From positions 124,001 to 188,000 of the forward strand of contig BOKF01000003.1 of the NCBI GenBank assembly GCA_016860845.1: DNA of 64,000 nt, read 5' to 3'. The position numbers and the translations under genes were made by a program. The notes beneath the pieces are model-generated. The model was given only the letters and a program-made list of their open reading frames with translations, had not been told where the DNA came from and searched no databases. The stretch is from Chloroflexota bacterium (lineage in GTDB: Bacteria > Chloroflexota > Anaerolineae > 4572-78 > J111). Of the stretch, positions 1 to 64,000 are shown piece by piece. How positions within the stretch are numbered: the stretch's first letter is position 1; each line of letters begins with the position of its first letter.

Positions 1-2
1 GT

Positions 3-860
3 GGGATGATGGGAGGCATGATGCAAGGGATGATGGGCGACGATGGACCGCCCTATGACACCTTCACCATCAACGGCAAGGCTTTCCCGGCCACCGAGCC
101 GCTCGAAGTCAAACGCGGCGACCGTGTCCGGCTGCGCCTCATCAATGCCAGCAACATGCAAACCTTCACCCTGCGCTTAGTAGGCCACCGCTTGCAGGTC
201 ACCCATACTGATGGCAATCCGCTCCAGGAGCCGGTCGAGGTGGATGCTGTCCCTATCGCCCCGGCTGAACGCTATGACGTGACCTTTGTAGCCGATAACC
301 CCGGCAAATGGCCGCTCGTTGCCCTCGACACCGAGCACACCAAAGGTGGCCTCAAGACGCTGGTCGTATATGAGGGGTTTGAGTCGGCCACCGAGGCTGA
401 GATACCGGCTTCAGAACGCCGGCTGCGCCTGTGGTCATATGGCTTGGGGCAAGGGGTAGATTTCTTGCCGCCGGCCACCGAGGATGTCGAAGTCTATGCG
501 CTGACATTATCCGGCGGCCCGATGATGAGCGCGGACCCCAACGTATGGACCATTAACGGCCAGGTCTATCCTGAGACCGAGCTTCTCGCCGCCCACCGCG
601 ATCAATTAGTTTATATGCAACTGTTCAATATGAGCATGCATGCGCATCCTTTTCACCTGCACGGCCAATCTTTTCGGGTGGTGAGTATCAACGGCCAGGG
701 TCTCTCAGCGCCGTTGATTAAAGACACAGTGGAGGTGCCGGCTATGATGGGCGCGGTCGAACTTGAGTTCGTAGCCTATAACCCCGGCGACTGGATGTTC
801 CACTGCCACAAGCCGCTGCACATGGATGGGGGCATGGCCACCCTGGTGAAGATTGCCTAG
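3..860 (+). CDS. Multicopper oxidase, C-terminal part (5' end outside window)
   Basis: This is the C-terminal ~285 residues of a three-domain multicopper oxidase (laccase/CueO-like cuproxidase). It would oxidise Cu(I) or phenolic substrates outside the cell and reduce oxygen to water. The open frame runs off the left edge. It begins in a Met/Gly-rich stretch typical of CueO-like copper-binding loops. The type 1/3 copper motif HAHPFHLHG lies near residue 211, and the C-terminal HCHKPLHMDGGM (about 266-277) supplies the Cys, His and Met ligands of the type 1 site. The next promoter downstream carries a CopY-like operator, which fits a copper-response locus. The family assignment is secure. The precise substrate and any export signal lie outside the window. 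Confidence 0.93.
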   Translation, partial: GMMGGMMQGMMGDDGPPYDTFTINGKAFPATEPLEVKRGDRVRLRLINASNMQTFTLRLVGHRLQVTHTDGNPLQEPVEVDAVPIAPAERYDVTFVADNPGKWPLVALDTEHTKGGLKTLVVYEGFESATEAEIPASERRLRLWSYGLGQGVDFLPPATEDVEVYALTLSGGPMMSADPNVWTINGQVYPETELLAAHRDQLVYMQLFNMSMHAHPFHLHGQSFRVVSINGQGLSAPLIKDTVEVPAMMGAVELEFVAYNPGDWMFHCHKPLHMDGGMATLVKIA

Positions 861-869
861 CCGATTGAC

Positions 870-907
870 TTGACAATCTGACTTTAATTTACTACAATAC
901 TGTAGTA
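870..907 (+). promoter_or_regulatory. Promoter with BlaI/CopY-like operator over the -10
   Basis: TTGACA (870-875), a 17 bp spacer and TACAAT (893-898) form a good sigma-70-type promoter. The -10 is embedded in the perfect inverted repeat TACTACA-ATAC-TGTAGTA (890-907). That matches the BlaI/MecI/CopY operator type (TACTACA core, dyad symmetric), so a winged-helix repressor would block the promoter directly. Related sites occur at 2995, 33722, 43911, 45186, 46160 and 51827. Confidence 0.75.
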
Positions 908-940
908 TTATTACACTATGTAGGAGTTACCCAATCTAGA

Positions 941-1297
941 TTGGAATATGACATGGAGCGCTCTCGACCTTCTCTCAAATTACCATTCATTGCTTGCTCT
1001 ATTCCTGGAGCCATTATCGTATTGGTTGCTACCATAGGCGCCTGGCTACACTGGGGTGACTTGAGTTTCAGCAACCCCCTTTACTATGCCACACTGGCCG
1101 TGGCCGCCTGGTGTCCACTCAGCAAGCTGGTAGTCTGGCGGTTCTGGCGACGCAAGGTCGAAACGTGTTGGGCGTGTGTCCCGGCCAAAGCTGTCAGATC
1201 ACGTTTGTCTCCATCGGCGAGCGCGAAGAGATTTTCGCGCCTGCTTACCCTATTCAAGTCAAAGGAGGTTTTAAAAGTTTCTGACGAGCAGAGATAA
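941..1297 (+). CDS. Small membrane protein, probably frameshifted near its end
   Basis: I do not recognise this gene. Two membrane segments (about residues 15-35 and 46-62) are followed by a basic region. From about residue 75 the listed frame becomes Ser/Arg-rich and unlike a protein. The +1 frame from about 1165 instead reads CPGQSCQITFVSIGEREEIF and continues to a TGA at 1282-1284, which looks far more natural. Restoring one base near 1160-1170 would join the two halves. The start is uncertain: TTG 941 or ATG 953, with an AGGAG at 922-926 that is rather distant from either. It is the first gene behind the CopY-like operator at 890-907, so it is probably metal-regulated. Confidence 0.45.
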   Translation: MEYDMERSRPSLKLPFIACSIPGAIIVLVATIGAWLHWGDLSFSNPLYYATLAVAAWCPLSKLVVWRFWRRKVETCWACVPAKAVRSRLSPSASAKRFSRLLTLFKSKEVLKVSDEQR

Positions 1298-1421
1298 CCA
1301 AATATACAGCCCAAGCGGCGTGGAAGGGATAAACCATCCTGGCGCCCGGCTTTCTAAGCAAAGGGGCGATCAGCCACACGCCTGAATAGTCTGTTTCAGT
1401 TCTACCAAATTCCCAAAGCAT
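1254..1421 (-). CDS. Possible 55-residue ORF or gene remnant, antisense to the previous gene's end
   Basis: The minus strand holds an open frame from ATG 1421 to TGA 1254 with a hydrophobic middle (the segment VYPFHAAWAVYLVIS) and protein-like codon use. It overlaps the 3' end of the plus-strand gene that ends near 1284-1297. It may be the tail of a decayed membrane gene. I cannot name a family, and no convincing ribosome binding site is visible. Confidence 0.22.
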   Translation of the reverse strand: MLWEFGRTETDYSGVWLIAPLLRKPGARMVYPFHAAWAVYLVISARQKLLKPPLT

Positions 1422-1450
1422 GACTTTATTCTCACTCCAAGGAGTTGCTT

Positions 1451-2674
1451 GTGACCAATCTGATCGTCGTTTTTCTGACCGGTTTAACCACTGGCGGCCT
1501 GAGTTGCTTGGCCGTACAAGGAGGTCTGCTCGCCAGCTCGGTGGCTCATCAAGCCGAGCAAAATATCCAAAACCAGCTCAAGGCCAAAGTCGTGGCTCGG
1601 CCTGTCGCCAAAAGGGTCAAAAATCCGCCCCCATCTAAGCCAGCCGCTACGGGAATGGATAAAGGAGCGTCACCCAATTTAACCTGGCCGATCTTGTTGT
1701 TCTTGGCGGCGAAACTCGTCGTCTATACTGTTTTAGGTTTTCTGCTGGGCTGGTTGGGGTCTATACTGCAATTGACCCCGTTTATGCGAGCTATCCTGCA
1801 ACTGGCGATTGGCGTCTTTATGTTGGGCACAGCCCTGCGGATGCTCAATGTCCACCCTATCTTTCGCTACTTTGCCCTGGAACCGCCGGCGTTTGTAACC
1901 CGCTACATTCGCCGGACGGCCAAAGGCGGCGCTCAGGTCACGCCCCTCTTTTTGGGTGCATTGACGGTGCTCATCCCCTGTGGGGTCACGCAGGCGATGA
2001 TGGCCCTGGCTATCGGTGTGGCCAATCCACTGGAAGGTGCGGCGATAATGTTTGCCTTCACCCTGGGAACCAGTCCCCTCTTCTTTGGCTTGGCTTATCT
2101 AACTACACAGTTGGGTCAAAAGTTGGAACAGGGTTTTTTGCAACTGGTCGCGATTGTCGTCTTCGTACTGGGGCTGGTCTCGATTGATGGCGGTTTGACC
2201 CTCCTGGGAGCGCCTTTTACCGTCAGCCGGGCTGTTAGTGCGAGGACCTTGACGCCGAACACGTTGCCACCGCCTTCAACGATTCAACCCCCGCCACAGC
2301 CATTCACCCATCCCACAGTAGCTCCAGGTCAAGCCCAGGCGACGCCATTTTTCAAGCCGGTTGTCGTTGGCCCGCAATCGCTGCCTGACCAACCAGCTGG
2401 GGCGGCCAATGTGGTCAACATTAATGTGCTCGATTACGGATACAATCCCCCGATTAGCCGTGCTCCGGCCGCGCAGCCGGTACTGCTCAACCTGACCACC
2501 AACAATACCTATGGCTGCACTCTGGCTTTCGTCGTCCCGGCGTTAAACTTGTTCCAAATCCTACCAACGACCGGTGTAACTGCGATTGAGCTGCCGCCGC
2601 AGCCAGCCGGGTCGGTGCTGTATTACACCTGCTCGATGGGCATGTTCGGCGGGCAAATTGAATTTTCCAATTAG
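1451..2674 (+). CDS. TauE/SafE (UreH-like) membrane protein with C-terminal cupredoxin-like domain
   Basis: The N-terminal ~240 residues form a multi-span sulfite-exporter TauE/UreH-like transporter. The first helix contains GLSCLAVQGG and the fourth contains LIPCGVTQAM. These are the paired Cys positions that CcdA/DsbD-type electron or metal transporters use. A Pro-rich linker (about 260-315) leads to a C-terminal extracytoplasmic domain of ~80 residues. It contains ...YTCSMGMFGG, a plausible plastocyanin-like Cys/Met metal site. GTG 1451 is preferred because AGGAG (1440-1444) is correctly spaced for it but abuts the alternative TTG 1445. A copper chaperone gene follows 10 bp downstream, so copper transfer across the membrane is the likely role; this is inference. 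Confidence 0.8.
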   Translation: MTNLIVVFLTGLTTGGLSCLAVQGGLLASSVAHQAEQNIQNQLKAKVVARPVAKRVKNPPPSKPAATGMDKGASPNLTWPILLFLAAKLVVYTVLGFLLGWLGSILQLTPFMRAILQLAIGVFMLGTALRMLNVHPIFRYFALEPPAFVTRYIRRTAKGGAQVTPLFLGALTVLIPCGVTQAMMALAIGVANPLEGAAIMFAFTLGTSPLFFGLAYLTTQLGQKLEQGFLQLVAIVVFVLGLVSIDGGLTLLGAPFTVSRAVSARTLTPNTLPPPSTIQPPPQPFTHPTVAPGQAQATPFFKPVVVGPQSLPDQPAGAANVVNINVLDYGYNPPISRAPAAQPVLLNLTTNNTYGCTLAFVVPALNLFQILPTTGVTAIELPPQPAGSVLYYTCSMGMFGGQIEFSN

Positions 2675-2684
2675 GAGAACCTTT

Positions 2685-2897
2685 ATGGCCAAGAAGACTT
2701 TTCGGGTACCGGATATGCACTGTACCGCCTGCGTGATGCGTTTGGAAGGGATTGAAGACGAAATGCCGGGCGTCAAACGGGTGACAGCCAGTTATCGCAA
2801 ACAACAGATGGAAGTGGAGTACGATGAAATGCAAGTGACCGCCCAACAAATTATCGCGGCGGCCAAGAAACGCGGCTACGAGGCCAACCCTATCTGA
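2685..2897 (+). CDS. HMA-domain copper chaperone (CopZ-like)
   Basis: This 70-residue, single-domain heavy-metal-associated protein has the MHCTAC metal-binding motif (MxCxxC) near residue 11 and the usual G-V-K-R-V and GYEA landmarks. CopZ/Atx1-type proteins carry Cu(I) in the cytosol and hand it to ATPases or sensors. AGGAGA at 2673-2678 places the start at ATG 2685, just behind the TauE-cupredoxin gene, with which it probably forms an operon. There is no signal peptide, so it should be cytoplasmic. Confidence 0.9.
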   Translation: MAKKTFRVPDMHCTACVMRLEGIEDEMPGVKRVTASYRKQQMEVEYDEMQVTAQQIIAAAKKRGYEANPI

Positions 2898-2907
2898 TGG
2901 CTGGAGG

Positions 2908-2972
2908 ATACAAAGGAACTTAGAGGAACTGAGGCCTTAAGTTCCTACGAGTTCCTTTAAGTTCCTACGAGC
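2908..2972. repeat. AGTTCCT direct and inverted repeats
   Basis: An intergenic stretch holds AGGAACTTA followed by several copies of AGTTCCT/GTTCCTACGA in the opposite sense. It could fold into alternative hairpins. It separates the chaperone gene from the truncated HMA gene and may be the scar of a small repeat element or a weak terminator. Confidence 0.4.
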
Positions 2973-2994
2973 GTTTTTATTTTATGATTTTACC

Positions 2995-3012
2995 TACTAC
3001 GATTACGTAGGA
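2995..3012 (+). promoter_or_regulatory. BlaI/CopY-like operator
   Basis: TACTACG-ATTA-CGTAGGA has 6 of 7 paired arm positions and the same 18 bp spacing as the sites at 890 and 33722. It lies about 20 bp upstream of a truncated copper-ATPase-like ORF. No strong -35 is visible, although TACGAT within the site could act as a -10. Confidence 0.6.
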
Positions 3013-3034
3013 GCTACCCGATAGGAGTAACCGA

Positions 3035-3172
3035 ATGACCCTCAAAAATCTAACCTTGCCCGTGCAGGATGTGCATTGCGCTTCGTGTGTCAACGCCATC
3101 GAGCGTAGCCTGAAGAGAGTCAATGGTATGCAAGCCGCAACCGTGAATCTGGCCGTCGTCACTTCGTCATAA
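3035..3172 (+). pseudogene. Truncated HMA domain, probable copA remnant
   Basis: The 45-residue ORF begins like the N-terminus of a copper P-type ATPase: VQDVHCASCVNAIERS contains the MxCxxC-like metal site as VHCASC. It stops after NLAVVTSS, halfway through the ~65-residue HMA fold. A CopY-like operator precedes it and AGGAG sits at 3023-3027. I read it as the surviving 5' end of a copA gene whose body was deleted. A full-length copper ATPase is encoded elsewhere (27677-30169). A very short functional peptide is possible but less likely. Confidence 0.6.
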
Positions 3173-3203
3173 CCGGGCACAGGCGGTCTGGAGGTAAAAG
3201 AAC

Positions 3204-3926
3204 ATGCAGTTTAGCCAAACGGTCCGAACTCATATCCTCACTGTCGTTGCGTTCACAGGCGCGGCCTTAGCTGTCACTTTCCTCTTCATCGGAGTGGGCC
3301 ACTCCCTTATCATCCTGACAACGGGTGAGATGAGTGCGCATGGACTAAGAATCGTCGGTGGCCGATGGGACTGGGTGGCGGCCTCCATTGCTGTCTTCCT
3401 CGCCTTTTTGGCGCTCATCCCGGTCAGGTTGAAGCGAGCCTGGAGATCGCATGGGATCTATATGGCCTTCGTGGTCTCGCTCTTCGCCGAGATGTTTGGT
3501 TTCCCGCTGAGTGTATATTTCCTTTCTTCCGTCCTGGGCCTGACCTTCTTTGAACAAGAGTTCCTCCTTTACATGTACAGGATCGGCATGCCCCTCGGCT
3601 CGCTGATCACGTTACTCGGTATTCTGCTCATCGGTTTGGGTTGGCGGGAAGTCTATCGCGCCAGGGATCAATTGGCGACGCGAGGCATCTACAGCTATCT
3701 ACGCCACCCCCAATATCTGGGGCTCGTTCTCGTCACGGCCGGCTGGCTGGTGCATTGGCCCACCCTGCCTGGCCTGGTGATGTGGCCCGTCCTGGTTCTG
3801 CTGTATTATCGGCTGGCTCGACAGGAGGATCGGTATCTGGCCGAGAAGTTCGGCCAGGAATACTGGGTGTACGCGGAAAAGACGCCCATGCTTTTTCCCC
3901 TGAGGAGGTACTCTGAAAGCGAATGA
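3204..3926 (+). CDS. Isoprenylcysteine/phospholipid methyltransferase-family membrane protein
   Basis: This 240-residue protein has about six membrane helices. The C-terminal ICMT/PEMT signature is clear: GIYSYLRHPQYLGL near residue 155, then a Tyr-rich helix and RQEDRYLAEKFGQEYWVY. The second part binds S-adenosylmethionine at the membrane face. Bacterial members methylate lipids or unknown small substrates and are often found beside metal-resistance genes; their substrates are mostly unknown. Its stop overlaps the next ORF by 4 bp (ATGA), so the two are co-translated. Confidence 0.85.
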   Translation: MQFSQTVRTHILTVVAFTGAALAVTFLFIGVGHSLIILTTGEMSAHGLRIVGGRWDWVAASIAVFLAFLALIPVRLKRAWRSHGIYMAFVVSLFAEMFGFPLSVYFLSSVLGLTFFEQEFLLYMYRIGMPLGSLITLLGILLIGLGWREVYRARDQLATRGIYSYLRHPQYLGLVLVTAGWLVHWPTLPGLVMWPVLVLLYYRLARQEDRYLAEKFGQEYWVYAEKTPMLFPLRRYSESE

Positions 3927-4282
3927 GCGCGAGGCATAGCCTGCTGGGGTATCTGCTTGTTGGCGTCGTGGGAGTCGGATTTCTGTGGCATACGGTGCGA
4001 GTCTGGGCAAACTGGCCGGTGAAGCGTTGGGAAATTCGATGGACGCACTGGCTGCTGATTGGTCTCTATGGGCAACTGCTTCTCGGCGCCCTGCTCTTGC
4101 TGCTCACGGATGCCGAGCATATGCCCAACCCGTTGCATCCCTGGCTGGGGCTTGGCGTGGTTGTCCTGGCGCGAGCAGGGCTGCCGATCCAGAGAAATTC
4201 ATCCCGCGAATTTCATGGATGGTGAGCGGTGTTTCTGGCCCTCGTCGGGTCAGGACTGTGGATCGCAATATTAAGTTTTTAA
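3923..4282 (+). pseudogene. Small membrane protein with disrupted frame
   Basis: The frame opened at ATG 3923 encodes two or three membrane segments to about residue 82, then ends at TGA 4223-4225. The same frame after that stop reads VFLALVGSGLWIAILSF, a good membrane helix, to TAA 4280-4282. The next gene's AAGGAGG follows immediately. Between about 4175 and 4225 another frame reads ADPEKFIPRISWMVSG and fits better. The simplest explanation is two compensating indels (mutation or assembly error) in one gene of ~118 residues. I do not recognise the family. A Sec reading of the TGA was considered and rejected. Confidence 0.5.
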
Positions 4283-4294
4283 GGAGGTTCTACC

Positions 4295-4657
4295 ATGAAC
4301 GCCAAGTTACAAAAGTGGCTGCCTCATGCGCTCTGCTGCCTGCCGGGAGTCGTAGCCGTCGCGATTGTCGGGTTCGGCCTTGTCGTCGGTGAGTCTGCCT
4401 TTGGCGTGTCACTCGGCGGGCCGCTGGGTCTGGGTTTGGTAGCGCTGGCCCTGTTAGCCTGCCCGCTGAGCATGGGCTTGATGATGTGGCGCAATCAGAA
4501 GACCGCGTCTGGCAGTTCGTCAGGGATGACGAGTTGCTGCGCGCCGGATGAAGCTCTCGCCGCGCTTGAGGCGGCGTTACCGGCGGACCGATTGGCCGCG
4601 CTGCGCGACCGCCGTGAGGCGCTGGAGCGCGAAGTGGCCGAGTTACAGCGGCAATGA
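4295..4657 (+). CDS. Membrane-anchored DUF2933-like protein with C-terminal coiled coil
   Basis: This 120-residue protein has two N-terminal membrane helices. The second ends in ACPLSMGLMMW, resembling the small DUF2933-type proteins found in copper and mercury resistance clusters. A soluble tail with a CC pair and a charged heptad-like stretch (about 88-120) follows. AAGGAGG at 4281-4287 gives a strong start at ATG 4295. A related protein lies at 5669-5983, flanking the Rieske gene. Function unknown; the ACP(L/I)xMGxMMW motif suggests membrane metal handling. Confidence 0.65.
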   Translation: MNAKLQKWLPHALCCLPGVVAVAIVGFGLVVGESAFGVSLGGPLGLGLVALALLACPLSMGLMMWRNQKTASGSSSGMTSCCAPDEALAALEAALPADRLAALRDRREALEREVAELQRQ

Positions 4658-4693
4658 GATGAGGGAAGGGATCAAGAAAGGAGGATGTGGCTT

Positions 4694-5635
4694 ATGGCTA
4701 AAAGAACGCCCGAGGAAATCAGAGCGCAGCGAGAGGCTTTCCTGGCGGCCAGAGCGGCCAGAGCCGCCGGGCTGGTAGCCTCTCCTCCGCCTATGTCAGT
4801 GGAAGAACCGGTCGAACCGGCTGAAAAATCGACCGAGGTAGACCAACCCCAACCGGCGGCACAAAAAAGGACGCCGGAGGAAATCAGAGCGCAGCGAGAG
4901 GCCTTTCTGGCGGCCAAAGCGGCCAGAGCCGCCGGTAAAGCTGATGGGACTCCGGCCCCCGCCCCCCCCGCGCTGATGGAAAAACCGGCCGAACCGGCTC
5001 AGCCATCTGCGGCCAGGCCAGTTGAGGGGGACAAACCTAAACCCACTCCAAAACCGGCTCCTGTAGAGGCAGCCCCCCCTCAGGCCGCCGAGACCTATAT
5101 GACCCGGCGTGAATTTCTCAATTACGCCTGGCTGGCCTCGATTGCTCTGTTCTCGGTCGAAACAGTCGGCCTCAGCCTCTGGTTTGCCTTTCCCAATTTT
5201 AGAGCAGGTCAATTTGGCGGTCAGTTTTCCATGGGGGCAGCGGTGGAGGTCTTGCCTGAAGTGAATTCCGCTCCGAAGGCTTATTCCGAGGGTAAATTCT
5301 GGTTGGTGAACCTCGATACGACCAATCGCCACGGCGAGCCGAGAACAGGCATTTTGGCCCTTTACAAAGTTTGCACGCACCTGGGCTGCCTGTATGACTG
5401 GGCAGCCATAACCAGTCGCTTTGAGTGTCCCTGTCACGGTTCAAAATTTGAGCTGACCGGTGATTACATCTCCGGCCCGGCCCGGCGCAGCCTGGACCGC
5501 TTTGTCATTCAAGCCGTCGCGTCCGATGGCTCGATCAAAGAAACTGACGCTGAAGGCAAGCCTCTGGTGATAGATGGCAATGAAACGTTAATTGTTGATA
5601 CCGGCAAAAGAATTTTAGGCAAACCTGTGGCCTGA
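4694..5635 (+). CDS. Rieske [2Fe-2S] protein with duplicated N-terminal charged repeat
   Basis: The C-terminal half is a Rieske domain. CTHLGC (near residue 228) and CPCHGS (near 247) bind a [2Fe-2S] cluster and include the extra disulfide cysteines of bc/b6f-type proteins. A single membrane anchor (about 143-165) sits just before it. The cytoplasmic N-terminus has two copies of a ~24-residue unit beginning KRTPEEIRAQREAFLAA, separated by Pro/Ala/Glu linkers. This is unusual for the family. ATG 4694 is preferred to ATG 4685 because AAAGGAGG (4677-4684) abuts the latter. No cytochrome b partner is in this window, so its electron partner is unknown. Confidence 0.88.
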   Translation: MAKRTPEEIRAQREAFLAARAARAAGLVASPPPMSVEEPVEPAEKSTEVDQPQPAAQKRTPEEIRAQREAFLAAKAARAAGKADGTPAPAPPALMEKPAEPAQPSAARPVEGDKPKPTPKPAPVEAAPPQAAETYMTRREFLNYAWLASIALFSVETVGLSLWFAFPNFRAGQFGGQFSMGAAVEVLPEVNSAPKAYSEGKFWLVNLDTTNRHGEPRTGILALYKVCTHLGCLYDWAAITSRFECPCHGSKFELTGDYISGPARRSLDRFVIQAVASDGSIKETDAEGKPLVIDGNETLIVDTGKRILGKPVA

Positions 5636-5668
5636 AAAACCATTTTATATCCCTAAGGAGAGATAACG

Positions 5669-5983
5669 ATGGAACCTTCAACACTTTTACTACTCGTCGC
5701 AGCTTTGGCCTGCCCCATCGGGATGGGAGCGATGATGTGGATGATGAGTAAAAATATGGGCGGCCAGTCCAGCCATTCAAGCGCTGGCCAGCACCAATCG
5801 GCCAGTTCCAAAGAACGGCTCGCCACGCTCCGTACCCAGCAGCAGGCTTTAGAGGCTGAAATCGCCGAAGTCACCCGTCTGGCCGAATTGGAGGTCCAAC
5901 GCGAAGCACTATTGGCCCGCCAGACCCCAACGCCTGGCGGAGCCGGTGTTTCGGGGGACACGGTAGCGACCCACCAGTCGTAG
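5669..5983 (+). CDS. DUF2933-like small membrane protein with coiled coil
   Basis: This 104-residue protein has an N-terminal helix containing ALACPIGMGAMMWMMSKNM, then a His/Ser-rich linker and a predicted coiled coil (about 48-85). It resembles the protein at 4295-4657 in motif and layout. The start follows AAGGAGA at 5655-5661. It lies between the Rieske gene and a CcdA-like gene, co-oriented with both. The exact role is unknown. Confidence 0.65.
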   Translation: MEPSTLLLLVAALACPIGMGAMMWMMSKNMGGQSSHSSAGQHQSASSKERLATLRTQQQALEAEIAEVTRLAELEVQREALLARQTPTPGGAGVSGDTVATHQS

Positions 5984-5993
5984 AGCGCGAGCG

Positions 5994-6770
5994 ATGGAAG
6001 AAATCATCGGCCAGTATTACACCTGGCTGAGCAGCCTGGCCGGTTGGCTCACTTTGCCGCTTAGCAACCTGGCCGACTCGATCAACATCCCCCTGGTCTC
6101 GGTGCTGCTGTTTGGTCTGATCGGTGCAACTGCGCCCTGCCAGTTGAGTGGCAGCGTGGCCACGCTGGCCTTCCTGTCGCGCGACGTGACTGACTCGCGG
6201 CGGGTTTGGACGCAGGCATTGGCTTTCGTGGCCGGCAAGGTGACGGTCTACCTGCTGCTCGGCGGAATCATCGTCCTGTTGGGCCTGCAAATCAATCAAC
6301 TCAGCCGGACGGCCATTCCGGTGGTGGTCTTCGCCCGGCGCGCTCTAGGCCCGTTGTTGATTGGGGTCGGCCTGTTAATGTTGGGGCTATTCCAGGGGTA
6401 CCTGTCCTTCGGTAGCCGCTTTTCACTCTGGCTCCAAACAAGGGTGGGGCAGCGGCAGGGTGTCCTCCCGGCTTACCTGCTGGGCGTGGCTTTCTCCTTC
6501 ACCTTTTGCCCGACGCTGTTTTGGCTGTTCTTCGGGCTGACGATTCCGCTGGCCATCGCCTCACCGGGTGGACTGCTCTTGCCGGGCGTCTTTGCTATCG
6601 GCACGGCGCTGCCGGTGCTGGGGCTGGCCGGGCTGCTGGCTTCCGGCGCAGTCAACATGGGGCAGTTTGTGAAGCATTTCAAGGCGGCTGACCTGTGGGT
6701 GCAGCGCCTGGTTGGGATCGTGTTCATCCTCATCGGGCTTAACGAAACCTTGCTGTATTGGTTTATCTAA
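5994..6770 (+). CDS. CcdA/DsbD-like thiol electron transporter
   Basis: This 258-residue protein has about six to seven membrane helices. One Cys lies in ATAPCQLSG (about residue 43) and another in FTFCPTLFW (about 166), the pair expected of CcdA-type proteins that pass reducing equivalents from cytoplasmic thioredoxin to outside thiol proteins. It overlaps the next gene by one base (TAATG), and that gene encodes a TlpA/ResA thioredoxin, its likely recipient. The two genes therefore look like a reductant delivery pair. The sequence is divergent enough that a TauE/SafE label is also possible. Confidence 0.8.
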   Translation: MEEIIGQYYTWLSSLAGWLTLPLSNLADSINIPLVSVLLFGLIGATAPCQLSGSVATLAFLSRDVTDSRRVWTQALAFVAGKVTVYLLLGGIIVLLGLQINQLSRTAIPVVVFARRALGPLLIGVGLLMLGLFQGYLSFGSRFSLWLQTRVGQRQGVLPAYLLGVAFSFTFCPTLFWLFFGLTIPLAIASPGGLLLPGVFAIGTALPVLGLAGLLASGAVNMGQFVKHFKAADLWVQRLVGIVFILIGLNETLLYWFI

Positions 6771-7393
6771 TGAGTAACGTCAGCGAAGGCGGGCCGGCGT
6801 CGCCGGCAACTGCTCCACCCCCCTCTCTCGCCGGACGTCTCATGGCCTGGGCCAGCTGGCTCGTCGTCTTGGCGATCCTGGGACTGCTGGGCTACGCTCT
6901 CTTGACCGGGGCCGGCCGGCCGGACCGGCCGAGCGGCGTGGTCATCAACAACCAGGTCGCCTCGCTGGCCCTACTCGACCGGCCCGCGCCCGATTTCAGC
7001 CTGACCCTGTTCGGCACAGGCGAAACGCTGCGCCTGTCCGACTTGCGGGGGAAAGTGGTTGTGCTGAATTTCTGGGCCTCGTGGTGCCCGCCCTGCCGCC
7101 AGGAAGCGCCGACCTTTGAGCGGGTCTGGCAAGCGTATAAAGACCGAGACGTAGTCTTTATGGGGGTGGACATCTGGGATACGGACGAGGAAGCAGCCAA
7201 ATTTTTGCAAGAGTTTGGCCTCACTTACCCGAACGGCCCGGACCCTACCGGCCAGATTGCTATTGATTATGGTCTGACCGGCATTCCCGAAACGTATTTC
7301 ATCACCCGCGACGGCATGATCGCCCAGAAGGCGATTGGTATTGTCCAGGAAGAAACCTTTGAGCAGGCTATCGAAACGCTGCTGCGGCCGTGA
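6770..7393 (+). CDS. TlpA/ResA-like membrane-anchored thioredoxin
   Basis: This 207-residue protein has an N-terminal membrane anchor (about 25-45) and an extracytoplasmic AhpC/TSA-TlpA thioredoxin fold. The redox motif WCPPC lies at about 105-109 and the cis-Pro loop is TGIPET. ResA/CcmG proteins reduce the haem-binding cysteines of apocytochrome c before haem ligation. ATG 6770 overlaps the upstream CcdA-like stop; the possible earlier TTG at 6758 lies inside that gene. ccmF and ccmH downstream support a role in cytochrome c maturation. Confidence 0.9.
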   Translation: MSNVSEGGPASPATAPPPSLAGRLMAWASWLVVLAILGLLGYALLTGAGRPDRPSGVVINNQVASLALLDRPAPDFSLTLFGTGETLRLSDLRGKVVVLNFWASWCPPCRQEAPTFERVWQAYKDRDVVFMGVDIWDTDEEAAKFLQEFGLTYPNGPDPTGQIAIDYGLTGIPETYFITRDGMIAQKAIGIVQEETFEQAIETLLRP

Positions 7394-7404
7394 GACGGAC
7401 AGAT

Positions 7405-8181
7405 ATGACTAACAGCGCCATCGGTGCAACGACTTCGAGCGCGACGACGGCTCCGTCGCAGCGCTTCACGACGTTTACCCAGGCCGTCCTGTTTATGCTC
7501 GGCTTTGCCACGGTCTTTATCATCGGCTGGAGCGGCGCAGCCAGGCCGGTGGGAGAGATGTTCTTTTTGTACCGCCCGTTGCTAGCCAGGATCAGTGGGC
7601 TGGTCGTGATGCTTTTTGGCCTGGTCACGCTGGGCCTCCCCCGACGGCAAGGGAATGTCCACCGGGGTTCAGGATTCATAGCATCCCTGCTCATCGGCAT
7701 GTGCTTCGCCGTGGGCTGGACGCCGTGCGCCGGCCCGACCTTGAGAGCAATCCTCGCCCTTGGGTTCGCCGAGGAAACGGCCATGCAGGGCCTGTTCCTG
7801 CTCACTGGCTACATGCTTGGCCTGGCCGTACCCTTCCTGGCCTTGGGGCTGCTGATTGACCGGGCGAGCGGGATTGCGCCTTACCTCCGGCGACACAAGC
7901 GCCGGGTTCAAATCATCAGTGGGTTGGTACTTGTGGGGATGGGAGTGTGGCTGTTCTCTAACCAAATGCCTCAAATGGCGCTGTGGGCGCTGAACAACCG
8001 TCTTGACCTGGACCTAAGTCTGGGTGAAGTAATCGCCCCGACCTACTGGCTCGCCGCCATCGCCGGATTATTCTCGTTCCTATCCCTATGTGTCCTCCCG
8101 CTTGTCCCAGCCTACCTGGGCTATCTCAGCAGGTGCGCGGTGGGTGTGGGCGCTCTCAGAATCAAAGAGGAGACTTCATGA
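7405..8181 (+). CDS. CcdA-family protein, circularly permuted
   Basis: This six-helix thiol-disulfide transporter of the DsbD/CcdA family has its helices in rotated order. It begins with what is normally helix 2 (TQAVLFMLGFATVFIIGW), places AVGWTPCAGPTLRAIL in the middle, and ends with LFSFLSLCVLPLVPAYLGYL, normally helix 1. The usual SPCVLP is SLCVLP here. The canonical order is seen at 51906-52640 and the same rotation at 17728-18540. The start could be GTG 7390, which overlaps the upstream stop, or ATG 7405. It probably supplies electrons to the TlpA protein encoded just upstream. Confidence 0.85.
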   Translation: MTNSAIGATTSSATTAPSQRFTTFTQAVLFMLGFATVFIIGWSGAARPVGEMFFLYRPLLARISGLVVMLFGLVTLGLPRRQGNVHRGSGFIASLLIGMCFAVGWTPCAGPTLRAILALGFAEETAMQGLFLLTGYMLGLAVPFLALGLLIDRASGIAPYLRRHKRRVQIISGLVLVGMGVWLFSNQMPQMALWALNNRLDLDLSLGEVIAPTYWLAAIAGLFSFLSLCVLPLVPAYLGYLSRCAVGVGALRIKEETS

Positions 8182-8203
8182 GCCTGTGGTACACCACCGA
8201 TGC

Positions 8204-8247
8204 CCAGAGCCGCAGGCCCCCTGCCCATAGGGGGCCTGCGGCTCTGG
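8204..8247 (+). terminator. Perfect 18 bp GC-rich hairpin
   Basis: The arms at 8204-8221 and 8230-8247 are perfectly complementary over 18 bp, with an 8-base loop. No T-run follows, so it is either an atypical terminator or an mRNA-processing or stability hairpin between the permuted ccdA and ccmF. Confidence 0.6.
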
Positions 8248-8254
8248 AAAGGGC

Positions 8255-8324
8255 AGTGCGTAGCCTCCCTTTGGGACAGGTGATGAAAATACTTTACGGC
8301 GGTGCCACGGGGAGGCTACGCACT
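8255..8324 (+). promoter_or_regulatory. Second long hairpin upstream of ccmF
   Basis: The arms at 8255-8269 and 8310-8324 (core GTGCGTAGCCTCCC and its complement) pair perfectly over 15 bp around a 40-base loop. Together with the preceding hairpin it fills the 187 bp gap before ccmF. It may be a small repeat insertion or an RNA regulatory element; I recognise no riboswitch class. Confidence 0.5.
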
Positions 8325-8368
8325 TGGCGGTCGGCCGTCGGCGGTCATATTCTAAGAGGAGTTGACCC

Positions 8369-10417
8369 ATGGCTGATATCGGAAACGCTGCCCTGTTGAT
8401 CGCGCTGATTACTGCGGCCTACGTGGTCGTCATCGGCATCGTTGGCACGCGGCGCCAGCGCCCGGAACTGGTGACCAGCGCCCGCAATGGTCTGATGGTT
8501 GTGGCCGGATTGATGACAGTGGCCACCACTGCCTTAGCCTTCGCCTTTCTGACTCAGGACTTCAATATCTTGTACGTGACCGAAAATTCCAATCGCGCCA
8601 TGCCCTGGTATTACGTGCTGGCCGCATTTTGGGGTGGGCAGGCCGGCTCGCTGCTATTCTGGGCCTGGACGCTGACGCTCTTTGCTGCGCTGGCCGTCCA
8701 GATCAACTGGCGCAGCCACCGCGAACTGATGCCCTACGTGATGGCTGTATTAATGGGCATCGAGGTCTTCTTCCTGGCCCTGCTTAACTTCGTCTCCAAC
8801 CCCTTTGAGCGGTTGTGGCAGACGAGCGCCGGCGAGGTGACGGCGGCGCTGTTTCAACCTGTGGGAACTATCCCCTACTTTCCCGCCGATGGGCGTGGCC
8901 TTAACCCCTTGCTGTGGGATAACGGCATGATGATGCATCCGCCGATGTTGCTCATGGGCTACATGAGTGTCTCCATCCCCTACGCCTTTGCTATGGCGGC
9001 GCTGCTCACCGGCAAACTTGACGTAAGCTGGCTGAAAGCCACCCGCCGCTGGACGCTCATCGCCTGGGGTTTCCTGAGCCTGGGCAACTTGTTCGGCTCG
9101 TGGTGGGCCTACCACGTTTTGGGGTGGGGCGGCTATTGGGGTTGGGATCCGGTCGAAAATGTGGCCTTGATGCCGTGGCTGGCGGCCTCGGCCTATCTCC
9201 ACTCCGTCATCATGCAGGAGAAGCGGGGCATGCTCAAGGTGTGGAACTTTGCCTTGATCATCCTGACCTTTAATCTCGCCATTTTCGGCACGTTTGTCGT
9301 GCGCAGCGGCGTCATTGCGTCGGTGCATTCTTTTGCCCAATCATCACTGGGGCCGCTGTTTTTCGCCTTCCTCGGCGCGGCTACGCTGCTCTCGTTGGGG
9401 GCGCTGTTCAGCCGCCTGGCGCTGCTGCGCGACGAGCGCTATCTGGACGGGCTGCTCTCGCGGGAATCCGGTTTCCTCTACAACAACTTGTTGCTGATCG
9501 GGATTGTGGCCGCCACCTTCCTGGGGGTAATCTTCCCGATCCTGAGCGAGGCCGTCCGGAATGTGAAAATCACTGTCGGCCCGCCCTACTATGAACAGGT
9601 GAATGGGCCGCTCCTGTTGGCCCTGATGGCCTTGATGGGCATCGGGCCACTGCTGCCATGGCGGCGAGCTTCGCTCCCGGCCTTGATTCGCGCCTTTCGC
9701 TGGCCGCTGGTCGCCCTGGCCGTGACCCTGGTCGGCCTGCTGGCCGGAGGCGTCTACAACCCCGGCCCTTTGCTTGGCTTCTCCGTCGCTGCCTTTGTGT
9801 TGGCGACCCACTTGCAAGAGTTCTACGACGGCGTCCGCGCCCGCCGGCAGGCCACTGGCGAGCCATTGCTCACTGCGCTGGTCAACCTGACCACCCGCAA
9901 TCGCCAGCGCTACGGTGGCTACCTCGTCCACCTGGGGCTGGTCATGGTCATGATGGGGGTGGTAGCGTCGTCCTTCTTCCAGGTCTCCAAAGCCTTCGCC
10001 CTTTCGCCCGGCCAGACGGTGACCGTAGACCGTTATACACTGACCTATGAGAATCTGTACGAACGCCAGGAACCCGGTAAGGAGGTCATCTTCGCCCGCA
10101 TGTTCGTAACCCAGGGCGACCGCAATCTGGGTGAGATTCAGCCCGGCAAGGCTATTTATCCGAACTACAATAACCAACCCGCCAGCCAAATTGTCATTCG
10201 TACAACCTTGCTGGAGGACCTCTACGTGGTGCTAAACTCCTGGGATGATGATGGCACGGCGACATTCTATGTTTTCGTCAATCCAATGGTCGCCTGGTTG
10301 TGGATTGGCGGGGTGGTGCTCGTGTGTGGCGGGTTGGTGGCCTGGTGGCCGTTTCGGGCGAGCGCATCGGCCCGGACGTTTCAGATGGCGCCGGAGGTTG
10401 TGAGCAGTGAAGCGTAA
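8369..10417 (+). CDS. ccmF: CcmF, cytochrome c haem lyase subunit
   Basis: This 682-residue, ~15-helix protein of the HMT family presents haem and, with CcmH/I, ligates it to CxxCH of apocytochrome c outside the membrane. The tryptophan-rich WWD motif reads GYWGWDPVENVALMPW at about residues 254-270, with the HPP-containing loop (MMMHPPMLLMGY) before it. A large extracytoplasmic loop near the C-terminus (about 560-645) is typical. AAGAGGAG upstream supports ATG 8369. Its end overlaps the ccmH start by 11 bp, indicating translational coupling. No ccmABCDE genes are present here; they may lie elsewhere. Confidence 0.95.
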   Translation: MADIGNAALLIALITAAYVVVIGIVGTRRQRPELVTSARNGLMVVAGLMTVATTALAFAFLTQDFNILYVTENSNRAMPWYYVLAAFWGGQAGSLLFWAWTLTLFAALAVQINWRSHRELMPYVMAVLMGIEVFFLALLNFVSNPFERLWQTSAGEVTAALFQPVGTIPYFPADGRGLNPLLWDNGMMMHPPMLLMGYMSVSIPYAFAMAALLTGKLDVSWLKATRRWTLIAWGFLSLGNLFGSWWAYHVLGWGGYWGWDPVENVALMPWLAASAYLHSVIMQEKRGMLKVWNFALIILTFNLAIFGTFVVRSGVIASVHSFAQSSLGPLFFAFLGAATLLSLGALFSRLALLRDERYLDGLLSRESGFLYNNLLLIGIVAATFLGVIFPILSEAVRNVKITVGPPYYEQVNGPLLLALMALMGIGPLLPWRRASLPALIRAFRWPLVALAVTLVGLLAGGVYNPGPLLGFSVAAFVLATHLQEFYDGVRARRQATGEPLLTALVNLTTRNRQRYGGYLVHLGLVMVMMGVVASSFFQVSKAFALSPGQTVTVDRYTLTYENLYERQEPGKEVIFARMFVTQGDRNLGEIQPGKAIYPNYNNQPASQIVIRTTLLEDLYVVLNSWDDDGTATFYVFVNPMVAWLWIGGVVLVCGGLVAWWPFRASASARTFQMAPEVVSSEA

Positions 10418-10931
10418 GTTGCAATGGCCGGTAACCCTGGCCGTCGTTTTTCTTCTTGGCCTGGCCTGGTGGGCCTTTGCTCGCGCGGCCCAGCCGGCGG
10501 CCCCGCGTAATCTGGACGACGAGGTGTTGGAAATCGGCGCGATGCTCCGCTGCCCGATCTGCCAGAATCTGTCGGTGGCCTTTTCACCCTCGCAGTTGGC
10601 CGGGCAGATGCGCGGGGTCATCCGCCAGAAACTCGAAATGGGCGAGTCGCGGGAACAGATTATCCAATATTTTGTGGATCGCTACGGCGAGAGCATTCTG
10701 CTGGAGCCGCCCAAGCGCGGGTTTAACCTGGTAGCCTGGCGCGGGCCGTTCCTGGCTGTCCTGGTCGGGGCTATCGGCCTTTACTGGCTGCTGAGAAATT
10801 GGACGCGCACCCCCCCGCCGCCTCCGCCCGACGACCTGCCGGCGGTGTCGGATGAGGAAGTGGCGGCTTACGAGGCTCGCCTGGCCGAAGCGCTCCGAGA
10901 ATTTGAGGATAAAGAGGCGCGCCGGCCATGA
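10407..10931 (+). CDS. ccmH: CcmH/CycL, apocytochrome c thiol-reducing subunit
   Basis: This 174-residue protein has an N-terminal signal/anchor, the diagnostic LRCPICQN redox motif (about residues 47-54), a three-helix domain, a second membrane helix (about 112-130) and a Pro-rich acidic tail. CcmH holds apocytochrome c cysteines reduced in the CcmFH complex. The start is GTG 10407 inside the end of ccmF. Its TGA overlaps the next ATG (ATGA), so the three genes are translationally coupled. Confidence 0.93.
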   Translation: MKRKLQWPVTLAVVFLLGLAWWAFARAAQPAAPRNLDDEVLEIGAMLRCPICQNLSVAFSPSQLAGQMRGVIRQKLEMGESREQIIQYFVDRYGESILLEPPKRGFNLVAWRGPFLAVLVGAIGLYWLLRNWTRTPPPPPPDDLPAVSDEEVAAYEARLAEALREFEDKEARRP

Positions 10932-12493
10932 TCATCATGCTCATCATCGCTTTCGGGGTAATTGCCCTGGCTGCCGTCCTGCTGCCGTTGCTCACCCGGT
11001 CGCGCGAAGCAAGCCGGCACGAGGGTGGCCCTGCCGCGCTCGAAGAACGGGAGGCGGGCGCGCTGGCCGCCCTGCGTGATCTGGAGTTCGACCAGCGCCT
11101 GGGCAAACTGGCCGAGGAGGATTACCGTGAACTGCGCGCCCAACTCGCCCGCCGGGCCGTGGCCGAGCTAAAGGCTGGGGACGCCGCCCGTCAGGCTGAG
11201 GCGGCGCCGGCGCCAGAACTTGAAGATTTGATCGAGCGCGAGGTAGCGGCCCTGCGCCGGGCGGGGCGGCAGCCGGTAGCTAACCCTGGCCTGCCCAATG
11301 GGCTTCCTCCTGCAGTTCAGCCCGAAGGGACAGGCAAACGAAGCGCATGCCCGGCTTGTGGCCAGGCTGTGGAGCCGGACGACCGTTTCTGTATCGCCTG
11401 TGGCGCGGCTCTGCCCCCAGCCTGCTCTCATTGTGCGGCGATACTGCCCGCCAACGCCCGGTTTTGTCCGCAGTGCGGCTGTGAGGCGCCCGAGCCGGCG
11501 GCCGCAGCCAACCCAAGATTGGTGGAACTCCTGTGGTATGATCCGGAGTTGGCGGCGCTCTTTCCCCGTGAAGCCTCGCCAACGGCGCTAAAAACCGCGC
11601 CGGCCCGTTCCGCCGGCCGGTCTTCCGGCTCGAAGTGGCTCCTCGCCGCCGGGGTCGTCGCCGCTATGTGGGCGGGGATCGTGGGGGTCTTTTACTTCCG
11701 CGCCCGCGCCGCCATCGAGTCCCAACAGCCCATCACTACCCTGGCCACCGCCGACTATCGCACCCTGGCCATTCTGCCCGCCGACCCCAACTTCGCTTTC
11801 CTCGGTCATCGCGGCGGGTTGATGTGGAGCAGCGACGGCGGGGTCACCTGGCAGCCGGCCTCGGTAACCGGCAATGTGTTGGCGCTGGCCGTCCAGCCTG
11901 CCAACCCGCTGCGCCTTTATGCCGCCGGGCCTGGTTTGTTTCTACGCAGCGACGACGGCGGGCGCAACTGGGAGACTATTGGCGCCGACTTGCTGGGGCG
12001 CGACATTCAGGCACTGGCGGTGGCTCCAGACAATCCTGAGGTGCTTTATGCTTTTGTCGTTGGGCAGGGGCTGTGGCGCAGCGCCAACGGCGGCTTGAAC
12101 TGGACGCCGGTAGACCCAACGCTTTCCGAGAATGTGACGGCGCTGGCCGTCACACCGGGGACCATCTACGTCGGCACGGACAGCGCGGGCGTGCTGCGGA
12201 GCGGCGACGGCGGGGCGACCTGGGCCAGCGCCAACGGGATTGCCAATGGCGCGCTCGACAGCCCCCAGGTGCGGGCGTTGGTCTACGACCCAACGACGGA
12301 GACGCTGTATACCGGGACGGATCGCGGCCTGTCCTTCACGACGAATACCGGCTCGGGCTGGATACGGCGGCCCTTCAGTGGCGATGTGGCTGCGCTGGCC
12401 CTTAGCCCGGAGGGGACGACCATGCTGCTGGTGACGAGCGCCGGGGAAGTGTATCGCAGCCGTGACCGGGGGGTGACGTGGGATGGGCAGTGA
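10928..12493 (+). CDS. CcmI-like / zinc-ribbon / beta-propeller fusion protein
   Basis: This 521-residue protein is built from four parts. An N-terminal helix plus a coiled region ending KLAEEDYRELRAQL resembles CcmI (about 1-100). Two zinc ribbons follow, CPAC...CIAC and CSHC...CPQC (about 140-180). A membrane helix lies at about 237-260. The last ~250 residues are a BNR/YCF48-like beta-propeller with repeated SxDGGxTW motifs. CcmI binds apocytochrome c for CcmF/H, and the gene's position after ccmFH supports that role. The zinc ribbons and propeller are not part of classical CcmI and may add substrate or assembly-factor binding. Confidence 0.8.
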   Translation: MIIMLIIAFGVIALAAVLLPLLTRSREASRHEGGPAALEEREAGALAALRDLEFDQRLGKLAEEDYRELRAQLARRAVAELKAGDAARQAEAAPAPELEDLIEREVAALRRAGRQPVANPGLPNGLPPAVQPEGTGKRSACPACGQAVEPDDRFCIACGAALPPACSHCAAILPANARFCPQCGCEAPEPAAAANPRLVELLWYDPELAALFPREASPTALKTAPARSAGRSSGSKWLLAAGVVAAMWAGIVGVFYFRARAAIESQQPITTLATADYRTLAILPADPNFAFLGHRGGLMWSSDGGVTWQPASVTGNVLALAVQPANPLRLYAAGPGLFLRSDDGGRNWETIGADLLGRDIQALAVAPDNPEVLYAFVVGQGLWRSANGGLNWTPVDPTLSENVTALAVTPGTIYVGTDSAGVLRSGDGGATWASANGIANGALDSPQVRALVYDPTTETLYTGTDRGLSFTTNTGSGWIRRPFSGDVAALALSPEGTTMLLVTSAGEVYRSRDRGVTWDGQ

Positions 12494-12529
12494 CGGCGGC
12501 ATTTTCAAAATCAGCGTGGCTCGGTCACA

Positions 12530-14851
12530 ATGATGAAGGTCATGGCGTTCATGAGGATGCGAAAGCAGTGGCTCATACTCAGTTTCGTCGTGCTGGCAGC
12601 GTGCAACGCTTCGCCCGCAACGCCGCTGTCCCTACTCTCCGACTCGGCTGTTACGCCTGGTACGGTCGCACCACCGGCTCTTGAAGGGAGAGCAACCGCG
12701 CCACCTATACCTGAAGCGACGCCGGTTACGCCACCTTCTCCTGAAGGAACGGTAGTTACATTTTTCGACGCCTGGGAGCAGAGTGACTACGCCGGAATGT
12801 ACGGGTTGCTCACACCGGGCAGCCGGGCGGCATTTAGCCTGGAGGATTTTATCAAACACTACCAAAACCTGGCCGAAACGGCTACCGTGCGTTCCGTGGA
12901 AATGCAGACGCTCTCTTTGCTCCAAGATGGCCCAACCGCAGAAGTGGCCTATCGAGTAACTTTACATACTATCCTCGTAGGTGACATCGTCCGGGAAACC
13001 GGCATGCGGTTACAGTTTGAAGAGAGTCGCTGGCAAGTCGCCTGGGCGGACGAGATGTTCTTACCCGAACTGGCCGGGGGCAACGCGTTGGTGATGGAGC
13101 GCCAGCTTCCGGCGCGCGGCAATATCTACGACCGGCACGGCCTGGCGCTGGCCGGCCCGGACAACGCCGTGACCCTTGGCGTGGTTCCGGGTGAAGTGAC
13201 CAATGAAGCTGGCTTGCTGCGGGTGCTAGCCGATCTACTGGGCCTTCAGCCGGAAAGCATCAAACGGAAGTATGCCGATCAACCCCTCAATTGGTATATC
13301 CCGCTAGGAGAAGTATCTAAAGAGGTCTGGGACCAGCAGGCTGACCGCTTGGCCGCTTTAAGCGGCTGGCGGGCGACGACCGCCGACATCCGCTTTTACC
13401 CCTTCGGCGGGATCGCGCCGCAGGTGGTGGGCTATACCGCTCCCATTTTCGCTGAGGAATTGGCCGCTTATAAAGCCAGGGGCTACCGCGGCGACGAGAA
13501 GGTGGGCCGTGCCGGTTTAGAGCAGTGGGGCGAGCCATACCTGGCCGGCAGGCAGGGTGGTAAGCTTTACGTGGTCACAGCTGGCGGGCAAATTGGAGCA
13601 ACGCTGGCCGAGCAGCCGGCCCAACCGGCTCAAGCCATTTACACGACCCTCGACCGTGACCTGCAAATGGCCGCGCAGGCGACCCTGGGCGACTTCAAGG
13701 GCGCTATTGTCGCCCTCAACCCGCAGACGGGCGCAGTCCTGGCGATGGCCTCCGGCCCGGCCTATGACCCCAATTTGTTCCAGCCCACCAACCTCAACTT
13801 TGACCTGCTCAACCAGGTCCTGGTGAACCCGGATCAACCGTTCTTCAATCGCGCCACTCAGGGCCAATATCCGCCAGGGTCGGTGTTCAAGATCGTAACG
13901 ATGGCGGCGGCGTTGAATTCCGGCCGGTACACCCCGAACACCATCTACTATTGTGGGAGCGAGTGGGGCGAACTCGGCCCAGGCAATGTGAAAAAAGACT
14001 GGACCGTGGCCGCCGGCCTGCCCCCACAGGGCAACATCTCGCTCGCTCGCGCCCTCGTGGTGTCGTGTGACCCGTACTTCTACCATGTGGGGCTTGATCT
14101 CTACGATTTTGAGCCAAACCTCGTTCCGAAAACGGCGCGCGCCTTCGGGCTGGGCCAGGCCACCGGCATCGAGATCGTCGCCGAAGCTATCGGTCTGATC
14201 CCGGACCCGGCCTGGAAGCAGGCCACCGTCGGCCAGGTTTGGACCGCCGGGGACAGCGTCAATATGGCCATCGGCCAGGGTTTTGTGTTGGTCACGCCGT
14301 TGCAGGCGGCGATGATGATGGCTGCCGTTAGCAATGGGGGCGCCTTCTATCGGCCCCAAATCATCCAGGCTATTGGCGCGCCGGACGCCGAGCCGATATT
14401 CGAGTTCGAGCCTGAAGCGCTGGGGCAACTGCCCCTCGCACCGGAGGCACTGAGCGCGCTGCAAGACGCGCTGCGGGCTGTGACCGGCCAGCCCGGCGGG
14501 ACGGCTTACCACCGCTTCCGGGGCTTATCCATCCCGGTCGCCGGCAAAACCGGCACCGCCGAGGATCCGGGCCATCCGAGTGGATTGCCTCATTCGTGGT
14601 TTGCCGGCTACACCCTGGCCAATCAACCGGATAAGCCAGACCTCGCTATAGCGGTCCTGGTGGAGAATGCCGGCGAGGGTTCGGCCTATGCCGCGCCCAT
14701 GTTCCGCCGTGTGGTTGAAAGTTATTTCTTTGGGCAGCCGTTCACGCTCTTTCCGTGGGAGTCCGATTTCGGGGTAACGGCTACGCCAGCGCTAACGGCG
14801 ACACGAATGGTGTCGCCGACTGGGACCAAGAATCCCACGCCAACCCCTTGA
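12530..14851 (+). CDS. Penicillin-binding protein 2-like transpeptidase with NTF2-like N-domain
   Basis: This 773-residue class B PBP cross-links peptidoglycan. A lipobox-like LAAC sits near residue 25. An NTF2-like MecA N-domain (about 75-190) is followed by the PBP dimerisation domain and the transpeptidase. The catalytic serine lies in PPGSVFK (about 450), the second motif is SCD (about 512) and the third is KTGTAE (about 671). The C-terminus is a Thr/Pro tail. MecA-type N-domains occur in low-affinity PBPs of Gram-positives and Chloroflexota. ATG 12530 is followed by several other Met codons, so the start could be slightly later. A sortase gene follows. Confidence 0.92.
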   Translation: MMKVMAFMRMRKQWLILSFVVLAACNASPATPLSLLSDSAVTPGTVAPPALEGRATAPPIPEATPVTPPSPEGTVVTFFDAWEQSDYAGMYGLLTPGSRAAFSLEDFIKHYQNLAETATVRSVEMQTLSLLQDGPTAEVAYRVTLHTILVGDIVRETGMRLQFEESRWQVAWADEMFLPELAGGNALVMERQLPARGNIYDRHGLALAGPDNAVTLGVVPGEVTNEAGLLRVLADLLGLQPESIKRKYADQPLNWYIPLGEVSKEVWDQQADRLAALSGWRATTADIRFYPFGGIAPQVVGYTAPIFAEELAAYKARGYRGDEKVGRAGLEQWGEPYLAGRQGGKLYVVTAGGQIGATLAEQPAQPAQAIYTTLDRDLQMAAQATLGDFKGAIVALNPQTGAVLAMASGPAYDPNLFQPTNLNFDLLNQVLVNPDQPFFNRATQGQYPPGSVFKIVTMAAALNSGRYTPNTIYYCGSEWGELGPGNVKKDWTVAAGLPPQGNISLARALVVSCDPYFYHVGLDLYDFEPNLVPKTARAFGLGQATGIEIVAEAIGLIPDPAWKQATVGQVWTAGDSVNMAIGQGFVLVTPLQAAMMMAAVSNGGAFYRPQIIQAIGAPDAEPIFEFEPEALGQLPLAPEALSALQDALRAVTGQPGGTAYHRFRGLSIPVAGKTGTAEDPGHPSGLPHSWFAGYTLANQPDKPDLAIAVLVENAGEGSAYAAPMFRRVVESYFFGQPFTLFPWESDFGVTATPALTATRMVSPTGTKNPTPTP

Positions 14852-14924
14852 AGGTAGGATTTGAGTTATGAGGGGTGGTCAAGTGTATTTAGCTATCTTC
14901 ATTTAGCAATGAGGTATGAGTTAA

Positions 14925-15791
14925 ATGTTTGGTAAATCCCTTGGCAGTTTAAGTGTAACGGAACTGGAAGAACTTATCCGCCAACGTCGGGGCCGGTCAT
15001 ACCCTTCCGGCCAGGGGGCAATAATCAAGCCAATACACACCCAAACCGATCGGAACCGGCGCGGCTGGTGGGAGAAAGCCCTGCTGGTGACGGAAATCCT
15101 GCTTCTCGTAGGGCTACTATTTACCTTTGGCATTTCGGCCCGGGGCTGGCTGGCCCTACGCCAAAAATTGCCACTTGAGGGGGTGACTCTGATTGAGGAA
15201 GCGGCATGGACGGCCCCACCGGCCGAAACTTCAGGGCCGACACCCCTGCCCCCCATTGGTTGGCGCAATTCACCAGCGGCAAATCAATCGCCAGGCAGTG
15301 ACACAGAAGCCCTCAATCGGCTCTCTGAAATACCGGCGCATCTCCAAGGCTGGCTCCAACCCACTAAAAGTCCGCCTACCCTCTCTCTGCCAGAACCGGT
15401 GGTTCAGCCGGCCACCCGCATTATCATTCCATCCATCAACGTGGATGCGCCCGTTGGTGAGGGTACCGATTGGGAGTCGCTGAAATACAAGGTTGGGCAT
15501 CACCCCGGCACGGCCAATCCCGGTCAACGCGGCAATATGGTGCTGGCCGCCCATAACGACGTCTATGGGGAAATATTTCGCTACCTGCCGGATGTCCCCC
15601 TCGGCGAAATGGTGACGGTCTACGCCGGGGAGCAAATCTTCCGCTATCGGATCACCGAGCGGCGCTTTATCCTGCCTGAACAAACTGAAGTGATGCTGCC
15701 GACGACCGGCCCAACCCTGACCCTCATCTCTTGCTATCCCTACCTGATTGATACACACCGCATTATTTTATTTGGCGAGTTGATAAGTTGA
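14925..15791 (+). CDS. Sortase (class D/E-like)
   Basis: This 288-residue membrane-anchored transpeptidase has its anchor at about 50-70 and a Ser/Pro-rich linker. The sortase fold begins at RIIIPSINVDAPV (about 166). The catalytic triad is visible: His in VLAAHND (about 209), Cys in TLISCYPY (about 269) and Arg in DTHRIILFGE (about 279). Sortases link LPxTG-like proteins to the wall or make pilus isopeptide bonds. No sorting-signal substrate is encoded in this window. It suggests a monoderm envelope. Confidence 0.9.
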   Translation: MFGKSLGSLSVTELEELIRQRRGRSYPSGQGAIIKPIHTQTDRNRRGWWEKALLVTEILLLVGLLFTFGISARGWLALRQKLPLEGVTLIEEAAWTAPPAETSGPTPLPPIGWRNSPAANQSPGSDTEALNRLSEIPAHLQGWLQPTKSPPTLSLPEPVVQPATRIIIPSINVDAPVGEGTDWESLKYKVGHHPGTANPGQRGNMVLAAHNDVYGEIFRYLPDVPLGEMVTVYAGEQIFRYRITERRFILPEQTEVMLPTTGPTLTLISCYPYLIDTHRIILFGELIS

Positions 15792-15847
15792 TAGAAAGCA
15801 ACAAAGGTTGTGCTGTACTCCTCCATAAAATATGAAAGGATTTTGCG

Positions 15848-17731
15848 ATGACTGTTGAAGAAAAGATCTTTCCTCAAGACGAACCAGAACCCCTGCCGGA
15901 TGAACCGGACAAGCTGAAGACAGCGCCAGATGAGGCGGAGACCTTGCCGGATGAGTCGGAAGCCCTCCCCCCAGATGAATCGGAGGCCCTCTCAGATGAA
16001 GAGGAAACCCTCCCAGACACCGACACGCCGGCCGCGGTCCAGGCCCGTTCCTGGCGCTACTTTATCGCCGGGATGGGCCTGGCCTTGCTGGCGGTGGCGT
16101 TGGGAGCCGTGCTAGGCTACCTGGCCCGGCCGGCCTTGGAACCGGCCATTTCCTCAACGACGGGCGCTCTTACCCCGGCTGAAAGCGGGGCATCTGCAGC
16201 TCCGACGCCGGTCGTGGCCGCCCCAACGACCCAAGCGCCCGCTAACGTGGTGGATATCGTCCAGGCTGGTGGCCACAGCCAGGGGTCGCCAGATGCGCCG
16301 GTGGTCATCGTTGAGTACAGCGACTTTCAATGCCCTTACTGCGGCCGCCATTTTAGAGAGGTCGAAGGTCGGCTGAAAGAGGCGTATGTCCAAAATGGTC
16401 AAGTACGCTTGGTCTACAAGCACTATACTATTCTGGGGCAGGAGTCAGTGTGGGCCGCCCTGGCCTCAGAGTGCGCGGCTGCCTTCGGCCAGAACAAATT
16501 CTGGGAATATCACAACTTGGTTTTCTCCCGGCAAAATGGCGAAAATCAAGGGGCCTTTAACCCGGACAATTTGAAGGCCTGGGCTGGCGAATTGGGTCTG
16601 GATACAGCCACCTTCAACCAGTGTTTTGACTCGCAAAAATATCTGGCTGTGGTGCAGGCCAACACCGCCGAAGCGCAGCAGTTGGGCATCCGCGGAACGC
16701 CTGGCTTTTTCGTCAATGGCACCTCTGTCGCCGGAGCGCAGCCGTTTGAGGTCTTTCAACAGGTGATTGAGGCGGAATTGGCCAAGATCCAGTCGTCGGG
16801 AGATGGGGCAACGCCTGCGGCTAATAACAGCGCCAGCACGGGAGCAGACGCGGCAACGCCGACGGCCGCCGGCGCGAGCGCGGCAGCAACGCCTCCACCG
16901 ACCGAGGAGCAGGGGGATGTGCAGATCGCCCAGATACGCGGCCTGGGCTTCTCCGCCGATGGTCGCCAACTCGTTGTGGCCACCAATGAAGGTTTCCGTA
17001 TCTTCGCTGATGACACATGGTCTGTACCAGACCTGCCCAAGCACGACTACCTGGGCTACGAGGTGACGGATGACGGGTTCTACAGCAGCGGCTATCCCGA
17101 CCCGACAGCTAATATGGTCAGCCCCCTCGGCCTGGTCAAAAGTACCGACGGGGGCAAAACCCTGACCAAGTTGGCCTTCGAGGGGGAGAGTGATTTTAAC
17201 CTGGTCGGGGTGGGTTATCGCAACCATGCCATCTATGTGTTCAACGGCGTGCCCAATTCCAAGCTGACGCTGGGGATTCACTACAGCCTGGACGATGGGC
17301 AGACCTGGCAAGAGAGCGGCCTGCGCGGGCTTAAAAACAGTCCGGCGCGAATCGCCGTACATCCGACGGAAGCCAACCGCGTAGCTATAGCGACAGAAGG
17401 TGGCCTGCTCCTCTCGTCCGACTATGGGGATACGTTTGAGCCGGTTGGCGAGAGCGGCCCGGCGATCGCCGCGGCCTTCGATCCGGGCGGCGCGCTGCTC
17501 TTTTTTGGCTATCAGCAGTTGTCTGCCTACGAGTTGGCGAATAAGAAAATCCTACCCCTGACCACGCCGACCATCTCCGAGCAGGATGCGATTGCCTATA
17601 TCGCCGTGAGTCCGACAAAGCTTGAAGAGATGGCTTTTGCTACCTTCCTGGGCGACCTTCATTTCTCCCAGGATGGCGGCCAGACCTGGCAGCAGCTTCT
17701 CCAGGCGGGCAAAGGAAAATCTGTACAATGA
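15848..17731 (+). CDS. DsbA-like thiol oxidoreductase fused to F510_1955-type beta-propeller
   Basis: This 627-residue fusion starts with a Glu/Asp/Pro-rich cytoplasmic repeat (about 10-60) and a membrane anchor (about 74-96). A DsbA/thioredoxin-4 domain follows with YSDFQCPYCGRHF (CPYC at about 162-165) and the cis-Pro loop RGTPGFFVNG. A low-complexity Ala/Thr linker leads to a ~270-residue BNR propeller of the F510_1955 type. The propeller closely resembles the free-standing one at 34410-35459. DsbA domains form or isomerise disulfides outside the cell. The stop overlaps the permuted ccdA start (ATGA), so the CcdA probably recycles this domain. Confidence 0.88.
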   Translation: MTVEEKIFPQDEPEPLPDEPDKLKTAPDEAETLPDESEALPPDESEALSDEEETLPDTDTPAAVQARSWRYFIAGMGLALLAVALGAVLGYLARPALEPAISSTTGALTPAESGASAAPTPVVAAPTTQAPANVVDIVQAGGHSQGSPDAPVVIVEYSDFQCPYCGRHFREVEGRLKEAYVQNGQVRLVYKHYTILGQESVWAALASECAAAFGQNKFWEYHNLVFSRQNGENQGAFNPDNLKAWAGELGLDTATFNQCFDSQKYLAVVQANTAEAQQLGIRGTPGFFVNGTSVAGAQPFEVFQQVIEAELAKIQSSGDGATPAANNSASTGADAATPTAAGASAAATPPPTEEQGDVQIAQIRGLGFSADGRQLVVATNEGFRIFADDTWSVPDLPKHDYLGYEVTDDGFYSSGYPDPTANMVSPLGLVKSTDGGKTLTKLAFEGESDFNLVGVGYRNHAIYVFNGVPNSKLTLGIHYSLDDGQTWQESGLRGLKNSPARIAVHPTEANRVAIATEGGLLLSSDYGDTFEPVGESGPAIAAAFDPGGALLFFGYQQLSAYELANKKILPLTTPTISEQDAIAYIAVSPTKLEEMAFATFLGDLHFSQDGGQTWQQLLQAGKGKSVQ

Positions 17732-18540
17732 CAAAGATTACCGGCCTTACCTCCACCACGACTACAGCGAGCGTAGTCGGCTCAGCCGAGCGACTGACGA
17801 CCTTTGCCCACGCCATCCTGTTCGTGCTGGGCTTTTCGCTGGTGTTTATCGTCGGTTGGGGTGGCGCAGCCACTATACTGGGACAACTCTTTACGGCGAA
17901 CAAAATCTTGCTGAGCCGAATCGGGGGGGTGATTGTCATTGTCTTCGGCCTGCATACCTTAGGCCTCTGGCAACTGCCCTGGCTGAACTACGACACTCGC
18001 CCAGCTTGGTGGCGTCCGGGCCGGGGCGGCCGCCTCTCAGCGGCATTGCTAGGCTTGGCCTTTGCCGCCGGCTGGACGCCGTGCATCGGCACAATTTTGG
18101 GGGCCATCCTGACGCTAGGGTTCAGCCAACAGACCTCCGGGCAGGCGATGGTGCTGGCCAGTGGTTATGCCCTCGGTTTGGGTTTGCCCTTCCTGGCCAT
18201 CAGCCTGCTGCTGGATCGCGCCTTCGCCGTCACTCGCTGGCTGCGGCGATACACCCGCCAGATTCAAATCTTCAGCGGTTTGCTACTCATAGCGATGGGA
18301 GCGCTGCTGTTAACGAACCAGATGTTCTACCTTGCTATTTGGGCCCAGCGTAACGGGCTATACCTGGACCTCCAACTGGGCCAGGCGGCGACCCCGACCT
18401 ATCTCATCGCCATCCTGGCCGGCCTGTTGTCGTTTCTCTCGCCTTGCGTCCTGCCGCTGGTGCCGGCCTATATCGGCTATCTCGGTGGGCAGTTGCAGCC
18501 GATTGCCGGGCCGATGGTGAGTGGAGGCCAGGATGGCTGA
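17728..18540 (+). CDS. CcdA-family protein, circularly permuted
   Basis: This 270-residue protein has the same rotated helix order as the one at 7405-8181. It starts with the helix-2 equivalent (HAILFVLGFSLVFIVGWGG), has AAGWTPCIGTILGAIL in the middle and ends with LLSFLSPCVLPLVPAYIGYL. Both key cysteines, TPC and SPC, are retained, so the fold is probably active. CcdA carries electrons from cytoplasmic thioredoxin to outside thioredoxin-like partners, here most likely the overlapping DsbA fusion. A clear ATGA overlap precedes it and the next gene starts inside its 3' end. Confidence 0.87.
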   Translation: MTKITGLTSTTTTASVVGSAERLTTFAHAILFVLGFSLVFIVGWGGAATILGQLFTANKILLSRIGGVIVIVFGLHTLGLWQLPWLNYDTRPAWWRPGRGGRLSAALLGLAFAAGWTPCIGTILGAILTLGFSQQTSGQAMVLASGYALGLGLPFLAISLLLDRAFAVTRWLRRYTRQIQIFSGLLLIAMGALLLTNQMFYLAIWAQRNGLYLDLQLGQAATPTYLIAILAGLLSFLSPCVLPLVPAYIGYLGGQLQPIAGPMVSGGQDG

Positions 18541-19645
18541 GACAACTCAACCCCGGGCTGCCACAACCCACGCATACTCCGCGCTGGCTGAATCTTCCCG
18601 GCAAAACACTATCACTGGCGCAAACAAATATTTAGCGATGCTACTCCTCTGCGTCTCATTGATTTTGGGGATGGGTAGCGGTTATCTGATTCGGGGCCAT
18701 TCTTCGGGCAGTCCTGGCATCACCTCGATAACTGGGGCCAGTGTCCCCTCCGAACAGGTATCTTCGGTCATCCCGATGGATTTTCCTGGTAATTACACTC
18801 CGCCAACTTCGGGCAGTCTTGATACTACCTCGATGAATGTGGCCGGCGTTACCTTAGAACCAACTTCTCCGGTCAACCCGACTATTCTGCCCAATAGTTA
18901 CACCCTGCCAGCTTCCTTTGGCGACATTGGCCCTCAATTACTGGCCGCCGGCGCGATTGATTATGACCGCTTTGTCCAGGTCTATGCCGAAGCAGAGCAG
19001 CCCCTGACTGAAGAACAGCTCAAAATTCTGACCAAAGGGAGCAATACGCCGGTCGTTATAAACTGGGAAAACGCCTACTTCCTGCTCAACTTTTTCTGGG
19101 CCTTTGGACTGGCCAACCAAAACCCCATATTGGAAACGGGGCCGATGAAGCAAAACAGCGAAGGCGGCGATATTGGCGGCTTCGCCTCGACCGGCGGCTG
19201 GACGCTTGGGACCAAGCCGGCCACGGACCTCTACGCCAGCACACCGATCATCACCCTGACCCCTGAGCAGCAGGCCCGCCTGGAGGCAGTCGCTCAAGCC
19301 GTTTATCGCCCCTGCTGCGACAATCCAACCGATTTCCCTGACTGCAATCACGGCATGGCCATGTTGGGCCTGCTGGAACTGATGGCCGCGCAAGGCGCTA
19401 CTGAAGACGAGATGTACACAGCGGCCAAATATCTCAATGCATTTTGGTTCCCGCAGCAATCGTTGGAGATGGCAACGTTTTTCAAGCATACCCAAAACCT
19501 GGACTTTGCCCAGGTGGATGCCCGCGAATTTGTTGGCCCCAAAGTTTCCTCGGGAACTGGCTTTCAGGCCATCCATCAATGGTTGGCGTCAAACAATCTG
19601 TTGGATCAGTCCTCTAATCGTGGCGGCAGTTGTGCCGTGCAGTGA
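18533..19645 (+). CDS. Unknown membrane-anchored protein with CCDNP...DCNHG motif (paralog 1)
   Basis: I do not recognise a named family. This 370-residue protein has one N-terminal membrane anchor (about 35-55), a Ser/Thr/Pro linker and a globular C-terminal domain starting near LPASFGDIGPQLLAAGAIDY. The most striking feature is YRPCCDNPTDFPDCNHGMAM, a Cys-Cys...Cys-x-His cluster that could bind metal or haem, followed by a predicted helical pair. A paralog at 60055-61083 keeps this motif and most of the globular domain. GGAGG 5 bp upstream selects ATG 18533 inside the ccdA 3' end. The ccdA linkage suggests thiol or metal chemistry outside the cell. Confidence 0.8.
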   Translation: MAETTQPRAATTHAYSALAESSRQNTITGANKYLAMLLLCVSLILGMGSGYLIRGHSSGSPGITSITGASVPSEQVSSVIPMDFPGNYTPPTSGSLDTTSMNVAGVTLEPTSPVNPTILPNSYTLPASFGDIGPQLLAAGAIDYDRFVQVYAEAEQPLTEEQLKILTKGSNTPVVINWENAYFLLNFFWAFGLANQNPILETGPMKQNSEGGDIGGFASTGGWTLGTKPATDLYASTPIITLTPEQQARLEAVAQAVYRPCCDNPTDFPDCNHGMAMLGLLELMAAQGATEDEMYTAAKYLNAFWFPQQSLEMATFFKHTQNLDFAQVDAREFVGPKVSSGTGFQAIHQWLASNNLLDQSSNRGGSCAVQ

Positions 19646-19671
19646 GCGATCAAAAGACAGGAGGGGTTAAG

Positions 19672-19722
19672 ATGGATTTCGGTTTAGGTGCTTTGGGGTT
19701 TTCTTCGCATCGGACAGGCACT
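19672..19722 (+). pseudogene. Truncated ORF start at the mer-cassette junction
   Basis: AGGAGGGG at 19659-19666 correctly precedes ATG 19672 and the first codons read MDFGLGALGF. The frame then runs into sequence antisense to merT and becomes meaningless. This looks like the start of a gene cut off when the mercury cassette arrived. The exact breakpoint between about 19690 and 19722 cannot be fixed by eye. Confidence 0.4.
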
Positions 19723-20063
19723 TACATGGTTATCGTCATGGGTAGGGGCAATGCGGCCAGGAAGGTGAACACTATCATCAACCCCGCCGAGAGCCAGACC
19801 AGCCAGCGTTGCCGGCGTAACGCTTGCGGCGAGCAGACCCCGCTGGCACAGTCGGCCTGGGCCTGAGGCCGGTACACCAGGTAGAAGGCGAAGGCCAACA
19901 TCACAAAACTGAAGGTGAGCGTAAGTGGCCGGTAACGCATCAGCACGGCAAAGGGGCCGAGGCCGGTAAACCCCAAAGCCAGCAAGATCGTCGGCAAAAT
20001 GCAGCAACTGGCGCTGAGGGTGGCGGCGACTGTGGAAATGAGTGACCCGAATTTGCTGATCAT
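19722..20063 (-). CDS. merT: MerT mercuric ion transporter
   Basis: This 113-residue, three-helix protein imports Hg(II) received from MerP and hands it to MerA. The first-helix vicinal cysteines read LSASCCILPTI (Cys20-Cys21) and the cytoplasmic-side pair is DCASGVC (Cys72, Cys77). Both are hallmarks of MerT. Its ATG overlaps the UGA-containing merP stop by ATGA. It is the last gene of the minus-strand mer operon. Confidence 0.92.
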   Translation of the reverse strand: MISKFGSLISTVAATLSASCCILPTILLALGFTGLGPFAVLMRYRPLTLTFSFVMLAFAFYLVYRPQAQADCASGVCSPQALRRQRWLVWLSAGLMIVFTFLAALPLPMTITM

Positions 20064-20614
20064 GGTTCAAACGTCCTTTCGACGCTGTAGCCAACAGCTT
20101 CGATCTTTTGAATGATTTGCACTGGGGTCACTTGGGCCGGGTCGTAAGTAACAATGAGCGTACCCGTGGCCAAGTTCCCTGTGATTTCACCGATCCCCGG
20201 CAACTGCCGGACGCTTGCCAGCGTGATGGCAATTCAGCCGTTTCAGGTCCAGCCATGGACAGTGAAGCCAAGCCTCGTCTCCAATCCAGCCGGGTTTGTC
20301 GCAATTGAGCCGATTGCGGGGGTGGGGGCTATCTTCTGGGCAGGTGTCGCTGGTGGTGGCGCGGCTGTGGGCGGGGTGGCTTTAACCGGGGCTGCGGAAG
20401 TTGAGACAATTACGGGGGTGGGGACTATCTCCTGGGCAGTTGTCGCTGGTGGTGGTGCGCTGGTTGACGCCGTGGCCGGAATACTCTGTTTCGGCTGTGG
20501 CGCACAGGCACTCAAGCCGATGGTCAGGGCAATGCCTATCAACAGCCAACTGAGTGACGCGGGCCAAAGCCCTCTGAGCCTGGAGTGTGATTTGTCAGAT
20601 GGGGACTTACTCAT
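20060..20614 (-). CDS. merP: MerP-like HMA lipoprotein with two in-frame UGA codons (probable UxxU selenoprotein)
   Basis: Read through, this frame gives 184 residues. It has a signal with lipobox LSAC (Cys37), a Pro/Ala/Thr linker holding two copies of an APPPAT-AQ-PTP unit, and a complete HMA domain. The metal motif reads GWT-UGA-NG-UGA-IAITLASV, where homologs have GMTCxxCPI. Both UGA codons (20243-20245 and 20234-20236) therefore replace the two metal-binding cysteines. Downstream residues VRQLPGIGEI and VTYDPAQVTPVQIIQKIEAVGY are perfect HMA. The frame begins at ATG 20614 overlapping the upstream stop, and ends at TGA 20060-20062 overlapping merT's ATG. Both ATGA junctions require the full frame. 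A SECIS-like hairpin follows (20197-20210). TGA is an ordinary stop in neighbouring genes, so code reassignment is unlikely. Confidence 0.8.
20197..20210 (-). promoter_or_regulatory. SECIS-like hairpin in merP
   Basis: In the mRNA, CCGGC-AGUU-GCCGG forms a 5 bp GC stem (extendable by a U-G pair) with a four-base loop. The loop has G in its second position and starts 28 nt after the second UGA and 37 nt after the first. Bacterial SECIS elements are short stems inside the coding region whose apical loop, with an early G, lies about 16-37 nt after the UGA. The geometry fits, but sequence alone cannot prove SelB binding. Confidence 0.5.
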
Positions 20615-21099
20615 AGGGACTTTACTCCTTTAGTAAATTGGGTTTCCGCTTGCGCGTGGCGGCGGTTGGGGGAGAGCGTACAGTAACGGGTGGCCCGGTG
20701 AGCCAGCCACGCATCGAGCACAGAAGCACTGAATAACAGGGCCAACCCGGCATACACCAGGCCGACCCACAGCGTCACCTCGAGCGTGTGATGGAAGGGG
20801 TAGAGCAGCAGCCCCGCGCCGATAGCGGCCACGATAAATGGCCAGGGGCGGCGATGGCGTCGCCAGGAGAGCCCAAAGCCCAGGCCGGAGAAGGTGAGAG
20901 CCACGTAAATGAGTCGCTCTGCATTCGCGGTGTAGACGAGAAAACCAAGGCCAAGGGTAGGCAAGAGACTGGCCAGGCCCGTCCAGCCTATGCAACACAT
21001 CACTGCCAAGCCGCCAAAGGTTGAGCCGGCCGAGCCGAGCCAGGGCAATAGCCGTTCAAGTCGCCAGGTGACACCGTTCCCACCCTCACTTCTAAGCAT
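20611..21099 (-). CDS. MerC/MerT-like mercury transport membrane protein
   Basis: This 162-residue protein has four to five membrane helices and a vicinal Cys pair in LAVMCCIGWTGL (Cys35-Cys36) in the first helix, as in MerC/MerT Hg(II) importers. The start at ATG 21099 overlaps the merB stop by 8 bp, and its own stop overlaps the merP ATG by 4 bp. This makes a tight merB-(this)-merP-merT chain. An upstream ATG at 21132 would lie deep in merB and is less likely. Which importer subfamily it belongs to needs a profile search. Confidence 0.75.
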   Translation of the reverse strand: MLRSEGGNGVTWRLERLLPWLGSAGSTFGGLAVMCCIGWTGLASLLPTLGLGFLVYTANAERLIYVALTFSGLGFGLSWRRHRRPWPFIVAAIGAGLLLYPFHHTLEVTLWVGLVYAGLALLFSASVLDAWLAHRATRYCTLSPNRRHAQAETQFTKGVKSL

Positions 21100-21766
21100 A
21101 CTTAAGATTTTCCTCAAATCGAATACGCCCAAGTTGGTATCCCTCTTCTATTGAGAGGATGATTGGCTCTTCGTCTTTCCCCAAGAACCATTCTGAGGCC
21201 GCTTCAGGGGAACTAAAGATATGGACATGGTTACAAAAGGCCAGCCAGACTCCTTCGGCAGAACCCGACTCCAAAATGTTTGTTTTGGGGATGATGATGG
21301 AGATGACGGCGCTGGTTGGCTCATATAGTTCTACTCCCTCAGGCGTTATCGTTAGCCGAATCTTCTTTGCAGTGGCAGGACAAGAGGACTCGACCACAGC
21401 AGTTTGCTTGAGAATGGGCGGCAGGAATAAAGTGTCCCAGCCACACCAGGCAAACAGCAGATGATCATTTACCTGAAATCGGTATGAATGATGAGGGTTC
21501 AGTGATAACCCGGTCCAGCCGACAATGTTGCCTTCAGCATTGAACTCGAAACCTGCTTTATACTTACTCTGAAAAGCGGTCAAGGTGTTATGAGGTATTT
21601 GGAGATGAGCGGCTATTTGCTCGACTTGTTCAAGGGTGATAGGCCGACCTTCAGCTAAGAGTCGCCAGATTTGAATGACCAGGCGTGATACGTCTGGCCC
21701 AAAATTTATATCAATGCCCGCCTTACTTAACCCTGCGGAAATTTCATATAGGTTTGGTGTTTTCAC
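21092..21766 (-). CDS. merB: MerB, organomercurial lyase
   Basis: MerB splits carbon-mercury bonds, releasing Hg(II) for MerA. The catalytic set is present: Cys in FAWCGWDTLF (Cys108, with Asp111) and Cys in AFCNHVHIF (Cys178). These correspond to Cys96, Asp99 and Cys159 of the R831b enzyme. The N-terminal winged-helix-like domain and C-terminal HIFSSPEAASEWF are also typical. GTG 21766 is chosen because AAGGAG lies 7 bp before it; the ATG at 21787 would put that site inside the gene. With MerB the operon gives broad-spectrum (organic and inorganic) resistance. Confidence 0.92.
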   Translation of the reverse strand: MKTPNLYEISAGLSKAGIDINFGPDVSRLVIQIWRLLAEGRPITLEQVEQIAAHLQIPHNTLTAFQSKYKAGFEFNAEGNIVGWTGLSLNPHHSYRFQVNDHLLFAWCGWDTLFLPPILKQTAVVESSCPATAKKIRLTITPEGVELYEPTSAVISIIIPKTNILESGSAEGVWLAFCNHVHIFSSPEAASEWFLGKDEEPIILSIEEGYQLGRIRFEENLKYA

Positions 21767-21838
21767 AATTCCTATCTCCTTAAGCATAACATTTACATTC
21801 AGTCCACATCACAACTACACTTTGCTATCTCTGTGGAG

Positions 21839-23269
21839 TCACTCCGCGCAGCAGGAGAGCTTCGCCGGGTCTTTGTAGCGCGAGATAGCCACAATCTTTA
21901 ACGCCTCGGCCATGGTTGGGTAGACGTGGAGCAGGTCAATGAAATCATCCAGGGTAGCGCCCAGGCGCAAGCCCATAGCCGCCTCGTGGATGACCTCGCC
22001 GGCATCCCGCATGACCAGTGACACGCCGAGCACTTTGTTTGTATCCACATCAATCACCATCTTGGCGATGCCACGGGTATCCCGTATCGCCCCGGCTCGC
22101 GGCACCAGTTTGACCGGGATGGTGTTGCACCAACAGCGATGGCCCTGCGCGTTGGCTTCAGCATCGGTCAGGCCCACCACAGCCACTTGCGGGTCGGTGA
22201 AGATCGTCCGGGGGATCACGGTGTGGTTCACCTTCCGCCGTTCATCGTTCAGCGCGTTCAAAGCAGCAATGCCGCCGTCGTGAGCGCCGACCGGCGTGGC
22301 AAGCTGGCTTCCCGTATGGCTTCCAATCACATCACCGGCCGCCCATACGTAGGGGATATTTGTCTGTAGTTCGTCGTTGACCTTGACGAAGCCCCGCTCG
22401 TCCAACGCCACTCCAATTTTCTCAATTCCGATGTTGTCGGTGTTCGGTATCCGGCCGGTGGCGACGAGCAGCCGTTCCGCTCGGAAACGCTGCTCAACCC
22501 CACCCTTCTGACCAACGACAACGATTTCGTCACTTTCCTGGAAGACACGTTGCGCCTGAACTCCCGTCACCAGAGTGATCCCCTCCTCAAGCAGAGCATC
22601 GGTCAAGGTCCTTGAAACTTCCGGCTCGTACTCCTTGAGAATCCGGCGGCTCCGCTCAAGGATGGTCACTTGACTACCAAAACGATGGAACATCTGGCCT
22701 AGCTCGAGCGCAATGTAGCCACCGCCGATGATAACTAAGGATTTAGGTAATTCGAACAGTTCTTGCGGTTCGCCTGAGGTCAGTAAATCAGAGGTAAGGT
22801 AGGGTACTTGATCAAGACCCTCAATCGTGGGGAGGGTCGGCCGGCTGCCGGTGGCGATGAGAAACTGCTCCCCGGATAGGACGCGACCATCAACCATGAC
22901 GGTGCGGTTATCCAAGAACGCCACGTGGCCCTGATAGACCTTGATCTTGTCCACGTCCTCCACAATCGAGTTGTACTTACGATCGCGGTAATCGTGAATG
23001 ACCTCATCCTTCTGGCGAATGAGTTCCTTAAAATCAAATTCAATCCTGGCCGGTCGCAAGCCTGGATAGCGGGGATACTGCGCCTCCCAGATGATGCGGG
23101 CCGCCTCGATGAGGTTCTTGCTGGGCAAGCAGCCACGGTTGACACACGTGCCGCCGAGGGTGCGGGACTCGGTCATGACCGCCGTCCTGCCCAACTCGGC
23201 GGTCCTGAGTGCAGCCGCGAAGGCGGTCGAGCCGGAGCCGAGGATCACGAGATCGAATTTTTCAGCCAT
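21839..23269 (-). CDS. merA: MerA, mercuric reductase
   Basis: This 476-residue flavoprotein disulfide reductase reduces Hg(II) to Hg(0) with NADPH in the cytoplasm. The FAD motif [10 protein letters not shown] is N-terminal and the redox pair GTCVNRGC gives Cys42 and Cys47. An NAD(P)-binding [10 protein letters not shown] lies mid-protein. The C-terminus ends LSCCAE, the vicinal Cys pair that passes Hg(II) into the active site and distinguishes MerA from dihydrolipoamide dehydrogenase. The N-terminal HMA domain found in many MerA proteins is absent. The gene lies between merR and merB. Confidence 0.95.
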
Positions 23270-23299
23270 AAGTGAAAATTTCCTTTTAGAGTTTTTGTT

Positions 23300-23788
23300 T
23301 CAACGGTCATCATCAATCTCCCGGTGTTTGAGCTCTTTAATTTGAATGAGGTGACAGACACACTCCTTCATTTCAATGTCATCGTCGGGTAAATCGCTGG
23401 CCTGGCGCAGTAACTGCTGCAAATCCTGCTGTAGTTCTTGCAACTGGCGAATCCGTTCCTCAACCTCCGCTGCCTTTTCCTCAAGCAGGTGGGCCACATA
23501 ACGACAAGGCGCTTCACCTTGATCTCGCAGGGCCAGCACTTCTTTGAGGTCATCCAGGGAAAAGCCCAAGCTACGGGCGTTGCGGATGAAGCGCAGCCGC
23601 CGCACATCCTCTACATCATAGAGCCGATAACGATTCTTGGCTCGCTGTGCTGGGGGCAACAAGCCTACTTGCTCGTAAAAACGGATCGTTTTAGTTGAAG
23701 CGCCGCTGGCCTGAGCCAATTCACCAATGCGTAGCCCACCGACTGTTTGTGCATCCGTTTGTTCCAATTGTTTGCCACCTGTCTTCAT
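23300..23788 (-). CDS. merR: MerR-family mercury-responsive regulator
   Basis: This 162-residue protein starts with a MerR helix-turn-helix (GELAQASGASTKTIRFYEQVGLL), followed by the dimerisation coiled coil. Three potential Hg ligands are present: Cys95 in GEAPCRYV and Cys143/Cys145 in KECVCHLIQ, matching the three cysteines of classical MerR. GAGGAG precedes ATG 23788. The gene is co-transcribed with merA rather than divergent, from a MerR-type promoter at 23983-24013, so it is autoregulated. Confidence 0.92.
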   Translation of the reverse strand: MKTGGKQLEQTDAQTVGGLRIGELAQASGASTKTIRFYEQVGLLPPAQRAKNRYRLYDVEDVRRLRFIRNARSLGFSLDDLKEVLALRDQGEAPCRYVAHLLEEKAAEVEERIRQLQELQQDLQQLLRQASDLPDDDIEMKECVCHLIQIKELKHREIDDDR

Positions 23789-23822
23789 AACGATCTGCTC
23801 CTCGTACAGGCCCTCAATAGCG

Positions 23823-23921
23823 CTACCACGACATCTCCTCGGTTGCTTTTCTACGGTAGGTCTTCTTTGGATCAGGCATACTTGTGGACTTTCTCAAACC
23901 ATTTAAGCACAAATTAGCCAT
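23823..23921 (-). CDS. Possible 32-residue leader peptide before merR
   Basis: GAGG (23927-23930) is properly spaced before ATG 23921. The frame encodes a short basic peptide starting MANLCLNGLRKSTSM. It lies in the ~195 bp leader between the mer promoter and merR. It contains one Cys and no membrane segment. It could be a translated leader or chance. Confidence 0.35.
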   Translation of the reverse strand: MANLCLNGLRKSTSMPDPKKTYRRKATEEMSW

Positions 23922-23982
23922 TGTTACCTCAAGAATTAGATTGAGCTTTGATGTTTGTGGTGACTTCAGTAATAATAAGGTC

Positions 23983-24013
23983 ATTATACACCTTCCAGTC
24001 GCTGGAATGTCAA
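23983..24013 (-). promoter_or_regulatory. MerR-type mer promoter with 19 bp spacer
   Basis: Read on the minus strand: TTGACA (24013-24008), 19 bp, TATAAT (23988-23983). The overlong spacer holds the dyad TTCCAG-TCG-CTGGAA (23993-24007). A 19 bp spacer that MerR untwists on metal binding is the family's hallmark. It drives merR-A-B-(C)-P-T. Confidence 0.9.
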
Positions 24014-24103
24014 GGGGGAAATCGCGTCCGGTCGAAATTCTCCTCACGTCGGTTTGAGGGGTTATCAGGGGCCAAAGCCGTAAAATGCCGGGATACGATA
24101 AAT

Positions 24104-24131
24104 TTGACAACCTCTTGTTCTCTGCTATACT
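24104..24131 (+). promoter_or_regulatory. Promoter of the cobalamin operon
   Basis: TTGACA (24104-24109), a 16 bp spacer and TATACT (24126-24131) lie directly upstream of the cobalamin riboswitch. Confidence 0.75.
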
Positions 24132-24152
24132 CCGGCCCAAACAATCATAGAG

Positions 24153-24352
24153 AAGCCAGTGAAGGTGCGCCAGCCGCCCGGATGCGCGGCGCACAATGGG
24201 GGAAGACCGGTGCAAGTCCGGCGCTGTCCCGCAACGGTAACATTGGATTTTAGATTTTAGATTTTAGATTTTGGATTTCGGTCTACCATCCAAAATCGTC
24301 AATCCAAAATCCAAAATCGGTGAAGCCCGAATACCCGCTTTCACTGGGGCTT
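24153..24352 (+). promoter_or_regulatory. Cobalamin (B12) riboswitch with internal repeat insertion
   Basis: The conserved core is clear: a GGTGC...GCGCC-like 5' stem, then ACCGGTGCAAGTCCGGCGCT and the B12 box GTCCCGCAACGGTAA (about 24207-24240). After a gap comes the 3' conserved GGTGAAGCCCGAATACCCGC. The gap (24243-24318) is filled by an AT-rich GGATTTTAGATTTT inverted repeat instead of a short variable stem. Two terminator-like hairpins and then btuF-like, permease and ATPase genes follow, so B12 binding probably represses the importer. Confidence 0.92.
24243..24318. repeat. GGATTTTAGATTTT inverted repeat inside the riboswitch
   Basis: Four tandem GATTTTAG-like units face three reverse copies (CCAAAATC), giving a ~30 bp imperfect hairpin. 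It replaces the variable arm between the B12 box and the 3' riboswitch core. Its AT-rich composition differs sharply from the flanks, suggesting insertion or expansion of a dispersed repeat. Confidence 0.75.
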
Positions 24353-24404
24353 GTGTTCCACCTTCGTGGAGAAAGGGGGCCAAGGCAGTGGATGTTGTGC
24401 GTGG

Positions 24405-24426
24405 CCCGCCTTTGGCGGGTTTTTTA
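24405..24426 (+). terminator. Intrinsic terminator after riboswitch
   Basis: CCCGCC-TTT-GGCGGG followed by seven Ts. It is a probable expression platform hairpin for the cobalamin riboswitch. Confidence 0.75.
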
Positions 24427-24435
24427 TTGACACTC

Positions 24436-24469
24436 AGGCGACCTTTCAACCAAAGGTCGCCTTTTGTTT
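24436..24469 (+). terminator. Second tandem intrinsic terminator
   Basis: GGCGACCTTT-CAACC-AAAGGTCGCC followed by TTTTGTTT. It lies 10 bp after the first terminator and before the btuF-like gene, giving a tandem transcription block. Confidence 0.75.
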
Positions 24470-24509
24470 AGGTTGAATAGGCTCACCACTGAAAAATCAA
24501 GAGAGGGTT

Positions 24510-25619
24510 ATGATGAAGCAACTAAAAATCAACTTGCTGATGATCCTATTAGCTACCATTCTGGCCGCTTGTGGCGGCGCGGTCGCCTCCGAAAGCGGCA
24601 ATCCGGCGGCGACTAAACAAGCGGTTGGTCAAGCTGAGAATGTGAGCAAAGAAACGCCTCAGACAGAGGGAGTGGAGGTCACTGACGCCACAGATACCCA
24701 AACTGCCGATAAGGCCACCGCAGAGGGTTTCCCCGTCACTGTTGACGTGTGCGGCGAGCCGGTCACCTTTGAGGCCCCACCCCAGCGAGCCGTGACCAAT
24801 GATGTTAACATCACCGAGATTTTTCTGGATGTGGGCTTGAAAGATAAGTTGATCGGCTATAGTGGCGTCTCCGATACCCGCGAAATTGCCCCCGAATACC
24901 GGGAGATGCTGAAAGATATTCCTCTGCTTTCGGACAAGTATATTGACCTTGAGGCGCTGGTTGGCGCTGAGCCGGACTTCTTCTTTGCCGGGTGGAACTA
25001 CGGCTTCTCTGAGGAGAAAGGCATGACCCCGGAGAGCCTGGCCAGGTATGGCATCAACTCCTACGTCTTGACCGAGTCTTGCGTTCGGATTAAGCCGCGC
25101 GAGCAGGTTAGCCTGGAAGATACCTTCACCGACATGCTCAATATCGGCCAGATTTTTGGCGTCGAGGCGCTGGCTCGAGCGAAGGTCGAGCAGTATCGCG
25201 CGGAATTGGCCGAAATCAAAGCCGCCATTGGCCAAGAGGATAAGCCTATCCGCGTGTTTGTATACGATAGCGGGGAAGAGTCGCCGTTTACGGCCGGCAA
25301 ATTTGCTATGCCCAACGCCATGATTGAGGCCGCAGGCGGGGTTAACATCTTTAACGATGTTGACACCAGTTGGACGACCGTTAACTGGGAAGATGTGGTC
25401 AACCGCAACCCCGAATACATCGTCATTGTAGACTACGGTGAGCCCGATGCCCCAGGCAAGATTAACTTCCTGAAAAGCAAGCCCCAACTGGCCGATGTCG
25501 AAGCCACCAAAAACAACAAGTTTGTCGTCCTGACCTATGCCGAAGCCACCCCTGGCCCGCGCAACGTGGCTCGCACCCGCACCCTGGCCGAGGCGTTTTA
25601 TCCGGAAAAGTTTGAGTAG
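24510..25619 (+). CDS. btuF: BtuF/FepB-like ABC substrate-binding lipoprotein
   Basis: This 369-residue lipoprotein (lipobox LAAC near residue 21, Ser/Thr/Glu-rich linker to about 70) has a class III periplasmic-binding fold. Landmarks include RAVTNDVNITEIFLDVGLKDKLIGYSG and ...NPEYIVIVDYGEP. The cluster transports B12 or Fe(III)-siderophores in other bacteria; the upstream cobalamin riboswitch argues for cobalamin or cobinamide. The symbol follows that inference. Permease and ATPase genes follow directly. ATG 24510 and ATG 24513 are adjacent alternatives. Confidence 0.85.
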   Translation: MMKQLKINLLMILLATILAACGGAVASESGNPAATKQAVGQAENVSKETPQTEGVEVTDATDTQTADKATAEGFPVTVDVCGEPVTFEAPPQRAVTNDVNITEIFLDVGLKDKLIGYSGVSDTREIAPEYREMLKDIPLLSDKYIDLEALVGAEPDFFFAGWNYGFSEEKGMTPESLARYGINSYVLTESCVRIKPREQVSLEDTFTDMLNIGQIFGVEALARAKVEQYRAELAEIKAAIGQEDKPIRVFVYDSGEESPFTAGKFAMPNAMIEAAGGVNIFNDVDTSWTTVNWEDVVNRNPEYIVIVDYGEPDAPGKINFLKSKPQLADVEATKNNKFVVLTYAEATPGPRNVARTRTLAEAFYPEKFE

Positions 25620-25691
25620 GTTATCATCAATAGAGCCACGAAGCACTTGATGTTTCTTTGTGACTCACCTCGATCCTGGCCGGTAGAATAT

Positions 25692-26795
25692 ATGGGGGGT
25701 AGGTTGGTATCCAGCCTTAGTCACATTCAATTTGGTAACCAAACGCAACGTCGTGCCGAGCAACGACGCTTCTGGTTATTGCTGGCGACGCTGGTCGGTC
25801 TGCTGTTTATCTCGATCACCCTGGCGGTTGTCATCGGCCCGGTACCCATCCCTGCCGGGCAGGTGTGGCGGATCGCTCTATCGGAAGTTATTAGTGGGAT
25901 AGCAGGCGACTGGACGCAGGCCCAATACAACATTGTCTGGCTGATCCGCTTGCCCCGGGTCCTGTTGGCTATGTTTGTCGGGGCAGGATTGGCCGTAGTC
26001 GGCGTGACCATGCAGGCGATGGTGCGTAATCTCCTGGCCGACCCGTACCTTCTGGGTATCTCGTCCGGGGCGTCGGTGGGAGCGGTAATGGTGCTGGCTT
26101 TGGGCGCATTTGCCTTTGCCGGGGTGTACGCCATCTCTTTCGGCGCGTTTATCGGCTCACTGTTGACCTTTGTCATTGTGTTTATACTGGCTCAGAGCCA
26201 CGGTCAGCTCGGTCCTACGCGGCTGGTGTTATCCGGGCTGGCCGTCTCTTACTTCTTTTCTGGCCTGACCAGTTTCATCACCCTGACCTCCCCTGAAAGG
26301 GAGCTGGCCCGCTCGGTGCTGGCCTGGCTGCTAGGCAGTTTGGCCGGAGCCGAGTGGGTTGACCTGGGCCTGCCAGCCGCTGTGCTGGCCCTGGGCATGC
26401 TCTACCTGGCGTCGCAAGCCCGCGCGCTCAATGCCCTCATCGTGGGCGAGGAAACGGCGGCTACGCTGGGCGTGGATACCACTCGCTTCCGCCGCCAGCT
26501 TTTTCTGATAGTTTCGCTGCTGACAGGCACGATGGTGGCGGTTAGCGGGGCGATTGGCTTTGTCGGCCTGATGATGCCCCACCTCGTCCGGCTGATGGTC
26601 GGCGCCGACCACCGGCGGGTGCTGCCGGTGTCGGTCTTTGTCGGCAGCATCTTCTTGATTTGGGTAGACGTGGTTGCCCGCACCGCCTTTGCCCCGGTCG
26701 AACTGCCGGTGGGGGTCATCACCTCGTTGCTGGGCGGGCCGTTTTTCCTGTGGTTGCTGCGGGGCCAACTTAAAAACAAAGGGGGCCAGCGATGA
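25692..26795 (+). CDS. btuC: FecCD/BtuC-type ABC transporter permease
   Basis: This ~367-residue permease has about ten helices and the FecCD signature: RLPRVLLAMFVGAGLAVVGV near the start, NLLADPYLLGISSGASVGA in the middle and the loop GAIGFVGLMMPHLVRLMVG that contacts the ATPase. It moves cobalamin-type substrates from BtuF into the cell. The start is uncertain. Options are ATG 25647, ATG 25692 or TTG 25704, which has a GGGGGG-rich ribosome binding site. The stop overlaps the ATPase start (ATGA). Confidence 0.88.
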   Translation: MGGRLVSSLSHIQFGNQTQRRAEQRRFWLLLATLVGLLFISITLAVVIGPVPIPAGQVWRIALSEVISGIAGDWTQAQYNIVWLIRLPRVLLAMFVGAGLAVVGVTMQAMVRNLLADPYLLGISSGASVGAVMVLALGAFAFAGVYAISFGAFIGSLLTFVIVFILAQSHGQLGPTRLVLSGLAVSYFFSGLTSFITLTSPERELARSVLAWLLGSLAGAEWVDLGLPAAVLALGMLYLASQARALNALIVGEETAATLGVDTTRFRRQLFLIVSLLTGTMVAVSGAIGFVGLMMPHLVRLMVGADHRRVLPVSVFVGSIFLIWVDVVARTAFAPVELPVGVITSLLGGPFFLWLLRGQLKNKGGQR

Positions 26796-27595
26796 AACTT
26801 CGGGTTGACGCGGTCACCTGGTCGGTTGAGGCCAGAAAAATTGTGGATGAGGTTACGCTTCAAGTGAAGCCGGGCGAGTTTGTGGGTCTGCTTGGTCCCA
26901 ACGGCAGCGGCAAGTCGAGTTTGCTGCGGACCATTTACCGCATCCTCAAGCCCGAGGCCGGGCTCATTCACCTGGACGAGACCGATGTCTGGTGGCTATC
27001 GGCCCGTGAGGCGGCCCGGCGCATGGCCGTGGTGATGCAGGAACAGAGCGGCGACTTTGATTTTTCGGTGCAAGAAATGGTGCTCATGGGCCGCTATCCC
27101 CACAAAACCATGTTTGATCGGGATAGCGAGGAAGATTTTCGGTTGGTAGATGAGGCCCTGGCGCGGGTAGGGCTGTGCGATTTGGCCCGACGTTCGTTTC
27201 TGACCCTCTCCGGTGGTGAAAAACAGCGGGTGCTGATAGCCCGCGCCCTGGCGCAGCAGGCCAAATTCCTCGTTTTAGATGAGCCGACCAATCATCTCGA
27301 CATCTACTACCAACTGGAGATCCTGGAACTTGTAAAGAGTCTTGGCGTAACCACCCTGGCTGCCCTCCACGACCTTAACCTGGCCGCTTTTTACTGTGAC
27401 CGCCTCTATGTGCTGCGTGCGGGGGCAGTTGCAGCTTCCGGAACACCCATAGAAGTGCTACAGCCTGATCTTATTCGCGCTGTTTACGGCGTCTGGTCAG
27501 AAGTGCGAATTCACCCGGCAACGGGCAAACCTTACCTTACTGTTTTCCCAAAGAGCGTTGGGGCGCTCATTCATCAGCGTGAAAAACATCCATGA
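26792..27595 (+). CDS. btuD: FecE/BtuD-type ABC transporter ATPase
   Basis: This 267-residue ATPase powers the cobalamin-type importer. The Walker A is GPNGSGKSS, the signature LSGGEKQRV, the Walker B LVLDEPTNHLD and the switch His is in AALHDLNLA. The Q-loop contains VVMQEQSGD. It overlaps btuC by 4 bp. Assignment to cobalamin rather than siderophore rests on the riboswitch at the head of the operon. Confidence 0.9.
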   Translation: MKLRVDAVTWSVEARKIVDEVTLQVKPGEFVGLLGPNGSGKSSLLRTIYRILKPEAGLIHLDETDVWWLSAREAARRMAVVMQEQSGDFDFSVQEMVLMGRYPHKTMFDRDSEEDFRLVDEALARVGLCDLARRSFLTLSGGEKQRVLIARALAQQAKFLVLDEPTNHLDIYYQLEILELVKSLGVTTLAALHDLNLAAFYCDRLYVLRAGAVAASGTPIEVLQPDLIRAVYGVWSEVRIHPATGKPYLTVFPKSVGALIHQREKHP

Positions 27596-27676
27596 TCTGG
27601 ACGGATCACTCCTGGGAAGCGGATGCTCCTCGCTACGATATTTGTCCGCTCCCTAGCGTATGTCCAGGGGTGCGTA

Positions 27677-30169
27677 TCACCTGTGCTTGGCGGCCAGCAT
27701 GCGCCTGGGTAGGAGCCGGCCAGCAAACGAGTTGGTCAGCACCACACTCACGCTGACGGCCATCGCCAGCATGGCCCAGACCGGGTAGACTACCCCAGTG
27801 ATCGCCGCCAGGACACCGATGCCGTTGAAGCTGAGCGCCAAGCCCACATTGGTAGCCGTCAATTGGTAGCTCCGTCGGGCGAGTTCGCGAGCCTCAATTA
27901 GGGTACTGAGATGGTTGCTGACCAAGACCACATCCGCCGCATCTATCGCTATGTCGGTCCCAGCCCCGATGGCAAGCCCCACATCAGCCTGCATCAGCGC
28001 TGGGGCGTCATTGATGCCATCGCCAACCATCGCCACCCGTGCCCCTTGCGCCTGAAGGCGACGGATCTCCTCCGCCTTGGCCCCGGGCAGCACCTCGGCC
28101 TCCACCCGCTCGATCCCGACGGCTTCAGCCACGGCTCGGGCGGTCCGCCAGTTGTCGCCCGTTAGCAGCACCACGCCCAGCCCTTGATTACGTAACTGGG
28201 CTACGGTCGCCGGCGCGTCGGACTTGATTGGGTCAGCCAAGGCCAGTAGTCCAGCCGCCTGCCCATCCACAGCCACCAGCACCGCTGTCTGCCCCTGCGC
28301 TTGTGTCTGCTCCAGTAAGGGTTGCAGAGCGGAGGTATCAATATGCTCCTCGGCCAAGAAGCGAGGGGTGCCTATCAGGACCCGATGTCCCTCAACGGTG
28401 GCTATCACCCCCCACCCCGGTCGAGCCTCAAAGTGCGCCGGCGTCGCCAAGGCGAGCGCTTGGGCCTGAGCCGCAGTGACAACGGCCTGGGCCAGGGGAT
28501 GCTCAGAGAGTATCTCCGCGCTGGCAGCCAGGCGCAACACCTCTTGGGTATCACCCCCCGGCGCCAGGCAGTTAACCAGGGTGGGCTTGCCTTCCGTCAG
28601 GGTTCCCGTCTTGTCGAAGACGATGGTATTGACATTTTTGAAGACCTGGAACGCTTCACCAGAGCGCATCAGGATCCCGCGTTCAGCCGCTTCACCGCTG
28701 GCCCGGACAATCGCCAACGGTGTCGCCATCCCCAGCGCGCAGGGATAGCCCATAATCAGAACACTCAAGGCGGCAAAGCTGGCCCGCAGCACATCCGGCT
28801 CCCCGATCCAGAGCCAGGAACCGGCGCTCCAGAGGAGCAGTCCCGCCGCACTGGCGGCAAAGACGGCGGGGACGTAAATGAGCAACACCTGGTCCACCAG
28901 CCGCAAAATGCCCGGCTTCATGGCTCGCGCTTCCGCCACGTAGCGCGCGACATGCCGCAGGAAGGTATCCTTGCCCACCGCCGTCACCCGCACCACCAGG
29001 CTGCCGGTCTGGTTCAACGAGCCACCAATGACCGGGTCGTCAGGGAGCTTATCCTTGGGGAGTGGCTCACCCGTCACCAAGCTTTCGTCAACGGCGGAGG
29101 CGCCTGCCACGGTTACCCCATCCACCGGGATCCGCTCACCGGGTCGAACCCGAACCAGGTCGTCGACCGCCAGGCGCTCCAGCGGTACTTCGACCTCATT
29201 CCCGTTCGCCTCGATCCGCCGAGCCGTCTGCGGCTCTAAGGCCAGCAGCCGGCGCACCGATTGGGAGGCCCGGACATGGACCATGACTGAAACGTAGCCA
29301 CCGATGAGGTGGAACGCCAGCACAAACACGGTCGCGCCAAAAAAGCCACCTGCCGGCGCCGCTGGAACCATCAAACCGACCAAGCCACCGAGCAGGCCAC
29401 CCAGGGCCGAGGCTGACACCAGCACATCTTGATTGAGAATGCCGCGGCGGATGGACTGCCAGCCATTGCGCGCGATAATGAACCGAGCCGGTCCCAACGC
29501 GGCATACAGCGCCAGTGCCCCCATCGTGACGGTTCCGAACAGACTTGGACCGGCTATCAGCGCGATGACCATCAAGACTGATGCAGCCAGGACGAGCCCA
29601 CCCGCCACGATGGCTTTGCGCCGGGCCATTTGCAGTTCGTGCTCTTCCTGGGCAAAAATCTCGGCCTGGTCTAGCGCGTGGACAGAATAGCCGAGGTCCT
29701 CCAGAGCCGCCTCGATTGTCGCCGCGCTCACGCGGGCCGGGTCATATTCGACGAGGGCTTCCTCATGGGCGATGCTGACCTGCACGGATTGGACCCCATC
29801 GAGGCGTCCGACCGCTTTGCGGATCGACTCGGTGCATAAGGAGCAGTGCATCCCGCCGACCTTCATTTGCAATTTTGCCGTCCCATTACTGGGAACAAGG
29901 CTATGATTGGACTTGGTGGTATTCAGGTAAGTTGGAGTACTGTCTTGATCTGAGACCTCATAGCCCAGCCGATCCAGGGCTTGATGGACCTGCTCCAGGT
30001 TTAGTATCTCCGGGTCAAAAGTCAGATTGATTTGTTGGGTTTTATGGCTGGCCTCGACGCTCTGAACACCGGGCAACTGACCCAGGACGAATTTCACTGA
30101 ATTCTCACAACCCCCACAGTGCATAGTCTGTTCACCCATTACTTTCAGGGTTTTAGTTTGAATAGTCAT
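27677..30169 (-). CDS. Copper-type P1B ATPase with two HMA domains and a YPC motif
   Basis: This ~830-residue heavy-metal P-type ATPase has two N-terminal HMA domains (TMHCGGC near residue 16 and GMHCSLC near 105) and about eight helices. The phosphorylation motif DKTGTLT lies near 517, the HP motif reads SEHPLA, and GDGINDAP lies near 713. The transmembrane metal site reads [11 protein letters not shown] near 474, where Cu(I)-ATPases have CPC. The first Cys is replaced by Tyr, which may change selectivity. RBS spacing (AAGGAGA) favours the third of three ATGs (30169). Export of Cu(I) or a related soft metal is likely. Confidence 0.9.
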
Positions 30170-30321
30170 CATCATATCTCCTTGAACTACTAATTGGATA
30201 CGTTACAAACAACCATAGGATACCTGATCTCGACCGTAAGTTCGACGAAACAGTTCCCAGAAGCAATGTGAACTTTTTCTCACTTCGGGATTGACCGGCA
30301 AGGGTAGCCTGAGTATTCCAT

Positions 30322-31011
30322 TCAATACACGCGTCTTGCCAGCCCCGCTCGATCCAGAATGGTAATCTTGCCTCTCCCCAGCTTGATCAACCCCTGCTCC
30401 TGGAAAGCGCCCAGGGCCTTGCTGACGCTACGGCGGGTGGCCCCTACCAGCGTCGCCAGTTCCTCTTGTGTCAGCCCCATCTCGATCCCCGTCCCCCCTA
30501 CCTCCCCGCCAGAACGAGCCGCCAGCTCCAGGAGCCGGCTGGCCACCCGGCCGTAGACGTCCAGGAAAGCCAGGCTCTCGGTATACTCGGTGGCAGCGCG
30601 CAGCCGGGTGCTCAGCATTTCCATGATGGCGAAGGCGATGCCGGGTGAAGCTGCCACACACCGTCGCAGATCCTCGCGGTCAAGAGTAAGGGCCACAGTG
30701 TCCTCCATAGTTATGGCGCTGGCGCAGCGAGGCAGACCATCCAGAATGCACAGCTCACCGACCACATCCCCGGCTCCATAGACGTTCATGGAAAGCTCTT
30801 CTCCCGTTTCGCTTGGGATAAACACCCGCACCCGCCCTGACTCGATGAGGTACAGGGTTTGCGCCGGACTGCCTTTGTCGAAGAGGATCGTATTTTTGGA
30901 GTAGGTCCGCCGATGTAAGTGGTCGGCCAGAATCGCCAGGTCGCCTTCCGAGAGCCTGAAGAAGAATGGTATCCGCTTGAGCAGGGTCTCTTTCGACATG
31001 CTTAAGCCCAT
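30322..31011 (-). CDS. Crp/Fnr-family transcription regulator
   Basis: This 229-residue regulator has an N-terminal cyclic-nucleotide-binding-type beta-roll (about 15-125) with VYGAGDVVGELCILDG. A long dimer helix follows, then a C-terminal winged helix (TQEELATLVGATRRSVSKAL). No N-terminal Fe-S Cys cluster is visible, so it is more CRP-like than FNR-like. It lies downstream of an HMA/CcdA operon and upstream of the P-ATPase, all on the minus strand, and may control redox or metal genes. ATG 31011 or ATG 30999 could be the start. Confidence 0.88.
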   Translation of the reverse strand: MGLSMSKETLLKRIPFFFRLSEGDLAILADHLHRRTYSKNTILFDKGSPAQTLYLIESGRVRVFIPSETGEELSMNVYGAGDVVGELCILDGLPRCASAITMEDTVALTLDREDLRRCVAASPGIAFAIMEMLSTRLRAATEYTESLAFLDVYGRVASRLLELAARSGGEVGGTGIEMGLTQEELATLVGATRRSVSKALGAFQEQGLIKLGRGKITILDRAGLARRVY

Positions 31012-31120
31012 AGAGATTTTCTCACTTCAAAATCCAACCGGCTGACAGCAGACAAGCGGCCAAAATCCATTTTCTCATCGCCTTCTCTCCTGAAGCGTGT
31101 CTCATTGCGTAAATGCTTCG

Positions 31121-31570
31121 TTAGGATGTTTGGGATTTGGTAGCTCGACCGGCTTTCCGCCACGCTATAACCCGCCAAGCTCCCATACCTGCCAGCACAA
31201 TCAGCCCACCGCCAACCAAGAAGGGCAGAGGATTGACCCTATTAGCCACTTCAACAGTTGTCTCTTCCAGACGAGGCAAACTGGCTCGATAGAAAGATTT
31301 AGTATTAATGGCCTCTACCATTTGAGTCGGGGTGACCCGGGCCGGATCGTAGCTGACCATGGCTAATCCTTTGACATAATCAGCTTTGGCCTCCACGACG
31401 CCATCCAGGCTTCCCAAGATGTTTTCCACGGCAGCGGCGCAGAAGGGACAGACCATCCCTTCGACAGGGAGGGTGATGGTTTCCAGGGTATCCTGGGCGT
31501 GAGCCGGGCCCACTGTCGCCCCTAGCAAATCTAAGGTCAACAGCCACATCCACCATTTGGTTCGCTGCAT
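31121..31570 (-). CDS. Secreted MerP-like HMA protein with C-terminal membrane anchor
   Basis: This ~149-residue protein has a cleavable-looking signal (ending PAHAQ), then an HMA domain with GMVCPFCAAAVE as the metal site, and a C-terminal membrane helix (about 110-130) with a basic tail. It presents a metal-binding domain outside the membrane. The CcdA-like gene lies immediately upstream in the same MerR-controlled transcript. TAGGAGG selects the second ATG (31570). MerP-like binding of a soft metal before import is the likely role. Confidence 0.82.
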   Translation of the reverse strand: MQRTKWWMWLLTLDLLGATVGPAHAQDTLETITLPVEGMVCPFCAAAVENILGSLDGVVEAKADYVKGLAMVSYDPARVTPTQMVEAINTKSFYRASLPRLEETTVEVANRVNPLPFLVGGGLIVLAGMGAWRVIAWRKAGRATKSQTS

Positions 31571-31579
31571 CATTTCCTC

Positions 31580-32281
31580 CTACGTTAAAGACAAAAGTGG
31601 GTTAGCAATATATTCAAGCCAACCGCCGACAAGGCTCATCACTTGTGGCGACAGTTCGGCCGCGCCGAACAGGATGAGCAATCCTCCGGCCACTAGATAG
31701 AAAGCCGTCTTGTACCGCCGACTGGCCTCTACCAGCCAACGATCAGCCCCTTCAGTCATCGTCACCAGTAACAGGGGCAGGCTCATGCTGACGCCGAAGA
31801 CGAATAGGGCGACCATGCCAAAGAGCCAGTCGCCCACCAGCATCGTCTGAGCCAGGAGAGCGAACACCAGAGGGCTAGTGCAGGCCGGGATGTCCAGCCC
31901 AAAGAGCGCACCCAAAGCCAGAGCATTGCCGTTGCCGGTCAGCGTAAAATCATTGGCCAGGCTCAGATAGGGCAAGGGCAGTTGTCGGAACCGGCTCAGG
32001 ATGAAAAGGGCGCCCAAGGCAATCAGGCCCCAGCTAATAAACTGTTGGTAGCCCCGTACGAAGTTCCCTACCGCTTGCCCCAACAGGCCAAAAGCCAGGC
32101 CGAGGACTGTGAGCAAGGCAGCCCGGGCCAGCGCAAACAGCAACCACTCCCACAGACGGTGGGGCTGGGGTTTGCCGGTTATGTAGCTCAGGAAAACGGC
32201 ATTGATCCCAAGTGCGCAGGGTGTGATCGCTCCGACCAAGCCGAAGACGAAGGGCACGACGAATAAACCGATCAAGGTCAT
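31580..32281 (-). CDS. CcdA/TauE-like membrane transporter
   Basis: This ~233-residue, six-helix protein has Cys in GAITPCALGINAV and in DIPACTSPLVFA, the two CcdA positions. The apparent earlier TTG start (32332) lies inside the promoter dyad and cannot be transcribed, so ATG 32281 with AGGAGG upstream is correct. It is the first gene of a MerR-dyad-controlled operon with the HMA protein. It may move a metal or electrons across the membrane. Confidence 0.82.
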   Translation of the reverse strand: MTLIGLFVVPFVFGLVGAITPCALGINAVFLSYITGKPQPHRLWEWLLFALARAALLTVLGLAFGLLGQAVGNFVRGYQQFISWGLIALGALFILSRFRQLPLPYLSLANDFTLTGNGNALALGALFGLDIPACTSPLVFALLAQTMLVGDWLFGMVALFVFGVSMSLPLLLVTMTEGADRWLVEASRRYKTAFYLVAGGLLILFGAAELSPQVMSLVGGWLEYIANPLLSLT

Positions 32282-32317
32282 CCCGATTCTTCCTCCTGGA
32301 CCAAGTTGCTCAAACTT

Positions 32318-32348
32318 AGTATACACCTTCAAGTTACTTGAAGGTCAA
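32318..32348 (-). promoter_or_regulatory. MerR-type promoter of the ccdA-like/HMA operon
   Basis: Minus strand: TTGACC (32348-32343), 19 bp spacer, TATACT (32323-32318). The spacer carries the perfect dyad ACCTTCAAGT-T-ACTTGAAGGT (32325-32345). It is identical, apart from the centre base, to the dyad in front of the MerR gene ending at 33587. Confidence 0.88.
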
Positions 32349-32364
32349 GCGGCAATCATAAAAT

Positions 32365-33084
32365 TCACGAGGGTACTAACCGGCGAAAGCCCTCGGCTAG
32401 CTTTACCCCGGCATTTGTCCCCAGCTCTGCGGCAATACCGTGAAAAAAAGGTTCGACACCCGGCAAGTGCCGGCCCTGACTTTCGTAAACGCGCACGGCA
32501 GCCATCTTTTGTGTCCACACCTGGCTGATGTCCACGAAGGTGTCAGGCTGCTGGCTCATGATGAAATAAAGTGTCTTCGGCTTGTGGGCTGATAGACCAG
32601 CCTGGTGATGTTCTGGATAAAAGAGGGTGCCCGGCGCGCAAACAAAAGCAGCCTCAAAGACGACCCGGCCAACGGTTAGATGGTCAGGGTAGATGGCGCA
32701 GGAGTCGTGCGAGCCGTCACCGGGAAAGGGGTCGTGAGTGATGATGGTTTGCGGGCGTTTCTGGCGGATGAGACGCACGATTTCGGCGCGCAACTCGCGG
32801 GCGATGTATTGCAGGTCACCATCGTCGTGACCTAAGAAAGTCAGGTCGGTCACACCCAGTTGCATGGCTGCTTCGTGTTGCTCTCTTTCACGCCGCGCTC
32901 CCAGTTCGTCCATCGTCATTTTTGGGTCGGCTGTGCCCCGGTTGCCACTGGTGCATAGGACGTAACTGACCTCAACGCCCGTTTGAACCAGCCGAGCCAC
33001 CATCCCCCCGGCGTGAATCTCCAGATCTTCGGGATGGGCAGCCACGCCTAAGACAGGGCCAGTGAATTGAGCCAAGTTGTCCAT
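32365..33084 (-). CDS. PIG-L/LmbE-family deacetylase
   Basis: This 239-residue zinc-dependent deacetylase-like protein belongs to the family that removes N-acetyl from GlcNAc-containing compounds (MshB, BshB). The N-terminal metal motif reads AAHPEDLEIHAGG (usual AHPDDxE) and the second reads IYPDHLTVGR (usual HPDHxxxG). Both show substitutions, so substrate or metal use may differ. It is downstream of a MerR regulator. In other bacteria BshB makes bacillithiol, a thiol that buffers metals; a link here is inference. GAGGG upstream supports ATG 33084. Confidence 0.82.
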   Translation of the reverse strand: MDNLAQFTGPVLGVAAHPEDLEIHAGGMVARLVQTGVEVSYVLCTSGNRGTADPKMTMDELGARREREQHEAAMQLGVTDLTFLGHDDGDLQYIARELRAEIVRLIRQKRPQTIITHDPFPGDGSHDSCAIYPDHLTVGRVVFEAAFVCAPGTLFYPEHHQAGLSAHKPKTLYFIMSQQPDTFVDISQVWTQKMAAVRVYESQGRHLPGVEPFFHGIAAELGTNAGVKLAEGFRRLVPS

Positions 33085-33134
33085 CGTTATTCCCTCGGTA
33101 TGAGTATATTGTCTAGCCAGGGGCTGATGCGCGC

Positions 33135-33587
33135 TCAATTCCCTGGCAAATTAACCTTGTCCAGCGTCGTTAATTGCTGATTCTCAATGAGATGACACAC
33201 ACAGCTTTTGGCTTCGATTTCAGCCAGGGACAACCGAGCGGCTTCCCCTTGCAATTGAACCAACTCCGCTTTGAGCCGGGCCAATGCCGCCATCTTGCGA
33301 TCAACCTCTGCCATCTTTGCTCCGATTTGGTTAATCACGTAAGCGCACGGCGCTTCACCCCGCTCGCGCAGGCCAAGTATCTCCCCTATTTCCTCCAGGC
33401 TAAAATCCAGCGTCTTCGCTCGTTGGATAAAGCGGAGACGTTCGACATCCGCTTGACGGTAAACCCGGTAGCCGCTCTCGTTTCGGGCCGCCGGGGGCAG
33501 CAAGCCAATTTCCTCGTAGTAGCGCACCCGCGAGGGAGCCACACCGGCTTGCCGGGCCAAGTCGCCAATATGTATTTGGTTTTCCAT
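33135..33587 (-). CDS. MerR-family metal-responsive regulator
   Basis: This 150-residue regulator has an N-terminal MerR helix-turn-helix (IGDLARQAGVAPSRVRYYEE), a coiled coil, and metal-site-like cysteines Cys81 (GEAPCAYV) and Cys129/Cys131 (KSCVCHLIE). It resembles the MerR at 23300-23788. Its own promoter (33623-33653) and the ccdA-like promoter (32318-32348) carry the same 21 bp dyad, so those two operons are its likely targets. The inducing metal cannot be told from sequence; Hg, Pb and Cd are candidates. Confidence 0.9.
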   Translation of the reverse strand: MENQIHIGDLARQAGVAPSRVRYYEEIGLLPPAARNESGYRVYRQADVERLRFIQRAKTLDFSLEEIGEILGLRERGEAPCAYVINQIGAKMAEVDRKMAALARLKAELVQLQGEAARLSLAEIEAKSCVCHLIENQQLTTLDKVNLPGN

Positions 33588-33622
33588 TTTTATCTTCCGT
33601 CTCTAAAATTATGGTGGAGATG

Positions 33623-33653
33623 ATTATATACCTTCAAGTAACTTGAAGGTCAA
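33623..33653 (-). promoter_or_regulatory. MerR-type autoregulatory promoter
   Basis: Minus strand: TTGACC (33653-33648), 19 bp, TATAAT (33628-33623), with dyad ACCTTCAAGT-A-ACTTGAAGGT (33630-33650). It drives the MerR gene ending at 33587. Confidence 0.88.
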
Positions 33654-33701
33654 GCCCCCAAAATCAAATAAGCTGGCAAGCTCAATGTTTTATCAATGCT
33701 T

Positions 33702-33739
33702 TTGACATTTCTGGGGTCATCTCCTACAATTTTGTAGGA
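33702..33739 (+). promoter_or_regulatory. Promoter with BlaI/CopY-like operator (cytochrome c operon)
   Basis: TTGACA (33702-33707), 17 bp, TACAAT (33725-33730). The -10 sits inside the perfect dyad TCCTACA-ATTT-TGTAGGA (33722-33739), exactly as at 870-907. It drives the cytochrome c gene and the downstream propeller gene. Confidence 0.78.
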
Positions 33740-33850
33740 ATTTTACAGAGCAGTATGTTCACGGTTTTAACCGATGGCTCGGTTTGGCGTTCAACCAATG
33801 GGGTCACGGCCTGGCAATTGGCTCAGTAATGACCTTAAGCTGAGGCGCTT

Positions 33851-34402
33851 ATGATCCATTTGATCCAAATTATTCGACGCAGTGTTTGGCCTATTGTGAT
33901 TTTACTACTTACTGGATGGACCTTAGCCGCTTGTGACGCGATCTTGGCTCAGAATAAGCCCGCCCGGCCCCCTCTCGGAACGCCCACCCCAACCCTGCCA
34001 CCCTTGCCCGCCCTGGATCCGGCCGAGGTGGCCTTGGGCCGGCAGGTTTACGTTGAAAACTGCGCTGTCTGTCATGGCCCCAATGCCGAAGGCCAGCCCA
34101 ATTGGAAACAGCCTGATGCGAATGGTAACTTCCCGCCAGCCCCTCACGACGACACCGGTCACACCTGGCACCACGCTGATGGGTTGCTCTATGAGATTAT
34201 CCGCGATGGCTTTCGTGATCCGCTCAAGCCGCCTGACAGCCCCCTGTTAATGCCAGCTTTCGGCGACAAGTTGGGCGACACTGAAATTCGGGGGATCATC
34301 ACCTACTTCAAAAGTCTCTGGTCAGAGCAGAGCCGCCTGTTTCAACGGCAGGTAACCCAGCAGCAGCCCTTTCCGACGGTGACACCGGCAAGTAACAAAT
34401 GA
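33851..34402 (+). CDS. Monohaem cytochrome c lipoprotein
   Basis: This 183-residue lipoprotein (lipobox LAAC near residue 28) has a Pro/Thr linker and a class I cytochrome c domain with one CAVCHGP haem motif (Cys-x-x-Cys-His). Distal Met is likely in LLMPAFGDKL. It is an electron carrier on the outer membrane face, possibly feeding the cytochrome oxidase at 46-49 kb. It lies behind a CopY-like promoter, like the oxidase operon. A propeller lipoprotein gene follows 7 bp downstream. Confidence 0.9.
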   Translation: MIHLIQIIRRSVWPIVILLLTGWTLAACDAILAQNKPARPPLGTPTPTLPPLPALDPAEVALGRQVYVENCAVCHGPNAEGQPNWKQPDANGNFPPAPHDDTGHTWHHADGLLYEIIRDGFRDPLKPPDSPLLMPAFGDKLGDTEIRGIITYFKSLWSEQSRLFQRQVTQQQPFPTVTPASNK

Positions 34403-34409
34403 GGACAAG

Positions 34410-35459
34410 ATGGAGCGAAAAATGACCTGTACCCATAAAAAAGGATATCTATTGAGGAGGCTAGTGACGCTGGTTGTAGCAAGCTTCGTCTTGATGAGCT
34501 GTAATATAACCGGTGGAGGGCAGCCAAACAGCGCCCCTGAGAGCCAGGCCGCCAACACCCCCGTTCACGCTGAGGGACAAGCAGCCTCCTCACCCAGTCA
34601 CGATAAGAGTGAGCCGGTGGTTGAGCCTGCTCAAGGGCAAGCCACTGTAGAGATACCTCATATTCACGGCATGGGCTTCTCGACGGATGGTCGCCAATTA
34701 CGCATCGCCGCCCACGATGGGCTACGCGTCTTTGGTGATGGCAAATGGTCAGTCCCAGATTTGCCGGCGCACGACTACATGGGCTATGTCGCCACCGACG
34801 ACGGGTTTTACAGTAGTGGCCATCCCCATCCGACAGCCAACATGGTCAACCCTTTTGGTTTGATCAAAAGCACGGATGGCGGCCAAACGCTGACCAGGTT
34901 GGGCTTTGAGGGGGAGAGCGATTTTCACCTGATGGGGGTGGGCTACCAAAGCCACGCCATCTATGTCCTGAACCTCGGGCCAAACTCCAAGTTGTCAGAA
35001 GTAGGCGTTTACTACAGCCTGGATGATGGGCAGACCTGGCGTCAAAGTGCGATGCAAGGTCTCACCTCTCAGCCTATCCAGATTGCTGTCCATCCAATGG
35101 AGGCGAATGTGCTGGCTATCGCCACAGAAAGTGGCTTGCTCCTCTCCACGGATTATGGCGACACCCTTGCCCTCGTCGGCCAGAATGAACCTATCTCCTC
35201 AGTCACGTTCAGCCCCGATGGCGAAGTCCTCTTTTTGGGCTACCAAAAGCTTTCCACTTATGATCTGGCAGGTCAACAATTTAAATCGCTCACAATGCCG
35301 GCTCTCGCCGCCGACGATGGCCTGGCCTATCTGGCCGTGAATCCCACTAAGCTTAGTGAGATGGCCCTGGCCACTTTTCAGCGGAACATCTACTTGTCAA
35401 CAGATGGAGGCCAATCCTGGTCGCCGATTGCGCAAAATGGCCGAGGCAATGTCGAGTGA
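34410..35459 (+). CDS. F510_1955-type beta-propeller lipoprotein
   Basis: This 349-residue protein has a lipobox-like LMSC near residue 31, then a BNR-type propeller. Repeats such as SxDGGQTLTRL, SLDDGQTWRQS and STDGGQSWSPI are clear, as is the block GLRVFGDGKWSVPDLPAHDY. It matches the C-terminal half of the DsbA fusion at 15848-17731 over almost its whole length. The family is sometimes labelled glycosylhydrolase, but I see no catalytic evidence. Co-transcription with cytochrome c and then a thioredoxin-like gene suggests a role in an extracellular redox complex. Confidence 0.85.
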   Translation: MERKMTCTHKKGYLLRRLVTLVVASFVLMSCNITGGGQPNSAPESQAANTPVHAEGQAASSPSHDKSEPVVEPAQGQATVEIPHIHGMGFSTDGRQLRIAAHDGLRVFGDGKWSVPDLPAHDYMGYVATDDGFYSSGHPHPTANMVNPFGLIKSTDGGQTLTRLGFEGESDFHLMGVGYQSHAIYVLNLGPNSKLSEVGVYYSLDDGQTWRQSAMQGLTSQPIQIAVHPMEANVLAIATESGLLLSTDYGDTLALVGQNEPISSVTFSPDGEVLFLGYQKLSTYDLAGQQFKSLTMPALAADDGLAYLAVNPTKLSEMALATFQRNIYLSTDGGQSWSPIAQNGRGNVE

Positions 35460-35536
35460 TCTTGCGGGGCTTGCCAATATTTTGACTTAGCTTAAAATTA
35501 GACCGTTTTCCGTCAGTGAGTACGGGAGAAATTGAG

Positions 35537-35998
35537 ATGAGCGAACAATCTGTCAACGAATTGTCTGATGAGCTTGATTCTGGCGATCCGGTTAAAGGTA
35601 TTTGGATTTTGCTAGGCGTTATCGTCCTAATCATCGGCGCTTTTATCTTCCTGCGCTCCGAACCGAGCGACATCAGCAGCGTGGATGAGTTGACGGTAAT
35701 GTTAACAGACGGTCAGCCCAAGGTCATCGAGTTTTACTCCAATTTCTGAAGCATCTGCCTGGTGAACAAACCCATCGTGGATGGGTTAGAACGTGATCTG
35801 GCCGGTAAAGTAGCCGTGGTTCGCCTTGATATCACGACCTCGTTGGGCCTACAAGCCGCAGTTACTTATGGGGTGCGGGGGGTACCCACTTTAATCGTCG
35901 TTGATGGTCAGGGTGAGCCTGTCTTAACTCAGATTAGCCTGATCCGGCCTGGTGCAGTGAAAGATCAAGTGGATGCGCTCCTGGCGCAAACCCCCTAA
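35537..35998 (+). CDS. Membrane thioredoxin-like protein with in-frame UGA (probable UxxC selenoprotein)
   Basis: Read through the UGA at 35747-35749 this gene encodes 153 residues: a short cytoplasmic N-terminus, one membrane helix (about 23-43) and a thioredoxin fold. The active site reads KVIEFYSNF-UGA-SICLVNKP, where homologs have CxxC. The UGA is residue 71 and Cys is residue 74. Downstream the frame keeps the thioredoxin pattern: VAVVRLDITTS, then YGVRGVPTLIVVDGQG with the cis-Pro. ATG 35537 follows GGGAG at a good distance. An 8 bp hairpin at 35769-35787 has SECIS geometry. The alternatives, a nonsense-mutated gene or two proteins, fit less well because the coding sequence continues undamaged and no start or RBS follows the UGA. 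Confidence 0.8.
35769..35787 (+). promoter_or_regulatory. SECIS-like hairpin in the UGA-containing thioredoxin gene
   Basis: AACCCAUC-GUG-GAUGGGUU is a perfect 8 bp stem with a three-base loop starting with G. The loop begins 27 nt after UGA 35747-35749, nearly the same distance as in merP. It matches the expected position (about 16-37 nt) and early loop G of bacterial SECIS elements. Confidence 0.55.
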
Positions 35999-36133
35999 TT
36001 CAGTCATCTCACTCACCAGCCAGTTTTGCCAGTATGACCAGTCAGCCGGGTGGTTGGAAGTAGACGTTAGGGGAGAGGAGAGGAAGCCCTTTCCTCGGCC
36101 GGCTTAAAGGCGGCAGTCCCCACGACTAAATTT

Positions 36134-37087
36134 TTATGGAGGGCTGGGGTCAGGTATCGCTTCTTCGCCAAAGAGCCAGTTTCGATTGTGGCGCATTCGT
36201 TCACATTGGTCTGGAGTGAGCGCTGTACCCAAGCTGCTCATAAGGTTTGAGCTATCACTTTCGTGGTCCCCTGTATTGAGCAACATGTGTCCAATCTCAT
36301 GCGCCAGGGCATTTTCGCCTTCAATGCTGGGTAGGCTCCCATCTGTAGCATACTTGCCAACCAGCAGCACTGAATTACGGAAAGGATAATCGTCTTCATG
36401 GTGGAACATGTTGGGTGGAAACGAAAGCCCACCGGCCGCCGTGAGTTGACGTTCGGCATAGTAGGTAATGTGCTCGACCGTGAATACAGCAATGGTGTTT
36501 GATGAGGCATATTGCTTGCCGTAGCCGAATAGTTCTCTGGTCTCCTCCGTCAAGCGTTCATTCTGTTGATAATTGAACAATTCAGGGTCTTCTATCCCTG
36601 GTGGAGGATGACCACCCCAGGATCCTGCTTCGTTGCCTTGGATTTGGAGGAGCCGATCCGGCAGAGCTATGACCTGGGCAGTCTCCAATGCCAAGTGTAT
36701 ATTGCACTGTCTCAGGATAGCATTCGCGTCCTGAATAAGCCGGCGGATTTTATTAGCGGCGTCTGCTTCTGACCAGGGGATGTCGGCCGATGCATTGCGC
36801 GTTGTGAGGAATATCCCCACGGAAACGGCGAGGCTCCTCAAATCCGGGGGCTGAAGCCCAATGCCTGCTGGATCGAGTTCAACCAAAAGCCTGGGGGCAT
36901 CAACGTCTTCAGTTGTGGGCTTGGCAATGGATGGCTTCCCTGTACCGGGGATCGGTAACCCGGTGCTGGTGGGAGTGAGTTCGGCTAAAAGCTTGGGTGT
37001 ACCAGAGAGTGCAGGCTCAGGTTCAGCCGGCCCTAGACAGCTCCAACTGATGATAGCAACCAACCCCATCCACATAACACGACGCAT
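36134..37087 (-). CDS. Secreted zinc metalloprotease-like protein
   Basis: This ~317-residue protein has a signal peptide or lipobox (SWSC), a Pro/Thr-rich linker, and a zincin domain with HEIGHMLLNTGDH (HExxHxxxxxxxH-type) in the C-terminal part, followed by a Met-turn-like NLMSS. Metzincins bind zinc with three His or Asp ligands and cleave proteins. The rest of the sequence matches no family I can name. The start is uncertain: GTG 37105 is too close to its RBS, so ATG 37087 is given. It is isolated between the thioredoxin gene and a transporter cluster. Confidence 0.7.
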   Translation of the reverse strand: MRRVMWMGLVAIISWSCLGPAEPEPALSGTPKLLAELTPTSTGLPIPGTGKPSIAKPTTEDVDAPRLLVELDPAGIGLQPPDLRSLAVSVGIFLTTRNASADIPWSEADAANKIRRLIQDANAILRQCNIHLALETAQVIALPDRLLQIQGNEAGSWGGHPPPGIEDPELFNYQQNERLTEETRELFGYGKQYASSNTIAVFTVEHITYYAERQLTAAGGLSFPPNMFHHEDDYPFRNSVLLVGKYATDGSLPSIEGENALAHEIGHMLLNTGDHESDSSNLMSSLGTALTPDQCERMRHNRNWLFGEEAIPDPSPP

Positions 37088-37229
37088 CCTCGCTGGTCCC
37101 TTCACTCTCCTTCGTTAGCATTTTTGGCATGGTCGCCATCGCACTGCCTGAGGTGACCTGTTGCCCATATGACAAGAAGTAAGAAAATGCGACTAATCGT
37201 TTTCCTGGATTATCGCCCGAATCAATTTC

Positions 37230-37493
37230 TCACAATTCCGAATAAGGTACAACTTGCACTTCTGGATATTTCTTCAGGGCAGGACGCAGGTGGTGCCAGT
37301 GCCGGACATTGACCACCACCAGCACTCGCCGCCCCGGATCGCGCCGGATGAGGTCGAGCGCATGCTGGATCAGGTGGTGACGATGAGTTTGCCATTCCCG
37401 AAAGACCTCTCCTCCGGCCAACCAGGCAATCAGCAGATACAGCTTGACTCGATGGCAACGCTGGCCCCGCCACTCGATAGAGGGTTGCTGAGG
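37230..37493 (-). pseudogene. C-terminal fragment related to the gene at 40631-41233
   Basis: The frame is open from a stop at 37494-37496 to TGA 37230 and lacks a credible start. Its product contains HALDLIRRDPGRRVLVVVNV and ends VQVVPYSEL. The gene at 40631-41233 ends with EAVHHDPGRRVLVAVQCQR...DIELVDYREL. The two are clearly homologous, so this looks like the surviving 3' end of a duplicated gene just downstream of the ABC exporter operon. Confidence 0.6.
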
Positions 37494-37543
37494 TCAGAAT
37501 GAAGATGCTGGTTGGCGAATGAATTGACAGAGGCGGCATAAGC

Positions 37544-38371
37544 TTACCTGGCTAGAAACTTCTCCGGCGCCGTCAAAAACTCGTCCCGGCAGCCAGGAGC
37601 GCAAAAATAAAAGATACGCCCATCATAGGCCGCGTGCGCCGGGGCGCTCTCCCGATCCACCGACATGCCACAGACCGGGTCAAGGGCCATCTCCACGACA
37701 TTCTTGAATTGCCCATCTTCCAACCACAGCACCCGGTCGGCAATGTCTTTAATCCGCTGGTCGTGGCTGACGATGACGACACTCCGATTTTCCTCCTTGG
37801 CCATGCGCCTGCTGCGGCGCATGGTCTCGTGGCCGTGCTGACTGTCCAGGTTGGCTGTCGGTTCGTCGGCCAGGATTAAATCGGGTTGATTGACCAGGGC
37901 GCGGGCAATGGCGACCCGCTGCTTTTCCCCACCCGAGAGCTTTTCAGGCAGGAAATTCAGCCGGTGGCCCAACCCCAGTTGCTCCAGCAATTGCCTGGCC
38001 TGCTGCCGGGCCTGTGGGCGCGAGCGACCGGTCAATTGGACCACGATGGTCACATTATCCAGGCTTGACAAGGCCGACAACAGGTTGAAGTCTTGAAAGA
38101 TAAAGCCAATCCGGCGCAGGCGCACTTCCGGCAGCCGCCGCTCGTCCAGGGCGCTGATCTCATCCGGGCCAATCTGGATGCGCCCGGCCGAGGGTTTCAA
38201 CAGGCCACCCACCATGGAGAGCAGGGTGGTTTTGCCGCTGCCCGACGGCCCCATAATCAGCGCGATTTCACCGGGGGTAACAGTGAAGGAAATGTCTTTC
38301 ACGGCGACGACTTCGGTAGCGCCGCTGCTAAAGCGGCGAGTCACGTTCTCAACACTTAGAATAGGTTCCAT
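37544..38371 (-). CDS. LolD/MacB-type ABC ATPase with C-terminal YHS domain
   Basis: The first ~225 residues are a MacB/LolD-family ATPase: Walker A GPSGSGKTT, signature LSGGEKQRV and Walker B LILADEPTANLD. The last ~45 residues form a YHS domain (DPVCGMSV...FYFCAPGCRDEF), a small metal-binding module found on copper ATPases. An ABC-YHS fusion is unusual and suggests a metal-linked exporter. AAAGGAGG selects the second of two adjacent ATGs (38371). It is the last gene of a three-gene operon with two FtsX-type permeases. Confidence 0.88.
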   Translation of the reverse strand: MEPILSVENVTRRFSSGATEVVAVKDISFTVTPGEIALIMGPSGSGKTTLLSMVGGLLKPSAGRIQIGPDEISALDERRLPEVRLRRIGFIFQDFNLLSALSSLDNVTIVVQLTGRSRPQARQQARQLLEQLGLGHRLNFLPEKLSGGEKQRVAIARALVNQPDLILADEPTANLDSQHGHETMRRSRRMAKEENRSVVIVSHDQRIKDIADRVLWLEDGQFKNVVEMALDPVCGMSVDRESAPAHAAYDGRIFYFCAPGCRDEFLTAPEKFLAR

Positions 38372-38381
38372 CATACCTCCT

Positions 38382-39491
38382 TTAGCCCCGAAAAACTCGC
38401 GCCGGGTCCAGGTGGGCCATCTGCCAGGCAGGGGCCAGCGCAGCAATCACTCCGATCAGCAGGGCCGCCAGCCCGACGCGGATCACGGCCTGGCCGGTCA
38501 GCACCAGGGCCACATTCGGAATAGCCAGGGGGAGGGCCAGCCCCAGCAGCCAGACCAGGCCCAGCGCCAGGCCAGCGCCCAGGGCCAAACTCAACACGGC
38601 CTGGGCGATCACGACCGTATAGAGCTGCCCGTTTTTAGCCCCAATAGCCTTCAGTACGCCGTATTCCTGTCGTTTATGGAGGGTGCTGGTGTACAGCGTC
38701 AGCGCCGTCACCGCCAGGCCAATCAGCAGGCCGGCCAGGTTCATAATGTTGAGCAGTTCGACGCTCATATCCTGGATAAGTTGCCGCTCCTCGCGGGCGA
38801 AGTCGGGGCGGGTTAAAGCATTCACCTCATCGGCATTGCGGGCGGTGATGGCCGCCGCTACCGCGCCGGGATCATAGCCCGGCTTGACCTTGAGCAGAGC
38901 GTAACTGACGGCGTCGCTCCGTCCCAATTCCTGGAAATCCCAGAGGCGAATGAAGGTGACGCTGTTGACGAGATTGGTCAGCCCCTCGGTCAGGCCGGCA
39001 ATGGTAAAGGTTTCCCCTAAAATCTCGACTTCGTCGCCCAGGCCCAGCCCCTGGCTGCGGGCCACGGCCCCATCAATGATGGCCTCATCCTCTTGCAAGG
39101 CAGTGGTCCCGGCCATGACGCGCCGCGGTCCACCCAGCGGCTCGGTCGGGTCAAAGCCGATGATATACGAGAGCACGTCGGCTCCGCCGGCCTTGATTGT
39201 ACTGGTGGTATAAAGAATGGGGCTGGCGCTGGCGACGCCGGCGGCGTGCGAGGCCAGGCTGACATCGCGCCGGGTGATGGCCGAAGCAGCCATATGCATG
39301 TTTTTGACCCCTTCCTGGGCCACGAAAACGTCCGCTCCCGCTTGGTTGATGTAGGCGACCAAATTCTCACCGGCGCCGGTGAGCAGCGCATCCAGGGCCA
39401 GCATTAGCAGCAGGGCCAGGGCCACACCCCCCATGCCCAGACTAAACTGGGTTCGACTTTGCGCCAGATTGCGCCAGGCCAGGTAGAACAT
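38382..39491 (-). CDS. FtsX/MacB-type ABC permease
   Basis: This 369-residue permease has the MacB layout: one N-terminal helix, a large extracytoplasmic domain (about 40-240) and three C-terminal helices, with the FtsX-type motif KRQEYGVLKAIGAKNGQLY. It works with the neighbouring ATPase-YHS protein and with the homologous permease at 39502-40608, probably as a heterodimer. Such transporters are mechanotransmitters for lipoprotein, peptide or drug export. The substrate is unknown. Confidence 0.88.
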   Translation of the reverse strand: MFYLAWRNLAQSRTQFSLGMGGVALALLLMLALDALLTGAGENLVAYINQAGADVFVAQEGVKNMHMAASAITRRDVSLASHAAGVASASPILYTTSTIKAGGADVLSYIIGFDPTEPLGGPRRVMAGTTALQEDEAIIDGAVARSQGLGLGDEVEILGETFTIAGLTEGLTNLVNSVTFIRLWDFQELGRSDAVSYALLKVKPGYDPGAVAAAITARNADEVNALTRPDFAREERQLIQDMSVELLNIMNLAGLLIGLAVTALTLYTSTLHKRQEYGVLKAIGAKNGQLYTVVIAQAVLSLALGAGLALGLVWLLGLALPLAIPNVALVLTGQAVIRVGLAALLIGVIAALAPAWQMAHLDPARVFRG

Positions 39492-39501
39492 CTTTTAGTC
39501 C

Positions 39502-40608
39502 TCACTTCCTAAAGACGCGAGCCGGATCCAGGCCGCTGACGTAGCGAGCCGGCAGCAGCGCCGCCAGCAGCCCCATCACCAATCCGGCGCTGGCCGCCGT
39601 TAGCATGGAGCCGGGTTTGAGAATAACCAGGAATTTAGGGAAAGCCCGCATAACCCCCTGGCCGGCCAGCCAGGCCAGACCGATGCCCAGGATGACCCCC
39701 GCCAGGGCAATGACCAGCCCTTGCTGGGTGACCAGCCCATAAAGATGCCGGTTTTTAGCGCCGACCGCCTTAAGGACGCCGTACTCGCGCATCCGCTCCA
39801 CTGTGGCGGTGTAGATAATCATCCCCAGAATAGCCGTGCCCACGGCAAAAGCAATGGCGACCATCAGCCGCAGCGGGGTGGCGAATACCTTGACCAACAG
39901 CGCCACGTCATTTTGCTTAAACACGTCAACCGGCAAGATTTCCGCCTCGCGCAGACGGCGGCGCAGGCGAGCTTCAACGGCGGCGGGGTCGGCGCCCGGT
40001 TCAAAGGTGAGGAACAGGAAACTGGTGGCTTCGGGCATCAACAGTAATCGTTCCGCTGCTCGCTTTTCAATAAAGATGAAACTGGCCATCCAGGAACTTG
40101 TTCCCTCGCTCAGACCCACAACGGTGAAATCTTCATCCAGAATCTCAATCGTAGCCCCCAAGTCAAAATTATGAGTTTCGGCCATGACCCAATCCACGAC
40201 CACCTCCCGATCATTTTTGGGGGTGCGACCGGCTTTGAGCGCCCACGGTCCACCCCCGATTTTAGGTTCATAACCAACCAGGTAGGCCACCACTTTCTTG
40301 TCGTGAATATCCAAAATGACAAAGCGGGAAACGATGGGGATGACCTGTTCGATGCCCGGCGCCCCACGAGCCAGGTCGGCGGCGCTGGCCGGCAACAGGG
40401 AGGTCGCGCCCAGCATATTGGTGACGTCCTCCTGGGCCACGACCACATCAGCCGGGGTGTGATCAAGGTAAGCGGTAACCTGGCGGAAGATGCCGGACTG
40501 AAAGCCGTTGAGAAAGACAATCAGCATCATGGCCAGGGCAACCCCGCCGATACTGAGGGCCAGCCGAAATTTTTGTTGAAACAGGTTGCAAAAAGCAAGG
40601 TAAGTCAT
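39502..40608 (-). CDS. FtsX/MacB-type ABC permease (DevC-like)
   Basis: This 368-residue homolog of the previous permease has the same layout and the motif RMREYGVLKAVGAKNRHLYG. Its extracytoplasmic domain differs, consistent with a heterodimeric pair. An N-terminal helix and three C-terminal helices are clear. The order permease-permease-ATPase is typical of these operons. The start ATG 40608 has no strong alternative. Confidence 0.88.
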   Translation of the reverse strand: MTYLAFCNLFQQKFRLALSIGGVALAMMLIVFLNGFQSGIFRQVTAYLDHTPADVVVAQEDVTNMLGATSLLPASAADLARGAPGIEQVIPIVSRFVILDIHDKKVVAYLVGYEPKIGGGPWALKAGRTPKNDREVVVDWVMAETHNFDLGATIEILDEDFTVVGLSEGTSSWMASFIFIEKRAAERLLLMPEATSFLFLTFEPGADPAAVEARLRRRLREAEILPVDVFKQNDVALLVKVFATPLRLMVAIAFAVGTAILGMIIYTATVERMREYGVLKAVGAKNRHLYGLVTQQGLVIALAGVILGIGLAWLAGQGVMRAFPKFLVILKPGSMLTAASAGLVMGLLAALLPARYVSGLDPARVFRK

Positions 40609-40630
40609 CAGTCTATCTACGTTTTAATCC

Positions 40631-41233
40631 TCACAGCTCCCGATAATCCACTAACTCGATGTCCGGCAGCTTCTTGAGGCGCAACTCCAACCAGTGGGTG
40701 CGCTGACACTGTACGGCCACCAGGACCCGCCGGCCGGGGTCGTGGTGAACGGCCTCCAGGATGTTCGCCAGCAAAGCCTGGTTTTGCGCCTGCCATGCCT
40801 GCCGCGCCTCGGCATCCCAACTCAATTGGCTGAGGTGGCACAGGGTGTGGCACACCCCTTCAAAAGGCCAGGCGTGGATAGCCTCGGCACTGTTGGCTTG
40901 ACGCTGCGCCCAGCGCAAGGCCTGGTCCAGCCAGCGAGCCAGCCTGGCCTGCCAGCCGGTTCTGGGCGCAAAGTCGTTGAACTGGCGGGCATCCGGCGCT
41001 ACGGGCACAACGACGGTGCGGCTCAGTTCGGCCAGGGGGAGCAGACTGCGCTGCACCTCGACCGGGGCCTGATCCAGGCGACCCAACTCCCAGTCACGTA
41101 GAGGCACTTCCACGTATAGTAGGTCCGGCGAAACCTGGGTTAAGATGTCCGCCAGCGCGGCCAGATTGTACTGAATGGACTGCGTATGCATCTCGGCGAG
41201 TGTGCTCAACAGAGCCAAGCGGGTCTTTGTCAT
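40631..41233 (-). CDS. Uncharacterised protein, TraB-like fold possible
   Basis: I do not recognise this ~200-residue protein with certainty. It is soluble, Ala/Leu/Arg-rich, with a start region MTKTRLALLSTLAEMHTQSI, SPDLLYVEVPLRDWELGRL and a C-terminal DPGRRVLVAVQCQRTHWLE...LVDYREL. The pattern vaguely recalls TraB/Tiki proteins. ATG 41233 follows GGTGAGAAG and is preferred to the upstream ATG at 41281. A 3' fragment of a homolog lies at 37230-37493, suggesting a duplication around the ABC operon. Confidence 0.5.
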   Translation of the reverse strand: MTKTRLALLSTLAEMHTQSIQYNLAALADILTQVSPDLLYVEVPLRDWELGRLDQAPVEVQRSLLPLAELSRTVVVPVAPDARQFNDFAPRTGWQARLARWLDQALRWAQRQANSAEAIHAWPFEGVCHTLCHLSQLSWDAEARQAWQAQNQALLANILEAVHHDPGRRVLVAVQCQRTHWLELRLKKLPDIELVDYREL

Positions 41234-41311
41234 CGTTCTTCTCACCTGGTTAAGTTCTGGGGCCAGGCTCAATATAAGCATATCACAGCCGGCCGTTCGC
41301 TAACAGCGTTG

Positions 41312-41367
41312 AACTACCTGTTTGGGGGCAGGTAGTTTCCCCTATTTTGACAGGGGGGGAAAATAGG
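41312..41367. repeat. Two adjacent inverted repeats
   Basis: AACTACCTG (41312-41320) pairs with CAGGTAGTT (41329-41337), and CCTATTTT (41341-41348) pairs with AAAATAGG (41360-41367). There is no T-run. They lie between the response-regulator 3' end and the next gene's start, so they may be operators rather than terminators. TACCTAT on the minus strand fits a NarL-type heptamer. Confidence 0.5.
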
Positions 41368-41380
41368 TAATTCTACCTGG

Positions 41381-42046
41381 TCAGGTTGGCCCCAGCCAGC
41401 CCTGGCGGACGGCGTAGAGAGCCGCTTCGGTCCGGGAGTGAACCCCTAGTTTGCCGTAGATGTTGGCCAGATGTCCCTCGACCGTGCGCACGCTGAGATA
41501 GAGACGCTGGGCCATCTCTTTGTTACTCAGCCCCTGGGCCAGCAGGATCAGCACCGCTCGTTCACGCTCAGACAGGGATGCAGGTAAAACGGTTTCGGTT
41601 GGGGCCGATGATTGGCGAGCCAGGCGGGTGACCAGCCGCACCGCCAGCGCCTGGGGCAGACTGGCCTCACCGGCAGCGACCTGACGGATGGCATTGAGCA
41701 AGGCCGGCTGGGAAGCATCCCACTCGAGGCAGCCCAGAATACCTTTCTCCAGCCAGGTCAGCACCGTTGATTCATTCAGTTCGTCGGCAATAATGAGCAG
41801 CTTAGTTTGGGGGAAAGAGGTCAGGACAGAGGGTAAGAACTCATCCACGCTGCGACCGTCCAGCAAAAAAACGTCGGGAGGATCGCCGACCTGGGCTGGA
41901 CCGGCCGCCTGGGTGACTTTGGCCAGGTTAGGCTGGCCGGTTAGCAGGGCCTGCAGCCCCAGCCGCCATAACGTGGGACCACCCAGCACGCAGACGTGAA
42001 GTGAGATGGTGTTAGTCACCAGTCTAGCTTGAGGGATAGGCAACAA
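41381..42046 (-). CDS. LuxR/NarL-family response regulator
   Basis: This 221-residue protein has an N-terminal receiver-like domain (about 15-130) with VFLLDGRS carrying the presumed phospho-Asp. The C-terminal LuxR helix-turn-helix reads SERERAVLILLAQGLSNKEMAQRLYLSVRTVEGHLANI. The receiver is diverged and lacks a clear acidic pair, so phosphorylation is uncertain. Its 5' end overlaps the methyltransferase 3' end by 23 bp. No kinase is adjacent; one is encoded at 55596-57371 with its own regulator. Confidence 0.85.
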   Translation of the reverse strand: MLPIPQARLVTNTISLHVCVLGGPTLWRLGLQALLTGQPNLAKVTQAAGPAQVGDPPDVFLLDGRSVDEFLPSVLTSFPQTKLLIIADELNESTVLTWLEKGILGCLEWDASQPALLNAIRQVAAGEASLPQALAVRLVTRLARQSSAPTETVLPASLSERERAVLILLAQGLSNKEMAQRLYLSVRTVEGHLANIYGKLGVHSRTEAALYAVRQGWLGPT

Positions 42047-42686
42047 TTAATTTGACGACCCCCCACGGTCCCAGGTCTGTAACCGACTCAAGGTTCAAGC
42101 CCGCTCGCCGTACCTTCTCCACCGTGCGCCGGTTGATGTTGGCCCCGCTCAGGCGCACTACCAGCGGATTGAGTAAATCCATCAAGGGACCGATGACCGG
42201 GCGATCAATCCGCATGTGTTCCAGCAGGAAAATGCGTCCGGTGGGTTTGACCACCCGGCCCAACTCGTGTAGCCCTAATACGGGGTCGGGCACGGAGCAA
42301 AAGACAAAGGTAGCGACAGCGGCATCAAAAGCGTGGTCAGGAAAATCAAGCTGTTGCACATCCATTTGCCGCAGCTCAACAGGACGACCCAGCTTTTCAG
42401 CCCGGCGGCGGGCACGGTCCAACATCCTTTCGCTCAGGTCAATACCGGTGATGTTGGCGTAGATAAGATGGTAGGCAAAGTTCTTGCCGGTGCCCACGCC
42501 TACCTCTAAAATTCGCCCGCCCGGAACCATGGCCCAGAGGCGCTTACGCCAGCCGGCCATGTGGCGTTCCGGTAAAGTCTCCATGAGATCATAAATCGGC
42601 GCAATCCGATTGTACCGGGCGCGGGTTAAGTTGGTTTGGTGGGCGTCTGGCCCGGCTTGGGTGGGAGTATCAGGCCAATTGACCAT
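42024..42686 (-). CDS. Class I SAM-dependent methyltransferase (UbiE/COQ5-like)
   Basis: This 220-residue protein has the canonical SAM fold: GGRILEVGVGTGKNF (motif I), GIDLSERML (post-I), LDFPDHAFDAAVATFVFCSV (motif II/III) and GRIFLLEHM. It methylates a small molecule or lipid; the exact substrate is not evident. Members near metal-resistance genes are sometimes arsenite or phospholipid methyltransferases, but the ArsM Cys residues are not seen. It overlaps the response regulator gene. Confidence 0.82.
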   Translation of the reverse strand: MVNWPDTPTQAGPDAHQTNLTRARYNRIAPIYDLMETLPERHMAGWRKRLWAMVPGGRILEVGVGTGKNFAYHLIYANITGIDLSERMLDRARRRAEKLGRPVELRQMDVQQLDFPDHAFDAAVATFVFCSVPDPVLGLHELGRVVKPTGRIFLLEHMRIDRPVIGPLMDLLNPLVVRLSGANINRRTVEKVRRAGLNLESVTDLGPWGVVKLIVAYPSS

Positions 42687-42712
42687 TGATTGTATGTGCC
42701 CCTGTGAGTAAA

Positions 42713-43345
42713 TTAGCTTAGTGGCTCGCCCACACCCCCCACGCAGGCAGCCCTCGGTTCTGGAGTGAAGGAGCCGCGCTGGTAGCGTTGTAGGAACTGT
42801 ACCAGCCGCTCATCTGAAGCCCTGTCCAACTTAAGCTGCACCCGCCAGGCCGTGGCGATGATAGGGGCATCCAAGTCGGGCTTGGGGGCCAGAACAATCA
42901 ACGGTTCACCCTGGCCACTGCGCTCCTGGCGAACCAGATTCTGTAGAGTCTCCACTTGGTCGCTGGGCAAGTCAGGCTGGTAGGCCAGCCAGACCGCGCC
43001 ATGCTCCATCGAGTGGATCACGTTTTCTTCGCGGACAGGTTCCTCGTAAATGCCGCAGTTCTGCCAGGCCGCATTGTGGATTCCGCCGACCGGGACTTCG
43101 TCCGTATGGGCAATATCACCTTCCTGATGTCCCTGACCGGGATTGGGCAGAATCTCCGCGCCTTCGATGCCGCTATTAGCGGTAGCCGGCCCTTGAAAGC
43201 CCAGGTACAACAGGCCGATCACCAGCAGCACAGCAACCACGCCGCCACCAGCCAGCCAAACCCAGGAGGGTACCTTGGACTGACGCGGCGACGCTTGAGC
43301 GGCTGTTCGCTTGAAAGCTGAGGCGGAACTTTTCTTCTTGGTCAT
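42713..43345 (-). CDS. DUF3105 membrane-anchored protein
   Basis: This 210-residue protein has an N-terminal basic stretch, one membrane helix (about 28-48) and an extracytoplasmic DUF3105 domain with the diagnostic ...HNAAWQNCGIYEEPV, SMEHGAVWLAYQPD and WRVQLKLD. DUF3105 proteins are common in actinobacteria and Chloroflexota and have no assigned function. The conserved His/Cys residues suggest metal binding. It follows a rhodanese gene in the same direction, possibly in one transcript. Confidence 0.85.
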   Translation of the reverse strand: MTKKKSSASAFKRTAAQASPRQSKVPSWVWLAGGGVVAVLLVIGLLYLGFQGPATANSGIEGAEILPNPGQGHQEGDIAHTDEVPVGGIHNAAWQNCGIYEEPVREENVIHSMEHGAVWLAYQPDLPSDQVETLQNLVRQERSGQGEPLIVLAPKPDLDAPIIATAWRVQLKLDRASDERLVQFLQRYQRGSFTPEPRAACVGGVGEPLS

Positions 43346-43410
43346 TTATCTTTCCTCTATATCCTGCAAGGCGCAACGCACTTTCGAAGTACGTCGCACC
43401 TTAACCTGAT

Positions 43411-43860
43411 CTACTTGCTGATTAACTCATTCCCGGCGGCCTGCCAGGCCTGCATGCCGCCGTCAACCTCGACTATATTCGTGTAGTCCGAACTGACCAG
43501 GGTTTGCGCGGCTTCCGTGCTCATTCGACCACTGCGGCAGTAAAGCACAATTCGGGCATCTTTGTCGGCCGGCAGTTGACTCATGTTGGCTTCGATTTCG
43601 TTGTACGGAATAAAGGCGTCGGTTTGGGGGAGTTCGCCCTCGTAGGGGATATGCACATTGATCATGGTGAAGTCTTTGTTCGCCAGGGCTGGCTTCAACT
43701 GCTCAATGGAGATGTCCACATAGCCTTGAGCGTTTTTGGGCAAACTGAAAATATCGGCCGAGGCGGATGGAGTGGGCGTATTAGCTGGGCCGCAACCGGC
43801 CACGAGCAGTATAGTTAATATTAGCAGCGCTAGAAAAAACAGGAAACGTTTGGTCAACAT
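43411..43860 (-). CDS. Rhodanese-like lipoprotein
   Basis: This 149-residue lipoprotein (lipobox LVAGC near residue 23) has one rhodanese domain with the active-site loop VLYCRSGRMSTEAA. Rhodaneses transfer sulfane sulfur or hold redox-active Cys persulfides; outside the cell, a thiol-redox role is plausible. Its promoter (43911-43948) carries a CopY-like operator, tying it to the metal-response group. Confidence 0.87.
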   Translation of the reverse strand: MLTKRFLFFLALLILTILLVAGCGPANTPTPSASADIFSLPKNAQGYVDISIEQLKPALANKDFTMINVHIPYEGELPQTDAFIPYNEIEANMSQLPADKDARIVLYCRSGRMSTEAAQTLVSSDYTNIVEVDGGMQAWQAAGNELISK

Positions 43861-43910
43861 CCTTAGAGCTCCTTGCCTTTTTGATGGAATTTCATAGGGA
43901 TCATCTTTGT

Positions 43911-43948
43911 TCTTACATATTGTAGGCCAGAGGGGATGTCTCTGACAA
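43911..43948 (-). promoter_or_regulatory. Promoter with BlaI/CopY-like operator (rhodanese)
   Basis: Minus strand: TTGTCA (43948-43943), 18 bp, TACAAT (43924-43919). The -10 sits within GCCTACA-ATA-TGTAAGA (43911-43927), near-palindromic with 7 bp arms and a 3 bp centre. Confidence 0.65.
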
Positions 43949-43963
43949 ATTGAATGGGATCAC

Positions 43964-45148
43964 TTATCTTTTAATTTGCAAGCCAGGCCGTTGCTCAAGT
44001 TCGGGGGGCAACCGGGTGAGTGGATTACCCTCAATTTCCAGGGCTTTCAGCTTGGCTAATTGACCCAGTTCGGGTGACAATTCTCTCAACTGATTGTGAC
44101 TAAGAGATAGCCCGACCAGGTGGGAGAGTTGTCCAAGTTCGGGCGGGATTGAGTTCAACTTATTGTTGTTGAGCCACAGCCGTTCCAAATTGGCTAGCTG
44201 GCCGATTGGGGGAGGTACCTCTGTCAATTGATTGCTGCCCAGGTCCAGATCGGTGAGGTTGGCAAGCTGACCCAGCTCGGCCGGCAGGGTAGTGAGGTGA
44301 TTATGGGCCAGGTAGAGCTGGGTCAGCTTGACCAGACGACCGGTTTCAGGGGGTAACTCGCTCAACTGATTGGAACTCAAGTCCAGTTCTGACAACTGGG
44401 TCAACTGTCCGATTTCGGGGGGCAGGGTGGTGAGTTGGTTATTTCTGAGCCACAGAGATTCCAGCTCAGACAAGCGCGTGATTTGGGGTGGCAAGGTGGT
44501 TAGTTGATTAGCGCCCAGGTACAGATTTCTCAAGTTGGGTAGCCCAAAAATTTCGGGGGGTACCTCGGCCAATTGATTTTGGACCAGGTCCAGCGTCGTG
44601 AGCTGGGACAGTTGAACGATCTCAGGGGGTAAAGCCGCCAGTTGATTGCCGCCGAGTTGTAATTGGGTCAGGTTCGATAGCTGGCCGATTTCGGGCGGTA
44701 ACTGTTTCAGCTTGTTATTACTGAGCAAAAGCTGCTCTAACTCGGAGAGATGACCGATTTGCGGGGGTAAGGCCACCAATTGATTACTGCCCACATCCAG
44801 GATTGTGAGGCTGGAAAGTTGACCTACTTCGGCAGGTAGCCCGGTCAGCGCATTGGAGGAAAGGTACAGTTCGGTCAGATGGGTCAGGCGACCGATTTCA
44901 GGAGGTAACTCATCCAGCCCATTGTCATCAAGCCGCAGTTTCTTGAGCTGGACTAGCTGGCCGATTTCGGGGGGCAGGGAGGTCAGTCTCCGACCGGAGA
45001 GATTAAGTTCCTCGACGCCCGAATTGGCCGCCTCCAGGATTTCCTGGCGGATTGATTTTTGACCCAGGCCGCCACAAATCGCTGGGGCCAAACCTATCAA
45101 TGCAATGGTCAAAACTACCATAACGATTTGAAAATTTAATAACGCCAT
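43964..45148 (-). CDS. Leucine-rich repeat protein with N-terminal signal anchor
   Basis: This 394-residue protein has an N-terminal membrane segment (about 7-26) then about 13-14 repeats of the LRR unit LxxLxLxxNxLxxLPPEIGQLxxL (roughly 23 residues). This is the plant-like or small-GTPase-associated LRR type common in large environmental genomes. The domain is extracytoplasmic and likely binds proteins. Like the rhodanese, it has its own promoter with a CopY-like operator at 45186-45223. Its partner is unknown. Confidence 0.88.
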   Translation of the reverse strand: MALLNFQIVMVVLTIALIGLAPAICGGLGQKSIRQEILEAANSGVEELNLSGRRLTSLPPEIGQLVQLKKLRLDDNGLDELPPEIGRLTHLTELYLSSNALTGLPAEVGQLSSLTILDVGSNQLVALPPQIGHLSELEQLLLSNNKLKQLPPEIGQLSNLTQLQLGGNQLAALPPEIVQLSQLTTLDLVQNQLAEVPPEIFGLPNLRNLYLGANQLTTLPPQITRLSELESLWLRNNQLTTLPPEIGQLTQLSELDLSSNQLSELPPETGRLVKLTQLYLAHNHLTTLPAELGQLANLTDLDLGSNQLTEVPPPIGQLANLERLWLNNNKLNSIPPELGQLSHLVGLSLSHNQLRELSPELGQLAKLKALEIEGNPLTRLPPELEQRPGLQIKR

Positions 45149-45185
45149 ATTTTATTTGATTGAATAGGGAGCATCCTTTTATCAA

Positions 45186-45223
45186 TCTTATGTATTGTAA
45201 GTTATAGCCAGTATCTTTACCAA
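45186..45223 (-). promoter_or_regulatory. Promoter with BlaI/CopY-like operator (LRR gene)
   Basis: Minus strand: TTGGTA (45223-45218), 18 bp, TACAAT (45199-45194). It is inside ACTTACA-ATA-CATAAGA (45186-45202). The spacing and -10 match the rhodanese promoter. Confidence 0.6.
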
Positions 45224-45294
45224 ATTGAGGGGGGATGATTGTCCGACCACCTCCGGTTTTGAGTTTCACAGAGGGCCTTGTGGCGAGATCTTTT

Positions 45295-45344
45295 ATAAAA
45301 AATAGCACGATGTGGTCTGAGTATAGTGTCCCAGGCCACATCGT
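45295..45344 (-). terminator. Terminator-like hairpin after SHOCT gene
   Basis: Arms ACGATGTGG (45307-45315) and CCACATCGT (45336-45344). On the minus strand the hairpin is followed by GCTATTTTTTAT, fitting termination of the 45376-45928 transcript. Confidence 0.6.
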
Positions 45345-45375
45345 ATTGGGTGGAGATAACCGGCTGAACCAACCC

Positions 45376-45615
45376 TTATGGCTGGATTGTTTGCAGCATC
45401 TCTTGATACTGCTCAGCGGTTAGCTCACCTTGCGCATAGCGCGTTTTGAGAATCTCCGGCGCCGAAAGTGTTCCCTCGTTACGGTTATCCGATTGGGCCT
45501 GCGCCGAGGGGAACAGCAACCTGATCAGCCAAACGGCCAGGGCAATTAATCCGCCCCAGAAAAGGAGCATCCAGAAAAAGCCAAACAGTCCCATGCCTAA
45601 ACCAAAACCCATCAT
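45376..45615 (-). CDS. SHOCT-domain small membrane protein
   Basis: This 79-residue protein has one membrane helix (about 10-30) and a C-terminal SHOCT motif, ILKTRYAQGELTAEQYQEML. SHOCT modules occur at the ends of short membrane proteins near metal and cytochrome oxidase genes and probably aid oligomerisation. A close relative lies 43 bp upstream at 45659-45928. Confidence 0.82.
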   Translation of the reverse strand: MMGFGLGMGLFGFFWMLLFWGGLIALAVWLIRLLFPSAQAQSDNRNEGTLSAPEILKTRYAQGELTAEQYQEMLQTIQP

Positions 45616-45658
45616 TGTTCAATACCTCCTTCTACAAGAACTAAATTTGTGTTAGCAA

Positions 45659-45928
45659 TTATGACGCGATGTCGCTGAGCCTGGTTTGGTACTCCTCCCG
45701 GGTCAACTCCCCTCGGGCGTAGCGAATATCCAAAATCTCGCGGGCCGAGAGAACCTGAGAGGGAGCAGTCGTCGAAGCGCCCGAGTGGGTTGAGCGACTA
45801 ACCTTCTGTACCGCCCAAACAACCAGCAACACAATCCCAACCAGCACGGCAATGTTAAACAACAGGCCGATGAGTCCGCCCATCAGGCCAAAGCTGCCAA
45901 AGCCACCCATCATGCCACCATCCATCAT
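45659..45928 (-). CDS. SHOCT-domain small membrane protein
   Basis: This 89-residue protein has a Gly/Met-rich N-terminus, a membrane helix (about 17-40) and a SHOCT motif, ILDIRYARGELTREEYQTRL. AGGAGGTG precedes ATG 45928. It forms a two-gene transcript with the following SHOCT gene, divergent from the cytochrome oxidase operon. Confidence 0.82.
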   Translation of the reverse strand: MMDGGMMGGFGSFGLMGGLIGLLFNIAVLVGIVLLVVWAVQKVSRSTHSGASTTAPSQVLSAREILDIRYARGELTREEYQTRLSDIAS

Positions 45929-46129
45929 GATACACCTCCTGAATTTCAGTCATCGAGCCGGCTATGGCGGCTCGTCTATTTTTAATCTTACCTCTATTAT
46001 AGAAAGTTCTGTTGAAGCTATGATGAAGGGTTTATAAAGATTGTGTAAAGAGTTGACGCGAGTTGAGCCTGGTTGGGTAAGCCAGAGGATAGCTGTTGGA
46101 GCAGGGTAGCCAGGAGTAGCCCATAATTT

Positions 46130-46176
46130 TTGACAACCTTGCCTCAAGACTTATAATGGTCTTAAAATTCGTAAGA
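46130..46176 (+). promoter_or_regulatory. cox promoter with BlaI/CopY-like operator
   Basis: TTGACA (46130-46135), 16 bp, TATAAT (46152-46157), then TCTTAAA-ATT-CGTAAGA (46160-46176) immediately downstream. The ccdA-resA promoter at 51795-51843 has the same arrangement. The rest of the 318 bp gap before coxB shows no gene. Confidence 0.72.
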
Positions 46177-46246
46177 TTTTTGTCGTGCATGCCAACTGCC
46201 TCCAGCCGATGCTCAAAAATTATCGTCACCTTAACCAGGAGATTTA

Positions 46247-46993
46247 ATGATGACCCGACACGGAGTCTATGCCTTCCTCTTGTGGCTGGGGTTAACGGCT
46301 GTGGGGTTATGGTGGGCTTTCACCGCCAACCTGTTCCCTATGGCCGCCGCCGAGGAAGCCCACATCATTGATAGCGCCTTTCGACTGCTGTTGATTCTAG
46401 GCATGCCGATCACGACCCTGGTGCTGGCTGTTCTGTTTTATAGCGTCATTCGCTTTCGGGCCAGGGGTGAGGCGACAGAGGATGGGCCACCGATCCGCAC
46501 CAACCGGCTCATCACCTGGGGTTGGTTGGCCGTCACCTCGGCCCTGGCTATCTACGTCATTATTAATCCAGGGCTGACCGGTCTGGCCGAATTAAGCGCC
46601 AATCCCACCGAGAGCCTGGTGGTGCAGATTGAAGGTCAACAGTGGCACTGGAAGGTGACGTATCCGCAGTACAACATCAGCTATGACCAAGCCCTGCAAA
46701 TGGCTTTGCCCGTTAATACCCGGGTCAAGTTTGAAATAACCTCAACCGATGTCATCCACTCTTTCTGGATTCCGGCCTTTCGGATGAAGATGGATGCCGT
46801 TCCGGGCAAAACGACGGTGATGTACGTCACCCCCACAGAAACCGGCGCATTTGAGGACGACTCTAATCTGCGGGCGCAATGCGCCGAACTGTGCGGCACC
46901 GGCCATCCTAATATGAGTATGAACGTGCTGGTTTTAGAACCGGCCCAATTTGAACAATGGCTCACCGAAGCGCAGATGTTAACCAGTAATTGA
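46247..46993 (+). CDS. coxB: Cytochrome c oxidase subunit II
   Basis: This 248-residue protein has two N-terminal helices and a cupredoxin CuA domain. The binuclear copper ligands lie in CAELCGTGHPNM (Cys211, Cys215, His219, Met222), with an upstream His in IHSFWIPAF. CuA accepts electrons from cytochrome c. No fused cytochrome c domain is present, so a separate cytochrome c (perhaps 33851-34402) would be the donor. AGGAG precedes ATG 46247. Confidence 0.94.
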   Translation: MMTRHGVYAFLLWLGLTAVGLWWAFTANLFPMAAAEEAHIIDSAFRLLLILGMPITTLVLAVLFYSVIRFRARGEATEDGPPIRTNRLITWGWLAVTSALAIYVIINPGLTGLAELSANPTESLVVQIEGQQWHWKVTYPQYNISYDQALQMALPVNTRVKFEITSTDVIHSFWIPAFRMKMDAVPGKTTVMYVTPTETGAFEDDSNLRAQCAELCGTGHPNMSMNVLVLEPAQFEQWLTEAQMLTSN

Positions 46994-47010
46994 GGGGAGG
47001 ACAGAACCCG

Positions 47011-48840
47011 ATGAAACCTGTCATTAAAGGCTTAATTTGGGGAGCAATTGGCTTTCTCATCGGGATGGGAGTGCTCCTGCTGGCGCGATTTTTGCTGGGC
47101 CTAGAGCCGCAAGCAGCCGAACCCATGATAGTAGTCGGCTACGTATTTGGGGGGGTAGGCTGGCTGTTGGGTGTCGGAGCCTGGGATTACTGGGCCCGCC
47201 AGTGGTTTGACCTGCCCCTCAAAAAATATGAAACGACCGGCTGGCGACGTTACTTTGCTTTTGACACCGATCATAAGGTGATTGGCGTGCAGTACCTGGT
47301 TACTTTTTTGGGCTTATTTTTGCTGGCTGGGTTGCTGGCCATGCTCATCCGCCTGGAATTGATGCAGCCGGGCCGTAATTTTCTCAACAGCGCCAACTAT
47401 AACAATGTTATGAGCCTGCATGGCACCATCATGATCTTTGTGGCCGTGGCCGCTACGGTCGGCGCTCTTGGCAACTATATCATCCCCTTAATGATCGGCG
47501 CAGAGGATATGGCTTTCCCGCGTCTCAATGCCTTGAGCTTTTGGTTTGTGCCGCCGGTGGCTTTTCTGTTGCTGGGTTCGGTGTTGGCCGGGGGTTTCGA
47601 TACCGGTTGGACCGGCTATGCGCCGCTATCCACCGTGAATCGCCTGGGCGGGCTTTTCTACAACCTGTCCTTCTTGACCCTGGGTCTCTCTTCCATCCTG
47701 GGCGCCATCAACTTTCTGACCACAGTTATCACCATGCGCGCTCCCGGCCTGACCTGGGGACGACTGCCCATCTTTGTCTGGGCTATCTTTAGCACCTCAA
47801 TCTTGAGCTTGATCTTCACCCAGTTCGTGGCTCTGGCCATGATTATGACCGTGCTGGATCGCGCAGCGGGCTTCTCTTTTTTCAAGGTCAATCAAGGGGG
47901 CGACCCGCTGCTCTATCAAAATGTGTTCTGGTTTTACTCCCATCCTGCCGTGTACATTATGATCCTACCCGGCCTGGGGATTACCCTGGAAATTATTTCT
48001 CATTTCTCGCGCAAGCCGCTCTTTGCTTACAATTGGGCCGTCGGGGGCATGGTGGGCATTGTCATCCTGAGCGGCGTCGTCTGGGCCCACCACATGTTTA
48101 CCAGCAGTATGCCCGACCTGCTGCGGGCGCCCTTTATGATCACCACCGAATTGATTTCTATCCCGACCGGGCTGGTTTTTTTGGCGGCGCTGGGGACCAT
48201 GTGGCAAGGCCGGCTAAATTTAAAAACGCCCCTGCTGTTTAGCCTGGGGGTGATCTTCAACTTCCTCCTCGGCGGGATGACCGGCATTTTTCTGTCCGAT
48301 GTGGCGGTTGACATTCAGTTACAAGACACCTACTTTGTGGTTTCCCACTTCCATTACACCATTGTCGGCGGCGGCATCTTTGGTCTCTTTGCCGGGATTT
48401 ACTACTGGTTTCCCAAAGTCACCGGGCGGATGTACCACGAGCGGCAGGGGCAGCTTCAATTCTGGTGGATGTTCATCGGCTTCAACCTGACCTTCCTGCC
48501 GATGCTCTGGCTGGGCATGCAAGGCATGAACCGGCGCATCGCCGACTACCTGCCGGAACTGGGCGGGGTTAATCTGTGGGTCAGCCTGAGTGGGTTCTTC
48601 CTGGCGGCCAGTTTCCTGCTGTTCCTGTACAACATGGTGGTTTCGTGGCTGCGAGGGCCGCTGGCCGAGGCTAACCCTTGGGGCGCTCGGACCCTGGAGT
48701 GGCAAACCGCTTCCCCGCCCCCGTTGGAAAACTTTGAGCACAAGCCTGAAGTGACCGGCGACCCCTACGGCTACGGCGTTCCCGATTCGGTGCATGCCAT
48801 CGTCATGCCTCAGGTAGCCATCGGTGGTGGCAAAAACTAG
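47011..48840 (+). CDS. coxA: Cytochrome c oxidase subunit I
   Basis: This 609-residue haem-copper oxidase catalytic subunit has an additional N-terminal helix pair (about 1-60) before the canonical twelve. Haem and CuB ligands are recognisable: MSLHGTIMIF, WFYSHPAVYIMILPG and VWAHHMFT, plus the proximal VVSHFHYTIVG. HPAVYIMILPGLGI with Tyr marks a type A-family proton channel. It reduces oxygen to water and pumps protons. ATG 47011 is preferred because GGGGAGG precedes it; the TTG at 46990 lies in coxB. Confidence 0.95.
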   Translation: MKPVIKGLIWGAIGFLIGMGVLLLARFLLGLEPQAAEPMIVVGYVFGGVGWLLGVGAWDYWARQWFDLPLKKYETTGWRRYFAFDTDHKVIGVQYLVTFLGLFLLAGLLAMLIRLELMQPGRNFLNSANYNNVMSLHGTIMIFVAVAATVGALGNYIIPLMIGAEDMAFPRLNALSFWFVPPVAFLLLGSVLAGGFDTGWTGYAPLSTVNRLGGLFYNLSFLTLGLSSILGAINFLTTVITMRAPGLTWGRLPIFVWAIFSTSILSLIFTQFVALAMIMTVLDRAAGFSFFKVNQGGDPLLYQNVFWFYSHPAVYIMILPGLGITLEIISHFSRKPLFAYNWAVGGMVGIVILSGVVWAHHMFTSSMPDLLRAPFMITTELISIPTGLVFLAALGTMWQGRLNLKTPLLFSLGVIFNFLLGGMTGIFLSDVAVDIQLQDTYFVVSHFHYTIVGGGIFGLFAGIYYWFPKVTGRMYHERQGQLQFWWMFIGFNLTFLPMLWLGMQGMNRRIADYLPELGGVNLWVSLSGFFLAASFLLFLYNMVVSWLRGPLAEANPWGARTLEWQTASPPPLENFEHKPEVTGDPYGYGVPDSVHAIVMPQVAIGGGKN

Positions 48841-48864
48841 CGATTGCAGCAGAGAGGATAACGG

Positions 48865-49074
48865 ATGGACTCCGAAAAAACATCACCAGCCTATAAGCAG
48901 CGTCTGGGCGTCATTGTTTTCATCGTTCTGGCGGTGTTGACCGCCGTGGAATTTTGGATCAGCCTGTCGTTTACCAACCCTGGGCTTTATCTAGCCCCAA
49001 TTGTCCTGGTCAAAGCCGGGCTGATTATCCACTACTTTATGCGACTGTCACAACTCTGGCGGAAGGAGGTTTAG
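48865..49074 (+). CDS. Cytochrome c oxidase subunit IV-like small protein
   Basis: This 69-residue protein has two helices of the prokaryotic COX4 type (KAGLIIHYFMRLSQLWRKEV at the end). It is typical between coxA and coxC and probably stabilises the oxidase. Confidence 0.82.
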   Translation: MDSEKTSPAYKQRLGVIVFIVLAVLTAVEFWISLSFTNPGLYLAPIVLVKAGLIIHYFMRLSQLWRKEV

Positions 49075-49076
49075 GG

Positions 49077-49658
49077 ATGAGTGTCGCCGTTCATTCTGCC
49101 GATTCTGAACACGTAAACCGCATCCACTACAGCCGGTTAGCGATCAACCGGGTGGGGTATTGGCTGTTCCTGCTGTCGGAAAGCATGCTTTTCCTGGGAC
49201 TGTTGGCCGGTCGCTTTTACCTGCAAGGAACGTATCGCCCGGAGGTATTGAGCCAGGTGTTGGGGCTGGTCATCACCAGCGTCCTCCTGCTCAGCAGCCT
49301 GACCGCCTATCTCTCTGAGGTTGCCATTGCCCACAACGACCGGACCGGCTTTCTGCGCCATATCCTCTTGACCATCATCTTGGGGTTGGTATTCATTGGC
49401 GGGGTGGCCGTTGAATGGTCACAGGCCTTTGTGCATTTCCCCCCGCAGACCGGCTTTGGCACGGTTTTCTTCTCAATGACCGGCATGCATGCCTTTCATG
49501 TCATCAGCGGTATTTTCCTGCTGGCGCTCATGTATTGGCATGGGCGGCGGGGCAAGTACAGCGCCGAGCAGTATTGGCCGCCCGAAGCCGTGGTTAAATA
49601 TTGGCACTTTGTAGATGTGGTTTGGGTTTTCTTCTATGTGGCCTTGTACCTGGTTTAA
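49077..49658 (+). CDS. coxC: Cytochrome c oxidase subunit III
   Basis: This 193-residue, five-helix subunit III has WLFLLSESMLFLGLLAG near the start, GMHAFHVISGIFLLAL in the middle, and the C-terminal VKYWHFVDVVWVFFYVALYLV. Subunit III supports stability of subunit I and oxygen supply. ATG 49077 follows GGAAGGAGG, which lies at the coxIV stop. Confidence 0.93.
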   Translation: MSVAVHSADSEHVNRIHYSRLAINRVGYWLFLLSESMLFLGLLAGRFYLQGTYRPEVLSQVLGLVITSVLLLSSLTAYLSEVAIAHNDRTGFLRHILLTIILGLVFIGGVAVEWSQAFVHFPPQTGFGTVFFSMTGMHAFHVISGIFLLALMYWHGRRGKYSAEQYWPPEAVVKYWHFVDVVWVFFYVALYLV

Positions 49659-49692
49659 TGGAATAGAGAGACGAAATATGGGAGAGTTTGTG

Positions 49693-50631
49693 ATGAAGGG
49701 TATCCTTGTCCCGCTGATTCTAATGGCCTGGTTGATAGCTTTGTCGGCTTGCGCCACTTATGGCGCAGCCGCACCTGCGGAAAATGGCGAGATAAAAATC
49801 ACCATGAAGGATTATGACTTTAGCCCGGGTGTCATCCGGGTCAAGGCCGGTGAGCAGGTGACTATCGTTCTCGACAACGAGGGCAAGAAACCCCACGAGT
49901 TTATGATTGGCCGTGACGTGATGGTTGAGGGCAACTTTACTGAGGGCTTTGCGGTGGATTTCTTTGCCGGCATCACCCCCCAGATAAGCGGCCCTGGCAT
50001 GGTCATGGGCCTGCCAGGCCGGATGGAGGCCACGGCCCCAGGCGAGCAGATGCCCGGCGAGGAACAGGAGATGGGCAGGATGACTCCAAGCGAGCCAATG
50101 ACCGGTACGGAACACAACATGGACGAGATGGCCCCGGGTGAACAGATGGCGGGCACGGCAGAGCCGACGAACAAGATGGGGGGTACGGAAGAGCCGGTGG
50201 GCCAAATGAGCGAAAGCGGGCAGATGACCGGCACAGAACACAACATGGACGAGATGGCCCCGGGTGAACAGATGGCGGGCACGGCAGAGCCGACGAACCA
50301 GATGGCCGAAGGTGAGCCGCTGGCCGGCACGGCAGAGCCGCTGGGTCAAATGCCCGAAAATGGGCAGATGGCCGGCGATATGGCTGGTATGGAACACGAT
50401 ATGGAAAGTACGGTCGGCAGCTTCGGAGCTTTACAACGTCCTTCCATGGAGGCGCACGGCGGCGTGATGATTATGCTTGATCCGGCCATACTTCCCGCCG
50501 ACCAGGTGACCACCATCACCTTTACTGTGCCGGCAGATAAAGTTGGCCGGTGGGAGATTGGCTGTTTTCAGGAACAGGGACAGCATTACGACGATGGCAT
50601 GCAGGGCATCCTGATTGTGGACCCGGCTTAA
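49693..50631 (+). CDS. Met-rich cupredoxin lipoprotein with expanded repeat
   Basis: This 312-residue lipoprotein (LSAC near residue 18) has a plastocyanin-like fold split by a Met/Glu/Gly/Pro-rich insertion (about residues 105-250). The copper-site parts are HEFMIGRDVM and EIGCFQEQGQHYDDGMQG (Cys, His, Met ligands). The insertion holds two near-identical ~26-residue segments starting TGTEHNMDEMAPGEQMAG, with many Met residues like CopK/PcoE Cu(I) sponges. GGGAG favours ATG 49693 over ATG 49678. It is in the cox operon and may deliver copper to CuA or CuB. Confidence 0.85.
   Translation: MKGILVPLILMAWLIALSACATYGAAAPAENGEIKITMKDYDFSPGVIRVKAGEQVTIVLDNEGKKPHEFMIGRDVMVEGNFTEGFAVDFFAGITPQISGPGMVMGLPGRMEATAPGEQMPGEEQEMGRMTPSEPMTGTEHNMDEMAPGEQMAGTAEPTNKMGGTEEPVGQMSESGQMTGTEHNMDEMAPGEQMAGTAEPTNQMAEGEPLAGTAEPLGQMPENGQMAGDMAGMEHDMESTVGSFGALQRPSMEAHGGVMIMLDPAILPADQVTTITFTVPADKVGRWEIGCFQEQGQHYDDGMQGILIVDPA
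50101..50307. repeat. Internal ~79 bp direct duplication in the cupredoxin gene
   Basis: The segment at about 50101-50179 is repeated at about 50229-50307 with only a few substitutions. It encodes the Met-rich TGTEHNMDEMAPGEQMAGTA unit, so it is a recent in-frame duplication. Confidence 0.85.
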
Positions 50632-50732
50632 TCCAGCATTTAGCTTATATCATTCAATAGTTTTCATTCGCCGCCATTGGCCCCTATCTTCGGCTGGCGA
50701 GGCAAGTAACTATCTCTGTCCGTGGAGGTGTA

Positions 50733-51686
50733 ATGATCACATCACCCGAGACGACCAAACAAGAAATTTCAGACGGCGCTTCCATAAGCGCGTTACGTTC
50801 GGCGGTGGTGCGGGCCGACACTAACTGGCGTACCCTGGCTCACACACTAACCGTCTTGTTCAAGCTGCGTATCGTCTCCCTGCTGCTCCTGGCAGCAATA
50901 GGCGGCGCCTTTCTGGGGGCAGGTGGCTGGCCCGGTAGCAGCGCCTTGCTTTTGGTGCTGGTGACGGGCGGCCTGGCTGCTGCCGGCTCCTCTGCCCTTA
51001 ACCAATACCTGGAACGGGACTCGGATCGAACGATGAAGCGCACCCGGAAACGGCCGCTGGTCACCGGCGCCATTGCCCGGCCCGGCTGGATACCCTACCT
51101 GGCCACGCTGATGATTTTGCTCCCCTCACTGGCGGTCCTCCCCTTCAACCCCGCCTTAACTTTTTTCTTACTGCTGGGTGCAGTCATTTATGTCGGCCTC
51201 TACACCCTCTGGCTTAAACCACGCACCCTCCTCAACATTGTACTGGGGGGTGCAGCCGGCAGTGCAGCGGTGCTTAGTGGTAGCGCGGCCGCCGGGGTCT
51301 GGAACGATCCAGGGGCTGTGACGCTGGCGCTGTTAGTCTTTCTGTGGACCCCCTGCCACTTCTGGAGCCTGGCCATTGTTTATCAGGAGGACTACAATCG
51401 TGGTGGTATCCCCATGTTGCCGACTCGAACCAGTCCCCGTCAGGCCGCCAGCTGGATTTTGTTGCATTCCCTGGCCACGGCTATAGCAGCGCTACTGCTG
51501 GCCGCACATCCGGCCCTCGGCTGGCTCTATCTATTCCCCATCATGGCCGCAACGGTTGATCTAATCATCCGTAATGTTCGGCTGCTGCTCAGACCGGGGG
51601 CCAAGCAGGCTCTCTCGCTGTTTAAAGCCACCAATCTATATCTGGCGCTAATCCTGCTTATGGTCTGTGTGGACACGCTGGGATAG
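50733..51686 (+). CDS. ctaB: Protohaem IX farnesyltransferase (haem O synthase)
   Basis: This 317-residue, ~nine-helix UbiA-family prenyltransferase adds a farnesyl group to haem B for the oxidase. Both Asp-rich motifs are seen: NQYLERDSDRTMKRTRKRPL and, in the second half, YQEDYNRGGIPMLP. It sits directly after the cox genes. The stop is followed by a terminator at 51712-51749. Confidence 0.94.
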   Translation: MITSPETTKQEISDGASISALRSAVVRADTNWRTLAHTLTVLFKLRIVSLLLLAAIGGAFLGAGGWPGSSALLLVLVTGGLAAAGSSALNQYLERDSDRTMKRTRKRPLVTGAIARPGWIPYLATLMILLPSLAVLPFNPALTFFLLLGAVIYVGLYTLWLKPRTLLNIVLGGAAGSAAVLSGSAAAGVWNDPGAVTLALLVFLWTPCHFWSLAIVYQEDYNRGGIPMLPTRTSPRQAASWILLHSLATAIAALLLAAHPALGWLYLFPIMAATVDLIIRNVRLLLRPGAKQALSLFKATNLYLALILLMVCVDTLG

Positions 51687-51711
51687 TGAAGGCCAGGTTG
51701 GCCAAGTTCTG

Positions 51712-51749
51712 ATAGCTGCCGGAAAGGTGAACCGACAGCTATTTTTATT
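51712..51749 (+). terminator. Intrinsic terminator after ctaB
   Basis: ATAGCTG (51712-51718) pairs with CAGCTAT (51736-51742) around a GC-rich middle and is followed by TTTTATTT, ending the cox-ctaB operon. Confidence 0.75.
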
Positions 51750-51794
51750 TCATATGCCCCTGCCCCTCATTCACTCCCAAACAAGGACCGCAGT

Positions 51795-51843
51795 TTGACA
51801 TGTCTGCCTGATCTTCTATAATAATGTCTTATAATTCGTAAGA
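51795..51843 (+). promoter_or_regulatory. ccdA-resA promoter with BlaI/CopY-like operator
   Basis: TTGACA (51795-51800), 16 bp, TATAAT (51817-51822), then TCTTATA-ATT-CGTAAGA (51827-51843). It matches the cox promoter in spacing and operator, differing at one of 17 operator positions. Confidence 0.75.
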
Positions 51844-51905
51844 GTTTAAGCTGTTCTCATGGCTAAAAAATCAAACCGGACAGGGCCGTTGCGAGGAGAT
51901 ATTGA

Positions 51906-52640
51906 ATGAGCCTTGAAAATATTACGCTATTTGCCGCCTTTATGGCCGGGTTACTTTCGTTTATCTCTCCCTGCGTGTTACCGCTGGTTCCGGTTTACCT
52001 GGGCTATTTGAGCGGTTCCACCCTCAGCGGAGAGACGCCCCCACCTCGAAAATTAGTTTTCTCCCATGCTTTGATGTTCGTAGGTGGCTTTACGTTTATC
52101 TTCGTGGTGCTCTTTGGCGCGCCGGCCGGTTTTTTGGGCGGCCTGTTGAACACGTTCTCTCAGTACATGGTCTGGGTCGGCGGCATTTTGTTAATTATTT
52201 TTGGCCTGCACACGATGGGCGTTATCACCATCCCGATTTTCAATCTACAGAAGCGACTGGAGTACGGGCACGACCAGGCGCCCAGCTACGCCCGCAGCCT
52301 GTTTATTGGGATGGCCTTTGCCGCCGGCTGGACGCCCTGCATTGGCCCGCTTCTGGGCGCAATCTTGACCCTGGCCATCCAGGGGCAGAATGTCGGCCTG
52401 GCGATGCTCTACCTCTTTGTCTACTCAATGGGTTTGGCCGTGCCGTTCCTGGCTACCGCCTGGTTACTGACGGCGGCCACTGGTCGTCTGCGCCGGCTCA
52501 ACCGGCACATGCAGTTGATTGAGCGGGTCAGTGGCGCGTTTATCCTCATTATTGGGCTGATGCTGGTTACTGGCACCCTGACGATTCTGAATACCTACGC
52601 CAATCGCATTGTGCCGGCCTGGCTGCTGGAAAAACTTTAG
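51906..52640 (+). CDS. ccdA: CcdA, thiol electron transporter (canonical order)
   Basis: This 244-residue CcdA has helices in the normal order: LLSFISPCVLPLVPVYLGYL first, AAGWTPCIGPLLGAIL in the middle. SPC and TPC are the redox cysteines. It carries electrons to the ResA-like protein encoded 22 bp downstream for cytochrome c maturation and CuA assembly. It serves as the in-window reference for the two permuted copies. Confidence 0.94.
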   Translation: MSLENITLFAAFMAGLLSFISPCVLPLVPVYLGYLSGSTLSGETPPPRKLVFSHALMFVGGFTFIFVVLFGAPAGFLGGLLNTFSQYMVWVGGILLIIFGLHTMGVITIPIFNLQKRLEYGHDQAPSYARSLFIGMAFAAGWTPCIGPLLGAILTLAIQGQNVGLAMLYLFVYSMGLAVPFLATAWLLTAATGRLRRLNRHMQLIERVSGAFILIIGLMLVTGTLTILNTYANRIVPAWLLEKL

Positions 52641-52662
52641 CTTTTCCCACAAGATTTGAAGG

Positions 52663-53268
52663 ATGGAAAATAAAGCGCCCCTTGAACAAACTTATGAGGA
52701 GCCATTTGAGTGGATACCCCGCTGGCTCTGGTCGGCTGTCGTTGGCATTGCTTTGATTTTGGGGGGCATCTGGCTAATCTCCTCTCGAATCTCATTCAGC
52801 CGAAGTGGGGGTATTAACCCTGCTGCGACTACCCCGGTCAAGGCCATTGCCCTGGTCGGGCAACCGGCCCCGGACTTTGCCTTAAAAAATCTGGCCGGCG
52901 AGACCATTCGCCTCAGCGACTTTAAAGGCAAGCCGGTGCTGGTCAATTTCTGGGCAACCTGGTGCGCCCCTTGCCGGGCGGAAGCCCCGGAACTTCAACG
53001 GGCGGCGGTTGAATATAAGGATAAGCTGGTGATTATTGGGGTTAATATGACAACTGACGACACCCCAGCCCAGGTACCCGCATTTGTCGAAGAATATGGC
53101 CTGACCTTCCCCATTGTTTTGGATGAAACCGGTGAAGTCAGCCAGGCATATCAGGTCATCGGTTTACCCACCTCTATTTTTATTGACCAGGCTGGCCTGA
53201 TTAAAGACGTGCGCCTCGGCCCGATCAACCAAGCCTACATCGAGGCCAAACTTGCCGAAATGCCATAA
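52663..53268 (+). CDS. resA: ResA/TlpA-like thioredoxin
   Basis: This 201-residue membrane-anchored thioredoxin has its anchor at about 21-40 and WCAPC (Cys101-Cys104) in [14 protein letters not shown]. The cis-Pro loop is VIGLPTSIF. It likely reduces apocytochrome c or CuA cysteines using electrons from the preceding CcdA. Its 3' end overlaps the next gene. Confidence 0.92.
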
Positions 53269-53635
53269 GCGGCCTCGACTACTTATTGGCCTGGCGCTTT
53301 TACTTGGCCTGATTTTGACCGCCTGTAGTGAGCGCCAACCTGCGCCTGGTGAAGCGACCAATTCAATCCAACTGGTGGCGCAAGACATCCGCTTCCAGCC
53401 CGAGGCGCTAACCATTCAGGCCAAGCAGAAAATCAGGCTCACTTTTACTAACCGGGACAACGAACGCCACACTTTTGAGATCGAAGGCGTGGAGAGCATC
53501 GGCCTGGGTGTGCTGCCTAATAGTGAAGCGACTTTCGAGTTTACGATGGAGCGACCCGGCATTTACACCATTTTCTGCGGGGTCGCTGACCATCGCCAGC
53601 GCGGCATGGTGGCCCAATTAACGGTGCAGCCATAA
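53252..53635 (+). CDS. Small cupredoxin lipoprotein
   Basis: This 127-residue lipoprotein (LTAC near residue 25) has a plastocyanin-like fold with RHTFEIEG and YTIFCGVADHRQRGM supplying His, Cys, His and Met copper ligands. TTG 53252 is the only credible start: GAGG lies 6-7 bp before it and the ORF has no ATG until later. The gene overlaps resA by 17 bp. It may be a copper donor in oxidase assembly. Confidence 0.85.
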   Translation: MPKCHKRPRLLIGLALLLGLILTACSERQPAPGEATNSIQLVAQDIRFQPEALTIQAKQKIRLTFTNRDNERHTFEIEGVESIGLGVLPNSEATFEFTMERPGIYTIFCGVADHRQRGMVAQLTVQP

Positions 53636-53678
53636 GACTGACGCTCTGCACCTCAACAGCCGCTCTAGCCGTCATTTC

Positions 53679-54653
53679 TTAGCCGCCCAGCGTGCGGGCG
53701 ACGATGGTCAGACCGAGCAGAATAACCGTGACTGCGGCCACGGCCGGCGCCCAGCGCGCCAGCCTATCGAAACGACGGAAGCGGGTCAGTAGTTCTTGCG
53801 AACTTAAAAAGAGCATGCCCACGGCGCTCATGACGCTGGCTATTCCCAGGCTATAAACCAGGATCAGCGCCACCCCGAGGATGGCCCGCTCGACACTCAG
53901 GGCCACCAGCAAAACGGCCAGCGCATCCAGGGTGGGGACAATCCCGTGCAGGAGTCCCAGAACCACCAGACCACTGAGGGTTACTCCGTTGGCAATAGGG
54001 AAATGGGCATGAGGATGAGAATGATCATGCGAATGATCGTGAGGATGATCGTGAGGGTGCTCATGCCTACCGGCACGCAGGAAGCGCATGAGCAACCACA
54101 CGCCCAGCCCGGCTACCACCAGGCCAGACGGCGCCCCTAACCAACGTAGATAGAATGTAGCGATGATTTGACCCCGGACCGATAGGCTCAGCACGCCGAT
54201 GATGATCGCGCTGGCGGTGTGGGAAAAAGCGGTCGCCCCACCGATCAGGAGAGCGTGGCGAAACCGGGCCCTGGCGCCCACCAGATACACTCCGGTTAGA
54301 ATCTTGTTGTGGCCTGGAGCCAGGGCGTGTAATCCGCCCAGGGCAAAGGCGACGATGAGCGCCAGCGCAGGAAAGGCAGGGTTGGTGGCCGATGCTCGCA
54401 GCGTGTTCTGAATGAAGGTGATGCCGGTCTCGGCCAGAGCAGTTCGGCTGGGCAAGCCGAGGCTGGCCGGGGGCGTCGCCAAAGCATAGAACCCGCCCGC
54501 ACTCATTAAAATGAGCAACAATGAGAACAAAAGCCACCATCCACGTTGGGACCGACGTCTGAATGGTGGATTTTCGTCAGTATCTAAAGCCTGAAGCTCT
54601 TCTGGCAATATAGGCGCAGCCTCATGTGTCTTTGAGTTTATGGTTAGGTTCAT
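53679..54653 (-). CDS. NicO/RcnA-type nickel/cobalt transporter with His-rich loop
   Basis: This 324-residue protein has six to seven helices and a cytoplasmic loop HEHPHDHPHDHSHDHSHPHA (about 199-219), typical of RcnA/NicO efflux proteins. The second-helix GGLHALAPGHNKILTGV matches the H-x4-D-like family signature. It exports or distributes Ni(II)/Co(II). Cobalt may link to the B12 importer. The gene is convergent with the cupredoxin gene. Confidence 0.86.
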   Translation of the reverse strand: MNLTINSKTHEAAPILPEELQALDTDENPPFRRRSQRGWWLLFSLLLILMSAGGFYALATPPASLGLPSRTALAETGITFIQNTLRASATNPAFPALALIVAFALGGLHALAPGHNKILTGVYLVGARARFRHALLIGGATAFSHTASAIIIGVLSLSVRGQIIATFYLRWLGAPSGLVVAGLGVWLLMRFLRAGRHEHPHDHPHDHSHDHSHPHAHFPIANGVTLSGLVVLGLLHGIVPTLDALAVLLVALSVERAILGVALILVYSLGIASVMSAVGMLFLSSQELLTRFRRFDRLARWAPAVAAVTVILLGLTIVARTLGG

Positions 54654-54728
54654 AAGTTTTTCTTCTTCTTTCTGACCTAGACGCCACTCCCCATCGGAGC
54701 AGTCGCTTACCTATTCTGACGCATTGGG

Positions 54729-54827
54729 TTGCCAAATGGATCTATTAAGTTGGCATAGTTCGGAAAGTGGCATTAGTATAAGCCAACTGGCTGATCATTT
54801 TCCAGGCCAAAAACGCTCATTTGGCAA
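54729..54827. promoter_or_regulatory. Inverted TTGCCAAATG / CATTTGGCAA pair
   Basis: TTGCCAAATG (54729-54738) and CATTTGGCAA (54818-54827) are perfect 10 bp inverted copies upstream of the response-regulator gene. Related CATTTGGC/CATTTTGC motifs occur at 57559, 58495 and 58524. They are candidate regulator sites. Nothing else is seen in the 264 bp gap. Confidence 0.4.
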
Positions 54828-54917
54828 AATCATACCGGATTTGGGCGAATCTTTTTGCCTGGGCAGGGGCGATCATTAAACCCCGTCAGGTGAGTTATAT
54901 TGTTAAGGGGAACCGTC

Positions 54918-55592
54918 ATGGACAAAACTGAGGTGATTCGGGTGGTGCTGGCTGACGACCATACGGTGGTGCGGAAGGGCATCCGTGATTTCTTGGAGGA
55001 AGAAGACGACATTCAGGTCGTGGCCGAAGCTACCACCGGCGCTGAGGCCGTCGCCCTGACCCTGGAGCACCGGCCTGAGGTGGCTGTGCTCGATATTCAG
55101 ATGCCGGAAATGACCGGGATTGAGGCTGCTCGACAGATCAAGGCCAAAATACCTGAAGTGCAGGTGTTGGTGCTGACGGCTTATGACGACGATCCTTACA
55201 TCTTTGCTATGTTGCAGGCCGGCGCCAGTGGTTACGTCCTCAAGAACGCACCGTCCGAGGAGTTAATCCGGGCGGTGCGGACGGTGGCCGCTGGCGGGTC
55301 GGCTCTGGATCCGACCGTTACCGCCAAAGTCATGGCTCAACTGAGCAGCGGTAAGCCGCTTGGGGCGCAGGCGGTCATCGAAAAGCTGACGCAGCGTGAA
55401 CTGGACGTGCTGCGCCTGGCGGCCAGGGGCCACACGAACCGAGCCATCGGTCTGGAGCTGGGCATCAGCGACCGGACCGTACAGGGCCATCTCGCCAACA
55501 TTTTCGGCAAGTTGGGCGTAACAACCCGCACCGAGGCGGTGCTGTTAGCCATGAAGCAGGGCTGGATTACCCTGGACGAGGCCGTGGAGTAG
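54918..55592 (+). CDS. NarL/LuxR-family response regulator
   Basis: This 224-residue regulator has a receiver domain with the acidic pair (LADDHTVVRKG), the phospho-Asp in AVLDIQMPE (about residue 59), and Lys in YVLKNAPSE. The C-terminal LuxR domain reads TQRELDVLRLAARGHTNRAIGLELGISDRTVQGHLANIF. AAGGGG at 54905 supports ATG 54918. The cognate kinase gene follows 3 bp downstream. Confidence 0.93.
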   Translation: MDKTEVIRVVLADDHTVVRKGIRDFLEEEDDIQVVAEATTGAEAVALTLEHRPEVAVLDIQMPEMTGIEAARQIKAKIPEVQVLVLTAYDDDPYIFAMLQAGASGYVLKNAPSEELIRAVRTVAAGGSALDPTVTAKVMAQLSSGKPLGAQAVIEKLTQRELDVLRLAARGHTNRAIGLELGISDRTVQGHLANIFGKLGVTTRTEAVLLAMKQGWITLDEAVE

Positions 55593-55595
55593 CCG

Positions 55596-57371
55596 GTGTT
55601 GCGGCTGTTGGGCAGCCTACGCGGGCTGCGGGTTCAACTCTTGCTATGGCTGGTGCTACCCCTGACCCTGGCTCTGGTCGCGGCGGCCCTCATCAGCACC
55701 GGTCTCCACCAGCGTTTGATGCGACAGATGGTCGAGGAGTTGGATGCCCGCTCGGCCCGGCTGGCGGCCACCCGCTTAAGCGATCGGCTGGCCGAGCGGG
55801 TCACCTGGTTGGAGCTTGTTGCCGCCAGCCGGGACTTGACCCTTAGCGAGGTAGCCGAACCGCTGTTCGATGGCGGCCTGGCCCGTTTCGACGCCTCCGG
55901 CCGGTTGGTGGAGGCTTTTCCTTCGCTCGAAGCCTGGCGCGACCGGCCGGTGACCGAGTTGTTGGCGACGCGGCAGTTCGGCGTTGAAACTGAGTCCAAC
56001 CAGGTCCTTTTCTCCCCGCTCTTCATAGACCCTCGGTCAAACCGCGACAGCTTGCTCATCGGTCTCATCTCGACTGATAAAGAAGGGGTGGCCGGGGTGG
56101 TCTCGCTGGAACGGTTAGGCTTGACGGAAATCGTCGCCCAGGCCAAAACCACCAGCGTACCGGGTCTGGCCGAACCGCATACGGAAACGATCCTGGGAAA
56201 CAACCCTGACCTGGCGGCAGACAACGCGGTGGCTTTTCTGGTGGATGCGACCGGCCGGGTGATCCATCATCCTGACCTGGCTCTGATCGGGCAGGACTTG
56301 AAAGCGCATGAAGGGGTCGCCGCCGTTATTCAAGGTCAGGCCGGGGCGACCTACCACCGGGAGCCGGATGGCCGGGAACTGGCGGTCGGCTACGCCCCGG
56401 TGGCGGGGCCAGGCTGGGGGCTGATCGTCCAGGAACCCTGGGCCGACTTGATCGCTCCCACCGCGCGCCTGTCGCTGTTAGTACCGCTGACCCTGGTCGG
56501 GGCGGCTCTGATTTCAGGCTTGGCGGTCACTTTTGGCCTGCGCTACGTGGTGCGTCCCTTGCAGACCTTGGATCGGCAGGCGACGCGGGTGGCCTGGGGC
56601 GACTTTGCGGCGGTCGGTGAAGCGGTTGGGGGGATTCAGGAGATTGAGGACCTGCGGCGGACCCTGGCCGGGATGGCCGACCAAATCCAGCGTTACCAGG
56701 CGGGGATGAGAGACTATATCGCTGCTGTCACCTTGGCTCAAGAGGAAGAACGCAAACGGCTGGCGCGGGAACTACACGACGAGACGGTGCAGGCCCTGAT
56801 CGCGCTCGGTCAGCGGATCGAGATGGCGCAGAAGGCTCTGGACAAAGACCCGGAACGCGCTCGCCAGCGCTTGGCCGAGTTGAGCGCGTTGGCGCATGAG
56901 ACGCAGCAGGAGGTGCGGCGCTTCAGCCGGGCGCTGCGCCCGCTGTATCTGGAAGACCTGGGCTTTGTGCCGGCCCTGGAGATGCTGGCTCAGGAGGTCG
57001 AGCAGCAGAGCGGTTTGTCAGTTTCAGTCAGGATCGAGGGCGCGGTCCGCCGTCTGGCCCTCGACCTGGAGTTGACGGCCTACCGCATTGCCCAGGAGGG
57101 GTTGAGTAACGTGGTTCGGCACGCCCAGGCCAAAACTGCTTGTCTAAACGTTACTTTTGCTGAGGCTGAACTCATTTTACAGCTTCAAGACGATGGCCGG
57201 GGTTTTGAGCCGCCGCTCAACCCGGCTGAACTGGCCCACACCGGACATTTTGGCTTGATGGGTATCCGTGAGCGGGCCTTGCTTTTTGGCGGACGCCTGG
57301 AAGTCCGTTCCAAACCGGGTGAGGGGACCACGCTGGAGGTTTTCCTGCCGTTGCCTGTTACATCTGATTAA
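55596..57371 (+). CDS. Sensor histidine kinase (NarL-type, HisKA_3) with Cache-like sensor
   Basis: This 591-residue kinase has two helices flanking an extracytoplasmic Cache-like sensor (about 38-285), HAMP, and a HisKA_3 dimer domain with the phospho-His in LARELHDETVQAL (about 393). The HATPase domain has RIAQEGLSNVVRHAQAK and QDDGRGFEPP. It pairs with the preceding regulator. The stimulus is unknown. The neighbourhood of nickel, NfeD and HMA genes suggests envelope or metal stress. GTG 55596 is given; a nearby TTG is possible. Confidence 0.92.
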   Translation: MLRLLGSLRGLRVQLLLWLVLPLTLALVAAALISTGLHQRLMRQMVEELDARSARLAATRLSDRLAERVTWLELVAASRDLTLSEVAEPLFDGGLARFDASGRLVEAFPSLEAWRDRPVTELLATRQFGVETESNQVLFSPLFIDPRSNRDSLLIGLISTDKEGVAGVVSLERLGLTEIVAQAKTTSVPGLAEPHTETILGNNPDLAADNAVAFLVDATGRVIHHPDLALIGQDLKAHEGVAAVIQGQAGATYHREPDGRELAVGYAPVAGPGWGLIVQEPWADLIAPTARLSLLVPLTLVGAALISGLAVTFGLRYVVRPLQTLDRQATRVAWGDFAAVGEAVGGIQEIEDLRRTLAGMADQIQRYQAGMRDYIAAVTLAQEEERKRLARELHDETVQALIALGQRIEMAQKALDKDPERARQRLAELSALAHETQQEVRRFSRALRPLYLEDLGFVPALEMLAQEVEQQSGLSVSVRIEGAVRRLALDLELTAYRIAQEGLSNVVRHAQAKTACLNVTFAEAELILQLQDDGRGFEPPLNPAELAHTGHFGLMGIRERALLFGGRLEVRSKPGEGTTLEVFLPLPVTSD

Positions 57372-57517
57372 GACGGGTTACTCGTGGCTCGCACCAGCCA
57401 GACCATCCCGGCTATTAACAACACCCAAAAGCTCAGATGGATCAGCCATATCATCATCAGCGCCGACCAACGGAAGGGAATAAAGCCCCAGCCGCCTATT
57501 ATCCCATAAATAGCCAT
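57368..57517 (-). CDS. Small membrane protein, 49 residues
   Basis: The minus strand encodes a start MAIYGIIGGWGFIPFRWSAL and then one helix rich in Leu/Ile/Val/Trp. It ends at TAA 57368, overlapping the kinase stop by 3 bp (convergent). It resembles the small membrane proteins that precede SHOCT domains. No good ribosome binding site is seen. Confidence 0.45.
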   Translation of the reverse strand: MAIYGIIGGWGFIPFRWSALMMIWLIHLSFWVLLIAGMVWLVRATSNPS

Positions 57518-57673
57518 TATGCCAGGCAAAGCGCCGTCTGGCCTGTTGGCTAACGAGCCATTTTGCCTGGACTCAATTGGGCCGAATAGCCCTGTTGTTG
57601 TAGGTTAAATCGGGCTATCGTAAAATGTACGACCCAGGCAAGTCGTGGAAAGGAAGGAGATAAACGAGATAGA

Positions 57674-58003
57674 ATGTGGTGCCACCTATTGCTGCTGTCG
57701 CCCGTGCTTGGGCTAGGCTTATTTCTAATTTTACCCTGGACGACTGCCTTACCCTTGTATTTGGTCATCCTGGCCTTGTCTCTTTTTCTGTATGCCAAAA
57801 TTATGCAAAGCATGCGCCAACCGGTGGTGACGGGCCAGGAGGCGTTGTTAGGACAGTCGGCCGAGATCGAGCCAGGCGGAAGCTTGAAAGTGGCCGGGGA
57901 GCGCTGGCTAATTGCCCAAGCTGAAGGGCTGGCCCCAGGTCAACGCGTGCGTATCGTTGGCTTCAGCGGGCTGCGCCTCGAAGTGCAGCCTGTAGATGAA
58001 TGA
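57674..58003 (+). CDS. NfeD C-terminal-domain membrane protein
   Basis: This 109-residue protein has two N-terminal helices and a C-terminal OB-fold NfeD domain (ALLGQSAEIEPGG...RVRIVGFSGLRLEVQP). Short NfeD proteins act with stomatin-like proteins in membrane quality control. The expected protease/stomatin partner is not adjacent. AAGGAGA precedes the start. Confidence 0.82.
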   Translation: MWCHLLLLSPVLGLGLFLILPWTTALPLYLVILALSLFLYAKIMQSMRQPVVTGQEALLGQSAEIEPGGSLKVAGERWLIAQAEGLAPGQRVRIVGFSGLRLEVQPVDE

Positions 58004-58159
58004 ATGTTTAGCTGAACCTGGAAGGCCAAGGCTGCGGCGAGCGCCCGGCTGCAAGCAGGCCTTTGAGAGGAATCCGGTAAAAGTCCGTCGGCAAGTCCCA
58101 TGAAGGAGACGAAGGCCACGGCCAGTATGGTTATCACTAAAAATTGAACTTTTTCCGCC

Positions 58160-58205
58160 GACGAAGGGGGATGGTCAAACTGACCATCCCCCTTCGTCTT
58201 TTTAG
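58160..58205 (+). terminator. Strong intrinsic terminator
   Basis: The 18 bp arms 58160-58177 and 58181-58198 pair perfectly with a three-base loop, followed by TTTTTT. It ends the nfeD transcript. The sequence from 58004 to 58159 holds no clear gene, but minus-strand fragments look protein-like. Confidence 0.9.
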
Positions 58206-58213
58206 ATAGTTGT

Positions 58214-58479
58214 TGCTAACCGACAGCGCTCCGTGGTGTAGTTTTGTGGCGGAAAGTACCGACAGCGCATCGTAGAGGTTTTGATTGTGATAACCGCCAG
58301 CTTTGAGTTTAGATTAGCGCCTAATTGGCAGACATTCCTGGTGAGAGCACTTGAAATTGGCTTAAATAGTGACGGCCATCGCCGCCACGAATCTCTACGA
58401 TGTGCTGTCGGTAAGTTAAGGCATAAATCTCTACGACACGCTGTCGGTCAGGGTATAAACGATGCGCTGTCGGTTAGCA
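58214..58479. mobile_element. 266 bp MITE-like element with 16 bp TIRs and 5 bp TSD
   Basis: Perfect 16 bp terminal inverted repeats TGCTAACCGACAGCGC (58214-58229) and its complement (58464-58479) are flanked by direct GTTGT (58209-58213 and 58480-58484). Internal subterminal copies of TCTACGATGYGCTGTCGGT lie at 58258 (reverse), 58394 and 58430. It has no coding capacity. Several end repeats and a 5 bp duplication recall Tn7/Tn5053-like elements, but no transposase is here to name a family. Confidence 0.8.
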
Positions 58480-58494
58480 GTTGTAATAAACCAT

Positions 58495-58533
58495 CCGCCA
58501 AATAGCACGATTGGCTACCAAGCCATTTGGCGG
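58495..58533. repeat. CCGCCAAAT / ATTTGGCGG inverted repeat
   Basis: 9 bp perfect arms at 58495-58503 and 58525-58533 lie just outside the mobile element and upstream of the HMA membrane gene. A related GGCTAnCnAGCCATTTTGCC lies at about 57548-57567 before nfeD. Another dyad, TTGTAA...TTACAA, lies at 58589-58606. Confidence 0.45.
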
Positions 58534-58652
58534 GGGTAGTTGCGGGCTATTCGGCGCTATCAAGGTCCGTTATTTTAGGCTAAACTGATTGTAATATTTT
58601 TTACAAAACGTTTGAAATTTTTAGGCTTACATTCACCCATGGAGATTGATCT

Positions 58653-59438
58653 ATGACAACTCAACTCTCTTCTACCCAGGAATTAACCCTGGCCATTCGC
58701 GGTATGACTTGTGCGGGCTGCGCGGCCAGTATTCAACAGGCTCTCAGCGAGCTACCCGGCGTGTCTGACGCAGTCGTGCAGTTGTCGGCCAAACAGGCCC
58801 AGGTTGCGTTCGATCCGGCCCAGGTGGGACTGACCCAACTGGTCGAAGCAGTAACGAAAGCCGGTTATACCGCTGAGCAGGCGCTCCCTGCTCCTCCACC
58901 CTCAGCCCCTCAAGAGGCGGCGGCCCTTCGACACGCTCAGGACACGGCTCAACCCTGGCGGCGGCCCCTCCTTTTTAGCTTTCTGGGCATGGCCGGGCTA
59001 ATGATCCTTTATTTGGGTATCGTCAGTCTGGCTGAGGGCTGGACGCACGCTGTGGAACTCATGCTCGGAGATGCCTGGCTGGTCGGGCCGATTATGCTTG
59101 GTTTCGGCGTGCAGGTGGGCTTGTACACCTATCTCAAAACGGCCATCCATGTCGCCACCCAGGGGGCCGGCGCCCTGACCGGAGCTGGCGGTGGCACCTC
59201 GACAGCGGCGATGGTGGCCTGCTGCGCCCACCACGTCGCCGACGTCCTACCCCTGTTGGGCCTGTCGGCGGCGGCGACCTTCCTGGCCGACTATCGCATT
59301 CCTTTTATGCTGGTCGGCCTGGCTACCAACCTGATCGGTATTGGTGTCATCAGCTTCCTAATTCTGCGCCAGCGGCGACACCTGGCTGAGTGTACCCTTA
59401 ACGCTCAGCCAGCCCCGTCCGCACCTGCGTGTCACTGA
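58653..59438 (+). CDS. HMA domain fused to four-helix membrane domain with CC motif
   Basis: This 261-residue protein has an N-terminal HMA domain (RGMTCAGCAASIQQAL near residue 17), a Pro/Ala linker and four membrane helices. The third contains MVACCAHHVADVLPLLGL, a vicinal Cys pair plus His-His that recalls MerT/MerC-type metal importers. The layout suggests that metal captured by the HMA domain is passed through the membrane. I do not know a named family. It lies just after the mobile element. Confidence 0.78.
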   Translation: MTTQLSSTQELTLAIRGMTCAGCAASIQQALSELPGVSDAVVQLSAKQAQVAFDPAQVGLTQLVEAVTKAGYTAEQALPAPPPSAPQEAAALRHAQDTAQPWRRPLLFSFLGMAGLMILYLGIVSLAEGWTHAVELMLGDAWLVGPIMLGFGVQVGLYTYLKTAIHVATQGAGALTGAGGGTSTAAMVACCAHHVADVLPLLGLSAAATFLADYRIPFMLVGLATNLIGIGVISFLILRQRRHLAECTLNAQPAPSAPACH

Positions 59439-59440
59439 CA

Positions 59441-59501
59441 AAGTCGCAAAGTCGCAGAGTCGCAAAATCTGCGACTCTGCGACCTTGCGACCTTGCGACT
59501 T
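59441..59501. repeat. GTCGCAAAGTCGCA inverted repeat
   Basis: Several GTCGCAAAGTCGCAGAGTCGC units face a reverse copy with one mismatch in 22 bp, forming a strong hairpin between genes. This kind of GTCGCA repeat is dispersed in some bacterial genomes; its role is unknown. Confidence 0.75.
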
Positions 59502-59519
59502 GAAAGGAGATCATATCTA

Positions 59520-60011
59520 ATGAAACAAGGCATACTTCTGACCATCATTATCGCTGTAACCGGCCTACTGGCCGCGTGTAGTAGTGGGGCAACTCAACCC
59601 CAAGCGGCTCAAGCTGAGGCGGCTCAACCCCAAACAGCTCAGTCTGAAGCGGTTCAAGCCCAACCGGTCGCACCGGCTTTCCAAACCCAATCCAACGACG
59701 AGAAGGCGGTCACAGTCAAGGTCACCCCGCTCAACCTGCCTCAAGGCGGCTCAACCCTGGATTTTGAAGTCGTCTTCGACACTCACTCGGTTGACCTGGG
59801 TTTTGACCCGGTGGCGCTCAGCCTTTTACGAGACGACGCCGGGCGCGAATATCCTGCCACTGAATGGCAGGGGGATGGTCCGGGCGGCCATCATCGGTCG
59901 GGGACGTTGCGGTTCAAAGTACCTGACGAGGCCAGCGATTCTGTGGAGGTCGTTATCCGCGACGTGGCCGGTGTGCCGGAGCGGGTCTTTCGCTGGAACC
60001 TAGCCGACTAA
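59520..60011 (+). CDS. Lipoprotein with Ala/Gln linker and small beta domain
   Basis: This 163-residue lipoprotein (LAAC near residue 20) has an AQ-rich repetitive linker (about 25-55) and a ~100-residue beta-rich domain with VKVTPLNLPQGGSTLDFEV, a His-His segment (GPGGHHRSGTLRF) and VVIRDVAGVPERVFRW. I do not recognise the family. Neighbours are metal-linked, and the His pair could bind metal. AAGGAGA selects ATG 59520. Confidence 0.7.
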   Translation: MKQGILLTIIIAVTGLLAACSSGATQPQAAQAEAAQPQTAQSEAVQAQPVAPAFQTQSNDEKAVTVKVTPLNLPQGGSTLDFEVVFDTHSVDLGFDPVALSLLRDDAGREYPATEWQGDGPGGHHRSGTLRFKVPDEASDSVEVVIRDVAGVPERVFRWNLAD

Positions 60012-60054
60012 CCAGTTGAACCCAACGGATTGATAAGCGCCAGGAAAACCTCTG

Positions 60055-61083
60055 ATGGACAACTTCGACCAAGACCCTCTTCCATCTCGACCAGACAGCG
60101 AAACCCCTGAAGGCTCTCCACCGCTGACATCAGTGGTTGGTCCAGCCGAACCCACAGCCAGAGCCAGCCAGAGCCACGAATTTTGGCCGCTCTATCTGTT
60201 CTTTACCTTTATCCTGGGGCTGGGCAGCGGCTACCTGATCTGGGGACGCACTTCAATCACTCCCAATCCCCCGGCGACACCCCAGGCCGGCGCTCCAACG
60301 GAGCAGCCTGTGTCGGTGAGCCAGGTGGCGCTACCTGAAAGCTACAGCCTGCCGGTTTCCTTCGGCGACATCGGCCCTCGGTTAGTGGCCGCCGGTGCGA
60401 TTGACTATGATCGCTTTGTCCAACTCTATGCCGAGGCCGGTCAGCCCCTGACTGAAGAACAGTTGAAACTTCTGACAAGAGGGAGCGATGCGCCCGTCGT
60501 CATTAACCGGGAAAACGCCTACTTCCTGCTCAACTTTCTGTGGGTCGTGGGTCTGACCAATCAAAACCCTGTGTTGACCGAGGGGGCGATGCAGCAATAC
60601 AGCCAAGGCGACATCAGCGGCTTCGCCTCGACCGGCGGTTGGACGATTGGCACAAAGCCGGCCACGGAGTTATACGCCAGCACACCGCTTATCAAATTGA
60701 CCCCTGAGCAGCAGGCTCGTCTGGCGGCTGTCGCCCAGGCCGTTTATCGCCCCTGTTGTGACAACCCCACTGCCTTTCCCGACTGCAATCACGGGATGGC
60801 CATGTTGGGCCTGCTGGAATTGCTGGCCGCGCAAGGCGCGACTGAGGACGAAATGTTTACAGCCGCCAAGTATGTCAATGCCTTTTGGTTCCCGCAGCAA
60901 ACCCTGGAATTGGCGATTCTCTACAAAGTAAGCCGAAACCAGGATTTTGCCGAGGTGGATGCCCGCGAATTGGTTGGGCCTGGCCTCTCCTCTGGCACCG
61001 GCTTTCAACGGGCCCACCAATGGTTAGCCGACAACGGCTTGCTGGAGCAAGCGCCTAATAGCGGCAACAATTGCGGGGTGTAG
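60055..61083 (+). CDS. Unknown membrane-anchored protein with CCDNP...DCNHG motif (paralog 2)
   Basis: This 342-residue paralog of the protein at 18533-19645 has one membrane anchor (about 42-62), a linker and a globular domain with YRPCCDNPTAFPDCNHGMAM. The domain is conserved from LPVSFGDIGPRL to the C-terminal Cys. The motif could be a metal or haem site. A cupredoxin and a CcdA-like gene follow, as a CcdA precedes the first paralog, so the family seems tied to thiol or copper chemistry. No function is known to me. Confidence 0.8.
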   Translation: MDNFDQDPLPSRPDSETPEGSPPLTSVVGPAEPTARASQSHEFWPLYLFFTFILGLGSGYLIWGRTSITPNPPATPQAGAPTEQPVSVSQVALPESYSLPVSFGDIGPRLVAAGAIDYDRFVQLYAEAGQPLTEEQLKLLTRGSDAPVVINRENAYFLLNFLWVVGLTNQNPVLTEGAMQQYSQGDISGFASTGGWTIGTKPATELYASTPLIKLTPEQQARLAAVAQAVYRPCCDNPTAFPDCNHGMAMLGLLELLAAQGATEDEMFTAAKYVNAFWFPQQTLELAILYKVSRNQDFAEVDARELVGPGLSSGTGFQRAHQWLADNGLLEQAPNSGNNCGV

Positions 61084-61110
61084 TTCTACGAGATAAGGAG
61101 CAACTGGATC

Positions 61111-61566
61111 ATGAAGACCAAACAACACAAAAAGCGCACGACCCATCAGGCGCAGCCAAGGAAACTGCGCGGCCTGGCCTTTGGCGTCATCGTCCTGCTG
61201 GTGCTGGGCACAGCAGGGTATCTGCTCGCCACCGCCTTCTCACCCAAAACCCCGCCACCGGCGGCCAATACGATTGATGTCAGCGCCGATATGGGTGGCT
61301 TTAGCCAGGATGAGATCCGGGTCAAAGCCGGCCAGCCGGTAACGGTGCGCCTGACGAGTTTAGACAATTCCCACCATACCGATGGGGGTGGGCAGCACCA
61401 GTGGGCCGTGGACGAACTCGGCGTGAGCATCGTCGCCCCGCCGCTCGGCAGCAATTGGGCTACCTTCACCCCGGCTGAGCCAGGCGTTTACACCTTCTAC
61501 TGCGACATCTGCTGCGGTGGGCGGGCCAATCCCACCATGCAAGGCAAGCTCATGGTCGAGGCTTAA
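61111..61566 (+). CDS. Membrane-anchored cupredoxin (CuA/NosZ-like)
   Basis: This 151-residue protein has a basic N-terminus, a membrane anchor (about 24-43) and a cupredoxin domain. Ligand candidates are HHTDGGGQHQW and YCDICCGGRANPTMQG (two Cys spaced as in CuA, a third Cys, then Met). It may be a copper shuttle for the next gene's partner. GGAG precedes ATG 61111. Confidence 0.82.
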   Translation: MKTKQHKKRTTHQAQPRKLRGLAFGVIVLLVLGTAGYLLATAFSPKTPPPAANTIDVSADMGGFSQDEIRVKAGQPVTVRLTSLDNSHHTDGGGQHQWAVDELGVSIVAPPLGSNWATFTPAEPGVYTFYCDICCGGRANPTMQGKLMVEA

Positions 61567-61569
61567 GTG

Positions 61570-62400
61570 ATGACGGCGACTTTTCTTCAAAGAATCGTGA
61601 TTTTCTCTATGCTGACCGTGCTGGCGTTGGGAGCCATTGCCCTGACCGGCTGGTGGCATCCCAATGCGCCAGACCTAGCGATGCGGGTCTACCTGCCCCA
61701 AATCACCCTACCGGTGGTCGTTGTCGCCGGACTGGTGGATGGGATCAACCCTTGCGCTTTTACCGTCTTATTGCTATTCATTACGGCCCTGCTGGCCACC
61801 GTACAGGCTGGCCCAGCCGCTTCTACCAGCGTGAACGCCATCCGCCTGCGCATCCTGGGGATGGGATCCATTTACATCGCCGCCATCTTTCTGACCTATC
61901 TGGCGCTGGGCGTTGGCCTGCTCCAGTCTATGGACTTTTTCACCCGCCAGCACCTTCCCGCCCGCTTCGGGGCGCTCCTGGCCATTTTGTTCGGGCTGTG
62001 GATGCTCAAGGATTTCTTCCTACCGGACTTTGGCTGGCGCTTGCAGGCCCCGGCTAAAGTCGCTATCTTAGCCAGGCAGTCGGCTCGAAAGGCGACCCTA
62101 CCGGCTTTAATGGTCGGCGGTTTTCTGATCGGCCTGTGTACGGTGCCGTGTAGCGGCGCGGTCTATCTGGCAGTGCTCAGTTTGCTGGCCTTGCAACCTA
62201 CCGCCTTGCTCGGCTACAGCTATCTGGTGTTGTACAATGTGGTGTTCATCCTGCCGCTGGTGGTGATCTTATTCGCCGCCTCGACCCGACCCACCCTGAA
62301 CCGATTGGCTCACTGGAATCTGCATCATAAAGAGTGGGTCCGGCTGGCGTTGGGCGGCGGCGTGGTGGCGATGGGGTTGTTGATCCTGGCCACCGTCTGA
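61570..62400 (+). CDS. CcdA/DsbD-like membrane protein
   Basis: This ~276-residue, seven-helix protein has INPCAFTVLLLFITALL (first Cys) and GLCTVPCSGAVYLAVL (second Cys), fitting the CcdA fold. It starts at ATG 61570 or the adjoining GTG 61567, one base after the cupredoxin stop. A copper-redox role is inferred from the co-transcribed cupredoxin. It is the sixth CcdA/DsbD-like transporter in the window, counting 5994, 7405, 17728, 31580 and 51906. Confidence 0.83.
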   Translation: MTATFLQRIVIFSMLTVLALGAIALTGWWHPNAPDLAMRVYLPQITLPVVVVAGLVDGINPCAFTVLLLFITALLATVQAGPAASTSVNAIRLRILGMGSIYIAAIFLTYLALGVGLLQSMDFFTRQHLPARFGALLAILFGLWMLKDFFLPDFGWRLQAPAKVAILARQSARKATLPALMVGGFLIGLCTVPCSGAVYLAVLSLLALQPTALLGYSYLVLYNVVFILPLVVILFAASTRPTLNRLAHWNLHHKEWVRLALGGGVVAMGLLILATV

Positions 62401-62496
62401 ACACGTCTCGGCTATCCCCTACGGGATGCGAAGCGCTATAGCTTATTACCAATTCACAAATACAAAACTACAGACTACTCGACTTGGATCTTGATC

Positions 62497-63801
62497 ATGA
62501 ACAACCATCAACTTCTCACTCGTCCCCACCGACTGCTCCTGGCTCGCTTCTTTTCGCGAGGTCTTATCGCCGCCGTGGTGGTCACTTTCATCGTCGGCGC
62601 GGCGCTGACCCGGTTGGAGCGAGATAATTACCTACGCCACGCCACCAACGCTGCCCACGAGCGGGTGGCGCGCCTCGCCACCCACATCGGCCACCAACTC
62701 GAGAACCCCACCGCCACGGCCCATCAGGATGGAGCTCCCCCGGAAGAGCTAACGCCGGTTCAACAGTTGGTTATCCAGGAGACCAAAAACAGTGGCTTGC
62801 TCCGACTGGACGTGGTCAACAGCGCCGGTGTCATCATTGGGTCAAGCGACCCGGCCGCCCTGCGCCAGAAATCGGACGTGCCAGAGGTGACCGAAGCGCG
62901 CGCCTCAGATCAAATCATTAGCCGCGTAGAGGGGTCAGGCCGGACCTCCTTTCTGCGCTTCGCTGCTCCGCTTCATTTGGGGGGTGAAACCAATATCGTC
63001 CTGGTGGACGAGCCGTTGAACGAGCTAGAGGCCCTGACCCGCGACAGCCGCAACACGGTCACCCTGAGCCTAACCATTGGTTTCGCCTTGACCTTTGCCG
63101 TACTAGGGTTTGTCGTGCGCCGGGCCGGGCTGGAGCTTGAGCGCCATCAAGATGAAGAAGAACGGGTCAAGGACCTCCTGGGGCGCTACGTCTCGCATCA
63201 AGTGGCGCAGCAGATTTTGGCACATGGAGGATTGGCCGTCTGTGCTGAGCGGCGCGAGATCACGGTTCTCTTTGCCGATATTCGGGGCTTTACCACTTTT
63301 TCGGAAAAGTTGCCGCCTGAACGGGTGGTCGCGCTGCTCAATGACTATCTGGCCGCCATGACCGATGCGGTTTTCAAATACGATGGCACCGTGGACAAAT
63401 TCCTGGGCGATGGCTTGATGGCGATTTTTGGAGCGCCACTCAGTCACAAGGATGAGGTCTGCCGGGCGGTGGCTTGCGCCCAGGAGATGCAGACGGTTTT
63501 CGATCAGCTACGCCAGAAGTGGCGGTCTGAAGGTTTGCCTGATCTCGGCCTCGGCATTGGCCTCAATACCGGCGAGGCCGTTGTGGGCAGTATCGGCTCA
63601 GTCCGGCGGCTTGACTACACGGCCATCGGTGATGTGGTCAATACCGCCCAGCGTTTGCAAAGTATCGCTGCCGGCGGGCAGATTCTTCTCAGTGCGGCGA
63701 CCCGTGCCTGTCTAAACGGGGTGGCAGTTGAATCGCTTGGACCTAAGCAAGTCAAGGGCAAGCGTGAAGCGATTGAGGTCTTCAGTTTGGCCGCGGGATA
63801 G
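62497..63801 (+). CDS. Adenylate/guanylate cyclase with extracytoplasmic sensor
   Basis: This ~434-residue protein has a helix near residues 20-40, a PAS/Cache-like sensor domain (about 45-185), a second helix (about 188-207) and a class III cyclase domain. The cyclase shows REITVLFADIRGFTTFSE (metal Asp), VDKFLGDGLMAIFG (second metal Asp) and NTAQRLQS near the end. cAMP could act through the Crp-like regulator at 30322. ATG 62497 is preferred to TTG 62491. Confidence 0.9.
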   Translation: MNNHQLLTRPHRLLLARFFSRGLIAAVVVTFIVGAALTRLERDNYLRHATNAAHERVARLATHIGHQLENPTATAHQDGAPPEELTPVQQLVIQETKNSGLLRLDVVNSAGVIIGSSDPAALRQKSDVPEVTEARASDQIISRVEGSGRTSFLRFAAPLHLGGETNIVLVDEPLNELEALTRDSRNTVTLSLTIGFALTFAVLGFVVRRAGLELERHQDEEERVKDLLGRYVSHQVAQQILAHGGLAVCAERREITVLFADIRGFTTFSEKLPPERVVALLNDYLAAMTDAVFKYDGTVDKFLGDGLMAIFGAPLSHKDEVCRAVACAQEMQTVFDQLRQKWRSEGLPDLGLGIGLNTGEAVVGSIGSVRRLDYTAIGDVVNTAQRLQSIAAGGQILLSAATRACLNGVAVESLGPKQVKGKREAIEVFSLAAG

Positions 63802-63850
63802 CCCAGCCCACCGTATTTGTAACCCCCTGGGCTGCGTATTAGTCGTCACG

Positions 63851-63997
63851 CTATCCTACTGTGTTTATGCGCGAACTCACTGGGCCAACGAGTTGCTCGA
63901 CGTGGTGAGCGCGCCTCAGCCAGTCGCCGCGCCAGGTGATGAACTGAGCCAAGCGCCTTAACCGCACTTCGTCATCGGTCAAGCGGTAAAAAGTCAT
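63851..63997 (-). CDS. Possible small ORF at the right edge
   Basis: The minus strand is open from ATG 63997 (and possibly beyond the edge) to TAG 63851, encoding 48 residues that begin MTFYRLTDDEVRLRRLAQ. I do not recognise it. It may be the 3' end of a longer gene beyond the window. Confidence 0.3.
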   Translation of the reverse strand: MTFYRLTDDEVRLRRLAQFITWRGDWLRRAHHVEQLVGPVSSRINTVG

Positions 63998-64000
63998 ATC

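Follow-up and report, generated by a model that had tools for sequence, protein, structure and literature searches.

MerP is an extracytoplasmic protein with Cys metal ligands that is encoded beside MerT in mer operons, and in its motif a Met precedes the ligand. Mercury is bound more tightly by selenium than by sulfur, and part of the toxicity of mercury is the loss of selenium to it. Selenocysteine (Sec) has already been predicted in HMA and mercuric-transport proteins. The selenoproteins tabulated in an ocean survey include MerP and putative mercuric transport proteins, with two sequences each and no motif in that table (PMC2398784), which bears out an earlier note on the DNA studied here that had mentioned Sec-containing MerP-like proteins from metagenome surveys. 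The table of a recent review assigns two Sec to NF041115, as a UxxU protein, and a single Sec to PF02411, and the review adds that the part played by such selenoproteins in metal detoxification has yet to be worked out (PMC13188914).

Here we describe a gene with two in-frame TGA codons in a mer operon of the window, by which we mean the whole 64,000-nucleotide stretch of DNA, from a likely Chloroflexota bacterium, that was analysed. The earlier note had proposed that it encodes a lipid-anchored Hg(II) scavenger with two Sec residues that feeds MerT, and our results support this reading. With a probability of roughly four in five, we consider the gene to encode a predicted lipid-anchored HMA selenoprotein in which both UGAs specify Sec and the UxxU motif binds Hg(II) outside and passes it to MerT. 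Sec decoding of the UGAs is well supported by sequence comparison, while we infer lipidation at C37, efficient reading of both UGAs, hand-over of the metal to MerT and, from the operon, Hg(II) as the cargo.

The gene, its product and the mer operon

The gene lies on the minus strand (Table 1), a detail absent from the earlier note; a plus-strand reading of the same interval gives no sensible protein. With TGA translated as U, the product reads MSKSPSDK...GWTUNGUIAITLASVRQLPG...FEP from the ATG at 20614, and its HMA part reads GFTVHGWT-U-NG-U-IAITLASVRQLPG...GYSVERTFEP. The description in the earlier note of one open frame, with a TGA for each of the two ligands and ATGA coupling at both ends, is confirmed: the frame overlaps by ATGA with the MerC-like frame, which ends at 20611, and with MerT, which starts at 20063. 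The HMA domain downstream of the TGAs is intact as well, the PF00403 match covering both the motif and the sequence after it.

Table 1. Features of the predicted selenoprotein gene and its operon in the window
Feature	Coordinates	Strand	Remarks
Predicted selenoprotein gene	20060..20614	minus	184 residues; two in-frame TGA; final stop TGA 20062-20060
Lipobox-type Cys codon, LSA-C, residue 37	20504..20506	minus	Cys invariant in seven-row family alignment
HMA domain PF00403, residues 117-176	20087..20266	minus	42.8 bits, cut-off 24.8
First TGA, residue U124	20243..20245	minus	aligns with Cys of P0005
Second TGA, residue U127	20234..20236	minus	Cys codon in 5 of 9 other loci
Hairpin 1, alignment columns 14-31	20215..20232	minus	covarying stem between UGAs and hairpin 2
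Hairpin 2, candidate bacterial SECIS	20196..20211	minus	UCCGGC-AGUU-GCCGGG
MerT mercuric transporter	19722..20063	minus	PF02411 56.8 bits, cut-off 32.9; start overlaps selenoprotein stop (ATGA)
MerC-like membrane protein	20611..21132	minus	PF03203 52.2 bits, cut-off 27.6; stop overlaps selenoprotein start
MerB-like alkylmercury lyase	21092..21787	minus	PF03243 91.2 bits, cut-off 27
MerA mercuric reductase	21839..23269	minus	TIGR02053 509.1 bits, cut-off 454.45
MerR-family regulator	23300..23788	minus	PF00376 and PF09278 both above cut-off, no NCBIfam subtype reaching its own

The product consists of a lipoprotein-type signal, a long Pro/Ala-rich linker and a C-terminal HMA domain. We regard LSAC at residue 37 as a candidate lipobox, judged by eye against the consensus. 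An AF2 model, in which Cys replaced Sec, reached a pLDDT of 90-95 in blocks 111-180 (70.2 for the whole protein, pTM 0.46) and placed a helix of modest confidence at residues 17-35, the candidate signal region. The modeled HMA part has the beta-alpha-beta-beta-alpha-beta fold with the ligand pair in the first loop, and Foldseek matched the model to metallochaperones with TM values by target of up to 0.95. PF00403 was also matched over its cut-off by the relatives described below (38.2 bits for L143 and 34.7 for P0005).

The gene order of the operon is a MerR-family regulator, MerA, the MerB-like gene and the MerC-like gene upstream of the selenoprotein gene, with MerT downstream. The listed start of the MerC-like frame is a TTG, and its true start may be internal. 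MerT lies directly downstream of the selenoprotein gene in 8 of 10 loci, and in 7 of those 8 the two genes share the ATGA overlap; no MerT was found downstream in L122 and L123, and in the 19.5 kb fetched around L123 there was no other mer gene. In the fetched stretches of the nine relatives, a MerA-like frame occurs in seven (32-40% identical to that of the window), a MerR-like frame in five and a MerB-like frame in three. An Acidobacteria mer cluster (L025, 513-1815, plus strand) encodes, in this order, a MerT-like protein, an HMA protein with GWT-C-GS-C behind a signal-like start, a MerC-like protein and MerA; this HMA protein is a Cys counterpart at the equivalent position.

Several other features of the window were recorded. 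A cobalamin riboswitch (24146-24356, plus strand, 56.3 bits) precedes genes that by eye look like a transporter for B12 or siderophores, with its binding protein, permease and ATPase. Two proteins that look similar by eye (18521-19645 and 60055-61083, both on the plus strand) share a PCCDNP...CNHG motif and resemble the CYCXC family, for which a Sec form is listed; the former had no NCBIfam match and no Pfam match over the cut-off. The frame at 15848-17731 (plus strand) fuses a thioredoxin-type domain to an F510_1955-type domain (200.1 bits, over the cut-off of 175). Its thioredoxin part scores 178.9 bits with the Rcas_1661 family, just below the cut-off of 190; the name of this family is (seleno)lipoprotein, and the window protein has Cys.

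UxxU, UxxC and CxxC members of the family

Relatives with the lipoprotein-HMA gene were found at nine loci in eight other genomes. All of them carry TGA at the first ligand position, and the second is TGA in four and Cys in five. The UxxU members are the window gene, L118, L119, L143 and L144, and the UxxC members are L120, L121, L122, L123 and L142; one genome (G419) carries both forms. P0005, present as a protein record only, is a full-length lipoprotein-like protein, 49% identical, with Cys at both positions (CxxC). The earlier note had named unrelated sequence after the stop in homologs, and reads with Cys codons at 20234-20245, as outcomes that would speak against its proposal. The homologs keep the same HMA sequence beyond the TGAs across loci, some with Cys in place of Sec, and a sequencing error is very unlikely because the TGA recurs in the nine loci of the eight other genomes.

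The family is rare in the genomes searched. The read-through query matched 112 of 396 class genomes at E 1e-6, nearly all through HMA domains of other proteins; the gene is present in 6 of the 396, and an alignment search at E 1e-16 returned the same six. Among the 56 genomes of the taxonomic order to which the best match belongs, four carriers were found, two of them new. A draw of 400 genomes from the phylum gave eight matches, none of which belonged to the selenoprotein family; about ten candidates per genome were scored in these searches. At this depth of ten candidates per genome, no Cys-only member was found in the 396 genomes at E 1e-16. The gene was likewise absent from all 59 loci collected around related MerA genes and from those mer operons whose MerA is closest. 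When the read-through protein was scanned against genome and viral contigs, there was no match; six peptide patterns were used there, one of which demanded Cys codons in place of the TGAs, while the remaining five lay in variable parts. Plasmid records gave 84 matches, none covering more than 80% of the query, and 9 of the 10 among the matches listed were P-type ATPases. A tree of eleven family members gave no decision on a single origin of UxxU.

Other HMA frames with an in-frame TGA were observed in the course of these searches. A lipoprotein-like frame whose divergent HMA domain has TGA at its first ligand position (TMF-U-IAC) occurs in L118 (12093-12695, plus strand) and in L119 (17560-18423, plus strand). 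This frame is conserved between the two genomes, and a simple scan found no SECIS-model hairpin after its TGA. L119 also encodes a membrane-anchored HMA protein with the motif GMV-U-PVC (16692-17882, plus strand), followed at a distance of 18 nt by a SECIS-model hairpin, and a similar-looking Cys form of this protein occurs in the window (31298-31471, minus strand). The frame in L149 (1327-1860, plus strand) encodes a GFT-U-SSC HMA protein behind a membrane segment with no evident lipobox; a hairpin with a GGUC loop lies 17 nt after its UGA, and the genome has tRNA-Sec (73.5 bits).

RNA hairpins and the selenocysteine machinery

Two hairpins follow the UGAs, and the loop of hairpin 2 lies 37 nt past the first and 28 nt past the second. 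We compared ten loci, which amount to nine distinct sequences, L140 being identical to L139 around the UGAs; since these nine are related, they do not count as independent. The sequence UCCGGC-AGUU-GCCGGG is retained at the same distances across the loci, and every cell of hairpin 2 is paired in all nine, with the loop AGGU in L122 and, in L120, a compensatory change of one inner G-C to C-G that turns a conserved Pro codon into Ala. Hairpin 1 has both sides changed in three of its six pairs and 81.5% of its cells paired, and in L139/L140 and L123 it falls out of register. For both helices together, 90.7% of cells are paired versus 82.3% in shuffles. The combined covariation score was matched by none of 500 shuffles and none of six slid registers, and the number of pairs changed on both sides was equalled by 8 of 500 shuffles and by a slide of +2. 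RNAalifold alone returned only hairpin 2 (plus one outer pair), with a covariation term of 0. When the window sequence was folded by itself, the MFE structure joined the two hairpin regions differently; because this single-sequence fold is ambiguous, the two-hairpin reading rests on comparison.

We also compared the fold with that of synonymous coding sequences, drawing codons per locus (for L138 and L139, the usage came from only three frames each). With both hairpins included, the fold was stronger than the peptide demands in 9 of 9 sequences (p 0.0005-0.0175); taken singly, p was below 0.05 for hairpin 2 in 8 of 9 and for hairpin 1 in 5 of 9. The bSECIS model described in the review asks for a loop of 3-9 nt with a G in the first two positions, a stem of 4-16 bp, a spacing of 16-37 nt and an MFE of at most -7.5 (PMC13188914). 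In a simple scan for this model, hairpin 2 agreed with it (loop AGUU, 6-bp stem, 37 nt, -9.3), the distance from the first UGA lying at the limit of the model. All nine distinct family members passed the scan, compared with 16 of 137 HMA domains with Cys from the loci analysed, and so did 2 of 4 other TGA-bearing HMA frames; the best-scoring hairpin in L123 was hairpin 1. A search of the window region with Rfam gave no SECIS, only the cobalamin riboswitch and two weak chance matches.

The Sec machinery was counted in the eight carrier genomes of the relatives, the genome of the window organism itself standing outside this count. SelA exceeded the cut-off in seven of the eight, SelB in five and tRNA-Sec in six (scores of 65.9-78.2), with all three present in five. 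One genome (G207) has SelA, a SelB fragment only and a tRNA-Ser as its best tRNA-Sec match, and in G419 SelB is present only as two pieces. ARAGORN reported tRNA-SeC (tca) in five of the seven loci it was given, four of them from carriers. Among 19 genomes chosen around related MerA genes (18 from Chloroflexota groups, one from Acidobacteria), SelB was over the cut-off in 18 and tRNA-Sec in all 19. The tRNA-Sec hits near the gathering score are uninformative, since 5 of 14 control genomes exceed that score; G011, with SelB below the cut-off, has such a hit (51.1, gathering score 47), at a level that controls reach too.

The window contains a second Sec candidate at 35537-35998 (plus strand), a membrane-anchored thioredoxin-like protein with the UxxC motif FYSNF-U-SIC (TGA at 35747-35749) that matches PF00085 with 37.0 bits against a cut-off of 23.5. 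By eye, a SECIS-like stem AACCCAU-CGUGG-AUGGGUU lies about 26 nt downstream of this TGA, and the synonymous-codon control gave p 0.037.

Interpretation and comparison with known systems

If the TGAs were true stops, the product would be a 123-residue lipoprotein tail, or the gene would be a decaying pseudogene or contain assembly errors. Database proteins do end at this point: P0003 and P0004, found by protein database search and 98 and 74% identical, end after residue 123, before the first TGA, and P0006, P0011, P0015, P0067 and P0087 end at the same site among 12 read of 86 profile matches, so that at least seven database proteins terminate exactly at the GWT or GFT preceding the first TGA. 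These truncated records show a stop codon there, not its identity. In addition, one UxxC carrier (G308) has no SelA, SelB or tRNA-Sec over the cut-off, and this lack counts against Sec decoding, though parts of this draft assembly may be missing, or the contig may not belong to it. Against termination, HMA identity is kept past the TGAs, TGA recurs at the same codon where P0005 has Cys, and conservation of the downstream hairpin exceeds what the coding sequence requires, which together make true stops highly improbable. The existence of the Cys homolog P0005 could also be taken to favor a reading in which a suppressor tRNA or an altered genetic code makes UGA specify Cys or Trp. To this we attach hardly any probability: TGA is the commonest stop in the window, ending 23 of 47 non-overlapping frames of at least 200 codons, and therefore speaks against general recoding; tRNA-Sec, SelA and SelB occur in most carriers; and tRNA-SeC was the sole tRNA with anticodon tca in the seven loci scanned.

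A rather unlikely alternative accepts a true UxxU selenoprotein and assigns it to copper or soft metals in general, or to redox protection of the thiols of MerT and MerA. The best NCBIfam profiles for the window protein are those of CopZ (42.6 and 40.8 bits, both below the cut-off), copper-binding domains are the solved structures closest to the model, MerP first appearing at rank 20, and L123 adjoins what by eye is a rhodanese-like lipoprotein. Another soft metal is possible because L122 and L123 lack MerT, L123 lacks mer genes and the profile is nearest to CopZ. The position of MerT in most loci and the MerR-type, MerA, MerB-like and MerC-like genes of the window operon point the other way, as does the Acidobacteria cluster. 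We regard a MerP-like role as most likely because of the MerT adjacency, the mer frames in the relatives and the Cys counterpart in L025.

For this MerP-like reading, we propose the following course of events. SelB with tRNA-Sec would decode both UGAs by binding the hairpin that lies 37 nt beyond the first and 28 nt beyond the second, and the protein would then lose its signal and be lipidated at C37. The diselenolate loop would capture Hg(II) on the outer side of the membrane, the Cys pair of MerT would take it over, and MerA would reduce it to Hg(0). In this scheme the protein would act as a membrane-fixed equivalent of MerP with a softer, tighter ligand pair. We lean slightly towards a fuller version, held jointly in all its parts: the protein would be a membrane-tethered diselenolate Hg receptor that uses Sec twice as a dedicated metal ligand and not as a redox catalyst, one distal SECIS behind a second covarying hairpin would serve both UGAs, and toggling of the second ligand between Sec and Cys by lineage would tune the affinity for Hg(II) before MerT. 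If this is true, the bacterium exploits Se-Hg chemistry by placing Sec in its mercury-catching protein. The natural UxxU, UxxC and CxxC versions, most Sec forms lying beside MerT, would offer a way to relate the identity of the ligands to the affinity for Hg(II) and its transfer.

Among the known systems, MerP (TIGR02052; NF033553 in Gram-positives) is also an HMA protein, and the window gene likewise stands beside MerT in a mer operon. The window protein scores only 13.7 bits with TIGR02052 against a cut-off of 92.55, and a Trp or Phe precedes the ligand in its family where MerP has Met. NF045683 (MerT_CopZ_Se, MerT/CopZ fusion-like heavy metal transport selenoprotein) likewise couples MerT-type and HMA-type parts; it is, however, one fused protein, whereas the window has two genes with overlapping ends, and against its cut-off of 375 bits the window selenoprotein scores 12.2 and the window MerT 28.5. 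The Sec mercury transport proteins of the ocean survey are likewise predicted Sec forms, and the table that lists them does not describe a lipoprotein UxxU mer form (PMC2398784). We found no record of a lipoprotein UxxU mer protein in the open PubMed Central literature. NF041115 (UxxU_metal_bind, metal-binding (seleno)protein), of which 251 genomes of the phylum contained no member over the cut-off, is likewise HMA-related with two Sec in U-x-x-U; it lacks the long signal and linker, since the profile has only 74 positions. Its cut-off is 95 bits, and the window protein scores 34.7 and the seven relatives tested score 19.3-37.8. Because the family falls far below this cut-off and differs in architecture, we set it apart as what appears to be a new, lipid-anchored and MerT-coupled variant of the Sec-containing HMA proteins.
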